The notes under the pieces: generated by a model
Databases searched by the model: none
What the model was told of the DNA's origin: nothing
Seen by the model: only the letters and a program-made list of their open reading frames with translations
In this document: positions 1 through 46,248 of the stretch, one piece after another
How positions within the stretch are numbered: the stretch's first letter is position 1
Layout: the number at the start of each line of letters is the position of its first letter
Program-made: the position numbers and the translations under genes
Assembly: GCA_903907995.1 (NCBI GenBank)
Contig: CAIVQH010000052.1
Span: 1-46,248 of the forward strand
Reading direction: 5' to 3'
DNA from: an uncultured Verrucomicrobiota bacterium
GTDB lineage: Bacteria; Verrucomicrobiota; Verrucomicrobiia; Limisphaerales; UBA9464
Length of the DNA: 46,248 nucleotides

Positions 1-1
1 C

Positions 2-136
2 ATCCAGACCGTAAAGCGCAAAGCCCGCGGCTTCCGCTCCGTCGAGTACTTCTCCGCCATGATCTACCTCGTCGCCTCCCATCTGAAGTTCGACCTCCCT
101 GATCCCGTTCCAGCTACCCACACAAAGTCACCTTGA
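2..136 (+). CDS. Transposase C-terminal fragment (ISL3-like), 5' end outside window
   Basis: An open frame enters from the left edge and stops at 134-136, leaving 44 residues. It contains K-R-K-A-R-G-F-R-S followed by an aromatic and hydrophobic stretch and ends in THTKSP. A basic ARGFR segment followed by a hydrophobic helix resembles the last part of DDE transposases of the ISL3 type, which is how I read it. Only the C-terminus is visible, so neither the catalytic residues nor the element end can be checked. I saw no terminal inverted repeat in the bases that follow. It could also be the tail of another DDE family. Confidence 0.5.
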   Translation: MQTVKRKARGFRSVEYFSAMIYLVASHLKFDLPDPVPATHTKSP

Positions 137-261
137 GGCGTTTTTCTCTTGGCGGAACCTTTTTGGCCCGAGGTTTCTCTCGGTACATTCGTTCCGTCCA
201 TCTGGCGACAGCATTAGTGGCGGAGGCCGGTTCCGCCCAATACCACGTTCCATGCGCAGCG

Positions 262-276
262 ATGCCTTTTAGGCAT
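262..276. promoter_or_regulatory. Perfect palindrome with T-N11-A spacing, probable LysR operator
   Basis: ATGCCT-TTT-AGGCAT is a perfect 6-bp inverted repeat with a 3-bp spacer. T263 and A275 are separated by exactly 11 bases, the consensus LysR-type box. It ends 13 bases before the preferred start of the LysR gene and touches the alternative start at 278, so binding here would block transcription or translation of that gene. Autoregulation is inferred. Confidence 0.55.
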
Positions 277-289
277 AATGGACCTGACC

Positions 290-1213
290 ATGGAACTGCG
301 GCATCTGCGATACTTCACGGCGGTGGCCGAGGCGCTGAACTTCACCCGTGCCGCCGCGCAATTGCGCGTGGCCCAGCCCGCACTCAGCCGACAAATTCAG
401 GACTTGGAAGTAGAGATCGGCGTGGACCTGCTGCGACGCAGTCCGCGCGGGGTGACGCTGACGTCCGAGGGCAAACTGTTCCTGGAAGAGACACGCGAAC
501 TGCTGAAGCGCGCCGACGAGTCGGTTGCGAAGGTGCGGGCGCTGGCCCGGGGGGAATACGGCGAACTGCACGTCGGCTACGCGCCCTCGCCCTCGGTGGA
601 GGTGCTGCCGCCGGCATTGGCGGCTTTTCAGAAGGCGGCGCCGCGCGTGCGCGTGGTGCGGCATGATCTAGCCAGCGACGAGATGATTGCTCGCCTCTTG
701 GACGGCACCCTGCACCTGGGAATCACGGTGGAGCCTTCGGCGGACGTCTCGGGGGACATTCTGTTCGAAGAGCTGCGGCGCTACCGTTTTTGCGTCGCGC
801 TGGCAGCCGGCCATCCATTTGCGCGCAAGAAGTCGCTGAAGCTCGAAGAAATCGCCTCGCAACCTCTGGTGGGCCTGAGCCGTCGCGACTACACCGAGTA
901 TTACCAACTGCTGGACCGCATCTTTGCCCCGGTGAAAACGCGACCGCGAATCGCCGTGGAATGCGATGGATCGACCTCGATGCTCACGGAACTGGAAGCC
1001 GGCAACGCCATCGGCATTGTCAGCGAGCTGTTTCGCCGCATCGCTGGACGCCGGCTGGTTTATCGACGGGTTTCAGATTCCATCGAATCCCACAGCATCG
1101 GCATCGCCCGCACGAAAAAGAGGGATGTCACCCCGGCCGGTGAAAAATTCTGCGACATTCTGCGACAGGTCGCGCGCGAACTGCGCCATGAGAAGACCAA
1201 GCCGAAGGGATAA
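290..1213 (+). CDS. LysR-family transcriptional regulator
   Basis: A 307-residue protein of normal LysR length. Residues 1-60 form the winged HTH, beginning MELRHLRYFTAVAEALNFTRAA, with the usual AQPALSRQIQDLE recognition region. Residues about 90-295 form the periplasmic-binding-protein-like effector domain. An in-frame ATG at 278 would add four residues (MDLT); 290 is preferred because family members begin at MELR. No target gene is divergently transcribed, since the upstream neighbour is a transposase remnant. The next gene on the same strand encodes a secreted protein and begins 77 bases downstream. The effector cannot be predicted. Confidence 0.93.
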   Translation: MELRHLRYFTAVAEALNFTRAAAQLRVAQPALSRQIQDLEVEIGVDLLRRSPRGVTLTSEGKLFLEETRELLKRADESVAKVRALARGEYGELHVGYAPSPSVEVLPPALAAFQKAAPRVRVVRHDLASDEMIARLLDGTLHLGITVEPSADVSGDILFEELRRYRFCVALAAGHPFARKKSLKLEEIASQPLVGLSRRDYTEYYQLLDRIFAPVKTRPRIAVECDGSTSMLTELEAGNAIGIVSELFRRIAGRRLVYRRVSDSIESHSIGIARTKKRDVTPAGEKFCDILRQVARELRHEKTKPKG

Positions 1214-1290
1214 CGGGCTTTGCGACGTGGAATTGAGCCTGCATCTCCATCCTCCGTATAGCACCATTGCCCATCTCATTTCCTGCCCGC

Positions 1291-2541
1291 ATGAACTCCC
1301 ATCTGAATGTCCCGTGGCTGACGCGTCTGCTGGCGACGGTCCTTTGCCTGCTGGCTGTTCCCGCGGCCGCGCAGGATTTCCGCTTTGACGGCTCCATTTC
1401 CCGCCCGGTGCTGGAGAATTACCTGGCGCGCTCCATCTCCTTCACTGAGCTGCTGCACGATGATCTCACGCAACCGCGCAATGCCCGCGGAGTCGATCCG
1501 CACGACAACCTGCGGCTCATCCTGGATTCCAAGGCCAAGTTCGTGGGGCGCGCCCTGATGCTGTGGGGACGCGAGACCAACCTGACCGCCTTCCTGCTCA
1601 CGGCAAAGCCCTACATTGAGGCCATCCACCAGGCCGATCCGGACATGGTGCTGCAGGCGGCAGCCTTTGAGATCGTGACCCGCCCGGTGGATCTGGTCCC
1701 CGTTCCGGCGTCGGTGCTGCGGGCCTTTGACCAGCCGGCCACCAACCGCACGTTCCACTACGACGACATGCTCTATACGAACGGTCGGTTCGTGAACCAC
1801 TGGGGGACCAACTCCTCCGTGCCCGATATGAGCCGGCTGGAGACGCGGATGTGGTTCTACTTTCTCGCCAGCAGCTACATCGACGCGGGGATCGAGGCCA
1901 TCCACTTCGGCCAGGTGGGCCTGATGGACAAAAACGATCCCGGTCACGCCCATTGGCAGGACATGCTTGGCCGCGTCCGGGCGTATGCGCACGAACATGC
2001 GCGCCGGCACTTCCTGCTCTGTGACGCCCACACGCCGACCGGCGGTTACGTGGAAAACGGCAAACTGCTCTTTGATTTCCACGCGTTCCCCCTGCGGATC
2101 GCCGAGGTGGTGGAGCACCCGTATCAGGGTGTCCTGCAGGTTGGCTATTCGGACTCCATCTTCACGAAGAGCAAGGGCGGCATCACGCCCAGCGGTTGGT
2201 CGTGCGAGCACCTGCCTTACCTCGTGGAGTTCGACAATTTCGGGAGCAACAATCCGGGCAAGCCGGGCAAGGCACCGTTTATCTGGGGCTGGGACGAAAT
2301 CACGTGGTTTGCGCTGCTGCCGGAGCAGGAACGCAACGAGTGGCTGCGCTACGCTTGGAAATGGCTCCGCGACACCGATCCGATCGGGCATCTCGAAATG
2401 CACGGCAGCCGCATCCTGCGCCCGGGAAGCCGGGAGCTGCCCCAATGGTACTGGGCCAACGCGCGCAGTGAAGCCTGCCCGGTTGGGTTCAACACCGAGG
2501 CGACCATCCGGGAGCTTTGGGGACCGGTGCATGCGCCGTGA
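1291..2541 (+). CDS. Secreted protein of unknown function, possibly TIM-barrel
   Basis: A 416-residue protein. The start at 1291 gives a clean signal peptide (MNSHLNVPWLTRLLATVLCLLAVPAAAQ), whereas an in-frame start at 1267 would add residues before it. The mature part is rich in Trp, Tyr and His. Its stretches of hydrophobic strands ending in acidic or His residues (for example GIEAIHFGQVGLMD, HFLLCDAHT, GVLQVGYSDS, FIWGWDEITWF) are reminiscent of glycosidase TIM barrels. I recognise no named family and no catalytic pair with certainty. The neighbours are secreted esterases, so a role in glycan use is plausible but inferred. Confidence 0.75.
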   Translation: MNSHLNVPWLTRLLATVLCLLAVPAAAQDFRFDGSISRPVLENYLARSISFTELLHDDLTQPRNARGVDPHDNLRLILDSKAKFVGRALMLWGRETNLTAFLLTAKPYIEAIHQADPDMVLQAAAFEIVTRPVDLVPVPASVLRAFDQPATNRTFHYDDMLYTNGRFVNHWGTNSSVPDMSRLETRMWFYFLASSYIDAGIEAIHFGQVGLMDKNDPGHAHWQDMLGRVRAYAHEHARRHFLLCDAHTPTGGYVENGKLLFDFHAFPLRIAEVVEHPYQGVLQVGYSDSIFTKSKGGITPSGWSCEHLPYLVEFDNFGSNNPGKPGKAPFIWGWDEITWFALLPEQERNEWLRYAWKWLRDTDPIGHLEMHGSRILRPGSRELPQWYWANARSEACPVGFNTEATIRELWGPVHAP

Positions 2542-2584
2542 GGGGCAGGCGCTCACGGCGGTGAAGCTGCAGTTTATTAATCCT

Positions 2585-2648
2585 AATCTTACTCATAATC
2601 TTAATCCCTCAGCTTCCGACGACGGAGATTACGATTACGAGTAAGATT
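2585..2648. repeat. Imperfect inverted repeat built on AATCTTA / TAAGATT motifs
   Basis: The left arm (2585-2608) and right arm (2624-2648) are about 24 bases long and complementary with few mismatches, around a 15-base loop. The arms are AT-rich and made of repeating AATC/GATT words, unlike the surrounding GC-rich DNA. It lies between two same-direction genes. The composition suggests a mobile intergenic repeat; no second full copy is present in this window. Confidence 0.65.
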
Positions 2649-2732
2649 GCGATTTGGAGGCCGGCGGAAAGACGCTGACTTTGTCTGTCCCTGAGCCCAT
2701 TCTTCGGCCTCTCACAGAATTCAAACACGGAA

Positions 2733-4109
2733 ATGAACATGCGCCGATCCAACGTCCTTTTCCTCTCGGTGGCCCTGCTGTTGGGCGTCGCCGCCACACG
2801 TGCCCAGGACAAGCCCAACCCGGCTGTCTCTGCGGCGGCCGCCTCCCTTCAGATCCCTCCGACAGATGATGGTCTCCCAGGGCAGGGGCCGATCCGGCGC
2901 TACGACTGGTTTCGCAACCTCTGGAGCGATCGCCGCACGAAGTGGGCGACCCGCGTCGAGGCCGACCAGGGCGCGGTGGTGTTTCTCGGGGATTCCATCA
3001 CTCAGGGCTGGGGTGATGATTTCAGCGGCTGGTTTCCCGGCCTGAAGGTCGCCAATCGCGGCATCAGCGGCGACACCTCGCGGGGTGTGCTGATCCGGTT
3101 GCAGGAAGACGTGCTGGCGCTGAATCCCAAGGCGGTGGTGCTGCTCATCGGGACCAATGATCTCGAGGAAAAGGCCGAACCCGAGACCATCGCGGCCAAT
3201 CTCAAGCTCATCCTCGAAGCCCTCCAGGCGCACGACCCGAAGATGCCGATTGTGCTGTGCTACGTCTTCCCCAGCGCGGCTGCGAAATCGCGCCCGTCCG
3301 AGAAGATCAAGAAGTTGAACCAACTTTACGCGGCCCTGGTGAAGGGCAATGCCCAGGTAACTCCGGTGGAAACCTGGGTGCTCTTTGCCGATGCGCATGG
3401 CGACGCCATTCCGGAACAGTTCCCCGACCTGCTGCATCCCAACCAGGCCGGTTACGCGCGCTGGGCCGCCGGTTTGCGCCCCATCTTGGCGACCCTCGGT
3501 TTGATGGAAACCACGCCGTACGAGTTCACCCCCGAGCCGGGATTCGTGAGTCTGTTCAACGGCCACGATCTCAGCGGCTGGGGCTTCCGGGTCACGCCCG
3601 CCTCCGACCGGGAGTCCGCCCGGAAATGGCAGGCCTCGGACCGCAACGCCCCGCCGTGGCCCATGGTGGACAAGGCCGTGAGCTTCGATGGCCTGACCAG
3701 CAGCCCCGATGGGCGCTATGTCGCGAAGAACGGCCGGCTCATCGTCACGACCCCTCCGGAAGGCCGGCGGATCCAGCAGATCGCCACCACGAAAGATTTT
3801 CCGAAGGATTTCATTCTTCGCCTGGAATTTCGCGCCACCCCTTATGCCGACAGCGGCATCTTCATTCGCGGCCCCCAGCTCCAATGCCGTGACTATCTTC
3901 TCGCCGGTCCCTACACGAAGCTGAAGAACTACCGCCCCGGTGAGTGGAACGAGATCGAAGTCACCGTGAAGAAGGGTGTCGCCTACTGCCTCTGCAACGG
4001 CGAGCTGCTGGAGGCCGCGATGAAAGTGCCCAAGACCGGACAGATCGGCCTCGAAGGCGATCGCGGCCAGATGGAATACCGGCGCATCCGCATCAAGATG
4101 ACGCCGTGA
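2733..4109 (+). CDS. Secreted SGNH/GDSL hydrolase fused to DUF1080 (3-keto-disaccharide hydrolase-like) domain
   Basis: A 458-residue protein with a signal peptide (residues 1-24, ending TRAQ). Residues 75-255 form an SGNH esterase: nucleophile motif GDSIT (Ser88), Gly in NRGISGD, GTND (140-143), and D232-xx-H235 in DLLHPNQAGY, so the full catalytic set is present. Residues 265-456 match the DUF1080 lectin-like beta-sandwich (FVSLFNGHDLSGW start, DSGIFIRG and GEWNEIEV motifs). An acyl-ester hydrolase joined to a putative glycan-binding or glycoside-cleaving domain suggests deacylation of polysaccharides outside the cytoplasm. A second in-frame ATG lies two codons in. Confidence 0.92.
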   Translation: MNMRRSNVLFLSVALLLGVAATRAQDKPNPAVSAAAASLQIPPTDDGLPGQGPIRRYDWFRNLWSDRRTKWATRVEADQGAVVFLGDSITQGWGDDFSGWFPGLKVANRGISGDTSRGVLIRLQEDVLALNPKAVVLLIGTNDLEEKAEPETIAANLKLILEALQAHDPKMPIVLCYVFPSAAAKSRPSEKIKKLNQLYAALVKGNAQVTPVETWVLFADAHGDAIPEQFPDLLHPNQAGYARWAAGLRPILATLGLMETTPYEFTPEPGFVSLFNGHDLSGWGFRVTPASDRESARKWQASDRNAPPWPMVDKAVSFDGLTSSPDGRYVAKNGRLIVTTPPEGRRIQQIATTKDFPKDFILRLEFRATPYADSGIFIRGPQLQCRDYLLAGPYTKLKNYRPGEWNEIEVTVKKGVAYCLCNGELLEAAMKVPKTGQIGLEGDRGQMEYRRIRIKMTP

Positions 4110-4114
4110 TAGTA

Positions 4115-4221
4115 AGTAGGACGGGCGGCCCGCCCGTCTTCCAATATCTCTTCCCGCGATGTAGCGAACGGGCAGGAAGAAAAGACAAATAAGGAGGACG
4201 GGCGAGACGCTCCGTCCTACT
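4115..4221. mobile_element. MITE-like element, family A copy 1 (AGTAGGACGG ends)
   Basis: A 107-bp element with inverted ends starting AGTAGGACGG and finishing CCGTCCTACT; each end also contains an internal GC-rich palindrome such as GGGCGGCCCGCCC. A second copy with the same ends lies at 28788-28889. It contains no gene. This copy starts 5 bases after the stop of the lipase gene and ends 31 bases before the stop of the opposing gene, so it fills a convergent gap. Confidence 0.75.
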
Positions 4222-4252
4222 CCGAGGGTGCCGGCCGCCCCTCACGGCTATG

Positions 4253-5236
4253 TCACTCGCCGTCGGGTGGGTCAACAACGACGACATCGCCGGGTTCCAG
4301 CATCACGCGGTTACCCTGTTCGGCGAGTTTTCGGAGCTGATCGTAGCTAAATTTTATCGTTTCGCCGGTCCGATTGCGGCGGAGCTCGATTTTGTTCTTT
4401 CTCGCCAGGCGGGTGAAGTCGCCGGCTGCGCCAATCGCCTCAACGACGTCGATCAGGTGATCGGCCGGAATTTGAATGCGGCCCGGGCGATTCACCTGCC
4501 CAGCGACCGTAATGTACTGGGTGTCGTACTGCTTCACCTCGACACTGCCCTGAAGCTTGCCAGGCACCGGCACTTCCAATGGCTCAAACTCGAAATACGC
4601 GAAGTTGTTGCCCTTGCCGTAGTGGAAGGTCAACAACTGGAGACCGGCTTCGGAGAACTTGATCGTGCCGATCTCAGCGTAGTTCCACTGGTGATAGTTG
4701 AGGGTCGGCACGGGCAGGCGGCAGGCGGCTGCGGGCTGACCGTTGAGGTCGAAGGTGACGCTGTTCGTCTGGAAGGAATACAGCGCCTTGATGCGATAGG
4801 TTCCGGGCCGGGCCACGTTGACGGTGTAGTTGACCCACTCGCCATCGGCCGTCCAGCCGATGTAGAGCTGGTTGATGTGCGGGGTGACGAGGTTGGTGTG
4901 GTTCAGGTCGGCCCAGTCCTTCACGAACGAGAGATCCACGCCCTCGTCCTTGCGAAAGTGCCAGATGTATTCCCCAGCGTGGGCGCGCTGATGACCGGGC
5001 TCGAGGTTCAGCTTGCCGCTGCCGTTGTTGACTGCATCTGTGTCGTGGTAGGCGACACCCTCGCCGCCCAGATCGTAGAGCGCGCATTGGACGATGCCGG
5101 GGATGTTCGGTGGCCCGGATTTGTGATAGATGTCCGTAAAGGGCTTCCCTTGATAATTGGCGGGGACATCAGCGTGCAGGACGAACACGAAGCCAAGGCA
5201 AAGCGTCGCCAGCAGGGAAGACTTCAGGTGGAACAT
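4253..5236 (-). CDS. Secreted CBM-like domain protein with C-terminal SLBB domain
   Basis: A 327-residue protein with a signal peptide (residues 1-22, ending LHA). Residues about 45-220 look like a CBM6/CBM35-type beta-sandwich: a YHDTDAVNNG segment, then GEWVNYTVNVARPGTYRIKA, then ITFHYGK-like strands near the end. Residues about 231-322 resemble an SLBB domain, with ITVAGQVNRPGRIQIP, DVVEAIGAAGDFTRLA and LEPGDVVVV, as found in polysaccharide export proteins of the Wza type. The poly-export motif and an N-terminal lipobox are absent. An extracytoplasmic glycan-binding role is likely, but the partner is unknown. Confidence 0.8.
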   Translation of the reverse strand: MFHLKSSLLATLCLGFVFVLHADVPANYQGKPFTDIYHKSGPPNIPGIVQCALYDLGGEGVAYHDTDAVNNGSGKLNLEPGHQRAHAGEYIWHFRKDEGVDLSFVKDWADLNHTNLVTPHINQLYIGWTADGEWVNYTVNVARPGTYRIKALYSFQTNSVTFDLNGQPAAACRLPVPTLNYHQWNYAEIGTIKFSEAGLQLLTFHYGKGNNFAYFEFEPLEVPVPGKLQGSVEVKQYDTQYITVAGQVNRPGRIQIPADHLIDVVEAIGAAGDFTRLARKNKIELRRNRTGETIKFSYDQLRKLAEQGNRVMLEPGDVVVVDPPDGE

Positions 5237-5389
5237 GCCGACACCCTAACGCCCGACAAATCAGCGTCAGCTTCTTTCTGAAGCCTCAGAACTCCCCGAC
5301 GGAATCTCGCGAAACGGGGTGCCCGCCCAGCGACGATTATGGGTGCAAATAGGGAATGCTTTCCCCCCTTCTTTTGGCATTATGGCCCG

Positions 5390-6673
5390 ATGAAACCCCG
5401 CTTGTCTCCGGTGTGGTTCGCGATTTTCGCCCCCGCCTGGATCGCCTGCGCGCTCAGTCTTCAAGCTGCCGAGGTGCGGTGGACCAATCTCTCCAGCAAG
5501 CAGGGCGACCTGCCGGTTCCGGGTGAGTCCACCGAGCAGACCGGCAACGTGGTCGCCGATCTTGACCGGGATGGTCTCACTGACTTTGTGCTCAGCTTCC
5601 GCGCCAAGGCACCGGCACTGGTTTGGTATCGTCGTACCGCTAAGGGCTGGGACCGCCTGGTCATCGAGCCGCAGTTTCTGACCGTGGAGGCGGGTGGGGC
5701 GGTCCAGGACATTGATGGCGACGGGGACCTCGACATTGTCTTTGGCGGCGACTGGCAGAGCGATGAGGTGTGGTGGTGGGAAAATCCGTATCCCAAGTTC
5801 GATCCGGCCGTCCCGTGGAAACGCCATGTGATCAAGCGGGGCGGCAAGAGGCAGCATCACGACCAGGTCTTCGGTGACTTCAAGGGCACGGACACGCCGC
5901 AGCTTGTCTTCTGGAACCAGGGGGCGAAGTCGCTCTTCATCGCGGACATTCCCGCTGACCCGCGCCATAGCGGACCGTGGCCCTTCGTGCCGGTTTTCTC
6001 CGGCGAAGCCGGGGAACGCGGGGACCAGAGTGGCGGCTTCCGCTATGCCGAGGGCACCGGGGCGGCCGACATTGACGGCGATGGAGTGACGGATCTGCTC
6101 GCGGGCAACTACTGGTTCAAACATCTCGGCGGCGGCAAATTCCAGGCAATCAAGGTCGGCGTGATTGGCGGGCGCATTGCCGCCGGCAAGTTTGTCGAGT
6201 CTTCGAAGCATCCGCAGATCGTGATCGCACCGGGTGACGGCTCCGGTCCGCTGCGCTGGTATGAATGCACAGGCGATCCGCTGAAGGAGGGCGACTGGGT
6301 CGGTCACGACCTGCTCGATCGCGACATGATCCACGGCCACTCCCTGGATGTGGGTGATGTGGATGGTGATGGACACCTCGACATCTTCGCCGCCGAGATG
6401 GCGAAGTGGACCGAGAAGCGGGCGGACGCGGACAACCCGAAGGCCGAGGCCTGGGTTTTCTACGGCGACGGGAAGGGCCATTTTCGCAAAACCGTCGTGG
6501 CCACCGGACATGGTTTCCACGAGGGCAAACTGGCCGACCTCGATGGGGACGGCGACCTCGACATCCTTAACAAGCCCTACAATTGGGATGCTCCGCGGGT
6601 GGATGTCTGGCTGAACAACGGTACCGGCCCGCGCCAGGGCGCTGGTGCCGGTGCAACCGTCCGGAAGCCTTAG
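5390..6673 (+). CDS. Secreted FG-GAP/VCBS repeat beta-propeller protein
   Basis: A 427-residue protein; the start at 5390 gives the signal peptide MKPRLSPVWFAIFAPAWIACALSLQAA. The mature chain carries repeated calcium-loop motifs of FG-GAP/VCBS blades: DLDRDGLTD, DIDGDGDLD, DIDGDGVTD, DVDGDGHLD and DLDGDGDLD, each followed by hydrophobic strands. This predicts a seven-bladed, calcium-binding propeller. No enzymatic domain is attached. It is divergent from the CBM-like/SLBB gene, with the two starts separated by about 150 bases. Such proteins usually bind ligands or cell surfaces; the substrate cannot be told from sequence. Confidence 0.88.
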   Translation: MKPRLSPVWFAIFAPAWIACALSLQAAEVRWTNLSSKQGDLPVPGESTEQTGNVVADLDRDGLTDFVLSFRAKAPALVWYRRTAKGWDRLVIEPQFLTVEAGGAVQDIDGDGDLDIVFGGDWQSDEVWWWENPYPKFDPAVPWKRHVIKRGGKRQHHDQVFGDFKGTDTPQLVFWNQGAKSLFIADIPADPRHSGPWPFVPVFSGEAGERGDQSGGFRYAEGTGAADIDGDGVTDLLAGNYWFKHLGGGKFQAIKVGVIGGRIAAGKFVESSKHPQIVIAPGDGSGPLRWYECTGDPLKEGDWVGHDLLDRDMIHGHSLDVGDVDGDGHLDIFAAEMAKWTEKRADADNPKAEAWVFYGDGKGHFRKTVVATGHGFHEGKLADLDGDGDLDILNKPYNWDAPRVDVWLNNGTGPRQGAGAGATVRKP

Positions 6674-6739
6674 GGCTTCCAGTGCAAAGAGACAGTTTCG
6701 GGAGAGCAGGGGGTCCGGGACGCGGGACTCCGGCCCGCC

Positions 6740-8035
6740 CTACTTGCTGAACACTTCGATTTCGAACTGGTTCTCTGCGCCGGCCTTCACCTCCACGATC
6801 TGCTCCTGGGCGTCGCCGGGATGCCGGCGGTTGAATACGCGGGGCCCTTCGATGGCGGGGGAAAGCTGGCGCTGGCGGGCGTACGCGTTCCATTCGCGGC
6901 GGTCCTCGTCGGTCAGCGTGCCGCTGCGCTGTTTCTGCCCCATACGGAGCATGATCGGGTTGCGCGAATTGCTCTGCCAGCGGACTGCATCTTGCCGGAC
7001 CTCGACCCGATAACGGCCGGGAGTCAGGCCACGTTCCGGCCTTAGCGTGAAGGCGGCGGGCACCTCAGTGATACCCAACAGATAGGCGACGACCGGCGGG
7101 GCTCCGACGGAGTCGAGCGGGGTGAAGATTATGCTGCCATGCGGCAAAGGTTCGCCGTCGAGTTTCACGCTCCCGTGAACGGCCAGCCGGGGGCGATCCG
7201 TCAACCAGCCGCCCGTGCGCATCCACTGGAACATCAGTTCAGGCCATACGCCGAGGACCGGATCATTCTGCGCCAGGCTCACGCCATGCTCGCCATCGGC
7301 GAAGAAATGGGCCTCCACCGGCACGTGCTGATGCAGCAGGGCGGTGTAAAGGCTGAGCATCGGATTGATGTGCCCCACATCTTCCGCGGTGCAGAACAGA
7401 AACGTCGGCGGGAAGGCGTTCGTCGCGGCCGCGGGTGCCGTCCCTTCGCCCGCCGCACGCGGAACGGAACCGCCGTAAGCGAGGATCGCGAAGTTCGGCC
7501 GGCTCGAGGGCTGGTCCAGCGGGTCGGTGGCGTCGGGTTTCGCGGCCAGTGCCTGTGCGGCGGTCATGGAGGCAAGTTCTCCTCCGGCCGAAAAACCGAT
7601 GATCCCGACCCGGTCCGGTGACAGATGAAATTCCGTCGCGTGGACGCGCAGGTGGCGGAGGGCGCGCTGGGCGTCCAACAGCGATTCCTGGCGCGAATAG
7701 ATCGGCCCGATGCGATAGCGCAGGACGAAACCGGCGATGCCATGCGCCTTCAGCCATTGCGCGACGAGCACCCCCTCATGATCGGAGCAGCGGGTGAGGA
7801 ACCCCCCACCCGGACACACCAGGACTGCCGCGCCGGTATTCTTTTCGGCGGATGGCAGGTAGGGATAGATTGCCGGACGGTCCTCGTCCGTGTCGCCCGT
7901 GGCTCCAGGCGCGCGGTCGGGCCAGAGCAGGACTGCCGGCGGAGGCGGCTCGCCTGCCGACAACCTATGGGGTGCGAGGATAGGTCCGAACGTCAGGCAA
8001 AAGAGGGCGAGAATCTTCCGCGAGCTGGAGTGCAT
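6740..8035 (-). CDS. Secreted alpha/beta hydrolase with C-terminal beta-domain
   Basis: A 431-residue protein with a signal peptide (about residues 1-27). Residues 30-275 form an esterase-like alpha/beta hydrolase: CPGGG oxyanion loop (74-78), nucleophile elbow GFSAGG (Ser149), acid Asp219 in TAEDVGH and His250 in DGEHG. This resembles acetyl-xylan-esterase-like proteins of polymer degraders. Residues about 283-370 (LAVHGSVKLDGEPLPHG, GLTPGRYRVEV) resemble a carboxypeptidase-regulatory-like beta-sandwich, and the rest of the tail is of unknown fold. It is divergent from another alpha/beta hydrolase at 8332, with an inverted-repeat element between them. Confidence 0.88.
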   Translation of the reverse strand: MHSSSRKILALFCLTFGPILAPHRLSAGEPPPPAVLLWPDRAPGATGDTDEDRPAIYPYLPSAEKNTGAAVLVCPGGGFLTRCSDHEGVLVAQWLKAHGIAGFVLRYRIGPIYSRQESLLDAQRALRHLRVHATEFHLSPDRVGIIGFSAGGELASMTAAQALAAKPDATDPLDQPSSRPNFAILAYGGSVPRAAGEGTAPAAATNAFPPTFLFCTAEDVGHINPMLSLYTALLHQHVPVEAHFFADGEHGVSLAQNDPVLGVWPELMFQWMRTGGWLTDRPRLAVHGSVKLDGEPLPHGSIIFTPLDSVGAPPVVAYLLGITEVPAAFTLRPERGLTPGRYRVEVRQDAVRWQSNSRNPIMLRMGQKQRSGTLTDEDRREWNAYARQRQLSPAIEGPRVFNRRHPGDAQEQIVEVKAGAENQFEIEVFSK

Positions 8036-8094
8036 GCCGGGAGCTTGCCCTCAAAACGGTCCGACACACAAACCCGGAGCGCTGACGGTGGACA

Positions 8095-8272
8095 GGTTGA
8101 ACAACAAAGGAACGAAGGAACAAGGTCCGAGGGCGGGAAGTGCGGTAATGAAGGCGTCGTCGGCTGATTCTGCACCCTTCGTTGCGGAGCGTGAGGGGCC
8201 ATTGGCCGGAGGTGAGTCAGCGGAGAAGGGCCGTCTGAGACCTTTGTTCCTTCGTTCCTTTGTTGTTCAACC
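8095..8272. mobile_element. MITE-like element, family B (29-bp perfect terminal inverted repeats)
   Basis: A 178-bp element. The first 29 bases (8095-8123, starting GGTTGAACAACAAAGG) and the last 29 (8244-8272) are perfect inverted repeats, and complementarity continues for GGTC after a one-base bulge. The interior has no gene. It lies between the starts of two divergent hydrolase genes and so may affect both promoters. No second copy is present in the window, and no target-site duplication is obvious. Confidence 0.75.
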
Positions 8273-8289
8273 CACGCTGTGAACGCCGC

Positions 8290-8314
8290 TTCCTGCTTTC
8301 CTGTTTTCCAAATT
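8290..8314 (+). repeat. 25-base dispersed motif, copy 1
   Basis: A pyrimidine-rich 25-mer (begins TTCCTGCTTTCC, ends TTTTCCAAATT) that recurs exactly at 27534-27558 and with one substitution at 14279-14303, always on the plus strand and shortly upstream of a plus-strand gene. Confidence 0.6.
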
Positions 8315-8331
8315 CAAACTCCTCTCAGGCG

Positions 8332-9240
8332 ATGAACCTGCGCCGAGTCCTCCGAGTATGCCTACGGTTTCTCTTCGCCGCGGTCCTGATTCTCGGGCTC
8401 CTGATCGGCGCCGGCTGGCTCTATTTGCATCCGTCCTTCCAGCAGACTGCCGGGATCGTTTACGGAAAGCGGCATGGGCATGCCCTGACTTTCGATGTGG
8501 TACGGCCGGCGAAACCCAACGGGCTGGGCGTGGCGTTCATGGTCAGTGGCGGCTGGAAGTCGGGCACCAACGCCTTTCATCCTTGGATGGCCGCGCCCTT
8601 GTTGCGCCGGGGGTACACGGTGTTTCCCGTGTGCCACGTTTCCCAACCCGAGGCCACGGTCATGGAAATTTATGACGACGTCAGCCACGCGCTGCGTTTC
8701 ATCCGCTTCCATGCGTCCGACTATGGCGTGGACCCGAATCGTCTGGGGGTGAGCGGCGGCAGTGCGGGCGGTCACCTCAGTCTCCTGCTCGCGACCCGGG
8801 GCGGTCCTGGTCCGGCCGATGCCCCCGATCCCGTGGACCGCGCGAGCAGCGCGGTGCAGGCGGTCGCCATCTTCTATCCCGTCACCGATCTGCTGAACCT
8901 CGGCGACTCCACGGAGAACCTCCATGACGACGGTCCGCCGAAGAGCTACCTGAAAGCCTTTGACCAGGAGCCGAAGAATCTCGCCGCGTGGAAGCTCACC
9001 GGCCACGAGATGTCGCCCATTTACTACGTCAACTCGAACCTGCCGCCGACCCTCATTTATCACGGTGACGCCGACACCTTGGTGCCGCTTGACCAGTCGC
9101 AACGCTTCCAGGCGAAGGCGAAGGAACTGGGGCGGAACGTTGAACTGGTGGTGCACCCGGGGGGACACCATGGCTGGCTGACGATGCTGTGGGATGTGCG
9201 GGCGTTCGCCGACTGGTACGACCGGTATCTGCGACCGTGA
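8332..9240 (+). CDS. Membrane-anchored or secreted alpha/beta hydrolase (BD-FAE-like)
   Basis: A 302-residue protein. The start at 8332 is chosen because residues 11-32 form one strongly hydrophobic segment, a signal anchor. The alpha/beta hydrolase fold follows: nucleophile motif GGSAGGH (Ser144), acid Asp248 in HGDADTLVP and His279/280 in PGGHHGW, all at the expected spacing for carboxylesterases of the BD-FAE/acetyl-esterase group. The substrate is probably a short acyl ester outside the cytoplasm. A 25-base motif found twice elsewhere in the window lies 17 bases upstream of the start (8290-8314). Confidence 0.9.
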   Translation: MNLRRVLRVCLRFLFAAVLILGLLIGAGWLYLHPSFQQTAGIVYGKRHGHALTFDVVRPAKPNGLGVAFMVSGGWKSGTNAFHPWMAAPLLRRGYTVFPVCHVSQPEATVMEIYDDVSHALRFIRFHASDYGVDPNRLGVSGGSAGGHLSLLLATRGGPGPADAPDPVDRASSAVQAVAIFYPVTDLLNLGDSTENLHDDGPPKSYLKAFDQEPKNLAAWKLTGHEMSPIYYVNSNLPPTLIYHGDADTLVPLDQSQRFQAKAKELGRNVELVVHPGGHHGWLTMLWDVRAFADWYDRYLRP

Positions 9241-9314
9241 GCGTGGTTGCCGGCCCGGCACCGGGCTGAAATCGGCGGGACAGGGCGGGTGATTGCTGTT
9301 CTGCTCCCGGCCTG

Positions 9315-11039
9315 ATGGGCATGAAGTTAAGCATCGGCGCCAAAATCTTCGGACTCGCCCTCCTGCTGCTCGCGCTGAATGTCGTGCTGGCGGTGTTTCT
9401 GCTGACCCGCGTGATTTACGTGGGCAACGAGCTCCATGTGATCGCCGAGGTTGACACACAGCTGGGCCATACCCTTTCGCAGCTGAACGATGCGGGCACG
9501 CGGCGAAGGCTGGCGTTCGACCGCTGGGTCCGGGCCCTGCGCGCCACACCGGCCGATCCACGTGCCGCCATCGCGGCGCAACGCGAGGACGAGGCGGATA
9601 CCGTGGTGGTCCAAAGGCTCCTCAAAGAGGCCGACGTCCTGCTGCAGAAATATCCGCACCGGGGGCTCAACGTGGCGGCCCTTACCAAGATCGAGGTCCT
9701 GCTCCAGCAGTTGCAGAAGGACTATCCCGAGGACGACCGCCGCCAGCTCGAGCTGATCCAGTTGATCCGCACCGGGCAGACCGCCCGGACGAACGAACAG
9801 CTCGTGCTGATCGAGGATGTGCAACGCCGCCGGCAAACCCATCGCGAGGATCTTGAGAATCTGGTGGACACGCTGGTGATCCAGAAATCGAAACAGCTCA
9901 CGAGCGAGCAGAACAAGGTGTTCTGGCTGACCATTGCCGCCACGGTGACGCTCGTGGCGCTGGGGCTCGTGATCGCCAAGCTGCTCACCCAGAGGATGGT
10001 GCAGCCCGTCACGGAACTGGTGCTCGGCATCCGGAACGTGGAGCGGGGCGATCTCACGGTGCAGCTTCCGGTGCGCACCAGCGACGAGATTGGCACCCTC
10101 ACCACCGCCTTCAACGGCTTCATCGGCGAACTGCGCGGCAAGGAGGAGCTGCGGCGGACCTTCGGCCACTATGTGGACCCGCGCATCCTCGACCAGTTCA
10201 TCCTCAAACCTGTCGCCGCCGAGGCGGCGGGCGGGCGGCGGGAGATGACGGTGGGCTTTTCCGATCTGGTGGGTTTCAGCGCTCTGGGTGAGCAGCTGAC
10301 GCCCGCCGGGCTGGTGACGCTCCTCAACCGCCACTTCTCCCTGCAGGCCGAGGCGATCCAGCAGCAGCGGGGCGTGGTGGACAAGTTCATCGGTGATGCG
10401 GTGATGGCGTTCTGGGGCACGCCGTTCACGGGCGAGGGCGAGCATGCCGAATTGGCCTGCCGGTCGGCCCTGTTGCAGCTCGAGGCGGTGTCGATCTTCC
10501 GCCTGATGCTCCCGGAACTGACCGGACTCCGGAAAAATCTCCCCTGGATCGACGTCCGGATTGGACTGAACACCGGGGAGGTCATCGTGGGCAACATCGG
10601 TTCGGAAACGACCCGCAGCTACACCGTGATCGGGGACGCCGTGAACCTGGCCTCCCGTCTCGAAAGCGCGAACCGGCACTACGGCACGAACATTCTCCTC
10701 AGCGAGGCCACCCGCCATCACGCCAGCGGACGCATCGTGACCCGCGAGATCGACGCGCTGACGGTGAAGGGCAAGGCCGAGCCGACGCGCGTCTTCGAAC
10801 TGCTTGGGCTGGTGGACGCAACCAGTGAGGCATTGCTGAAGCTGCGCGACACTTTCGAGCCGGCCCTGGCCGCCTACCGGGCGAAGGACTGGGATCGGGC
10901 GGAGGCCGGTTTTCAGGAGTGCCTGACGCTGAAGCCGACGGATGGACCGGCGAAGCTGTTTCTCGAGCGCATCCGCCAGTTGCGGGAAAATCCGCCGTCC
11001 GCGAATTGGAACGGCGTGTGGCACTTGGAGAGCAAGTAA
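9315..11039 (+). CDS. Membrane-bound class III adenylate cyclase with HAMP domain
   Basis: A 574-residue protein. TM1 spans 10-31; an extracytoplasmic helical sensor region (about 32-200) follows, then TM2 (202-221), HAMP (222-274) and the class III cyclase domain (about 300-490). Metal-binding aspartates are D317 (FSDLVGFS) and D361 (FIGDAVMAFWG). Lys357 and Thr437 occupy the base-specifying positions typical of adenylate rather than guanylate cyclases; Asn444 and Arg448 are the transition-state residues. The C-terminal 80 residues are helical and TPR-like (DRAEAGFQECLTLKPTDGPA). It should make cAMP in response to an external cue. An alternative start lies at 9321. Confidence 0.92.
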   Translation: MGMKLSIGAKIFGLALLLLALNVVLAVFLLTRVIYVGNELHVIAEVDTQLGHTLSQLNDAGTRRRLAFDRWVRALRATPADPRAAIAAQREDEADTVVVQRLLKEADVLLQKYPHRGLNVAALTKIEVLLQQLQKDYPEDDRRQLELIQLIRTGQTARTNEQLVLIEDVQRRRQTHREDLENLVDTLVIQKSKQLTSEQNKVFWLTIAATVTLVALGLVIAKLLTQRMVQPVTELVLGIRNVERGDLTVQLPVRTSDEIGTLTTAFNGFIGELRGKEELRRTFGHYVDPRILDQFILKPVAAEAAGGRREMTVGFSDLVGFSALGEQLTPAGLVTLLNRHFSLQAEAIQQQRGVVDKFIGDAVMAFWGTPFTGEGEHAELACRSALLQLEAVSIFRLMLPELTGLRKNLPWIDVRIGLNTGEVIVGNIGSETTRSYTVIGDAVNLASRLESANRHYGTNILLSEATRHHASGRIVTREIDALTVKGKAEPTRVFELLGLVDATSEALLKLRDTFEPALAAYRAKDWDRAEAGFQECLTLKPTDGPAKLFLERIRQLRENPPSANWNGVWHLESK

Positions 11040-11181
11040 ACCTGTTACCTTGTCCCGGACGCGGGTGTATTCAGGTGAAAAGGTAATCCCTGGCCACCGA
11101 GCTCGCACAAAATCATGCGATCCTCGATGCGGCTTCGCCTTGATTTAAGAATGTGACAGTTGCCCGGTAGCCGACATCTCC

Positions 11182-11991
11182 ATGAAACAACTTCTCCCCT
11201 TTGGCCGCTGCTGCTTCGCCATCGCGATGGTCGCCTTCGGCCTCCAGCATCTGATCTACGGCGATTTCGTGACGCGGGTGGTGCCGTCCTGGCCGGCGTG
11301 GCTACCTGGGCGCACCTCTTCCGCCTATCTGATCGGGGCGGCGCTGGTGGCCGCCGGCGGGGCGATCCTCCTCCAATTCCGGACCCGCGGCGCCGCCCTG
11401 CTGCTGGCAGTGCTGTTGATGCTGTCGTTTGTCTTTTTGGGTCTGCCGCTTGCGGTTGGGGATATGCCCTGGGGCGGCAAGTGGACCAATGCGGGCAAAA
11501 CGCTTGCGCTCTGCGGCGGCGCTCTCGCTGTGGCCCTGTCGGCCCGCAGTGCGGCCAACGAAGCCATCCGACTGCCGGACAGATTCATCGTCGTGGCACG
11601 GATCTTCTTTGCCATCTTCCTGATTTTGGGCGGGATCCAGCATTTCATCTGGGCCCAGTTAGTGAAGACCATGGTGCCGGCCTGGATCCCCGGGCCGCTG
11701 TTTTGGACCTATTTTGCGGGTGTGGCGCTGATCGCCGGGGGCATTGGAATCGTGCTCCCGCAGACCACGCGGTTGGCGGCGCGATGGACCGGGGTGATGA
11801 TCTTTCTGTGGGTCATCCTGCTACACATACCGCGAGCCTTGGCCAATCTGCATGACTCGAACGAGACGACCGCCGTGTTCGAGGCGCTGGCCTTCAGCGG
11901 GATTGCCTTCGTCATGTCCATTATGTCCGTCCCGGCGCAGGATTCAAGTGCAGCGGAGGCCGCCAGTCCAGCGAGACAGATGGCAACCTGA
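11182..11991 (+). CDS. DoxX-like integral membrane protein with two homologous halves
   Basis: A 269-residue protein with about eight hydrophobic segments. The two halves look alike: residues 9-45 (CFAIAMVAFGLQHLIYGDFV, then PSWPAWLPG) match about 137-173 (IFFAIFLILGGIQHFIWAQLV, then PAWIPG). Each half is followed by two glycine-rich TM helices. This is the arrangement of DoxX/DUF4149-like quinone-associated membrane proteins, so I call it DoxX-like. No partner gene is adjacent. A hydrophilic tail (residues 250-269) ends the protein. Confidence 0.75.
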   Translation: MKQLLPFGRCCFAIAMVAFGLQHLIYGDFVTRVVPSWPAWLPGRTSSAYLIGAALVAAGGAILLQFRTRGAALLLAVLLMLSFVFLGLPLAVGDMPWGGKWTNAGKTLALCGGALAVALSARSAANEAIRLPDRFIVVARIFFAIFLILGGIQHFIWAQLVKTMVPAWIPGPLFWTYFAGVALIAGGIGIVLPQTTRLAARWTGVMIFLWVILLHIPRALANLHDSNETTAVFEALAFSGIAFVMSIMSVPAQDSSAAEAASPARQMAT

Positions 11992-12110
11992 GCGGGCGAA
12001 ACGGTGATCGTCTGTGAACACTTCCAACCCACCTGTTTCCCGGGCCGTCGCCTCGTGTTCCAGATAGCGTCGAGAGGTCGCCTCACGCGGCCTCAACCCA
12101 GAAACCATGG

Positions 12111-12479
12111 CTATTTCGTCATCGGCCAACCGGCGGCCACCAGTCCCTTGTAGCCGCCGATGAGCGACGCGACATTGGTAAAGCCCATCTTTTGCGCCGC
12201 GTCGCACGACAGCGCGCTGCGGAAACCGCCGCCGCAATACATCACGATCTCGGCGTTCGGATCGGTCACGCGGGTCTCGAGGTCGCGTTCGAGGATGCCC
12301 TTGCCGAGATGCTGCGCCTGCTGGGCGTGGCCGGCCGCCCATTCGCCGTCCTCACGCACGTCGAGGAGGATGAGTTGCGGATTGGCGGCGAGCCGGGCAC
12401 GGAGGTTGTCGATGGTCACTTCGCGGACGCGGCTCTTGGCGTCGTCCACGAGTTTGAGAAAGCCAGGGCTGTGTTGCAC
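12111..12479 (-). CDS. Rhodanese-domain protein
   Basis: A 122-residue single-domain sulfurtransferase. The frame is open much further upstream, but the rhodanese domain starts near VTIDNLRARL, and the GTG at 12479 leaves a short N-terminus (QHSPGFLKLVDDAKSRVRE) that fits the family. The active-site loop is YCGGGFRS with its cysteine, preceded by LLDVREDGEWAAGH and followed by GGYKGLVAAGWP. It lies 71 bases after metG on the same strand and may be cotranscribed. Expected role: transfer of sulfane sulfur, substrate unknown. Confidence 0.9.
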   Translation of the reverse strand: MQHSPGFLKLVDDAKSRVREVTIDNLRARLAANPQLILLDVREDGEWAAGHAQQAQHLGKGILERDLETRVTDPNAEIVMYCGGGFRSALSCDAAQKMGFTNVASLIGGYKGLVAAGWPMTK

Positions 12480-12550
12480 GGTTTTGAGATTAGCGCACCG
12501 CCGTCGTCGCTCAACGGGAAACCCGTTCGAACGACGCGGCGGCGAGTGGA

Positions 12551-14116
12551 TCACTTGGGCACCAGGTCCTTGCGCGGGAATAGTGGGATAGGCGTGCCGA
12601 TCGTATGGCCGGCCGCCAATCCGCCCCATTCGGTGAGCTTCCAGTCCGCCGGCGAACCCGCCACGTTGAGCTGGGCAAAGATCTTCTCCGCTGTCGCCGG
12701 GATGAAGGGCCACAGCAGCACCGCCAAAATACGGCAGGTCTCGACGAGATTGTAGAGCACCGCGTCGAGGCGCGCGGCCTGTGCGGGGTCCTTGGCCAGG
12801 CTGAACGGCCGGGTCTGCTCGATGTAGAGGTTGGCGCGGTTGACCTCTTTCCAAATTTCGACCAGCGCACCTTGGAGATCGTAGGCAGCCAGCTTGCCTT
12901 CAATGACCTTCAGCGCCACTACTGCCTCGGGCTTCAGTTCGTCCGACTGCGCCGGGACCACGCCGCCCCGGTATTTGTTCAGCATTGAGATGGAGCGGTT
13001 CAGCAGGTTGCCCAGGCCATTCGCCAGCTCCGCGTTGTAGCGCGACTTGAAGCCGTCATCGGTCCAGTTCCCATCCGGTCCGATGCCGAGTTCGCGGACG
13101 AGGTAGTACCGGAAGGCGTCGAGACCCCATTCATCGATGACGGCGATGGGGTCCACGACGTTGCCGGTGCTCTTGCTGAGCTTCGCACCATCTTTCTGCC
13201 ACCAGCCGTGGACCAGCAGCGTCTTGGGCAAAGGCGCGCCGAGCGCCTTCAGCATGATGGGCCAGTACACGGCATGGAACTTGAGGATGTCCTTGCCGAT
13301 GAGGTGAACGTCAGCGGGCCAAAGGGAAATCGGCGGAAGTTGTTTCCTGAAAGCTGAGGGCAGGGCCCCAAGCGCGCCTTCGTCTCCGAGCGAGACAGGC
13401 ACGGAAAAATAGTTCACCAGCGCGTCGAACCAAACGTAGGTCACGAACCCCGGGTCGAAGGGCAGGGGGATGCCCCAGCTCAGCCGCGCCGCCGGCCGGG
13501 TGATGCACAGGTCCTCCAGCGTTTGCGAACGCAGGAAACCCAGCACCTCGTTGCGACGGTAATCGGGCTGAATGAACCCCGGATTCGCCTCGATGTACTC
13601 GATGAGCCATTGCTGATGCTGACCGAGTTTGAAGTACCAGTTTTCCTCGACCAGTTCGTTGACCTGGCCCCATTTGGCGTCCCAAGTGCCGTCGGGATTG
13701 CGATCCTTCTCGGTGAGAAAGGTCTCCTCACGCACGGAGTAAAAGCCCACGTACGGCTTCTTGTAAAACTGCTCCTCGGCATGGAGTTTCGACAGGATCG
13801 CCTGCACCACGTCCTTGTGCCGCTGGTCCGTCGTGCGGACGAAATCGTCGTTGCTCAGGCCCAGCTTTTGCACGAACGCGAGCCACTGCACCGCCAACTC
13901 GTCGCAATAGGCCTGAGGCGTCTTGCCCTGTTCCTGCGCGGCCTGCTGCACCTTCTGTCCGTGCTCATCGAGTCCGGTGAGAAAAAACACCTCTCCGCCC
14001 ATGCTGCGATGCACGCGGGCGATGACGTCGGCCAGCACCTTTTCGTAGGCGTGGCCGAGATGCGGCGCGCCGTTGACGTAGTCAATGGCGGTCGTGAGGT
14101 AGAACCGTTTGTTCAT
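12551..14116 (-). CDS. metG: Methionyl-tRNA synthetase
   Basis: A 521-residue class I synthetase that charges tRNA-Met. The HIGH box is HLGH (19-22) and the KMSKS box is KLSKS (312-316). WPADVHLIGKDILKFHAVYWP and the DALVNYF substrate-binding segments are present, followed by the helical anticodon-binding domain. The connective region (about 115-165) has no CxxC pairs, so this is the zinc-free type, and the C-terminal EMAPII-like dimerisation domain is missing. The start at 14116 (MNKRFYLTTAIDY) is the natural one although the frame extends upstream. Confidence 0.97.
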   Translation of the reverse strand: MNKRFYLTTAIDYVNGAPHLGHAYEKVLADVIARVHRSMGGEVFFLTGLDEHGQKVQQAAQEQGKTPQAYCDELAVQWLAFVQKLGLSNDDFVRTTDQRHKDVVQAILSKLHAEEQFYKKPYVGFYSVREETFLTEKDRNPDGTWDAKWGQVNELVEENWYFKLGQHQQWLIEYIEANPGFIQPDYRRNEVLGFLRSQTLEDLCITRPAARLSWGIPLPFDPGFVTYVWFDALVNYFSVPVSLGDEGALGALPSAFRKQLPPISLWPADVHLIGKDILKFHAVYWPIMLKALGAPLPKTLLVHGWWQKDGAKLSKSTGNVVDPIAVIDEWGLDAFRYYLVRELGIGPDGNWTDDGFKSRYNAELANGLGNLLNRSISMLNKYRGGVVPAQSDELKPEAVVALKVIEGKLAAYDLQGALVEIWKEVNRANLYIEQTRPFSLAKDPAQAARLDAVLYNLVETCRILAVLLWPFIPATAEKIFAQLNVAGSPADWKLTEWGGLAAGHTIGTPIPLFPRKDLVPK

Positions 14117-14278
14117 GGAACGGGGAGCCTGCCGGAAAACCGGAAAGAAGTCCAACCGCGCCGAAACCTTGCAGTGGCAACCTGGGCAGGCATGGCGTGC
14201 CACGCCGTCCCCGTCGCCGAGAGCGCGCGTCAGGCGACGGAACGAACGCCCAAGCCTCCATGAATTCTGGCCCTCCTG

Positions 14279-14303
14279 TTCCTGCTTCCCTGTTTTCCAA
14301 ATT
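14279..14303 (+). repeat. 25-base dispersed motif, copy 2 (one substitution)
   Basis: Same motif as at 8290-8314 and 27534-27558 with a single T-to-C change. It lies 59 bases upstream of the tRNA-Ser gene on the same strand, in the gap between metG and the tRNA. Confidence 0.55.
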
Positions 14304-14362
14304 GAATCGACTACCCCAAACCTTGACCGATGCCTTGCGGCCATGTTTTCTTCCGCCGGCGC

Positions 14363-14455
14363 GGAGAGGTGGCCGAGTGGCTGAAGGCGCTGGTTTGCTA
14401 AACCGGTTTACGGTCAAAAGCCGTAACGGGGGTTCGAATCCCCCCCTCTCCGCCA
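14363..14455 (+). tRNA. tRNA-Ser(GCU) with encoded CCA
   Basis: A class II tRNA. The acceptor stem GGAGAGG (14363-14369) pairs with CCTCTCC (14445-14451), followed by discriminator G14452 and genomic CCA (14453-14455). The anticodon stem CTGGT/ACCGG encloses loop TTGCTAA with anticodon GCT at 14397-14399, reading AGC/AGU serine codons. A long variable arm with ACGG/CCGT stem and the T-arm GGGGG-TTCGAAT-CCCCC are clear. Confidence 0.97.
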
Positions 14456-14463
14456 AAATTTTC

Positions 14464-14496
14464 AACCTGCTGGTTTCAGCAGGTTGTTTTATTTTT
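14464..14496 (+). terminator. Intrinsic terminator of tRNA-Ser
   Basis: A 9-bp perfect stem AACCTGCTG/CAGCAGGTT with a GTTT loop, directly followed by GTTTTATTTTT. It begins 9 bases after the tRNA CCA end. Confidence 0.92.
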
Positions 14497-14663
14497 GAAT
14501 GGGAAGGCTCATCAATCGGAGCTGGTGGCCGACAGTAGATCGAAGGGCTTTTGAGCATCATGGGGTGAGAGCTCTTTTGTGAGTCTCGGCTCCCCAGACA
14601 TGACCGAAGCCTGGCCAAATTCCTCCTGAAAGATTGACCTTCGGAAGCGGAGGCGACACAACG

Positions 14664-15188
14664 ATGCATGTGGAAGGACTCCGCGAAATCGAGACGGGCG
14701 TGACCACGAAGATCGTGGCTTTCCTGCGTGAGTTGGGCCTGGAGGTGCAACCCGGTCCCATCCTCGAAGCGACGTCTTTGCCCGGGATACGTGTGCAGGG
14801 CGGGGTGCTCCGGTTTGACCCGGAGAAGCTGAGCTTTCCGGGGGATCTGTTGCACGAGGCGGGCCATCTCGCGGTCAAGCTGCCCGCCGAGCGCCAGCGG
14901 GCCATGGCGGACATGGGGAGCGATCCCGCCGAGGAAATGATGGCCATCGGCTGGTCGTATGCGGCCTGTCTGTATCTCGGTCTGCCGCCCGAGACCGTGT
15001 TTCACGCGGAGGGCTACAGGGGCGGTGCCGACTCGATGCTCACGAATTTTGCCCGCGGGAGGTACCTGGCGCTGCCCATGCTGCAATGGGTTGGCCTGAC
15101 CCTGGACGAAAAGCGCGCGAAGGAAGCCGGTATCGCGCCGTATCCACACATGCTCCGGTGGCTGCGCCTCGAACCGACTCCCGAGTAG
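14664..15188 (+). CDS. Small HEAGH-motif putative zinc peptidase, unknown family
   Basis: A 174-residue soluble protein. The ATG at 14664 is preferred over a TTG 30 bases earlier. Residues 61-70 read DLLHEAGHLA, a zinc-binding HExxH helix (H64, E65, H68). About 23 residues later comes AEEMMAIGWSYAA, where E90 or E91 could be the third ligand as in gluzincins of the ImmA/IrrE kind. No signal peptide, DNA-binding domain or membrane segment is visible. I do not recognise a named family. The gene stands alone between the tRNA terminator and a convergent esterase gene, so context gives no substrate. Confidence 0.7.
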   Translation: MHVEGLREIETGVTTKIVAFLRELGLEVQPGPILEATSLPGIRVQGGVLRFDPEKLSFPGDLLHEAGHLAVKLPAERQRAMADMGSDPAEEMMAIGWSYAACLYLGLPPETVFHAEGYRGGADSMLTNFARGRYLALPMLQWVGLTLDEKRAKEAGIAPYPHMLRWLRLEPTPE

Positions 15189-15272
15189 GGGGAGCGATGT
15201 GGCTTCCGCAGCCGGTTGATCGCTTCCCGACTGTCAGTGACGATTTCCTCCTCCAACCGGGGATTGCCGGGC

Positions 15273-16154
15273 CTACTTTTGGGATTTCAACAACGACTGC
15301 TCGGCCAGCCATTCCAGGGAGCGCTTCTGCCAGGCATCCCATTCCACGCCCTGGTATCCGTTGTAGCCGTGGGTGCCTTGGGGGAACTCTTGAAGCTCGG
15401 CCGGAATGCCCTTTGCCTTGAGTGCTGCATAGAACATCTGGCTGTGCGCCACCGGCACGACCGCATCGGTCCGGGCGTGGGTGAGGAACGTCGGTGGCGT
15501 TTGGGCGGTGACTTGCTTTTCGTTGGACAGGAGTTCCACGAGTTCGGGCGAGGGGGATGGCCCGAGCAGGTTGTTCCGCGAGCCGCCATGCGTCAGCTCA
15601 CCCATGGTGATCACGGGATAAACGAGCACCATGAAATCAGGGCGGCAACTGAACCGCTCGACCGTGTCGGCCGCCTTCGCATCGCCGGCGTCGAAGTGAG
15701 TTCCCGCCGTCGCGGCCAGATGGCCACCGGCGGAAAAGCCCACGATCCCGATCCGGCGCGGATCGAGCTGCCACTCCGTGGCGTGCGACCGCACCACTCG
15801 GATGGCCCGCTGCGCATCCAGCAACGGGCGATGGTAGTTGCCCTCGGGCAGCCGGTATTCGAGCACCACCCCGGCAATGCCGTGAGCATTCAGCCAGCGG
15901 GCAATGCCGTGGCCTTCGCCTTCCACGACCTTTCCGGCGTAACCGCCGCCCGGACAGATCACCATGGCGGTTCCCGTCGCTAGGGCCGGCTCGGGCAGAT
16001 GCACCGTGATGGGTACCTCGACCTTTTCGGACTTTCCGTCACCGAGTGGTGCTTCCTCGCCCCAGAGGGAGATTCGCAACGGCTCCGCCCCGTTCGCCGC
16101 TATCAACACGCAGCCCGCCAGCGCCAGCCACCATTTCATCATTTTCATAGGCAT
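15273..16154 (-). CDS. Secreted alpha/beta hydrolase (acetyl-xylan-esterase-like)
   Basis: A 293-residue protein with a signal peptide (residues 1-22). ICPGGGYAG (66-74) is the oxyanion loop; the nucleophile elbow is GFSAGGH (Ser141), the acid Asp230 in THARTDAVVP and the base His262 in PQGTHGY. The pattern and order match the 6740-8035 enzyme without its extra C-terminal domain. It starts 18 bases after the stop of a polysaccharide deacetylase gene on the same strand, so the two are probably one operon acting on acylated or acetylated glycans. Confidence 0.92.
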   Translation of the reverse strand: MPMKMMKWWLALAGCVLIAANGAEPLRISLWGEEAPLGDGKSEKVEVPITVHLPEPALATGTAMVICPGGGYAGKVVEGEGHGIARWLNAHGIAGVVLEYRLPEGNYHRPLLDAQRAIRVVRSHATEWQLDPRRIGIVGFSAGGHLAATAGTHFDAGDAKAADTVERFSCRPDFMVLVYPVITMGELTHGGSRNNLLGPSPSPELVELLSNEKQVTAQTPPTFLTHARTDAVVPVAHSQMFYAALKAKGIPAELQEFPQGTHGYNGYQGVEWDAWQKRSLEWLAEQSLLKSQK

Positions 16155-16172
16155 CCTTCAGTTTGAATCGCA

Positions 16173-16949
16173 TTACCGGCTCGTCGGCAGATATTTGGCC
16201 ATCTCGCGCACCGCAATCACCGTGCACCCCTGTTCCTTCAGGTGGTTCAGGTATTTCTCGAATACTGGTGGCTCGGTATTGACCCAGGGGTGCTGCCGGT
16301 CGGGCACGCCATGGAAGGTGAGCACGGCAATCTTGCCTCCCCGGGCCTGTGCCACTGCGGCGACGAACTGCTCGAACGTCACACCCGGCTTGGAATCGAA
16401 AATCTGCGGCATCAGCAGCGGCTCGTCCTTCGCGGGGTCAAACGCCCGCTCCCCGCCGGCGCGGGCGAACCGGTATCCGCGGGCCCGCAACACCTGCACC
16501 GCCGCCTCGCTCCCGGCATAGCCCGGGTAGCAGAAGCTGGTGGGACGCGGAATCTGGTGCGCCGAGCATTGCTCCTCGATGTAGACCACATCCGCCTCGA
16601 TCTGCGCCGCGGTCTGGCCGGTGACGCCCGTGTGATGGCGCGTGTGATTGCCGATCTCGAAGCCTGCGTCGTGCAGCCCCTTGATCTGCTCCCACGTCAT
16701 ATGCTGGGTCTTGTTGGTCGCAAAATCGAATCCCTCCGTGATGAAGAAGGTGGCGCCGAAACCGTACTTCTTCAGCAGCGGGGCGACGACCGTAGCATGG
16801 CTGGCCACCGAATCATCGAAGGTGAGCACCACAAGTTTCTCCGGCGGTTTCGGTGCTGCGGGTGCGGCCTCTGCCCGGGCCAGCGTGAAAAGCATCATCG
16901 TGACAACGAGGCAAGCGGTGACGAAACTGGAAGTGCGCACCCATTTCAT
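16173..16949 (-). CDS. Secreted polysaccharide deacetylase (CE4 / NodB-like)
   Basis: A 258-residue protein when started at 16949, which gives the signal peptide MKWVRTSSFVTACLVVTMMLFTLARAEA. Upstream in-frame starts (16970, 17078) would bury it. CE4 motifs are present: LTFDDS (motif 1, catalytic and metal Asp), NHTRHH (motif 2, metal histidines), the RPTSFCYPGY region (motif 3, with Cys-Tyr-Pro replacing the usual R-P-P) and LTFHG near the end (motif 5 histidine). It should remove N- or O-acetyl groups from glycans outside the cytoplasm. Operon partner: the esterase 18 bases downstream. Confidence 0.92.
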   Translation of the reverse strand: MKWVRTSSFVTACLVVTMMLFTLARAEAAPAAPKPPEKLVVLTFDDSVASHATVVAPLLKKYGFGATFFITEGFDFATNKTQHMTWEQIKGLHDAGFEIGNHTRHHTGVTGQTAAQIEADVVYIEEQCSAHQIPRPTSFCYPGYAGSEAAVQVLRARGYRFARAGGERAFDPAKDEPLLMPQIFDSKPGVTFEQFVAAVAQARGGKIAVLTFHGVPDRQHPWVNTEPPVFEKYLNHLKEQGCTVIAVREMAKYLPTSR

Positions 16950-17062
16950 GACGGCGGAGATTGAGGGCATGGGGAGGTCAGGGCAGCCTTTTTCCTCAGC
17001 GCCGTTGTTCGCCGATTCGGTCACCCGGGCTGCGATCGTGACCAAAGCCCCCGATTGAAGTG

Positions 17063-17137
17063 AACCACTGATCGACACTGAGAGAACTGATTGGATCGTC
17101 GCCTGGTATCAGTGTTTATCAGCGCAGATCAGCGGTT
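17063..17137. repeat. Imperfect inverted repeat of ATCAG-type words
   Basis: Bases 17063-17081 (AACCACTGATCGACACTGA) are imperfectly complementary to 17109-17137 (starts TCAGTGTTTATCAGCG, ends AGCGGTT). The right arm contains three ATCAG words, so it could be a short dispersed repeat. It lies upstream of the deacetylase gene and downstream of the PhnB-like gene, both on the minus strand. Confidence 0.45.
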
Positions 17138-17145
17138 GGTTTGTT

Positions 17146-17622
17146 TCAGGATCCCCGCACGGCCGCCTCGATCTTCGCAACGTCGATCTTTTGCATTTCC
17201 ATCATTGCCTCGAACGCGCGCTTTGCCACCTCGCCGCCTTTGGCCATGGCCTCGGTCAGGACGCGCGGGGTGATCTGCCATGACAGGCCCCATTTGTCCT
17301 TGCACCAGCCACAGTGGCTCGCCGAGCCACCGTTGTTGATGATCGCGTTCCAATAGCGGTCGGTCTCGGCCTGGTCGTCGGTGGCGATTTGAAACGAAAA
17401 TGCCTCACTGTGCTTGAACATATCCCCTCCGTTGAGGCCGATGCACGGTATGCCGCAGACCGTGAACTCGACCGTGAGGACATCGCCCCCCTTGCCACTG
17501 GGAAAGTCGGACGGTGCCCGATGCACCGCGCCGACCGTGCTGTTCGGAAAAGTCTTGGCGTAAAAGTGTGCGGCTTCTTCCGCATCATGGTTATACCACA
17601 GGCAAAGCGTGTTCTTGTTCAT
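17146..17622 (-). CDS. PhnB-like VOC-fold protein
   Basis: A 158-residue single-domain protein starting MNKNTLCLWYNHDAEEAAHFYAKTFPNS, the standard opening of the PhnB/3-demethylubiquinone-methyltransferase-like VOC family. SFQIATDDQAETDRYWNAI and CGWCKDKWGLSWQITPRVL are further family signatures. Family members are cytoplasmic dimers of beta-alpha-beta-beta-beta units, mostly without a known reaction; the methyltransferase name is historical. The C-terminal helix (EAMMEMQKIDVAKIEAA) is also typical. Confidence 0.93.
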   Translation of the reverse strand: MNKNTLCLWYNHDAEEAAHFYAKTFPNSTVGAVHRAPSDFPSGKGGDVLTVEFTVCGIPCIGLNGGDMFKHSEAFSFQIATDDQAETDRYWNAIINNGGSASHCGWCKDKWGLSWQITPRVLTEAMAKGGEVAKRAFEAMMEMQKIDVAKIEAAVRGS

Positions 17623-17777
17623 GGTCTACCCGTAATTTTACTGCGTTGGGTCTGCTTCGCAACCAATGATCGGCTCAGACCCAGACCCGAATCTCGAGAC
17701 CCTGAGCAAAAGATGGCCAGCATCGGGCAAGCCGCGTAGGGCGTTCATAAGCGGAGCTGGTGAGTATCACCTCCGCC

Positions 17778-18638
17778 ATGAGAACAAATGATGCTCTGAA
17801 AAAACTCCTGACTGTCACCTCCACTGCCGCGCTGACCCTGCCGCTTCTCGCGGACAGCAACTGGACGGATCACGCCATCAACCCTGTTACCAACCCGATC
17901 TTCTTCGAGAGCCCGTTCATCCAGAACGAGGTCCGCCCGCTCTTCCTCTATCACCGGCTGGATGACGGTTTCGTGGGTGGCGGCTTTGTGAATGTGTATG
18001 CGCTCCAGCTCCGCTACGCCGTGAACGACCGCCTGGCGGTCATCGCGACCAAGGACGGCTACATCGACACCCACACTCCCGGCATCGGCAACCGCAGCGG
18101 TTGGGCCGACCTCGCCGCCGGCCTGAAGTACGCGCTCATCAAGGACGACGCGAACGCCTTTCAGCTCACGCCCGGCTTCACGTTCACTCTGCCGACCGGC
18201 AACGAAAAGGTCTTCCAGGGCAACGGCAAGGGCGAGGGAAACATCTTTGTATCGGCGGTGAAGGGCTTTGGCAACTTCCACGTCACCGCGAATGTGGGCG
18301 GGCGCATCCCGTTGGACATGAGCAAGAACACGGCGTCGCTGCATTACAGCGGCATGCTGGATTACTGGGTCAGCCGTTGGTTCACGCCGTTTGTCTCGCT
18401 GAACGCCTTCACGACGCTGAACGCGGCGCACGGGCTGGGGCTCAACACCGAGGGCTTTGACCTGATCAACTTCGGCAGCAGCCAGGCGGCCGGCCAGACA
18501 CAGGCGGCCTTTGGCGGCGGCTTCCGCTCGCGGTTGCTGGACAATCTGGACCTCGGCCTGGCCTACGAATTCGGCATCACCAGCCAGGAAGACATCTTCC
18601 GTGACCGCGTCACGGTGGATCTGAGCTGGCGGTTTTAA
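17778..18638 (+). CDS. Outer-membrane beta-barrel protein
   Basis: A 286-residue protein with a signal peptide (MRTNDALKKLLTVTSTAALTLPLLA; start at 17778 rather than the GTG at 17760). The mature chain alternates amphipathic strands with Gly/Asn turns and ends in DRVTVDLSWRF; the terminal aromatic Phe is the signal for outer-membrane barrel assembly. LPTGNEKVFQGNGKGEGN and related loops resemble the transporter-like or phenol-meta-pathway-like barrels. About 12 strands are expected. No inner-membrane partner is adjacent, and a terminator follows, so it is probably a single-gene unit. Confidence 0.85.
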   Translation: MRTNDALKKLLTVTSTAALTLPLLADSNWTDHAINPVTNPIFFESPFIQNEVRPLFLYHRLDDGFVGGGFVNVYALQLRYAVNDRLAVIATKDGYIDTHTPGIGNRSGWADLAAGLKYALIKDDANAFQLTPGFTFTLPTGNEKVFQGNGKGEGNIFVSAVKGFGNFHVTANVGGRIPLDMSKNTASLHYSGMLDYWVSRWFTPFVSLNAFTTLNAAHGLGLNTEGFDLINFGSSQAAGQTQAAFGGGFRSRLLDNLDLGLAYEFGITSQEDIFRDRVTVDLSWRF

Positions 18639-18707
18639 GTTTCGGTTTGTCAGCAAGGGTGCGGTGGTGGGTTCCACCGCCGTTCACGGTGGTGAGTGTG
18701 TGTGGTT

Positions 18708-18744
18708 ACGCCGGACAGGCGGTCAGCGTCTGTCCGGCGTTTTT
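18708..18744 (+). terminator. Intrinsic terminator after the outer-membrane barrel gene
   Basis: An 11-bp perfect stem ACGCCGGACAG/CTGTCCGGCGT with an 11-base loop, followed by TTTT. A smaller 7-bp hairpin (GCGGTGG/CCACCGC, 18661-18680) precedes it. Confidence 0.85.
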
Positions 18745-18800
18745 GCATAGGCCTGCTTTGTCACTCGTCCTGAGGCGGCGTTGTCCTCATTCTGGGGCCG

Positions 18801-20507
18801 TTGAATCTGACGGCATTTTTTAAGGAATCCCGCCTACGCCTCATGCTCGGACTGATGGGCGGACTGCTGCTGGGCCTGGCGTATCCCACGCCCGGCATCG
18901 CGGGCTTTGCCTGGTTCGTGCCGGGGCTGTGGCTCTTTTCGGCGTTGGGCTTGCCAGCGAAGGCGGCCTTCCGACTCGGCTACCTCGGCGGGCTGGTTCA
19001 CTTCCTTGTTTCGCTGCGCTGGCTGTTGCACATCCCGTTTCCGAGCGGGGCAATTGCCGGCTGGATGGCCCTGTCGGCCTACCTCGCACTGTTTCCCGCG
19101 ACATGGGTATGGCTGGCCACCCGGATCATTCAGCGGGCATCGCTCGCGTCACTCGACGTGCGCCATTCGGCTCTCGGCACTCCGGCATTCGAAACTCGAA
19201 ACTCACCACACGAAACTCACCCGACTTGGCGCGAAGCGCTTTCGGCCTTCACCGCGCTTTCCTGGTTTCGTCGGTCGGTGACGATGCTCAGCGTCGCGGC
19301 ACTTTGGGTGGCGATCGAGATGCTGCAGGCGCGCCTGTTTAGTGGCTTCCCGTGGAACTTTCTCGGGGTGTCGCAATGGCGCAATGCGCCGGTAATCCAG
19401 GTGGCCAGTGTGGCGGGCGTTTACGGGGTTTCGTTTCTGGTCTGTTGGTGCTCGGTCGCGATGACCGGCGCACTGGTGCTGGTAGTATTGCGTCCGTCGA
19501 ACCGGTTCTCCTGGCTGGCCGAAGGTCGGCTGCCGCTGGTGGCACTGCTCATCCTCGTGGGCATCGGCTTCAACCGGATGCTGCCGCCACGCGAGGCGGC
19601 GCCCGCTCCGGCGAGCCTGCGAGTGGCACTGGTGCAGCCCAGCATACCGCAGCAGCTCATCTGGGATGATGCGGCCAGCCCGGCACGCTTCCAGAAGGCT
19701 TTTGACCTGACACGCCAGGCGGCCGCGACCCAGCCTGATGTGCTAGTGTGGCCCGAGGGATTCCTGCCCGGCTTCAACGACGAGCAATATGCGTCGATGA
19801 CCAATCTCATCCGTTCGGCCAAGGCCTGGTGGGTCTTCGGCGCGGACGACCGGGACACCGGGCCGAATGGGAAGCCGCGTTACTACAATTCCGCCGTGCT
19901 GGCCTCGCCGTCAGGAGGAACCGCCGGCATCTATCACAAGCAACATCTGGTGATCTTCGGCGAATACGTCCCGCTCGCGGACCTGCTGCCATTCCTGAAA
20001 TGGGTGACGCCCATCGGCGATGGCTTTGCGTCCGGCGATCGGCCGGGCCTATTTCCGGTCGTGGCGGGCGGACGCACCAACCGCTTCACGCCGGTCATCT
20101 GCTTCGAGGACATTTTTCCGCACCACACGCGTAACACCCTCGCGTCAGACACTGACTGGATGTTGGAGATGACGAACGACGGCTGGTTTGGTGAAAGCGG
20201 CGCCCAATGGCAGCATTGCGCGAACGCCGCCTTCCGCGCCGTGGAAAATGGCGTGCCGCTTGTGCGCTGCGCGAACAACGGGCTGACCTGCTGGATCGAT
20301 GAGTACGGCCGCCTGCGGGATGTGCTCGGGCAGGGGCAGGGGAGCGTGTACGACGCGGGCTTCCTGCTGGTGAACCTTCCGTTGCCGGCCGAAACCCTGC
20401 GTCCGGTCACCTTTTATCGTGTGCACGGCGATGTGTTTGGCTGGCTCTGTGTCGGCCTGAGCGTATTGGCCCTGGTGCGGGCCCGATTGCAGAAACTGCC
20501 TTCATGA
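18801..20507 (+). CDS. lnt: Apolipoprotein N-acyltransferase
   Basis: A 568-residue inner-membrane enzyme that N-acylates the lipid-modified cysteine of lipoproteins. An N-terminal multi-TM region (about 1-270) is followed by the periplasmic nitrilase-like domain (about 283-520) and a last TM. The catalytic triad is Glu319 (VWPEG), Lys380 (YHKQHLVIFGEYVP) and Cys434 (PVICFEDIFP). The TTG at 18801 gives a full first TM; an ATG at 18843 is the alternative. Residues 113-155 are an extra hydrophilic segment, apparently an in-frame repeat insertion. Its stop overlaps the next start by 4 bases. Confidence 0.95.
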   Translation: MNLTAFFKESRLRLMLGLMGGLLLGLAYPTPGIAGFAWFVPGLWLFSALGLPAKAAFRLGYLGGLVHFLVSLRWLLHIPFPSGAIAGWMALSAYLALFPATWVWLATRIIQRASLASLDVRHSALGTPAFETRNSPHETHPTWREALSAFTALSWFRRSVTMLSVAALWVAIEMLQARLFSGFPWNFLGVSQWRNAPVIQVASVAGVYGVSFLVCWCSVAMTGALVLVVLRPSNRFSWLAEGRLPLVALLILVGIGFNRMLPPREAAPAPASLRVALVQPSIPQQLIWDDAASPARFQKAFDLTRQAAATQPDVLVWPEGFLPGFNDEQYASMTNLIRSAKAWWVFGADDRDTGPNGKPRYYNSAVLASPSGGTAGIYHKQHLVIFGEYVPLADLLPFLKWVTPIGDGFASGDRPGLFPVVAGGRTNRFTPVICFEDIFPHHTRNTLASDTDWMLEMTNDGWFGESGAQWQHCANAAFRAVENGVPLVRCANNGLTCWIDEYGRLRDVLGQGQGSVYDAGFLLVNLPLPAETLRPVTFYRVHGDVFGWLCVGLSVLALVRARLQKLPS

Positions 20508-21001
20508 GCGGAGGTGAACTGGCGTTGCACGGCACCGTCTGGCTCGCCCTGGCCGCCTGGGCGACGGCTGAAGTGATGCAGGGGACGAGCCGCGAACGAA
20601 AGCCGGCGCTCGACTGGCGCTGGCTCTGGACTTTGGGGGCGCTGGCTCTGGCGGCGCACCTTGCCTTGGCAATGCAATTGCGCCACGGCTGGAGCCACAC
20701 GGCCGTGGTGGCCGATACGGCACGACAAACAGAGGCGAAGTTCGGCCTAAGCTGGGGTGGCGGCGTGTGGTTCAACTACGCGATGGTCGCCCTCTGGCTC
20801 GTGGATACTGCCGGGGCGTGGGCGGCACCCATCCGTCGGGACGCCGCGCGCGGTTGGCAGTGGTTGGTACGTGGGTACTTTCTCTTCATGTGGTTCAACG
20901 GCGCGGTCGTGTTCCCCACAGGCCCGGTGCGGTGGTTTGGCCTCTTGGCGTGCATGGCAGTCGCGTGGTCATGGTGGCGTCAGGGGCGTGTGCGACGGTG
21001 A
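20504..21001 (+). CDS. Small integral membrane protein, translationally coupled to lnt
   Basis: A 165-residue protein with about four hydrophobic segments rich in Trp and Ala (TVWLALAAWATAEVMQ, LWTLGALALAAHLALAM, GVWFNYAMVALWLVDTAGAW, WFGLLACMAVAWSWW). The start codon overlaps the lnt stop in an ATGA arrangement, so it is probably translated from the lnt message. I recognise no family. The order of segments and the polar RHGWSHTAVVADTARQTE loop may help a profile search. A link to envelope lipoproteins is suggested only by position. Confidence 0.75.
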   Translation: MSGGELALHGTVWLALAAWATAEVMQGTSRERKPALDWRWLWTLGALALAAHLALAMQLRHGWSHTAVVADTARQTEAKFGLSWGGGVWFNYAMVALWLVDTAGAWAAPIRRDAARGWQWLVRGYFLFMWFNGAVVFPTGPVRWFGLLACMAVAWSWWRQGRVRR

Positions 21002-21017
21002 ATGGCCGAATATTGAC

Positions 21018-21060
21018 CACGGATTGCCCGGATTAAGGTTTTTCATCCGTGAAATCCGTG
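21018..21060. repeat. Inverted repeat of CACGGATT / AATCCGTG type
   Basis: Arms 21018-21033 and 21045-21060 are 16 bases each and complementary except at two positions, with an 11-base loop. The sequence lies just upstream of the acyl-carrier-protein phosphodiesterase start and forms a strong hairpin in its leader. It may be a dispersed intergenic repeat; no second copy is present here. Confidence 0.65.
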
Positions 21061-21090
21061 ATGAATTATCTCCGCCGGTATTTCCTACGC

Positions 21091-21669
21091 ATGAACTGGC
21101 TGGCGCATCTCTACCTGTCCGAGCCCACTGCGGCATTTCGCATTGGCAATCTGTTGCCAGACTTGGCGCCAGCGTCGGTGCTGAGCGCCATGCTCCCCGA
21201 GTTCCGGCGCGGAATGGCCCGGCATCGCCGTATTGATGCCTTTACGGATCGGAATCCGATCTTCCGGCAGAGCCTCGCCCGGATCGAAGCCCCGTATCGC
21301 CGGTACGGCGGCATCCTGGTGGATGTGTTCTATGACCATTTTCTCGCCCGGGACTGGCCCTCCTTTTCCTCCCAGCCCCTGCCGGCGTTTGTATCGGAGG
21401 TGTATGCGTCCTTTGAGCCGCTGCGCGCCGAAATACCGCCCCTCGCATACCATCGGCTCGAACAGATGCGCTCTGGCGATTGGTTGAACTCTTATGGAGA
21501 TTTGAAGGGCATTTCAGTGACCCTGACCCGGATGGCCGCCCGTTTCAGCCGGCCGACGCCGATTGCGGATGGCGTGACAGTCTTGGAGGAGCACTACGAG
21601 TCCTTCCACTCCGACTTCATGACGTTTTTTCCCGAGCTGGTGGTGCATGTCGCCACGCACCCGGATTAG
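21091..21669 (+). CDS. acpH: Acyl carrier protein phosphodiesterase (AcpH/DUF479)
   Basis: A 192-residue protein beginning MNWLAHLYLSEPTAAFRIGNLLPDL, the standard start of the AcpH family; in-frame codons upstream (21049, 21061) are part of the leader hairpin. HRRIDAFTDRNPIFRQS and GGILVDVFYDHFLARDW carry the conserved His and Asp residues of this HD-like metal-dependent family, and LEEHYESFHSDFMTFFPEL closes it. It removes 4'-phosphopantetheine from holo-ACP, thereby turning over the cofactor of fatty-acid synthesis. It is on the same strand as lnt but separated from it. Confidence 0.92.
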   Translation: MNWLAHLYLSEPTAAFRIGNLLPDLAPASVLSAMLPEFRRGMARHRRIDAFTDRNPIFRQSLARIEAPYRRYGGILVDVFYDHFLARDWPSFSSQPLPAFVSEVYASFEPLRAEIPPLAYHRLEQMRSGDWLNSYGDLKGISVTLTRMAARFSRPTPIADGVTVLEEHYESFHSDFMTFFPELVVHVATHPD

Positions 21670-21828
21670 CCAGGGAAGAATTAAGGCAGCCGGCCGATGT
21701 TGAAAGCGAATGCCGGCGGCTCACTTCCGGTTTTCCAGCGTTCCCGATTCAAAGCGCAACCTTGCAGGTTGACCTGAAACTTTCGCCGGGTCATGCGTGT
21801 GGTTATTGCAGGGTAATCGTCGCTCGCC

Positions 21829-23040
21829 ATGAACCACTCCTCTTTGCCACTCGACCGTCGCACGTTTCTCCGCACCACTGCGCTGGGCGCGGCCTCGTTG
21901 GCCGGGGCCGGCAGCCTGCTTGCCGAGGCCGCGACACCCCGGCCGGACTATCGCGGACCCAACGTCATCGTCGTCCGCTGGGGTGGCGGGGCGCGGCGGC
22001 GGGAGTCCATCGATCCGAAGTTCACCTATGCGCCATTCCTGACTCACGAGCTCACCAAGCGGGGCGTGCTTTTCCCCAAGATGGAGATTGCTCAGTTTGA
22101 AGGCCTGCAGACGAGCCACGGCGAAGGCACGCTGAACCTGCTCACCGGCAAGTACGACCGCTACCAGGACATCGGCAAGGAGCGGCCGGATGCCGGGTTC
22201 AAGCTGCTCGGGGCGCGCTTCGAGGCGAAGGTACCGACCATCTTCGAGTATCTGCGCGAAACCTTCGCCGTGCCCGATCATCAGGCGCTGCTCATCAACG
22301 GCGAGGACCGCGCGGACGAGGAGTTTTATAATTTCAGCAACCACCACCTGTTTGGCGTGAGCTACCGCTCGCAGACGCTCAGCCTGCGACGCTACAAAAC
22401 CTGGCTGCTGCGGCAGAACCTTGCCGCGCACAAATGGGATGGGAAGGAACTGGAGAAGCAGCGCGGTGAGCTCGCCAAGCTGGAGGCGCTTGACTACCGC
22501 GCGAGCAAGGAGCACGGCCAGGGCGAGGCCATCGAGAACTTCTGGGCCGAATGGCGCGGCTACTATGGCGATACCGGTCTGGTCAATCCGCGCGGGGACC
22601 GCCTGCTCACCGAACTGACCTTGCGCGCCCTGAAGCAGCTGAAGCCCAAGCTGGTGATGGTCAATTACCAGGACTGCGACTACGTCCACTGGGGCTATCT
22701 GGATCACTACACCCGCGCCGTGGCGATCATGGACGAAGGGCTGAAGACCCTCGTCTCGGCCGTCGAGGCCGACCCGGCCTACCGCGACAACACGGTGTTC
22801 GTCGTGGTGACCGACTGCGGGCGCGACGACAACCCGTTCATGGATGTGCCTTGCCAACACCACTTCGGGTCGCGTTCGGCACATGAGATCTTCGCCCTCG
22901 CCTTCGGTCCGGGCATCCCGCGCGGCGTGGTGGTGGACAAGCTGACCGACCAGACCGCCATCGCACCGACCGTCGGCCAGTTCATGGGCTTCAAGGCCGG
23001 CTTTGCGGCGGGCCATGTGCTGGAGGAGGCGTTTGCATGA
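21829..23040 (+). CDS. Tat-exported alkaline-phosphatase-superfamily protein
   Basis: A 403-residue protein. Residues 9-34 form a Tat signal (DRRTFLRTTALGAASLAGAG). The mature chain resembles sulfatase/phosphatase-superfamily or DUF1501-type proteins: NVIVVRWGGGARR near the start, DYVHWGYLDHYTRAVAIMDEGLKTLV in the middle, VVTDCGRDD and CQHHFGSRSAHEIFALAFGPGIP near the end, the last being the metal-binding D...HH..R/H pattern of that superfamily. The usual catalytic Ser/Cys-x-Pro or Thr motif is not obvious, so it may be a non-canonical member. Its stop overlaps the next gene start by 4 bases. Confidence 0.8.
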   Translation: MNHSSLPLDRRTFLRTTALGAASLAGAGSLLAEAATPRPDYRGPNVIVVRWGGGARRRESIDPKFTYAPFLTHELTKRGVLFPKMEIAQFEGLQTSHGEGTLNLLTGKYDRYQDIGKERPDAGFKLLGARFEAKVPTIFEYLRETFAVPDHQALLINGEDRADEEFYNFSNHHLFGVSYRSQTLSLRRYKTWLLRQNLAAHKWDGKELEKQRGELAKLEALDYRASKEHGQGEAIENFWAEWRGYYGDTGLVNPRGDRLLTELTLRALKQLKPKLVMVNYQDCDYVHWGYLDHYTRAVAIMDEGLKTLVSAVEADPAYRDNTVFVVVTDCGRDDNPFMDVPCQHHFGSRSAHEIFALAFGPGIPRGVVVDKLTDQTAIAPTVGQFMGFKAGFAAGHVLEEAFA

Positions 23041-24320
23041 ACGCGGAATTTCCCGATCCCGCGAGCCGGGACCGCCATGGCGATGAACGGGTAGCGGTTG
23101 GAACCCCCGAGGGTTCGGTCGCGGCGCGGCGGGAACGGAGGATTCTTGGCCGATTTCGCACGGTCGCCGGAGCCCTTTGGCGGCTTGGCTTTGGCGCGTT
23201 CTGTGGCCTGTCGTTTTTGCTCAGTTTTCTGATCGTCGGCTGGGTCCAGCGCTCGGCGCGCCGGGAGGTGCTGAAAACCTGGTGGCGTTGCCGTCGCCAG
23301 CCTCGGGCTGGAGAGACTTTCGTGATATTTGCCGAGGCCGACGGGGCCACGACCGATCAGGCCCGCTGGCCGAATTGGATTTTGGCACAGCAGAATGGTG
23401 GCTGGCGGGGAGGCTCATTCCGGTCAGTCGCCGCCGGGCTCCTGGGCTCGCTGGCCGAAAACGCGCGGCTGGGCGTGCAGGCCGCCTTCAACACGGCGGT
23501 GTTCGTCCTGCCCGGCACCCTGCTCTGGGCGGTGGGCTGGTATGCGGGTTGGATGAACTCATTTAACAAGGGCTACGAGAACTACTACGTGGGCATGAGC
23601 CTGTTCGGGGTCGGCACGGCGCTGTTTGTGGCGGCCATGTTCTATGTGCCCATGGCCCTGGCGCGGCAGGCCAGCACGGGCGATTGGCGCAGCTTTTACC
23701 AGTTTGGCCTGGTCCGCCGGCTGATCCGTCGTCGCTGGCTGGCCAACTTCAGCCTGGCCGTACTTGCCCTCGCGCTGACTTTTCCGCTCCTCATCTTCAA
23801 ATCGCTGCCGGTCTTCTGGCCACAGATGAGTGAGGCGTTGCAGGACCTGTCCGCCGTTGAACAGTTGCGTCGCCTCGAGCGCTATTACTTTGTCGTGTCG
23901 CTCTACGGTGTGTCCGCCTTTCTGATTCTCCGGCTGGCGGTGGCGCGCCTATATGCCCGCGCGGTGGTGGACGCGGTACAGTCCGGAGCGATCACGCCGG
24001 AGGAACTGGCCGATGGTGAATGGCAGGCGATGCACCGGCTGGGGCTGCTGGTGCCGCTTGCTCAGCCGACCCAGCATTGGGCCTGGCGGCTGCTGCGCTG
24101 GCTGGGTACGCGGGCGGGAAGGACCACCGCAGGCTTCGCGACATTTCTGGTATGGCTGGCGTTCGTGCTCAATGTGATGACGCACGAATTCCTCAATTTC
24201 CATGCGGCCGGTCGCGGCTGGTGGAACCAGCCGCTCATCCAGCTCCCATGGTTCGACTACACGCCGCAGCATCTGCGCGAGGCGGCGAAAGCAGAGCACG
24301 AAGCTCACAAAGTGCCTTGA
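23037..24320 (+). CDS. Multi-pass membrane protein coupled to the Tat-exported protein
   Basis: A 427-residue protein with about six TM segments (for example FGAFCGLSFLLSFLIVGWV, FNTAVFVLPGTLLWAVGWYAGWM, MSLFGVGTALFVAAMFYVPMAL, FSLAVLALALTFPLLIF, FATFLVWLAFVLNVMTHEF). QASTGDWRSFYQFGLVRRLIRRRWLA is a cytoplasmic amphipathic segment as in DUF4013-like proteins, to which it bears some resemblance. The ATGA overlap with the preceding Tat-exported protein suggests that the two work together at the membrane. The first 40 residues are charged and lack a signal. Function unknown. Confidence 0.7.
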   Translation: MNAEFPDPASRDRHGDERVAVGTPEGSVAARRERRILGRFRTVAGALWRLGFGAFCGLSFLLSFLIVGWVQRSARREVLKTWWRCRRQPRAGETFVIFAEADGATTDQARWPNWILAQQNGGWRGGSFRSVAAGLLGSLAENARLGVQAAFNTAVFVLPGTLLWAVGWYAGWMNSFNKGYENYYVGMSLFGVGTALFVAAMFYVPMALARQASTGDWRSFYQFGLVRRLIRRRWLANFSLAVLALALTFPLLIFKSLPVFWPQMSEALQDLSAVEQLRRLERYYFVVSLYGVSAFLILRLAVARLYARAVVDAVQSGAITPEELADGEWQAMHRLGLLVPLAQPTQHWAWRLLRWLGTRAGRTTAGFATFLVWLAFVLNVMTHEFLNFHAAGRGWWNQPLIQLPWFDYTPQHLREAAKAEHEAHKVP

Positions 24321-24373
24321 TCAAACCGGTCTCTCCCGAGCCCGTCAGCGCGTGGTGACTTCCTCCGGCAACG

Positions 24374-25540
24374 CTACTTCGGAAACACCTGCGTAGCCGT
24401 TTTGAGGAACAGATCACGGGCCGCCCACTGGTCGCCGCTGGTGCATTGGACCATGAAGATGGCGATCATGCCGGTGGCCGGATTCACCGAAAGATCGGTG
24501 CCGTAGGCGCCATCGTGGCCGAACATGCCGTTGCGCAGATGGTAGCCGAGGCTGTAATTGACCTTGGTCGCGCCGGTCTGCTCCTTGCGCAGCTCCTCCA
24601 TCGCCGCGTGCGAGAGGTAGCGTTTGCCCTCCAGTTCGCCGTCGTTGGCCAGCACTAGGCCATAACGGAAGATATCGTGCGTGGTGGAAAACAGGCCGCC
24701 AGCCGCTTCGGGAAAACGATGAATGCGATCATCATAAGGCTTGGTAAGAAAGCCGACCTCACCGCGCGCGTAGCCGTTCTTCCCCTTGTTAGGTCCGTAA
24801 GCGCCGGCCAGGCGGGCAGTCTGCGATGGGCTGGGCCAGAAGGTGGTTTCGGTCATGCCCAGCGGATCGAAGAAGCGCTTTTGCAGAAACTCCTCGTAAG
24901 GCATGCCGCTGACGATCTCCACGATGCGGGCGGCGATGTTCATGCCCTGGTTGCCATAGGCGTACTTGTCGCCGGGCTGCCATTGGAGCGGGCCGGTCAC
25001 GGAACTGAGTGCGCGGGCCTTCAGGGGCGTGCTGTCTGAGCCGGTCGCCCGCTGCAACTCGGACATGCCGGTGAGGCCGCTCGTATGGCTTAACACATGG
25101 CGGACCGTGACAGGGCGGACCAGCGGCTTCAGCAGGACGTGGGACTGGTCCTGTTCTTCGACCACCATCCACTTCTCCAGCTGCGGGATGAACTTGGTGA
25201 CGGGATCGTCGAGGCTGACCTTACCTTCATCCACCAGCATCATGATGGACGCTCCGACGAACATTTTGCTCATGGAAGCGACCCAGAAGGTGTTGTGCTC
25301 GCTGATGGGCTGCTTCGCCTCCACATCGGCGTATCCGAGGAGGTTCCGGTAATGAACCTTGCCCGTCTTGTCGGCGATGATGGCGATGGCTCCCGCGAGC
25401 TTGTAGCTGTCGAAGTAGGGCTGCAGGGCCGCCGTCACTTCGGGGCTGGCGGGCGGCGCACTCTCCCCGATGACTTCGATGGAGACGAGTCCGGTCGAGA
25501 GCAAAAGCAGGAACAGAGTCCGGAGGGGATGGCTTTTCAC
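24374..25540 (-). CDS. Secreted serine hydrolase, beta-lactamase class C/PBP-like
   Basis: A 388-residue protein. The GTG at 25540 gives a signal peptide (MKSHPLRTLFLLLLSTGLVS); the open frame continues further upstream but without family sequence. The catalytic SxxK motif is SMSK (Ser89-Lys92), the YxN motif is Y195-G-N197 in DKYAYGNQGMN, and the third motif is HDG in GMFGHDGAYGT. This is the PF00144 group, which includes beta-lactamases, D-aminopeptidases and esterases. With HDG instead of KTG, esterase or peptidase activity is more likely than antibiotic resistance. It lies downstream of the GH16 gene on the same strand. Confidence 0.92.
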   Translation of the reverse strand: MKSHPLRTLFLLLLSTGLVSIEVIGESAPPASPEVTAALQPYFDSYKLAGAIAIIADKTGKVHYRNLLGYADVEAKQPISEHNTFWVASMSKMFVGASIMMLVDEGKVSLDDPVTKFIPQLEKWMVVEEQDQSHVLLKPLVRPVTVRHVLSHTSGLTGMSELQRATGSDSTPLKARALSSVTGPLQWQPGDKYAYGNQGMNIAARIVEIVSGMPYEEFLQKRFFDPLGMTETTFWPSPSQTARLAGAYGPNKGKNGYARGEVGFLTKPYDDRIHRFPEAAGGLFSTTHDIFRYGLVLANDGELEGKRYLSHAAMEELRKEQTGATKVNYSLGYHLRNGMFGHDGAYGTDLSVNPATGMIAIFMVQCTSGDQWAARDLFLKTATQVFPK

Positions 25541-25665
25541 GCGGTTGGATTGACCCAAACCGGAATGGTGTGAAAGCGGAAAAGCGACCGGCCGGATGTG
25601 CTTGCAGATTGTTCGTGACCTTCCTCTTGTAGAAGACGACCCGGATACCCGAAAAACCCGGGCTT

Positions 25666-27423
25666 TCAGCGTGGCCGGGGCTGCTGATACACACGCACGT
25701 AGTCCACATACATGTCGGCGACGCCGCCGTAGCGGGACAGGTCCACCGGCCAGCCGCCGCCGGTGGCCAGATTGATGAGGAAGAACAGGGGGCGTTCGCG
25801 GCACAAGGGCAAGGTGGCGTGCCGGCCCACTTCCCGGTCGTCGCAGTAGTAGATCGTTTCGGTTTCCGTGATTTTGCAGCCGTACGTGTGAAACGCCTCG
25901 TACCAGGTGGAGGGAACGCCGAACCGGCCCATGCGGATGGGATTGTGCAGCACCTCGAACGCCTGTTTTTCCACCGCTTTTCCGGCCTCACCCTGATCCC
26001 AGCAGTGGGGCGTGATCATGTAGCCGTCGTGGGCGTTGGGCGCGTGTGGGCCTTCGCCGCCGTAGGCCTCGATGATATCCAGCTCGTCACAGGGCACTTT
26101 GCGGCCCTGCACGTGGTCGGTCATGTAGTCCGTCAGCAGCCAGAAGGCCGGCCAGGTGCCGATGGCGTTGGGGCCGAGGAAGCGGCATTCGAAATAGCAG
26201 GGGACCTTGGCGGTGATGCCGCTGGCGTCGTTCTTCAAAGAGGAGAGCAGCCCGGCGCTGTGCGTCCGGTCATCGGCGCGGATGCGCAGATAGGTGTCCC
26301 GCTGCTTGAATGGATTTTTCGGCGATTCGTGCCCGAAAAACTGGTGCGCGCTGAAATCCTGCACGCCGCCGGGCGGTTTGTGATCGTAGTAGGTCGCCTG
26401 GAGGTTGGTGCTGGAGATGGAAAGGGGGCCGTTGAAGTCGTCGGCGAAGACCAGGGACATGCCGGCGGCGGCGGGAGGCGGGTCCTTCGGCATTCCCTCG
26501 TGCCAGGAAACGCCGCCTTGGTTGTAGAGCTGCAGGTAGCAGTTGTCTTTTGTCCCATCACCTTCGCCACTGATCCGCACGGTGATGGGGCCGTGCGGGT
26601 ACCGGTCTGCCGGGAAGACAAATGAGCCTTCGCCCTGGGCATCCAGTGTGACCGTGGCAACCGTGGAATCGGTGCCGGGACCGTCACCAGCCTGCCAGCA
26701 TTTGGCCACGGCGCGGTTGAAGCCGGGGGCTACCAGGCGAATCGTCGTATCACCCCGGATGTCACTGGCGTAAGCCGGGGAGCTGACGGCGATGTGCGGT
26801 AGGGGCGGGGCGACGAATTTTTCAGAGTCCGCGCTGAGCGCGTCGAAATACAGGTCGCCCTCGGCGGCCAGGTGCTTTTCACCTTCCGAGGGTTGACTGA
26901 TGGTGAGCGTGATGGTGCGGATCGGGTAGTCGATCCGGCCGTTTTTGTCGCCGCCCCAGGTCTCGTGGCCGGCGTCGAGATCGATCACCACTTCCTTCCA
27001 GCCCGTGAAGCTGACGACCCCGCCATGGCCGTTGTTCCGAGCGAACTGGTGCGTCTCGCCGCTCGCATCATCTACCCGCACGCCATAGGTGCATTTCGAG
27101 CCATCGCCGCGCAGCCAGAAGCGCAGCTGGTGCACGGCGGTCGGGAGGTTCACCGGCAATGAAATGCCGAGGTACTGGAATTGGCCTTCCTCCAGGAAAT
27201 GATAATGCAGTTTCAGGCACTGCTTGCCCTCGTGGGCCTGCTCAGTCGAGAGCGAGGTGGCGGCGTTCGCATTGGGAATATTGACGACCCAGACCTTGGG
27301 AGGCTCGGTGAGAGACTCAAAGTCCTGTAGCATGACCGGTTTCGCGTGGCCATTCGCCGTCCACAGCAGAATGAGCATGGGCCACAGTTTTCGCAGTTGT
27401 TCCGACAGGTGTTGAATCTTCAT
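25666..27423 (-). CDS. Secreted GH16-family glycoside hydrolase with N-terminal carbohydrate-binding-like domain
   Basis: A 585-residue protein starting at 27423 (MKIQHLSEQLRKLWPMLILLWTANGHA signal). Residues about 30-215 look like a CBM11-type beta-sandwich (VMLQDFESL, then QFQYLGISLPVNLP and GWKEVVIDLD). Residues about 218-330 look Ig-like. The GH16 domain (about 335-580) carries the catalytic ELDIIE signature at E447, D449 and E452, preceded by GTWPAFWLLTDYM. It should cut beta-1,3/1,4 glucans or galactans by a retaining mechanism. It is the clearest polysaccharide-degrading enzyme of the window, and the serine hydrolase gene follows 125 bases downstream. Confidence 0.92.
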   Translation of the reverse strand: MKIQHLSEQLRKLWPMLILLWTANGHAKPVMLQDFESLTEPPKVWVVNIPNANAATSLSTEQAHEGKQCLKLHYHFLEEGQFQYLGISLPVNLPTAVHQLRFWLRGDGSKCTYGVRVDDASGETHQFARNNGHGGVVSFTGWKEVVIDLDAGHETWGGDKNGRIDYPIRTITLTISQPSEGEKHLAAEGDLYFDALSADSEKFVAPPLPHIAVSSPAYASDIRGDTTIRLVAPGFNRAVAKCWQAGDGPGTDSTVATVTLDAQGEGSFVFPADRYPHGPITVRISGEGDGTKDNCYLQLYNQGGVSWHEGMPKDPPPAAAGMSLVFADDFNGPLSISSTNLQATYYDHKPPGGVQDFSAHQFFGHESPKNPFKQRDTYLRIRADDRTHSAGLLSSLKNDASGITAKVPCYFECRFLGPNAIGTWPAFWLLTDYMTDHVQGRKVPCDELDIIEAYGGEGPHAPNAHDGYMITPHCWDQGEAGKAVEKQAFEVLHNPIRMGRFGVPSTWYEAFHTYGCKITETETIYYCDDREVGRHATLPLCRERPLFFLINLATGGGWPVDLSRYGGVADMYVDYVRVYQQPRPR

Positions 27424-27533
27424 AGGTTCAGTGACTCGGCTCAGGTGCGACCGATTCAGGGAATGCCCGGAACCCCCGGAGCGCACGCCAAAACCGTGGT
27501 TATCCGATCCCACATCTTTCCGAGCCTGTCCGT

Positions 27534-27558
27534 TTCCTGCTTTCCTGTTTTCCAAATT
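27534..27558 (+). repeat. 25-base dispersed motif, copy 3
   Basis: Exact match to 8290-8314. It lies 53 bases upstream of the dprA start, within the divergent GH16/dprA gap. Confidence 0.6.
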
Positions 27559-27611
27559 ATCGCCCTCCGCCCGCGTTGCATTCCGGCACTTCCTACGGTA
27601 TTTCGCTGCCA

Positions 27612-28733
27612 ATGGACGCCCGGGAAGCCCTGATTGCCCTGAACATGGTCGAGCACGTCGGCCCGGTCAGGCTGCGCCACCTGCTGGATCATTTTGGCGA
27701 TGATCCCGCCGCCATCCTGCGTGCCAGCAAGCACCAGTTGCAGGCGGTGCGCGGCATTGGTGAGGACACGGCGGAGTCCATCAACGGCTGGGAAAAGTCG
27801 GTGGATCTCGCGGGCGAACTCAAACGCATCGCGGATTTTGGCTGTCGGGTCGTGACCCAATTCGACGAGGAATTCCCGCCGTCGCTCCGGGAAATCTACG
27901 ATCCGCCCGCGGTGCTTTACGTAAAGGGTGCGCTCAAACCGGAGGACAAGAATTCGGTCGCCATGGTCGGTTCGCGGCAGACGACGACCTACGGCCTGGA
28001 GGTCGCCCGCAAGTTCGGTTACCAGCTCGCCTACACCGGCGTGACGGTCGTGAGCGGTGGCGCAAGGGGCATCGACACCGCCGCGCATCAGGGGGCGCTG
28101 ACGGCGAAGGGGCGCACCGTGGCGGTGCTGGGCATGGGCATCAACATCGTGTTTCCACCGGAGAATGCGGAGCTGTTCGAGCGCATCGCGGGCAATGGGG
28201 CGGTCATCAGCCAGTTCCCGTTCAACCGGCCGGCGGACAAGCAGTCCTTCCCGATCCGCAACCGCATCGTGGCCGGCATGACGCTTGGCACGGTGGTGGT
28301 CGAGGCGAACCTCACCAGCGGCGCGCTGATCACGGCCAACTTTGCCAACGAATATGGGCGGCAGGTTTTCGCGGTGCCGGGCCGGATCGATTCGCCGCGC
28401 AGCAAAGGCTGCCATGATCTCATCAAGAAAGGCGCCAAGCTCTGCGAGGGCATCGAGGATATCCTGAGCGAGTTCGAGTACCTCTTTCCGGCCAGCAACC
28501 GGCCGGCCTCCCCTTCGGAAACAGGCACGCTGCCGGGACTCGCACTATCGGACAACGAGGCCAAGGTATTGGCAGTCCTTGGTGCCGGGGAAGAACGGGC
28601 TGTGGACGAGGTCATCCGGGCCAGTGGCCTGCCGGCCAGCGCCGTCAACGTGTCGCTTTTCAGCCTCGAAATGAAAAAGCTCGTGCGACAGTTGCCGGGA
28701 AAAATCTTCACCCGCAACGGCGGGCGAGAGTGA
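27612..28733 (+). CDS. dprA: DNA processing protein DprA
   Basis: A 373-residue protein; start at 27612 rather than an upstream TTG at 27576. An N-terminal HhH/SAM-like region (residues 1-60, HLLDHFGDDPAAIL, VRGIGEDTAESI) is followed by the Rossmann-like DprA core with VGSRQTTTYG, VVSGGARGIDTAAHQGAL, FPIRNRIVAG, TLVVEA-like and VPGRIDSPRSKGCHDLIKKGA motifs, then a C-terminal winged-helix domain (about 305-370). DprA loads RecA on incoming single-stranded DNA during natural transformation. No other competence gene lies nearby. Confidence 0.97.
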   Translation: MDAREALIALNMVEHVGPVRLRHLLDHFGDDPAAILRASKHQLQAVRGIGEDTAESINGWEKSVDLAGELKRIADFGCRVVTQFDEEFPPSLREIYDPPAVLYVKGALKPEDKNSVAMVGSRQTTTYGLEVARKFGYQLAYTGVTVVSGGARGIDTAAHQGALTAKGRTVAVLGMGINIVFPPENAELFERIAGNGAVISQFPFNRPADKQSFPIRNRIVAGMTLGTVVVEANLTSGALITANFANEYGRQVFAVPGRIDSPRSKGCHDLIKKGAKLCEGIEDILSEFEYLFPASNRPASPSETGTLPGLALSDNEAKVLAVLGAGEERAVDEVIRASGLPASAVNVSLFSLEMKKLVRQLPGKIFTRNGGRE

Positions 28734-28787
28734 GCCAAAGTGGAGCAGGAGAGAAAGTCATCGTGCGGACGGTGAGCCTGATTCCAA

Positions 28788-28889
28788 AGTAGGACGGGCG
28801 TCCCGCCCGTCTTCCATAATTGTGTTTGTTGGTCATCCGAACACCGCACTGGGAAGAAGATGGAAGACGAGCGGGACGCCCGTCCTACT
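28788..28889. mobile_element. MITE-like element, family A copy 2
   Basis: A 102-bp element with the same inverted ends (AGTAGGACGGGCG / CGCCCGTCCTACT) as 4115-4221 but a different core. It fills the gap between the convergent ends of dprA and the CCA-adding-type enzyme and finishes 2 bases before the latter's stop codon. It contains no gene. Confidence 0.75.
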
Positions 28890-28890
28890 T

Positions 28891-30285
28891 TCAGGCGACG
28901 GGTGCGATGGTTTGCAACCGCTGTTCCAGCCACGTTTTCGCGCCTTCGATGTCGGTAAACACGCCGTCGAGCTGGGCCTCGAAGGCCGCATCCAGCAGCG
29001 GCTTGAACGTCGGGCCGGGGGACATACCGCGCTCGATCAGATGCCGGCCGAGCAAGATGGCCTGGGGCGCCTGTTGTTGCACGTTGAGCAGGGCCGCCTG
29101 GGTAAGGAGTTCATTGACGCTCGCGAGCGTCATTCGCGGAAGCGGCGGCCGCCCATAGGCATCGGCAATCATCACCCAGGAGAGTTCGCGGATCGTTGCC
29201 GGCGAGAGCCGCTGGGCCAGCCGGCGCACGGAGCGAGGCGTGATGTCATGCAGGTGGGCGAGGTGATTGACGACCAACGGAGGAATGCGGTCGGCGAGGG
29301 CCGTCGGAACAGAAAGGCGCTGGAGAAAAGCTTCGGTCAGCGGGCCGCCAGCCGCTTCGTGGCCAGGGGAAACAATGCGCAGGCTGCCGTGCCGCATGTC
29401 GGTATGCGTGCAGGCCGGTTTGGCAAAATCATGCGCCAGCACCGCGAGCATCACCACGGTCCGCGTGGTTTCGTCGGCCGCCTGCCAGTCCGGCAGCTCG
29501 GCGAGTGCGTCGAGGCAGTGCAGCGTATGCGTCCACACGTCTCCTTCCGGGTGCCAGCCGGGGTCCTGCGGCACACCGAGCAGCAGCGCCGCCTCGGGAA
29601 AATGCCGCAGCCAGCCGCTGTCGCGCAGGAAACGCAGGCCGGCCGAGGGACGCGTGGATTTCGCGGCCCACTTGAACCACTCCTCGCGCACCCGTTCGAG
29701 GGCGAGTTCCGAATAGGAATTGGCGATGCTGCGGCAGAGCGCGAGCGTCTCGGGCGCGCCGGTCAGGTCGAAGCGACCGGCGAACTGCATGCCGCGGAGG
29801 ACGCGCAGCGGATCCTCGACAAAGGCCTCGCTCGTGTGCCGCAACACGCGCTGTTTCAGGTCGGCGGCCCCACCGAAGAAGTCGAGCAGTCCGCCCCGGT
29901 GCGGATCGAACATGAGCGAATTGATCGTGTAATCCCGGCGCGCCGCCGCCTCACGCGGCGTCAGGGCCGGTTCAAACTGGACGGTGAAGCCGGTGTAGCC
30001 GGGACCGACCTTTGAGTCGAGGCGGGGCAGGGAAAAGTCAAAGGTCTGCCCGTCGATGGTGAGTTTCACCACGCCGAACGACCGGCCCACCAGATCGGCC
30101 CGGCCCCAGCGTCCGAGCGCACTGACCAGGCTGCCGTAGTCCACGCCGAACACCTCGACATCGAAGTCCTGCCCGGGCACGCCCAGCAGCCAGTCGCGCA
30201 CCCCGCCGCCCACGAGGTAGGCCTGCGTCAGCTCCGGGGTTTCCCGGAGCACGCGGAGCAGGATGGGGGGCAGACGGTCAAGCAC
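28891..30285 (-). CDS. cca: CCA-adding/poly(A) polymerase-type tRNA nucleotidyltransferase with HD domain
   Basis: A 464-residue protein with a GTG start at 30285. The class II nucleotidyltransferase head (residues 1-160) carries GGGVRDWLLG and DFDVEVFG (catalytic carboxylates), RRDYTINSLMF and EDPLRVLRGMQFAGRF. A helical neck follows, then an HD phosphohydrolase-like domain (about 245-340) with VWTHTLHCLDAL, AVLAHDFAKP and NHLAHL metal ligands. It should add or repair the 3' CCA of tRNAs. The one tRNA here already encodes CCA, so repair is its likely job for that tRNA. Confidence 0.95.
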   Translation of the reverse strand: MLDRLPPILLRVLRETPELTQAYLVGGGVRDWLLGVPGQDFDVEVFGVDYGSLVSALGRWGRADLVGRSFGVVKLTIDGQTFDFSLPRLDSKVGPGYTGFTVQFEPALTPREAAARRDYTINSLMFDPHRGGLLDFFGGAADLKQRVLRHTSEAFVEDPLRVLRGMQFAGRFDLTGAPETLALCRSIANSYSELALERVREEWFKWAAKSTRPSAGLRFLRDSGWLRHFPEAALLLGVPQDPGWHPEGDVWTHTLHCLDALAELPDWQAADETTRTVVMLAVLAHDFAKPACTHTDMRHGSLRIVSPGHEAAGGPLTEAFLQRLSVPTALADRIPPLVVNHLAHLHDITPRSVRRLAQRLSPATIRELSWVMIADAYGRPPLPRMTLASVNELLTQAALLNVQQQAPQAILLGRHLIERGMSPGPTFKPLLDAAFEAQLDGVFTDIEGAKTWLEQRLQTIAPVA

Positions 30286-30378
30286 GGGAGCACCCTAGTC
30301 AGGTGCGGGCGCGGGCAAAAGCCGCAATCTTGGCGTGTTTCCGGAAAATCGTTCACGGCTGCAAACTTTGCGGTTGAC

Positions 30379-30398
30379 TGTCATAGTGTACTATGTCA
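30379..30398. promoter_or_regulatory. Palindrome TGtCATAGT-GT-ACTATGtCA, probable YtrA-type operator
   Basis: A 20-base near-perfect palindrome (arms of 9 with one mismatch pair around GT), 19 bases upstream of the GntR-family regulator start. A TTGACT hexamer at 30374-30379 could be a -35 element that it overlaps. Autoregulation of the ABC operon through this site is inferred. Confidence 0.55.
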
Positions 30399-30417
30399 CT
30401 CAACAACGCGTCACCCG

Positions 30418-30825
30418 ATGCTAGTCCACCTTAACTTCAAGTCCGGAGTCCCGGTTTACCTGCAGATTGTCGCACAGGTGAAGGATTCGGCCGCCAGCGG
30501 GGCGTTGCGGCCTGGCGATCCGCTGCCGTCGGTGCGGGCGCTGGCCGAGGAGCTGCGGGTCAACCGCAACACCATCGCCAAGGCCTACGCCGAGCTGGAG
30601 ACACAGGGCGTGCTGGAGTTGCGGCAGGGGAGCGGCTGCTTTCTGAAGGCCAACGGCACCTCGCCGCTGCGCCGGGCGGTCCGTTCCGAGCGGCTCGCCA
30701 CCGAGCTGGATTCCGTGATCGTCCAGGCGCACCACCTGCAAATTGGCGATGACGAACTGCGGGCACTGCTGGAGGAGCGCCTCACCGATTTCCGTGAGCG
30801 TCAGCGGCAACGCGCCGAAAATTGA
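30418..30825 (+). CDS. GntR-family regulator, YtrA subfamily
   Basis: A 135-residue protein. The winged HTH (residues about 8-78) has the family opening VHLNFKSGVPVYLQIVAQVKDSAASGAL, then PLPSVRALAEELRVNRNTIAKAYAELE, GVLELRQGSGCFL. The short helical C-terminal domain (about 80-135) is the YtrA type, which lacks a large effector domain and regulates an adjacent ABC transporter. The following genes are indeed a small membrane protein, an ABC ATPase and a permease. Spacing of 69 bases to the next gene fits one operon controlled from the palindrome at 30379-30398. Confidence 0.94.
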   Translation: MLVHLNFKSGVPVYLQIVAQVKDSAASGALRPGDPLPSVRALAEELRVNRNTIAKAYAELETQGVLELRQGSGCFLKANGTSPLRRAVRSERLATELDSVIVQAHHLQIGDDELRALLEERLTDFRERQRQRAEN

Positions 30826-30894
30826 ACGAACCTCTTTGACCGGACCCATTTTCTGCAAAGCGATCCATAAACCATCAAACCTCATTTACTCATC

Positions 30895-31092
30895 ATGAAA
30901 CGAATCCTCCTCATTGGCGCCGGCGTGGTCGGTGTGCTCGTCGGTCTGGGCTTCATCATGCCGGCGGTTGCCTGGTGGCGGCAGGGCGGCATGGACGCGC
31001 TGCGGGTCATTCTGCCCTTGTTCCTGGGCGTCGCCGTGATGGCTGGCGCATTGCTGGCCCTGATCAAAGGCGCGCGGCGTACCCGGGCCTGA
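30895..31092 (+). CDS. Small two-TM membrane protein in ABC operon
   Basis: A 65-residue protein with two hydrophobic helices: residues 3-25 (RILLIGAGVVGVLVGLGFIMP) and about 38-60 (VILPLFLGVAVMAGALLALIK), joined by a WWRQGGMDAL loop. It follows the YtrA-like regulator and precedes the ABC ATPase by about 30 bases. Position and size resemble the accessory membrane proteins of YtrA-controlled ABC operons, but I recognise no family. Confidence 0.75.
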   Translation: MKRILLIGAGVVGVLVGLGFIMPAVAWWRQGGMDALRVILPLFLGVAVMAGALLALIKGARRTRA

Positions 31093-31122
31093 GTGCATTC
31101 AACCTCCCACCCCGTCACCGCC

Positions 31123-32010
31123 ATGAGCACGCCCGCCATTGAAATCCATGATCTCGTCCACCGCTACGGCCGCGCCGAGGCGTTGCATGGGCTCAGCCTG
31201 ACGGTCGAGCCCGGCCAGTGCTACGGCTTCTTTGGCCGCAATGGTTCCGGCAAGACCACCACCATCAAGTGCCTGCTGAACCTTCTCCGCCCCGCGTCGG
31301 GCAGCGTGCGCGTGTTTGGCATGGACCCACGTCGCTCCGAAGCCGAGGTGAAGGCCCGGCTCGCGTATGTGCCCGACTTTGTGGCCTTCTACCCTTGGAT
31401 GAGCATCCGGGAGGCGCTGGATTATCAGGCCAGTTTTCGCGAACGGTGGAACCGGGGTGCGGAGGAATCGCTGCTGAAGCAGTTCCAGCTCGATCCGACG
31501 GCACCGACTTCGGGACTGAGCAAGGGGCAGCGTACGCAGCTGGCGCTCATCGGGGCCATCGCGGCCGAGCCGGAGATGCTGGTGCTCGACGAACCCACCT
31601 CTGGCCTCGACCCGTTGGTGCGGCGTGAGTTCATCCAGACGATCATCGGGGCGTATCAGGACGCCGCGCCCGGTAAGCGCACCGTGTTCGTCTCCACCCA
31701 CCTCATCACCGAGTTTGAGGGATTGATCGACCGTTTCACCGTCCTCGATCAGGGGCGAGCCGTGCTGACCGCCGATGCGGACGAGGCCCGCTCCAAGTTC
31801 CGCCGGCTGCGGGCGCGTTTCGAGGGTGACGCGCCGACGGAGAACGAGTTCAAAGCGGCGAAGTCGTTCAAGCGCGACGGTCGTTCGGTCGAACTGATCG
31901 TGAACGGCAACGGCGACGAACTGCTGGCCAAGCTGCGCGGCCTGAAACCGCTGGAAGTAACCACCGAGTCACTGACCCTGGAGGAGATCTTCATGGCCTC
32001 GGTCCGCTGA
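31123..32010 (+). CDS. ABC transporter ATP-binding protein (ABC-2 type)
   Basis: A 295-residue ATPase. Start at 31123 (ATG, MSTPAIEIHDLVHRYG) rather than the GTG at 31093. Walker A is GRNGSGKTT, the signature is LSKGQRTQ (a variant of LSGGQ), Walker B is LVLDEPTSGLDP and the H-loop His lies in VSTHLITEFEGLIDR. The C-terminal 80 residues form the regulatory tail seen in YtrB/CcmA-like subunits. It energises the large permease encoded 70 bases downstream. Confidence 0.96.
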   Translation: MSTPAIEIHDLVHRYGRAEALHGLSLTVEPGQCYGFFGRNGSGKTTTIKCLLNLLRPASGSVRVFGMDPRRSEAEVKARLAYVPDFVAFYPWMSIREALDYQASFRERWNRGAEESLLKQFQLDPTAPTSGLSKGQRTQLALIGAIAAEPEMLVLDEPTSGLDPLVRREFIQTIIGAYQDAAPGKRTVFVSTHLITEFEGLIDRFTVLDQGRAVLTADADEARSKFRRLRARFEGDAPTENEFKAAKSFKRDGRSVELIVNGNGDELLAKLRGLKPLEVTTESLTLEEIFMASVR

Positions 32011-32080
32011 AACCGGTCGCGACGAACCTCGGTGCCGGGCGTCCCCGGACCCGAGATCCAAGACCCCCAACCCCAGCCCT

Positions 32081-34456
32081 ATGACCATCACCTTTCCCAG
32101 TTCCCGGAACAGTTTTCACCCCGCTTGGCTGCTCCTGGTCGTGCCACCGCTGATCAGCCTCGGCCTGATCTGGTGGTACCAAAGTCCGCCGGAGTATCTT
32201 GCCCAGACGGTCCGGCTGGCCATCACACTCCTCGCGACCCTCCCCCTGCTGTTGCTGCGCTCCGGGCCGGTGGGGATGCGTACCCAAAGGCTGCTGAAGG
32301 AGTTGCGGGTGCTGCTGCCGGGTTGCCTCCTGGCGGTGCTGCTGCCCGGGTTGCTGACGATGTCGGGCCAGCGGGAAGCCGGCGAATGGGCGGTCTTCTG
32401 CTACGGGTTTGGCTGCCTGCTGATGGGTGCGGCCCTCTTTGGTGGGGAATTTGAGCAGCGCACGATCGCGACACTGCTGGGGCAGCCGCTGTCCCGGCGC
32501 ATGATCTATGCGGAGAAGCTGGGGACTCTGGTGCTGCTGATCACTTTTGCGTCGCTGAACCTGTTCCTTTCGCTGGCCCAGGTGTCGAACCTGTCCTATG
32601 GCAGTGACGAACTGTGGGAGCTGCTGCTGGTACCCCTGTTTGCCATCTGCTCCGGCCCGCTGTTCAGCCTGGCTAGCCGCAGCACCCTGGCGGCGCTCAT
32701 CTTTACGGCGGCGGTGCCCATGGTTGCCCTTTTGTTCGGCCTGCTTGGACTTCAGGTGGTGCATCGGCTGGGGCATCCCGGTGAGCCCTTCCCGGAGTTT
32801 TGGGGCGAACGGCTGATTTGGATCGGGACGCCGATCTATCTGGCGGTGACGGCCGTGCTGAGTTGGTGGAGCTTCCGCAATCTGGAGGTCCGTGACGGTG
32901 GGGCAGGGGGACGCAGCAGCACGGGATTGCATCCGCTGAGCTTGCCGGTGGATGCCCTCCTCGGCCGGCTGCTACCGGCTTCGGGCGCCACCGTGCAACT
33001 CATCCGAAAGGAGTTTCGTCTTCATGTGGTGCCGTGGCTGGTGGCCGGCCTGATGGTTGGGTTGTGGCTGCTGTGGCTGCTCCTGCGATACCTTGCCAAG
33101 GATGAGGATTTCCGCAGCACCCTGAATCAGGTCGCCGCCATGTCGGTCTTTGCCGCCATCTTGGGATCGCTGATCGTGGTCGGGGCCGGTGCCGCATGCG
33201 TGGCGGAAGAGCGCGAGCTGGGCACCCTGGAATGGCAGCTGACGCAGTCGGTGCCCATCCGCCGCCAATGGGCCATCAAGGTGGCGGTAACCATGGCCAT
33301 GAGTCTCGGGCTGGGGATACTCCTGCCTCTCCTGTTGCTGTGGCTGGGGTTCGGCCGGGAACAGCTGCGGGGAGAGTTGGGCGAGCAATCCATCCGGGTC
33401 GGGATGATGTTCGCCGCGCTGTTTATCGTGGCCTCAGCGACGAGCATCTATGCTTCCTCCGTCTCGCGGAACACCATGAAGGCCACGGCCACGGCGGTGG
33501 GGCTGGCCGCGGGGTTTGCCGGGGTGATCGCGGTGGTGGGAGCCACCATCACGGCGAATCTGGATCAGGCTTTCTCCAACTTGCCTGAGAAATGGCAGGA
33601 AACGAATGCCGGAAAGCCGGACTGGGCTCCCTCGCAGGAACTGCTGGAAGGGCTGGCAGTGACGTTTCTGGCGGTCATTGTCCTCGCTTTTGTGGCGGGA
33701 CTGCTCTGGCTGGGCGGCCGGAATTGCCGGCGACAGGTCGTGCCGGTGCGGGACGTCGTCCGTCAGTTTGCCGGCATGTCGCTGCTGCTGGTGGTGCTTC
33801 TGGGCGTCTGCGGTGCCATCGCGGCGCGGCTGATGGTGCTGAAACAGCAGGAGGTTTGGTTTGAGATGCAGCGGATGGAACGGGGCAACGCTGTCGCCAC
33901 GGTGCGGGGACTCGCCAGTTCAGGCAAGCTCACGCCTGAAATCTATGGTCAGTTTAACGTCCCGACGAATGCCTCCCCGCTGGCGCTCACCGACGCGATC
34001 ATCGCCGCCCGAGGCCTCAACGGGGTTAACGAAATGGCGCGGATCTGGAACGAGCGGGCAACTGCCGTGGCCCTGCTCCAATCGCTTGCCAAATCGGGCA
34101 AGCTGACGCCTGAAGTCTATCTGGAGTTCAAAGTGACGACCAATGCCCCTTTGGAAACCTTGGCGGATGCGATCCTGTACGCCCGTGGGCTCAATGGGGT
34201 GAACGATCTCGTTCGCAGACTGAATCCGTCGGCCAGCTCCGCCGGCCTGTTCGGCGATCCGGTCATGGCAAGGCGTTACGGCCTGGTTCCCGGTACCCTA
34301 AAGGCCAATACAAATGCCATTGCCCCCCAGCAAAGTACGAAGTCCGCGTCCGCTGCCTTCTCGATGGACCCCGTGCTGGCCCGCCGCTACGGACTGACGC
34401 CGGCGACCAATGCACCCTCGCCTGGGGCTCAGGTGCCTGCTCCGACCGGAAAGTGA
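32081..34456 (+). CDS. Large ABC-2-type permease with duplicated C-terminal tail
   Basis: A 791-residue protein with about 12 TM helices in two halves (about 15-285 and 300-600). Motifs such as FGGEFEQRTIATLLGQPLSRRMIYAEKLG and CVAEERELGTLEWQLTQSVPIRRQWAIKV mark two ABC-2-like coupling regions, so it looks like two fused permease units. Residues 602-791 form a hydrophilic tail with two homologous repeats (604-654 and 662-713, each containing SGKLTPE and ARGLNGVN) and two DPVxARRYGL copies (726 and 763). It is the transmembrane partner of the preceding ATPase; the substrate is unknown. Full-length fused permeases with such a tail are not familiar to me. Confidence 0.85.
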   Translation: MTITFPSSRNSFHPAWLLLVVPPLISLGLIWWYQSPPEYLAQTVRLAITLLATLPLLLLRSGPVGMRTQRLLKELRVLLPGCLLAVLLPGLLTMSGQREAGEWAVFCYGFGCLLMGAALFGGEFEQRTIATLLGQPLSRRMIYAEKLGTLVLLITFASLNLFLSLAQVSNLSYGSDELWELLLVPLFAICSGPLFSLASRSTLAALIFTAAVPMVALLFGLLGLQVVHRLGHPGEPFPEFWGERLIWIGTPIYLAVTAVLSWWSFRNLEVRDGGAGGRSSTGLHPLSLPVDALLGRLLPASGATVQLIRKEFRLHVVPWLVAGLMVGLWLLWLLLRYLAKDEDFRSTLNQVAAMSVFAAILGSLIVVGAGAACVAEERELGTLEWQLTQSVPIRRQWAIKVAVTMAMSLGLGILLPLLLLWLGFGREQLRGELGEQSIRVGMMFAALFIVASATSIYASSVSRNTMKATATAVGLAAGFAGVIAVVGATITANLDQAFSNLPEKWQETNAGKPDWAPSQELLEGLAVTFLAVIVLAFVAGLLWLGGRNCRRQVVPVRDVVRQFAGMSLLLVVLLGVCGAIAARLMVLKQQEVWFEMQRMERGNAVATVRGLASSGKLTPEIYGQFNVPTNASPLALTDAIIAARGLNGVNEMARIWNERATAVALLQSLAKSGKLTPEVYLEFKVTTNAPLETLADAILYARGLNGVNDLVRRLNPSASSAGLFGDPVMARRYGLVPGTLKANTNAIAPQQSTKSASAAFSMDPVLARRYGLTPATNAPSPGAQVPAPTGK

Positions 34457-34553
34457 GCGGGCCCGATGAGGGAGTGCGTTCAGGTCTGGTCCGTCGGGGC
34501 GTGGTGAGAGGGGTGAAACGATTGTTCCGGGCAATGGTCCAAGATGGCACGAC

Positions 34554-35387
34554 ATGAAGGTTCGCGAAGGGCTCCCTCTCCCGAAAGTTCCGCCCGCTTT
34601 CACCCTGATCGAGCTGCTGGTCGTGATCGCGATCATTGGCGCGCTCGCGGCCCTGCTTGTGGGTGGGCTGGCCGCCGCGCAGTTCCGGGGCCGCGTGACC
34701 TCGTGCTCCAACAATTTCCGGCAGTGGGGGATCGCCGTGAATCTCTATGCCGCAGAGGATGCGGCCGGCCGCCTGCCCGCCTACGCCATGCGGGTGTCCG
34801 ATTTTAACGGTTATGGCGACCTGCTGCCGTGGATGGTCTCGCGGGAAATGGGCACCAACCTCGGCCGCTATGGTATGACGGTCCCACTCTGGTTCTGTCC
34901 CGCCCGGCCTTTTGAGCTCCAACGGGTTCAGGACAACATGAACGGGATCCGTTCCGGTTGGACGCTGAATACCCTGGAGGATCTGACCAAGTATTGGGAG
35001 TGGGAAACGGGCAAAGGACTGCACGGCCGGCCGAGAAGCTTTGCGGTCATCAACTACAACTGGCTGGTGCCACGCCCCCTCATTGATTCCGGAAATGTCT
35101 ATCCCGACCCCAAGGTGGTCCGCTCCCGGATTCCCGACGGCTGGCCGAGGAAACTTGAAGATCCTTCGGCAGCCGTGCAGCCGATCATGACCGATCAGAC
35201 CTTTGGCGGCTGGAATGCGGACAAGACTGTTTTTGAAGGCTTCGCTGGCGGGCATCAGTTCCCGAAATATTCCATGCGCAACATCAATGTCCTGTTCGTG
35301 GATGGGCATGTGGAAACCCGCAGTGCCGGCAAACTGCAGTGGCAATTTGAGGCGCAGGGCAGCATCCCGATTCAGATCGTGTATTGA
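34554..35387 (+). CDS. Pseudopilin-like protein (type II secretion/prepilin leader), paralogue 1
   Basis: A 277-residue protein with a type IV prepilin leader: residues 16-21 FTLIEL with Glu at +5 and a hydrophobic N-terminal helix (LLVVIAIIGALAALLVGGLAAAQF). The residue before the cleavage site is Ala15, not the usual Gly. The globular part contains NINVLFVDGHVETR, the C-terminal DG motif of the processing-associated H-x9-DG pseudopilins, but the His-to-DG spacing is 15 residues here. No pilus assembly genes are adjacent. It is closely related to the next gene. Confidence 0.88.
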   Translation: MKVREGLPLPKVPPAFTLIELLVVIAIIGALAALLVGGLAAAQFRGRVTSCSNNFRQWGIAVNLYAAEDAAGRLPAYAMRVSDFNGYGDLLPWMVSREMGTNLGRYGMTVPLWFCPARPFELQRVQDNMNGIRSGWTLNTLEDLTKYWEWETGKGLHGRPRSFAVINYNWLVPRPLIDSGNVYPDPKVVRSRIPDGWPRKLEDPSAAVQPIMTDQTFGGWNADKTVFEGFAGGHQFPKYSMRNINVLFVDGHVETRSAGKLQWQFEAQGSIPIQIVY

Positions 35388-35553
35388 AGAGGCCAGGAGA
35401 TTTTCCGATGGGCAAGGCCTTGAGTACTGGCCTGGCCCCATTCGCTCCTCGGGAGCCGATTCCATCCGGGAGGGATTGGCGTTGAAATGGAAGTGATATC
35501 GGGGTCCAGTGCCGGTCGGATCTCCAAGGCGGTATTTTTCATCGAGGTATTTT

Positions 35554-36402
35554 ATGAAGCAGCTCCGCGTCCGAAAACCCTTTGCCGGTTTCACCCTGAT
35601 TGAGCTGGTGGTGGTGATCGCGATCATTGGTGTGCTCGCGGCCCTGCTTGTGGGCGGGCTGGCCACCGCGCAGTTCTGGGGGCGGGTGGCCTCGTGCTCC
35701 AACAATTTCCGGCAGTGGGGCATCGCCGTGAATCTTTACGCCAACGAAGATCCCTTCGGGCGACTGCCGGCCTATGCCATGCGGGTCTCCGAGTTTGGCG
35801 ACTATGGGGATCTGCTGCCGTGGATGATCTCCCGGGAAATGGGCACGAACCTGGGCCGTTACGGCGTGACTGTCCCGCTCTGGTTCTGCCCGGTGCGGCC
35901 TTACGATCTTCAGCGCGTCAAAAACAACATGAACTGGGTCCGGGCCGGTTGGACCCTGGATTCTCTTGAGGATCTGACCAAATATTGGGAATGGGAATCT
36001 GGCCATGGCTCCCCTGGCCAGCCGAGGAATTTTGCGGGCATCCGCTACAACTGGCTGGTGCCGCGCCCACTGACCGACTCGGGCAGCATTTATCCCGATC
36101 CGAAAGTGGTCCATAGCCGAATTCCGGACGGCTGGCCAAGAAAGCTCGAAGATCCCTCCGGGGCCATACAACCAATCCTGACCGACAGCACCTATGGCAC
36201 CTGGAACGAGGACAAGACCGCCTTCCAGAGTTTTGCCAGCGGTCACAGGTTTCCGATGCAAACCACCGCGGACAATATCAGATCCTCCATGCGCAGCATC
36301 AATGTCCTGTTTGTGGATGGGCATGTGGAAACCCGGGGCGTGGGCCAGTTGCAATGGCAGTTCGAAGTGCAAAGCTCCAACCCCATTGCGATTGTGTACT
36401 GA
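35554..36402 (+). CDS. Pseudopilin-like protein, paralogue 2
   Basis: A 282-residue protein; start at 35554 (MKQLRVRKPFAGFTLIEL) after an upstream in-frame codon at 35509 was set aside. The leader has the canonical Gly12 before Phe13 and Glu17 at +5. Long runs are the same as in paralogue 1 (for example SCSNNFRQWGIAVNLY, LLPWM and PDGWPRKLEDPS), so a tandem duplication is clear. The His-to-DG spacing is 23 residues, longer than in paralogue 1 by an insertion (QTTADNIRSS). It probably forms a pseudopilus-like fibre or sorts to the envelope. The pair follows the ABC operon. Confidence 0.88.
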   Translation: MKQLRVRKPFAGFTLIELVVVIAIIGVLAALLVGGLATAQFWGRVASCSNNFRQWGIAVNLYANEDPFGRLPAYAMRVSEFGDYGDLLPWMISREMGTNLGRYGVTVPLWFCPVRPYDLQRVKNNMNWVRAGWTLDSLEDLTKYWEWESGHGSPGQPRNFAGIRYNWLVPRPLTDSGSIYPDPKVVHSRIPDGWPRKLEDPSGAIQPILTDSTYGTWNEDKTAFQSFASGHRFPMQTTADNIRSSMRSINVLFVDGHVETRGVGQLQWQFEVQSSNPIAIVY

Positions 36403-36527
36403 GGTTGGACCGCTCCGCGCGCCCCACTCCCCGTTCCGTGCTCGAATGAGCCCCCCGCATTCCCGCCTTGCTTCACCGTCGCTCGGCCGGGCAAGGTGAG
36501 CCCCGCTTTTCAACGGAAGACAATCCT

Positions 36528-37802
36528 ATGGCTGAACTTATCGGAAACCTTTTGGTCGCCCAGTCCGGTGGCCCCACCGCTGTCATCAACGCCTCGGTTG
36601 CCGGGGTCATCACTGAGGCGGGTCGGCATGACTACATTGAAAACATCTACGGCGGCCTCAACGGCATCTTCGGCATCCTTAACGAGGAGCTGATCGATCT
36701 GAACGACGAGAAGGCCAAGGCGATCGAGGGGCTGAAATACACGCCCGCCGCCGCCCTCGGCACCTGCCGCTACAAGATCAACTTCACCAAGAAGCCCGAG
36801 CAGGCCGCCCGGGACATGGACCGCCTGTTCGAGGTCTTCGCCGCGCACAACATCCGCTACTTCTTCTACGCGGGCGGCAACGATTCGCAGGACACTGCGC
36901 ACAAGATCCACGAGGAGTCCGTGAAACGCGGCTACGAGATGCGTGTGAACGGTGTCCCCAAGACCATCGACAACGACCTGCCGCACACCGACCACTGCCC
37001 GGGCTACGGCTCGGTCGTGAAGTACAACTGCGCCACCGTCATGGAAGTCGGCCTGGATGTCGGCTCGATGGCCACGGACGACGGCTCCTGCTGCATCATC
37101 GAGGTGATGGGCCGCGCCGCCGGCTGGATCGCCGCCGGCACCGTGCTGGCCAAGCAGGGCCACGCGAACAACCCGCCGCACATCATCCTCCTGCCCGAGA
37201 TCGCGCTGGATGAGGAAGCCTTCCTGAACAAGGTCAAGGCCACCGTCGCCGAGCTGAAGTACTGCATCGTTGTCGTGGGCGAGGGCCTGAAGAACGCCGC
37301 CGGCGAGGAAATCGGCGCGGACAAGAGCCGCCTGGATGCCTTCGGTCACCCCGTGCTTTCCGGCGCGGCGGACCGCCTCGCCGAGATCGTGCAGGGCAAG
37401 CTCAACCTCAAGACCCGCACCGTGAAGCTCGGCTACGCCCAGCGCGCCGCCGCCCACTATGCGAGCCAGACCGACGTGGACGAGGCCTATGCCTGTGGCC
37501 AGGTGGCGGTCCGCGCCGCGGTGGACGGCAAGTCCGGCTTCATGCCAAAGATCGTCCGCCTCAGCGACAGCCCCTACAAGTGGACCGTGGAGCTGCACCC
37601 GCTCTCCGAGGTCGCGAACGTCGAGCACTTCATCCCGCGCGACTGGATCAGCGAGGACGGCATGATGCCCACCGAGAAGTTCGTCGCCTACGCCAGCCCG
37701 CTCATCGCCGGCGAAGTGAAGGTGCCGACTGTCAATGGCCTGCCCAACTACGTCGTGCTCGAGAAGAGCCGCGTGGAAAAAGTGCTGCCGGCCCGCGCCT
37801 GA
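36528..37802 (+). CDS. Phosphofructokinase, PPi-dependent type
   Basis: A 424-residue protein; start at 36528 (MAELIGNLLVAQSGGPTAVIN). The catalytic PKTIDND (144-150) has Lys where ATP-dependent enzymes have Gly, and GGNDS (116-120) has Asp after Asn, as in PPi-dependent forms. These two positions are the classic discriminators, so pyrophosphate is the likely phosphoryl donor. It converts fructose 6-phosphate to the 1,6-bisphosphate reversibly. Asn117 in place of the usual Asp is a departure. The gene has its own strong terminator and is flanked by unrelated genes. Confidence 0.93.
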   Translation: MAELIGNLLVAQSGGPTAVINASVAGVITEAGRHDYIENIYGGLNGIFGILNEELIDLNDEKAKAIEGLKYTPAAALGTCRYKINFTKKPEQAARDMDRLFEVFAAHNIRYFFYAGGNDSQDTAHKIHEESVKRGYEMRVNGVPKTIDNDLPHTDHCPGYGSVVKYNCATVMEVGLDVGSMATDDGSCCIIEVMGRAAGWIAAGTVLAKQGHANNPPHIILLPEIALDEEAFLNKVKATVAELKYCIVVVGEGLKNAAGEEIGADKSRLDAFGHPVLSGAADRLAEIVQGKLNLKTRTVKLGYAQRAAAHYASQTDVDEAYACGQVAVRAAVDGKSGFMPKIVRLSDSPYKWTVELHPLSEVANVEHFIPRDWISEDGMMPTEKFVAYASPLIAGEVKVPTVNGLPNYVVLEKSRVEKVLPARA

Positions 37803-37822
37803 GCCTTTCGCGCAACGGAATC

Positions 37823-37858
37823 AGACGCCGGACATCCCTGTCCGGCGTCTTTGTTTTT
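37823..37858 (+). terminator. Intrinsic terminator of the phosphofructokinase gene
   Basis: A 12-bp perfect stem AGACGCCGGACA/TGTCCGGCGTCT with a TCCC loop, followed by TTGTTTTT. It begins 20 bases after the stop. The GCCGGACA core also occurs in the terminator at 18708-18744. Confidence 0.95.
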
Positions 37859-37927
37859 CCGAGCGATTTGAAATAAGGCGGGTCGCTTCCATTGGCAGCG
37901 GCAACCGGGGTCATTAACCTCTCCAGC

Positions 37928-38656
37928 ATGGAATGGCTTACGGACCCCGATGTTTGGATCGGTCTCTTCACCCTCACGGGGCTGGAGATCGTGCTGGGCA
38001 TCGACAACCTGATTTTCATCTCGATCCTCAGCGGCAAGCTGCCGAGGGAGCAGCAGGCCAAGGCGCGCAAGGTCGGCCTCGGGCTGGCGCTGATCACGCG
38101 CATCCTGCTGCTGTGCTCGCTGGCGTGGGTGATGCGGCTGGACCGGCCCTTCTGGCAGTCCTCGCTGTTTGGTCATGCGGTGTCCCTGTCCGTCAAGGAC
38201 ATGATCCTGCTGCTCGGTGGACTCTTCCTCGTGTTCAAGAGCACACGGGAGATCCATGAAAAGATCGAGCACGGCCACCAGAAACCGGCGGACAAAAAGG
38301 TCCTCAGTTTCGGGACTGCCATCGTGCAGATCATGCTGTTCGATGTCGTCTTCTCGCTGGACTCCGTCATCACGGCGGTCGGCATGGCCAACCAGGTCGG
38401 CGTGATGATCGCGGCTATCGTGCTGGCGATGATCGTCATGCTCGTGTTTGTGGAGCGCATTTCCAAGTTTGTGGACCGGCATCCCTCGATCAAGATGCTG
38501 GCGCTGTCCTTCCTGATCCTCATCGGCACCATGCTGATGGCCGAGGGCTGCCACCAGCATGTGCCCAAGGGCTACATCTATTTCGCCATGGCCTATTCGG
38601 CGATCGTGGAGATGCTGAATATCCGCTCGCGCAGCAAGCCGGTGCCGAAGCATTGA
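37928..38656 (+). CDS. TerC-family integral membrane protein
   Basis: A 242-residue protein with seven TM helices, starting at 37928 (MEWLTDPDVWIGLFTLTGLEIVLGIDNLIF). The TerC signature GIDNLIF and FSLDSVITA (acidic residues within TM helices, suited to metal ions) are present. Members export or protect against metal ions such as manganese, and tellurite resistance is historical. It is downstream of the phosphofructokinase terminator and so has its own promoter. A stray upstream start at 37892 adds 12 residues and is not preferred. Confidence 0.95.
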   Translation: MEWLTDPDVWIGLFTLTGLEIVLGIDNLIFISILSGKLPREQQAKARKVGLGLALITRILLLCSLAWVMRLDRPFWQSSLFGHAVSLSVKDMILLLGGLFLVFKSTREIHEKIEHGHQKPADKKVLSFGTAIVQIMLFDVVFSLDSVITAVGMANQVGVMIAAIVLAMIVMLVFVERISKFVDRHPSIKMLALSFLILIGTMLMAEGCHQHVPKGYIYFAMAYSAIVEMLNIRSRSKPVPKH

Positions 38657-38818
38657 CTGGCGGAGTGCAAAAGTCGTGCCTGGCGCTCGGATTCTCCGGA
38701 AAGCTGCTCGTACCCGAAGCGCTTCCGGTTCCTTGCGTTGCGGGTTCCCGCCGGGCGCCAGCCGTGGCTTGGGCAACGCCACCAGAGTTCTTTGCGGCCA
38801 CCGGATTTTTGAACCGTT

Positions 38819-39460
38819 CTAAAGCAGCAACCGTTCGATCTCCCCGTAGTTCCTCTCCACTGCGTCAGCATCACGCAGCTTGTCCGCCGGCAGCGTGTTC
38901 GTGATGGCGATCACACGCATGCTGGCGGCACGGGCGGCGGCGACGCCGGCGGCAGAATCCTCAATCACCACACATTCCTGTGGTGTGACACCGAGCCGCT
39001 TTGCGGCATGCAAAAATATATCCGGGGCGGGCTTGGGGTGGGCGACATCCTGCACGCTGACCACGACGGGGAAATGCCGTTTGAGATCCCGCATGCCCAG
39101 CACGGTCTCGATCACGACGTGGAGGGAGCCGGAGGCCACCGCCAACCGGGTGGTCGGCGAAAGTTTGGCCACCAGTTCCGGGATGCCGGGAAAGATCGGC
39201 TGGGCGGCGCGGATGTTGTCGAGGAAGCGGCTTTGCTTCAGCTCGGTCAGCGCCTCCAGCGTCTGTGTCGGACGATGCTTCGCGATGAAGTCATCCCACA
39301 GGGCACGGTCGGAGCGGCCGATGTAGTCGTGGAAATGGATCCCATGCCGGTCGCCGTAGCCGAGTTCGTGGAAGATCTCGCGGAACGTCTGCTCGTGCCG
39401 CGGTTCGCTGTCCACGATCACGCCGTCCATGTCGAAGATGACTGCCGAATAAGGTCGCAT
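38819..39460 (-). CDS. HAD-superfamily phosphatase/beta-phosphoglucomutase-like protein
   Basis: A 213-residue protein; start at 39460 (MRPYSAVIFDMDGVIVDSEP). Motif I is DMDGV with nucleophile Asp; motif II is the VASGS region; motif III is KPAPDIF with Lys; motif IV is EDSAAG. A small helical cap (residues about 15-80) places it with beta-phosphoglucomutase-like phosphatases. It lies 72 bases downstream of the J-domain gene on the same strand. Substrate unknown. Confidence 0.95.
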   Translation of the reverse strand: MRPYSAVIFDMDGVIVDSEPRHEQTFREIFHELGYGDRHGIHFHDYIGRSDRALWDDFIAKHRPTQTLEALTELKQSRFLDNIRAAQPIFPGIPELVAKLSPTTRLAVASGSLHVVIETVLGMRDLKRHFPVVVSVQDVAHPKPAPDIFLHAAKRLGVTPQECVVIEDSAAGVAAARAASMRVIAITNTLPADKLRDADAVERNYGEIERLLL

Positions 39461-39532
39461 CGAAAGGCGCGGATTGACAGGGGCCGCGCCTCCGGAGGCA
39501 AGCGACAAGTCAGTGTCGCGGCGGCTGCCCCG

Positions 39533-41032
39533 CTAATTCCGCTCCACCACGAAGGAGTCCACGGTAAGTTTGCTCAGGTGCGGCCCGATCCCCGCGAAGC
39601 CCTCGGCCTTGCCGTAGTTTTTCCGGTTTTGATAGCGGATCGCTCCATCCACCGAGATTTTCATCCCGGCCTCCGTCACCTCCCAGACAATGTAGTGCCA
39701 GTCGTTGGCCAGAATCCGCCCCATGCTGGGCAACGGTGTGATCTGGTTCGTGAGCGGATCGTGAACCCGCAGTTCTCCGGGATTGTCCTGCCAGTTGAAG
39801 ATTACCAGGCCCTGCGCGTAGTAGAGCCGGAGGTCCACCGAGTCGGTCTTGGCACGGACGCGGATGGTGAAGGGCGGACGCAGCGGTTCGGCGTATTTCA
39901 GCATCGGAGCGGGGGCCGTGCCGGAAGCCAGGGTCATGCCTTCCGGATCGTTCAGCACCCGCAAGTCATTCACGGGAACCATCGAGGCCAGCAAATTGCC
40001 CGGGAAGGGTGGTGTGGGCTTGAGCGCCAGCAGCTCGCCCGTGGTGGTTGGCTGCCCCTCCAGCTCGACGCTCCGAATGGTGAGCGGGCCATCGCGTGAA
40101 CCGATGGCCGGGTAGGCGTCGAGCCGGGTGTAGTTGCCGACGGATTCATAGCGAATCTGTCCATCCACCACCACCTGCATGGCGTTGGTGGTCACCCGCC
40201 AGACCAGCTCATGCCATTCGCCGTGAGAAAGTGAACCCTGTCCGGGGGCACCCGCGGACAATCCGGTGAGCGGATCATGCACGCGCAGCTCGTCGGCGTT
40301 GGCCGTCCAGTTGAAGACCACGATTCCGAGCGCGTAGTAGAGACGCACATCGCCAGCATCGGTCAGTACCTGCGCCCGCAGCGTGAAGGGCGGACGAATA
40401 GGCTGAGGCGTGCGGAGGTAATCCCGCGTGCCCGGGGCGTCCAGATGGACGCCGTCGGCACCCGAGCTCACCGTGGCGCTGTTCGCCGGAATCATCCGGG
40501 CCAGGATGTTCTTTGGGTTAGCAGGGACGGTGGCGGCAGCCGGTGGCGGCGGTGTCACCGGAGCTGCCGGACGGGGCTTGGTGATGGGCACCTCTGCCAT
40601 CGTCTTGCGCGGGCCGTACCGGTCTGAATCCTTCGAGCTGGGCCAGACGTAATATACCAGGGTGCCTCCAAGCACGGCGACAATCACAAACACGATGGCC
40701 TGCCAGAATCCTCCACGCTCGGATGCCACCGGTTCGGAAGCTGACGGAGTCCGCTCGGGTGCTGTCTTTTCTGGCTCCGGTTCCGTTTCTGAAGCGGTCG
40801 TCTCGTGGTTTTCGGCCGGTGCAGCTTCGATGAAAACGTGGGTCTCCAGATAGTCGTACGCCCAGTTGGCTTCCTTGAGCCGCTCTTGCACCTCGTGCTG
40901 CTGGACCGGGTCGTGGCTGAACTGGTCGGGGTGCCAGGCCTTGACCAGATTGCGGTAAGCCCACTTCACCGTCTCCCGGGAAGACCCCGGCTCGACACCC
41001 AAGATGATCCAACAGCGGTCCAGGTCGCCCAT
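39533..41032 (-). CDS. J-domain / transmembrane / two lectin-fold repeat protein
   Basis: A 499-residue protein. Residues 5-70 form a J domain with the HPD motif (H34-P35-D36) and hydrophobic helix II. A Thr/Pro/Glu-rich linker (about 75-105) leads to one TM (109-130), and a Pro-rich stretch (150-172) follows. Two homologous beta-rich domains come next: 175-336 and 346-499, each with RPPFTxR, LRLYYA, VxFNW, ELRVHDPLT, W-H-IVWxV and VDGxIRY; they resemble concanavalin-like LamG sandwiches. Topology would place the J domain in the cytoplasm and the repeats outside. No DnaK lies nearby. Confidence 0.85.
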   Translation of the reverse strand: MGDLDRCWIILGVEPGSSRETVKWAYRNLVKAWHPDQFSHDPVQQHEVQERLKEANWAYDYLETHVFIEAAPAENHETTASETEPEPEKTAPERTPSASEPVASERGGFWQAIVFVIVAVLGGTLVYYVWPSSKDSDRYGPRKTMAEVPITKPRPAAPVTPPPPAAATVPANPKNILARMIPANSATVSSGADGVHLDAPGTRDYLRTPQPIRPPFTLRAQVLTDAGDVRLYYALGIVVFNWTANADELRVHDPLTGLSAGAPGQGSLSHGEWHELVWRVTTNAMQVVVDGQIRYESVGNYTRLDAYPAIGSRDGPLTIRSVELEGQPTTTGELLALKPTPPFPGNLLASMVPVNDLRVLNDPEGMTLASGTAPAPMLKYAEPLRPPFTIRVRAKTDSVDLRLYYAQGLVIFNWQDNPGELRVHDPLTNQITPLPSMGRILANDWHYIVWEVTEAGMKISVDGAIRYQNRKNYGKAEGFAGIGPHLSKLTVDSFVVERN

Positions 41033-41222
41033 AGCCGGATCACCTTGGCGACGAAATCGTTAACATGGGCTGGCTTGTAGGAAGGTCTGCTGCCGCCGTC
41101 AATGGCGATGACAGATGTTTTCAGACCGCTTTAACAACCGCACCACGATGGCTGGCGCGGTGTTGACGAGTCTCACGCCACCACGGGCAGGGACGCGGGC
41201 CGGCCTCAGGCGCCACAGGGAC

Positions 41223-41252
41223 AAAAAAAGGCCGCACCGAAGTGCGGCCTTT
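41223..41252 (-). terminator. Intrinsic terminator downstream of the PEP-CTERM gene
   Basis: On the minus strand, an 11-bp stem AAAGGCCGCAC/GTGCGGCCTTT closes a TTCG tetraloop and continues into TTTT. It lies just after the PEP-CTERM gene stop and probably ends the transcript that begins with the phosphoesterase fusion. Confidence 0.92.
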
Positions 41253-41269
41253 GTGGAAGCGATGTCGGA

Positions 41270-41908
41270 TTAGCGACGGACGCGGCGCCAGGCGCCGAAG
41301 GCGAGGAGCAGGCCGCCGGAGGCCGCGGCCCAGAAGCCGGGTTCGGGAACCGCCGTCACCGTCACCGGGATGTCGGTGCCGGAGGCCGTGGCGAAGCTGT
41401 GGGAACCACCGTTGATCGTGATTGTGAACAGCGAGTTATCCGAGGCCGTCGTGGGGATGTTGGCCAGGCTGCTGTCGAGGATGCCGAAGGTGAAGACATC
41501 CGGAGTCACGCCGGCGTCGGCGTTGAGGGTGAGCGAGACGTGGAACGTCAGCGTCGAGCCCGGAGTGAACCCCTGATAGAGCTCGTTAAAGGCCGACGTC
41601 TCCGTCAGCTGCACGCCGCTGACCAGGTCGCCGGAGGCGCCGCCGCTCAGGGTGGCACCGCCGGTGGCGGAGCCGCCGAAGTAGAAGAAGCCGCCGATGT
41701 TGGCCGTGTTGTTGGCGTCGGCGCTGCCGCTGCCGTCATTGAGCTGGAAGTCCAGCGAGAAGGGCCCCGAGGCCTGGCCGATCAGGGGGGCCGTGTTGAT
41801 GGTGACGTCGTATTCGCCGGTCGTGGCGCAGGCGAGCGGGGCGAGCAGAAGCGCGCCCGTCGCGGCGACGAGGCCGGTGACCGAGGTGGAACTGAGCATG
41901 TTCTTCAT
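41270..41908 (-). CDS. PEP-CTERM sorting-signal protein
   Basis: A 212-residue secreted protein. A signal peptide (residues 1-29, ending ACA) is followed by a Gly/Ser/Thr-rich beta domain (TGEYDVTINTAPLIGQASGPFSLDFQLND and GFFYFGG). The C-terminus is a classic PEP-CTERM tail: VPEP (about 187-190), a hydrophobic helix, then a WRRVRR basic end. Such proteins are processed by exosortase and exported with exopolysaccharide; no exosortase gene is in the window. It lies 48 bases downstream of the phosphoesterase fusion gene, so cotranscription is likely. Confidence 0.92.
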   Translation of the reverse strand: MKNMLSSTSVTGLVAATGALLLAPLACATTGEYDVTINTAPLIGQASGPFSLDFQLNDGSGSADANNTANIGGFFYFGGSATGGATLSGGASGDLVSGVQLTETSAFNELYQGFTPGSTLTFHVSLTLNADAGVTPDVFTFGILDSSLANIPTTASDNSLFTITINGGSHSFATASGTDIPVTVTAVPEPGFWAAASGGLLLAFGAWRRVRR

Positions 41909-41956
41909 ATTATTTTAGCAAGCTTGGTTGAACTTTCTGTCGTTGGCGGATTGCGC

Positions 41957-44900
41957 TCAGGGGGTGGCGGCGCCGGTGATGGTCCGGGCGACGTAGTTGA
42001 TGCCGCCCGAGGCGGGCTTGACGAACTGGAGCGCCACGCTGACGGAGGCGCCCGGGGCGAGATTGCCCGAGGTGACGGTGATGTAAGGGCTGCCGGTGGG
42101 CGCGTTGTTGGCCGTGGTGCCGGCCGCGTTCGCGAGCGAGGTGCCGGCCGTGAGGCCGTCGAGCGCGAGGCTGATCGGACCGGTGACCGTGACCGAGCCG
42201 TTGTTCTTGACGGTGACCGTCTGGACCAGCTTGTTCAGGCGGCGGTCGAGGACGTAGCCGCCGCGGCTGATCTGCAGCGAGGTGAACACATCGGCGAAGC
42301 TGGCGCCGTTGGCGTCCCGCTGGTTGAGCGACGGGAGGCCGAAGCGCTGCTCGATGGTGGTGAGGATGCCCGAGGTGTCGCGCTGGCGGTGATCCACCAC
42401 GCCCTGCTTGGCGTAGGGCGAGATGACAATGGCCGGAACGCGCACGCCGGGGCCCCAGAGATCGCGGACCGGAGGCGTCACGTGGTCCCAACGGCCACCG
42501 TGTTCATCATAGGTGATGATGATGGCGGTGTGGGCCCACAGGGCGGGATTCGCCTGCACGGCGGCGACGAGATCGGCGACGTGCTGCTGGCCCTGCGCGA
42601 GGGAGGCGTAGCCGGGGTGCTCGTTGTCGGGCCCGAGGAGCTTCACAAACGACACCGAAGGCAGCGTGTTGTTGGCGATGTCGCCATAGATGCCCGTGCC
42701 GGCGCCATGCGAGCCTTCATCCCGCAGGTGCAGGGTCGCATACGGGTTTCGGCCGTCGGCGTGCGTGCCGGTGTAGTCGAACGGTGCCGACTTCGCGAAG
42801 AACGCGAACGCCTGGTGGTGCCACTGGAAGAGCGGATCGACCGTGTTCGGGCCGGAGCTGCCGTAGTGCAGGGGGTTCGAGGGCGAGCTGTCGAGCGCGT
42901 TGTTCCAGCCGCCCGAATACCACGCCCAGCTCACGCCGGCGTTGTCGAGGAGATCGCCGATGTTGAGCGGCGTCGCGGTGTTGTCCTGCAGCGGGATCAG
43001 ACTGACGGGGAAGCCCGTGAAGGTGAGGCTCACACCGGTCTGCGTGACGGTCGGCTTCTTCGACAGGCCGATCGTGCCGCCGCTGACGGAGGTGACCACT
43101 GTGCCCGCCTGGATGCCGGTGCCGCTGACGGTCATGCCCACATTGTTGGCGCCCAGACGCGTGCCGGACGCGCCCGTCACGTTGAAGCTCGTGGAATCGA
43201 GATTGCCCGTGGCGTTGGTCGCGAACGTCGTGGTGCTCGTCGCGAGGGAGCGCGAGAACGAGGTGTTCACGACGTAGTGCTTGTCGAAGTGCGAACCGTC
43301 CTGGAAGGACACGTCGCTCGGTGACGCCGACCCGCTCACCGTCGCGCTTTGATTTGCCACGCCGTTGATGCGGAGGCCGATCAGCGTGTCGCCCGCCACC
43401 GGCGTGATGCTGCCGTCGCGGATGAGCTTGCCGACCGCCGGATTGCCGCCCGTGTCGTTCCCCGAGGTGTTGGCCTGCACGAGGCCGGTCGGGTCGAGGT
43501 AGGCGAGGGCACCGGAGTTGCCCGCCCAACCGGAGACGGGATCATAGCCCGGCATGTTGTTGTACACCGGCGCCGCCGCCGCGATGAAGAACTGGTGGTT
43601 CAGGAACGAGCCGCCGAAGGACGAGTGGAAGAAGTTGTCACACATCACGTACTGCTGGGCGAGCAGGCCTTCCGGCAGGTAGCTGGCGTCGAAGTAGCTC
43701 ATGACCAGGCCCGGGTTGTCGGACCAGGTGGCGAAGCCACTGTTGTTGCGGTGGTCCGTGCCGAGCACATCCGCACCGGCGATCTGGAACATTTCCTGCC
43801 AGTACCGATGGACGATGTCGCCGGAATTGCCGGTGGTCGCGACGTAAGGCGCGATGTTATACGGAAGCAGCGTGTTGACCTTCAGCGCGCTGGTGGCATC
43901 GGCCGGATTCGTGCTGAAGCTGGTGTCGATGAATGCCGTCGAGCCATTCCCCGAATTGTAGCGGATCGGCTGCGGCGGGATGTTCAGGTAGCCCGGGGTG
44001 CCGACGGTGTTGCCGGACGTCTCGAGGCCGCTGCCGCTGTAACGGTCGAAGCCGTTGCTGGCGGCGAGGCCGCTCAGCGGATTGCCGGAGACACGGTCAA
44101 TCTGGTTCAGCGAACCAGCGCTGGCGTTGGCCCGGCCGTTCGCGCCGGGGAAGCTGCCGTAGAGGGCGTCGAAGCTCCAATTTTCTTGATAGACCACGAT
44201 GATGTGGTCGATGTTGTTGATCGCGCTGGCCGCATCCACCTGGAAGCTGAAGAGCACTTGCTCGGGATTGCTGGCCGCATTGTATTCCAGGAAGCTGTTT
44301 TGCGCCGTGGAGTTGATGCCGTAGCTCTTCACGGTGAGCGTCTTGCCGTCCGGACTCACGTCCAGCGTGTTGTAGTTGAACGTGTCCGGGCTGTAGAAGT
44401 CCACCGGCTGTCGCAGCGTGTCCGCGTCAGGATCGTTCAGGCGGGTGACATTGTGCAGGCCGGGATAGCCGGCGAGGCCGATCGGGTCCACGCCGGCGGC
44501 GACCTGGGCCGCCGCGATGCTGTCGGCCAATGGCTTCGCCATGCCGGCGAAGCTGTGGTTGGTGATGAGGTCGGGACCGGTCGCGCCCAACGGGCCGCAG
44601 ACGATCTCGAAGCAGTAGGGAACCTTGACGTAGCTCGACTGGACTCCCGTCTGGCCGGTGGGCGAGTAGGTGAGTTCGTTGACGCGGTTCTGATGGTCGT
44701 CCGTCGCCAGGAAGACGACGTTCTTGATCTGGTGATCCGCGATAAACTTGAGCAGCGCATTGCGTTCGGCGCGGTAACCGCCGATCCAGGACTTGCCACC
44801 GTCGCTCGCCACCGGGGCGTAGGTGCTCCCGGCGCCGAAGCTGGGAAGGTTGTTGAGGGTCAGCGCCCCGCCGATCGGACCGAGCTGGTCAATGGGATCG

Positions 44901-46090
44901 GAGATGTTGACGAATTTCCACGTCGTGCCGGCCTGCTCGGCGGCGAGGAGCGTGCTTTCCAGCCAGGCGAGCTGCGTGACACCGAGATAGGTGCGGCTCG
45001 CATTGTCCCCGCGTGAACCGGTGTCGTCGGCATTCCCGGAGGTCTTCATGCGGATGTCGCGGTAGCTGCGGCAGTCCGTGTTGACGAAGAGGGCGTTCCG
45101 GCCCCACTGCTGCGCGAAATAGAGCTGCTTGGTTCCGTCTGTGTTCGCGTCGCCGGGCGCGCTGATCGTGCCGCGGTTCTTCATCGGCTGATAGTTCAGG
45201 AACACCTGCTGCAGCGTCTGGAAGCCGCCGGACTTGTTGATGTAGGTGCCGCTGGTGTTGACATCGTTCGAGCTGACGCGCGCATCGACACCCGCGCCGG
45301 ACGAGAAATCACCGACCGCGCCACCGGCGGGCGCGCCACCGTTGATATACTGCTTGTTGCCCAGCTCGTGGTTGTCGTAGGTCGTGTAGTTGCCCTGGCC
45401 GGCAAAGAACGACTGGAGGCAGTTCTGGCCGCCGGCATTCACCGGCAGGAACTGCTCCTTATATTTGCGGGAGAACTGCGAGAACAGCTGCGCCTGGGTG
45501 GCGCCAGTGGACGTGGGGCCGGGGAGCGTTCCCGTGCTCGTGACCGCTGCCGAGCCGGTGCTCGCCGTCTCATAGATCGTGTCGCCGTCGAACATGAAGA
45601 AGTCCAGGTTCTTGTTGGGAACCTGGCTGGCCAGGGCGTAAGGGCGGATCAGGCCGTCACAATCGCCGGAGAAGGCGAAGTGGAGCGGGTAGTTCGTCCC
45701 GGCCTGCGGGGCCGTCTTGAACTTGCCGGTGAGGCTCGTCACCGCCCCCGTCTGGAAGCGGTAGTAATAGACAGTCTGCGGTTGCAGCCCCGTCACGTCG
45801 AACTTGACCGTGTAGTCGTTGCCGGCGGCGGTCGTCGTGCTGGCGGTCGCCGTGATCGTGCCGAAGCCCGGATCGGTGGAGACCTGCACGGTCACGCTGG
45901 CCGTGGTCGGGGTGATGTCGTCGGCGGCGCGGGTCCAGACGATGGCTTCATTGCTGGAGACGTCACCGGAGGCCACGCCGAGGAAGGCGACGGCGGCCCA
46001 GGTCGTCATCGACGACAGCGACGCGGCCGAAGCCAGCGCTGCCAGCACCGCCAGACGGCGCCGGCGGGAGGATACGATAGTTGGATTCAT
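41957..46090 (-). CDS. Giant fusion: PhoD-like phosphatase + phospholipase C/acid phosphatase (AcpA)-like phosphoesterase
   Basis: A 1377-residue secreted protein (signal peptide about 1-34, RRRRLAVLAALASAASL; start at 46090). Residues 36-620 are PhoD-like: an Fn3-like N-terminal domain, then the metallophosphatase with FDGD (167-170), YDNHELG (D239-N240-H241) and DDH (464-466). Residues 625-1240 are a PF04185-type phosphoesterase: IDHIIVVYQENWSFDALYG at its start, HSSFGGSFLNHQFF, and ITYDEHGGRWDHVTPP near the end. An extra 90-residue Thr/Ser/Gly segment is inserted at about 940-1030. The last 120 residues are an Ig-like tail. Two different phosphoester-cleaving folds in one chain is unusual. 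Confidence 0.92.
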   Translation of the reverse strand: MNPTIVSSRRRRLAVLAALASAASLSSMTTWAAVAFLGVASGDVSSNEAIVWTRAADDITPTTASVTVQVSTDPGFGTITATASTTTAAGNDYTVKFDVTGLQPQTVYYYRFQTGAVTSLTGKFKTAPQAGTNYPLHFAFSGDCDGLIRPYALASQVPNKNLDFFMFDGDTIYETASTGSAAVTSTGTLPGPTSTGATQAQLFSQFSRKYKEQFLPVNAGGQNCLQSFFAGQGNYTTYDNHELGNKQYINGGAPAGGAVGDFSSGAGVDARVSSNDVNTSGTYINKSGGFQTLQQVFLNYQPMKNRGTISAPGDANTDGTKQLYFAQQWGRNALFVNTDCRSYRDIRMKTSGNADDTGSRGDNASRTYLGVTQLAWLESTLLAAEQAGTTWKFVNISDPIDQLGPIGGALTLNNLPSFGAGSTYAPVASDGGKSWIGGYRAERNALLKFIADHQIKNVVFLATDDHQNRVNELTYSPTGQTGVQSSYVKVPYCFEIVCGPLGATGPDLITNHSFAGMAKPLADSIAAAQVAAGVDPIGLAGYPGLHNVTRLNDPDADTLRQPVDFYSPDTFNYNTLDVSPDGKTLTVKSYGINSTAQNSFLEYNAASNPEQVLFSFQVDAASAINNIDHIIVVYQENWSFDALYGSFPGANGRANASAGSLNQIDRVSGNPLSGLAASNGFDRYSGSGLETSGNTVGTPGYLNIPPQPIRYNSGNGSTAFIDTSFSTNPADATSALKVNTLLPYNIAPYVATTGNSGDIVHRYWQEMFQIAGADVLGTDHRNNSGFATWSDNPGLVMSYFDASYLPEGLLAQQYVMCDNFFHSSFGGSFLNHQFFIAAAAPVYNNMPGYDPVSGWAGNSGALAYLDPTGLVQANTSGNDTGGNPAVGKLIRDGSITPVAGDTLIGLRINGVANQSATVSGSASPSDVSFQDGSHFDKHYVVNTSFSRSLATSTTTFATNATGNLDSTSFNVTGASGTRLGANNVGMTVSGTGIQAGTVVTSVSGGTIGLSKKPTVTQTGVSLTFTGFPVSLIPLQDNTATPLNIGDLLDNAGVSWAWYSGGWNNALDSSPSNPLHYGSSGPNTVDPLFQWHHQAFAFFAKSAPFDYTGTHADGRNPYATLHLRDEGSHGAGTGIYGDIANNTLPSVSFVKLLGPDNEHPGYASLAQGQQHVADLVAAVQANPALWAHTAIIITYDEHGGRWDHVTPPVRDLWGPGVRVPAIVISPYAKQGVVDHRQRDTSGILTTIEQRFGLPSLNQRDANGASFADVFTSLQISRGGYVLDRRLNKLVQTVTVKNNGSVTVTGPISLALDGLTAGTSLANAAGTTANNAPTGSPYITVTSGNLAPGASVSVALQFVKPASGGINYVARTITGAATP

Positions 46091-46174
46091 GGATCTTGGG
46101 GAATGCCACCTAGTATCGTGTAACACATTTTATTTCGCATTGCTTCGGCCGAGTGGCGGGGGTTTGCTCGGGGC

Positions 46175-46248
46175 ATGGCCAATCGATACCGAGTGACGCT
46201 GACCGGGGCGGAACGCGACCAGCTCACCGAACTGACCCGCAAAGGCCG
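46175..46248 (+). CDS. IS630-family transposase N-terminus, 3' end outside window
   Basis: An ATG at 46175 opens a frame that runs off the right edge, reading MANRYRVTLTGAERDQLTEL and continuing TRKG. The pattern MxxRYRVxLTxxERxxLxxLxRKG is the standard beginning of IS630-type transposases, ahead of their helix-turn-helix. No catalytic DDE residues are visible. It begins 84 bases upstream of the fusion gene start on the opposite strand. Confidence 0.72.
   Translation, partial: MANRYRVTLTGAERDQLTELTRKG

Follow-up and report, generated by a model that had tools for sequence, protein, structure and literature searches.

A verrucomicrobial gene joining PhoD-like and AcpA-like phosphatase halves, with a C-terminal domain paired with a PEP-CTERM gene

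The window (the whole 46,248-nucleotide stretch of DNA that was analyzed) carries a gene in which a leader, a PhoD-like half, a PF04185 (AcpA-like) half and an all-beta C-terminal domain (CTD) form one chain, and genes ending in this CTD are tightly paired with a gene for a PEP-CTERM protein. The product would be a secreted double phosphatase which is held at the cell surface through the CTD and the PEP-CTERM partner, a reading whose chances are judged to be about even and in which export, a common operon, catalysis by both halves, docking, anchoring and the scavenging of phosphate are presumed. The features concerned are the following:

41957..46090, minus strand: fusion gene (1377 aa) with leader, PhoD-like half, PF04185 (AcpA-like) half and C-terminal all-beta CTD
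45992..46090, minus strand: probable signal peptide (residues 1-33), from a by-eye reading of the translation
44231..45991, minus strand: PhoD-like metallophosphoesterase half (residues 34-620; PhoD_N 37-126), from Pfam and the model of orthologue L011
45353..45376, minus strand: altered metal motif DNHELGNK (residues 239-246), with K246 at the N272 position and N240 at the D266 position of Bacillus subtilis PhoD
42278..44221, minus strand: PF04185 AcpA-like phosphatase half (residues 624-1271), from Pfam (211.9 bits) and a model
43607..43609, minus strand: predicted nucleophile Ser828, aligned with the GPS serine of AcpA 2d1g
42986..43234, minus strand: lineage-specific insert in the PF04185 half (approximately residues 953-1035), low pLDDT
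42503..42508, minus strand: putative metal/base pair D1195-E1196 (with E636, N637, H761 and H1158)
41960..42271, minus strand: CTD (residues 1274-1377), all-beta with Pro at the end, from alignment and predicted strands
41270..41908, minus strand: partner gene for a 212-aa PEP-CTERM protein of NF038129 (98.9 bits, cut-off 65)
41227..41252, minus strand: intrinsic-terminator-like hairpin (11 pairs, T run) directly past the partner gene

Besides, a transposase-like start is apparent by eye at the contig end.

Architecture and recurrence of the fusion gene

The open frame spans positions 41957-46126 of the minus strand and contains no internal stops; with the ATG at 46090, it gives 1377 aa. Pfam matches to PhoD_N (37-126, 89.8 bits), PhoD (154-507, 101 bits) and PF04185 (627-1253) all lie above their cut-offs. 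In structure comparisons, residues 1-590 of the orthologue L011 model matched PhoD 2yeq with a Z of 26.8 (428 aligned), and the model of residues 621-1377 of the window protein matched AcpA 2d1g with a Z of 36.6 (383 aligned, rmsd 2.6). The preliminary description of this DNA had claimed a secreted protein with two unrelated phosphoesterase folds; these Pfam matches and predicted folds confirm the two folds, and the motifs it had named were found in their places, i.e., FDGD at 167, DNHE at 239 and DDH at 464 in the PhoD half, and ENWSFDALYG at 636 and YDEHGGRWDH at 1194 in the PF04185 half. Its two-domain account missed a third module, the CTD; likewise absent from it were the PEP-CTERM gene, the insert in the PF04185 half and the altered PhoD metal-ligand motif. 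By eye, the leader is charged and hydrophobic in orthologues too; it reads SRRRRL in the window, and twin Arg is absent from the leaders of the relatives. B. subtilis PhoD is exported via the Tat pathway.

A search for other proteins with both domains in the same order, as the preliminary description had suggested, revealed 12 further loci (L005-L016) with the complete chain in a single frame, giving 13 distinct complete proteins including that of the window, all from Verrucomicrobiota. One of them belongs to a named isolate, Chthoniobacter flavus Ellin428, with a record that bears no MAG mark. Two more fusions were not counted among the 13, one truncated by a contig edge (L021) and one broken (L022). 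The latter indicates that errors or decay happen, which would favor the joining of two genes by an assembly artefact at the junction (about 44230), a possibility raised beforehand as an objection. Nevertheless, the same order recurs in separate records including that of C. flavus; the junction is therefore no artefact, this explanation being ruled out by the 13 distinct complete fusions and retaining a practically negligible probability. No description of a PhoD+PF04185 fusion was recognized among the matches listed by literature text searches, in which subscription journals were mostly outside the coverage.

The two halves have separate histories according to AU tests, in which a grouping of the window with L005 and L006 was rejected on PF04185 data (p-AU 4.7e-10) and a grouping with L005 and L010 on PhoD data (p-AU 9.6e-49), both groups having been chosen after the trees were seen. 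Fusion status requires three changes on the PhoD tree and four on the PF04185 tree, with L023 scored as standalone although a contig edge truncates it and it is possibly a fusion. Thus, the fusion may have had a single origin followed by losses, or multiple origins. The PhoD tree excluded L075, L081 and L082 (the same as or near L005, L019 and L020) as well as the distant paralogue L003, and the PF04185 tree excluded L075 and pieces under 330 aa.

Active sites of the two halves

Judging by the alignment, the catalytic residues of the PF04185 half are intact and AcpA-like. S828, H1091, H1092, H1158, D1195, E1196 and H1203 are present in 37/37 rows, while E636 and N637 (one gap) as well as H761 (one N) occur in 36. 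By homology, this half would act as an AcpA-type phosphatase via a phospho-serine at Ser828, aided by E636, N637, D1195, E1196 and His residues. In plant NPC4, the residue roles of which have been described, T158 stands at the position equivalent to Ser828 (PMC9837106). Fold and the EN, Ser, HH, HPG/HGG and DE/DD...DH motifs are shared with the AcpA-type acid phosphatase (2d1g; TIGR03397, PF04185), from which the half differs by its inserts, its fusion to a preceding PhoD half, a metal pair of DE rather than DD and a TIGR03397 (acid_phos_Burk) score of 312.2 bits, under the curated cut-off of 362.75. With the phospholipases PlcH/PlcN and with NPC4 it has the superfamily fold in common (Z 25-36), and with NPC4 also the DE pair, but its match to TIGR03396 (phosphocholine-specific PLC, PC_PLC) reaches only 116.1 bits, far under the curated cut-off of 580.25. 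In the fold comparisons of window and orthologue models, AcpA ranked first and the next PLC 0.8 to 1.4 Z behind. A phospholipase C identity is accordingly not preferred, clearly on NCBIfam grounds and by that Z difference on fold grounds, so that only the AcpA side of the former label "PLC/AcpA-like" was retained. Among the 13 fusions, the insert at about 953-1035 is restricted to the window and L005 (96% identical); as a spread module it was rejected, with the best other match in the genome at E 0.75 and no clear second copy.

The PhoD half is PhoD-like but apparently not a canonical PhoD, as its residues point to the loss of one calcium ligand and the alteration of another. It shares the N-terminal domain, the core fold and the GD..Y, DxHE and DxH motifs with B. 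subtilis PhoD (2yeq; PF16655+PF09423), yet belongs to a larger chain and scores 91 bits against NCBIfam NF058638 (AlkPhosPhoDBac), below the curated cut-off of 1000. Mapped by spacing, D265, D266, N271 and N272 correspond to D239, N240, N245 and K246. DNHELGN(K/R) replaces DDHE..N(N/D) in 26/26 subfamily rows, i.e., N stands for D266 and K/R for N272 throughout, and an invariant D143 occupies the position of the Fe-ligand Cys180 in the ungapped comparison, where HMMER sets the non-conserved C144. B. subtilis PhoD binds three metals (Fe, Ca, Ca), and the full set of their ligands is thus absent; the expectation that each half keeps its catalytic and metal residues proved right for the PF04185 half and only in part for the PhoD half. 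Of 30 other PhoD loci, all 17 with the same loop length have N or D at the N272 position; the loop of the other 13 is one residue longer, which makes the column uncertain there, and L110 among the 30 is identical with the protein L003 that figures in the subfamily comparison.

In B. subtilis PhoD, N272 is a ligand of calcium B, and activity on pNPP was strongly reduced in D266A and abolished in N272A (PMC4223295). Since these exchanges cripple that enzyme, the PhoD half is possibly inactive on usual substrates, and it could be a substrate-binding or structural module, with all hydrolysis due to the AcpA half. The retention of N/D in the 17 comparable loci fits this rather unlikely explanation as well. 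Still, the SGD, GD..Y, DNHELGN(K/R) and DDH motifs are kept in 26/26 rows, which favors a working site rather than decay. Moreover, the same subfamily exists as PhoD alone or PhoD+CTD (L017-L020, L076-L080), and such chains without a second phosphatase make an active site the simpler reading. Calcium B is probably replaced by the invariant Lys/Arg, which would leave a PhoD-family metallophosphoesterase with a two-metal, purple-acid-phosphatase-like centre. The orthologue model matches plant purple acid phosphatases with a Z of about 22 but at 12-13% identity. NHE and the Asp at the first Fe-ligand position presumably resemble their motif set, and DDH would stand against their GHxH motif.

The C-terminal domain and its partner gene

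The CTD of the window, searched alone, matched no NCBIfam family at E up to 1, and its Ig/DUF11-like Pfam matches were all below cut-off. It is present in 7/12 other complete fusion loci, whereas the remaining five end in another kind of tail and lack the partner gene, the absence of the latter being least certain in L016 with only about 680 nt of downstream DNA. The domain ends with Pro in 28/29 cases, though not in L235, and is carried by PhoD, AcpA, both together, PhoX-like, GH5 (cellulase) and arabinofuranosidase-like proteins. PhoD without PF04185 has the same CTD in L076-L078 and L080, and AcpA without PhoD in the complete L024. A further AcpA-only candidate (L218/G597) was dropped, its frame being open at a contig edge; it seems to represent the L021 genome a second time, as ORF length and tail agree. 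For two CTD proteins of unassigned cargo (L220, L225), structure comparison gave no convincing solved relative.

The partner gene starts 48 nt downstream of the fusion gene. A scan of 41150-42050 for terminator-like hairpins found one, past the partner gene (mean 0.5 in shuffles), and none between the two genes. In all 23 paired loci, which include L021 and L218 (apparently one genome), the partner gene immediately follows the CTD gene in the same orientation, with its first ATG 27-93 nt off, and 6/6 partner proteins scanned exceeded the NF038129 cut-off. In the named set, the gene accompanies 10/11 CTD loci, the broken L022 being the exception, as opposed to 0/5 fusions without CTD and 0/4 PhoD-only loci. 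Likewise, across 384 genomes of the class, a CTD is encoded directly upstream of 12/12 NF038129 matches of at least 59 bits. An order sample (320 genomes, overlapping the class sample) added three, including the new G715, so that the two overlapping samples together gave 15/15 at 54 bits or more; the next match below (G601, 49 bits) has no CTD. In the reverse direction, 12/17 strong CTD matches of the class sample (E below 1e-14, with 24 weaker matches outside this count) have a partner. The five without are G665:C7 (113 bits) and G658, G528, G495 and G476 (56-85 bits). Four weak matches (L152-L155), one of which (G013) is also among the 24 weaker ones, have no partner. A second, partial CTD without partner gene occurs in L008.

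CTD and partner distances correlate modestly (Mantel test without L005, L008, L078 and L218; n 19, rho 0.37, with 30/10000 permutations as high). A scan of five flank genes of L006, L010 and L024 gave matches to five different families. An exosortase (TIGR02602; EpsH homologue) scores above cut-off in the genome, which together with the NF038129 membership of the partner recalls the PEP-CTERM/exosortase system. PEP-CTERM genes are reported as mostly single-gene operons (PMC1569441), whereas NF038129 genes directly follow a CTD gene, most often one for an enzyme. Among the literature matches listed, with subscription journals mostly outside, no description of the CTD/NF038129 pairing was recognized.

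Proposed explanations of the fusion protein and its possible display

According to the proposed explanation, both halves would cleave phosphate esters outside the cytoplasm and thereby supply the cell with phosphate. The CTD would serve as a plug-in module which docks onto the PEP-CTERM protein encoded immediately downstream in the presumed operon, or is matured together with it, and exosortase would anchor this partner, so that the enzyme is retained at the cell surface or in exopolysaccharide. The partner gene makes the cell-surface location assumed in the preliminary description plausible. In its general form, for which the likelihood is put somewhat below even, the CTD (about 105 aa) and NF038129 would constitute a surface-display pair for exported hydrolases of at least five enzyme kinds (PhoD, AcpA, PhoX-like, GH5 cellulase and arabinofuranosidase-like). 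The CTD would bind its dedicated, exosortase-sorted partner, the double phosphatase would be one outcome of such an exchange of modules in Verrucomicrobiota, and the PhoD half a new subclass with Lys/Arg for the third metal.

The two enzymes might alternatively be independent phosphatases which share an export signal and a tail without any hand-over of substrate, the fusion adding dose or substrate range, and this account comes only a little short of an even chance. It agrees with the differing phylogenies of the halves, although the AU groups were picked after viewing the trees, with the occurrence of each half without the other but with the same CTD, and with standalone PF04185 relatives across many phyla; that several families keep both within a single chain rather suggests a benefit of linkage. 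A further account is the two steps formerly proposed, with PhoD as diesterase followed by AcpA as monoesterase, both acting on the same polymer or the same head group of a phospholipid. B. subtilis PhoD is indeed a phosphodiesterase (PMC4223295), AcpA cleaves phosphate monoesters (PMC9837106) and the AF2 model of an orthologue holds both folds in one chain. Nevertheless, the PhoD site is non-canonical, the relative domain orientation is not fixed by that model, domain-wise swapping in the AU tests speaks against a finely tuned channel and no result prefers two steps over two independent activities, which renders this sequence of reactions distinctly unlikely.

With regard to the tail, the CTD itself could be a secretion or sorting signal and the PEP-CTERM neighbor could have another role in the operon. 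In type IX secretion, C-terminal domains serve as sorting signals, and an all-beta, almost always Pro-terminated domain on unrelated cargo, which in 5/17 strong cases lacks the partner gene, is reminiscent of this. Yet the window CTD is without NCBIfam match, and 32/33 CTD-bearing genomes of the class sample contain at most two matches. Few CTDs per genome and their own partners at 12/17 point to a dedicated pair rather than to a sorting signal of general use, which is accordingly regarded as improbable. Still, a shared operon could reflect shared regulation and nothing more.

The gene phoD is often used as a marker for gauging the use of organic phosphate in soils. A PhoD subfamily whose metal site is changed and which also occurs fused to another phosphatase may be overlooked or misinterpreted thereby. 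If the surface-display pair is real, it would provide a function for one family of PEP-CTERM proteins, a class with generally little homology to known proteins (PMC1569441), and would show how Gram-negative Verrucomicrobiota retain hydrolases on their surface.

Domain architecture and predicted folds

The features of the fusion gene and its surroundings are as follows.

41957-46126, minus strand: open frame without stops, giving 1377 amino acids when started at the ATG at 46090
Residues 37-126: PhoD_N (Pfam, above curated cut-off)
Residues 154-507: PhoD (Pfam, above curated cut-off)
Residues 627-1253: PF04185 (Pfam, above curated cut-off)
42986-43234: 83-residue insert within the PF04185 half, of low model confidence
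Residues 1274-1377: conserved C-terminal domain (CTD) of predicted beta strands
41270-41908, minus strand: partner gene for a 212-residue PEP-CTERM protein of family NF038129, 48 nt past the fusion stop codon
46176-46248, plus strand: start of an IS630-type-transposase-like frame (by eye), in which the contig terminates

Due to this contig end, the upstream context of the fusion is lost here. The best NCBIfam model for the PF04185 half was the acid phosphatase TIGR03397 (312 bits, under the cut-off of 362.75), and the model of phosphocholine-specific phospholipase C (PLC) scored far lower (116 bits; cut-off 580.25). Solved relatives by sequence comprised AcpA (2d1g), PhoD (2yeq), another secreted alkaline phosphatase and PLCs. 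In an AlphaFold2 model of residues 621-1377 (pLDDT 74.6, pTM 0.81), the closest fold was AcpA (Z 36.6, rmsd 2.6, 383 residues), followed by PLCs (Z 29.9-35.8) and then sulfatases and NPPs (17-19). The PhoD half of the fusion was represented by L011, a full-length orthologue of 1174 residues which is short enough to be folded in one piece (pLDDT 77.3, pTM 0.73); residues 1-590 of this orthologue matched PhoD (Z 26.8, 428 residues) and residues 591-1096 matched AcpA (Z 32.4). Pfam domains and fold matches thus agree on two unrelated phosphoesterase folds in one chain, as the preliminary description had proposed. Among 13 fusions, the 83-residue insert is shared only by this genome and L005, a relative with 96% identity, and no clear further copy was found in the genome.

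Active sites of the two halves

Residues found important in plant NPC4 (PMC9837106), namely E23, N24, H79, T158, H264, D299 and E300, correspond to E636, N637, H761, S828, H1158, D1195 and E1196 of the fusion, and the positions of this half were also aligned to 2d1g. S828, H1158, D1195 and E1196 are kept in 37/37 aligned sequences and E636, N637 and H761 in 36 of them, so that, as judged from the alignment, the AcpA-type site is intact in its residues. For Bacillus subtilis PhoD, the mutational study (PMC4223295) lists C180A, D265A, N271A, N272A and D436A as abolishing activity and D207A and D266A as strongly lowering it. By spacing, D265, D266, N271 and N272 correspond to D239, N240, N245 and K246 of the fusion. 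All 26 rows of the subfamily, including the window and some near copies, carry DNHELGN[K/R] (20 K, 6 R), in contrast to DDHE followed by N[N/D] in eight other PhoD rows. The comparison was extended to 30 other PhoD loci, namely the genome's own canonical PhoD and 29 best-match loci from 113 genomes of the class. All 30 feature DDH[E/D] and, shortly after, an adjacent N/D pair; the loop is one residue longer in 13 of them, and the 17 of equal loop length all have N or D at the position of N272. The subfamily retains GD..Y and DDH unchanged. This half is therefore PhoD-like in fold with an altered metal site, in which, by spacing, a basic residue takes the place of one calcium-B ligand and Asn that of an Asp ligand; a two-metal centre with Lys/Arg in the third site may result. 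Accordingly, the expectation of catalytic residues in both halves held for PF04185, and that of full metal ligands failed for PhoD, which has N240 at D266 and K/R246 at N272 in 26/26 rows. The protein is one chain with two folds, an intact AcpA-type site and an altered PhoD-type site.

Recurrence and probable modular evolution of the fusion

A scan of one genome per species (84,980 species) yielded 70 loci. When the retrieved loci were scanned for domains by BLAST, the complete PhoD-then-PF04185 chain was present in L005-L016, 12 named loci in addition to the window, with L021 truncated by a contig edge and L022 broken. By record title, all of these are Verrucomicrobiota (Chthoniobacter, Akkermansiaceae, Pedosphaera and less precisely placed MAGs), including Chthoniobacter flavus Ellin428 as one record without MAG label. 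The same domain order in 12 further complete loci shows the junction to be real and not a sequencing artefact, and the fusion is recurrent. In the same scan, for which the PhoD half of the fusion served as query, a PhoD match was absent from loci titled with other phyla, where the PF04185 protein stands without PhoD. In L022 (4501-7811), the PhoD part and the PF04185 plus CTD part lie in different overlapping frames, the middle is missing and the partner gene is absent. The distribution is patchy, because among matches at E up to 1e-30 in a sample of 387 genomes from the phylum, the window's own genome was the only one with the fusion, and among 58 genomes, its own included, the fusion occurred only in the sample genomes G000 and G003. 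Since C60 in the window's genome is a canonical PhoD and further PF04185 proteins are encoded there too, the fusion supplements these rather than replacing them.

In a quick PF04185 tree with SH-aLRT support only, the fused domains fall within a single clade of 18 rows with good support; 14 rows are fused and four were counted as standalone: one from Terriglobia, L023 truncated by a contig edge, and two complete frames without PhoD, L024 and L025. L024 is AcpA joined to the CTD. L025 (5116-9114) is a single frame of 1333 residues with three tandem PF04185 stretches, another multi-phosphatase chain. The fusion label requires four changes on the PF04185 tree and three on the PhoD tree. In the PhoD+CTD proteins L076, L077, L078 and L080, the PhoD end runs almost straight into the CTD; PF04185 thus sits between two parts also found joined without it. 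Among 13 fusions, the PF04185 halves reject a clade of window, L005 and L006 (p-AU 4.7e-10) and the PhoD halves one of window, L005 and L010 (p-AU 9.6e-49), these groups having been chosen with the trees already in view. When compared with C. flavus in 60-residue windows, identity is 75-93% over residues 91-630 and falls to 21-77% behind the junction. We take the differing trees and this drop to mean that the halves were probably exchanged as modules. L011, L012 and L014-L016 bear a different C-terminal tail (..FYRL..) without NF038129 neighbour and group together on the PF04185 tree.

The C-terminal domain and its PEP-CTERM partner

The CTD matched no NCBIfam model and gave sub-threshold Ig/DUF11-like matches in Pfam; it may be Ig-like. 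It is joined to diverse cargo.

Cargo joined to the CTD
PhoD; PhoD plus AcpA
AcpA: L024
PhoX-like, partial match (30.5 bits, cut-off 24): L224:1351-3327, partner gene present
GH5 cellulase with carbohydrate-binding domains: L219:1303-3891, partner gene present
Arabinofuranosidase-like enzyme: L151, NF038129 counterpart behind the CTD gene at 3837-4556
MBG-repeat protein: L223
Uncharacterised proteins: L220, L225

All six partner proteins scanned passed the NF038129 cut-off. The partner gene adjoins in 10 of 11 named loci with the CTD, in none of five fusions with another tail (only about 680 nt downstream being available in L016) and in none of four named PhoD-only loci. Moreover, 384 genomes of the class were searched twice, with the independent NCBI NF038129 model and an alignment-based CTD model. 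Each of the 12 NF038129 matches of at least 59 bits (11 above the cut-off) had a CTD match directly upstream, as confirmed on the DNA for eight of them and seen in the named loci for the other four. An overlapping order sample of 320 genomes adds G004, G021 and the newly seen G715, which has two CTDs in tandem upstream of the NF038129 gene. Across these two overlapping samples, all 15 matches of at least 54 bits have an upstream CTD, whatever the enzyme; eight came to light only after the CTD model had been built, and one of these (G597) appears to be the L021 genome once more. At the next match down (G601, 49 bits) the CTD is absent. In the reverse direction, the partner gene accompanies 12 of 17 CTD matches with E below 1e-14; the five partnerless ones are G665:C7 at 113 bits and four others scoring 56-85 bits. 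The two genes of a pair share a strand in 23 paired loci, the first ATG lying 27-93 nt away, and CTD distances show a modest correlation with partner distances (rho 0.37, n=19; 30 of 10000 permutations as high). The CTD and NF038129 are a tight genetic pair.

Proline ends 28 of 29 CTDs; it is missing at the end of L235. CTD-like C-termini without partner gene occur in L222 (3186-5837, on a phytase-like protein) and L226-L229 (in L226 on another PF04185 protein), which may represent a sister group that uses a different anchor.

A terminator-like hairpin follows the partner gene, and none was found between it and the fusion gene; both would form one operon. PEP-CTERM genes are described as mostly single-gene operons in PMC1569441. 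Of the exosortase homologues in the genome, one exceeds its cut-off and three fall short of it. The two enzyme families are already known, as are the PEP-CTERM family and sorting by exosortase. No description of the fusion or of the CTD/NF038129 pair was recognised in the literature searched, with most subscription journals outside its reach, and the fusion may already be listed in domain-architecture databases.

The leader would export the fusion protein and the CTD would dock on the PEP-CTERM partner, by which the enzyme may be retained at the cell surface. Both halves are presumed to be catalytically active, and the proposed two-step reaction, diesterase then monoesterase, while possible, drew no specific support from these results. 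The fusion would serve phosphate supply.
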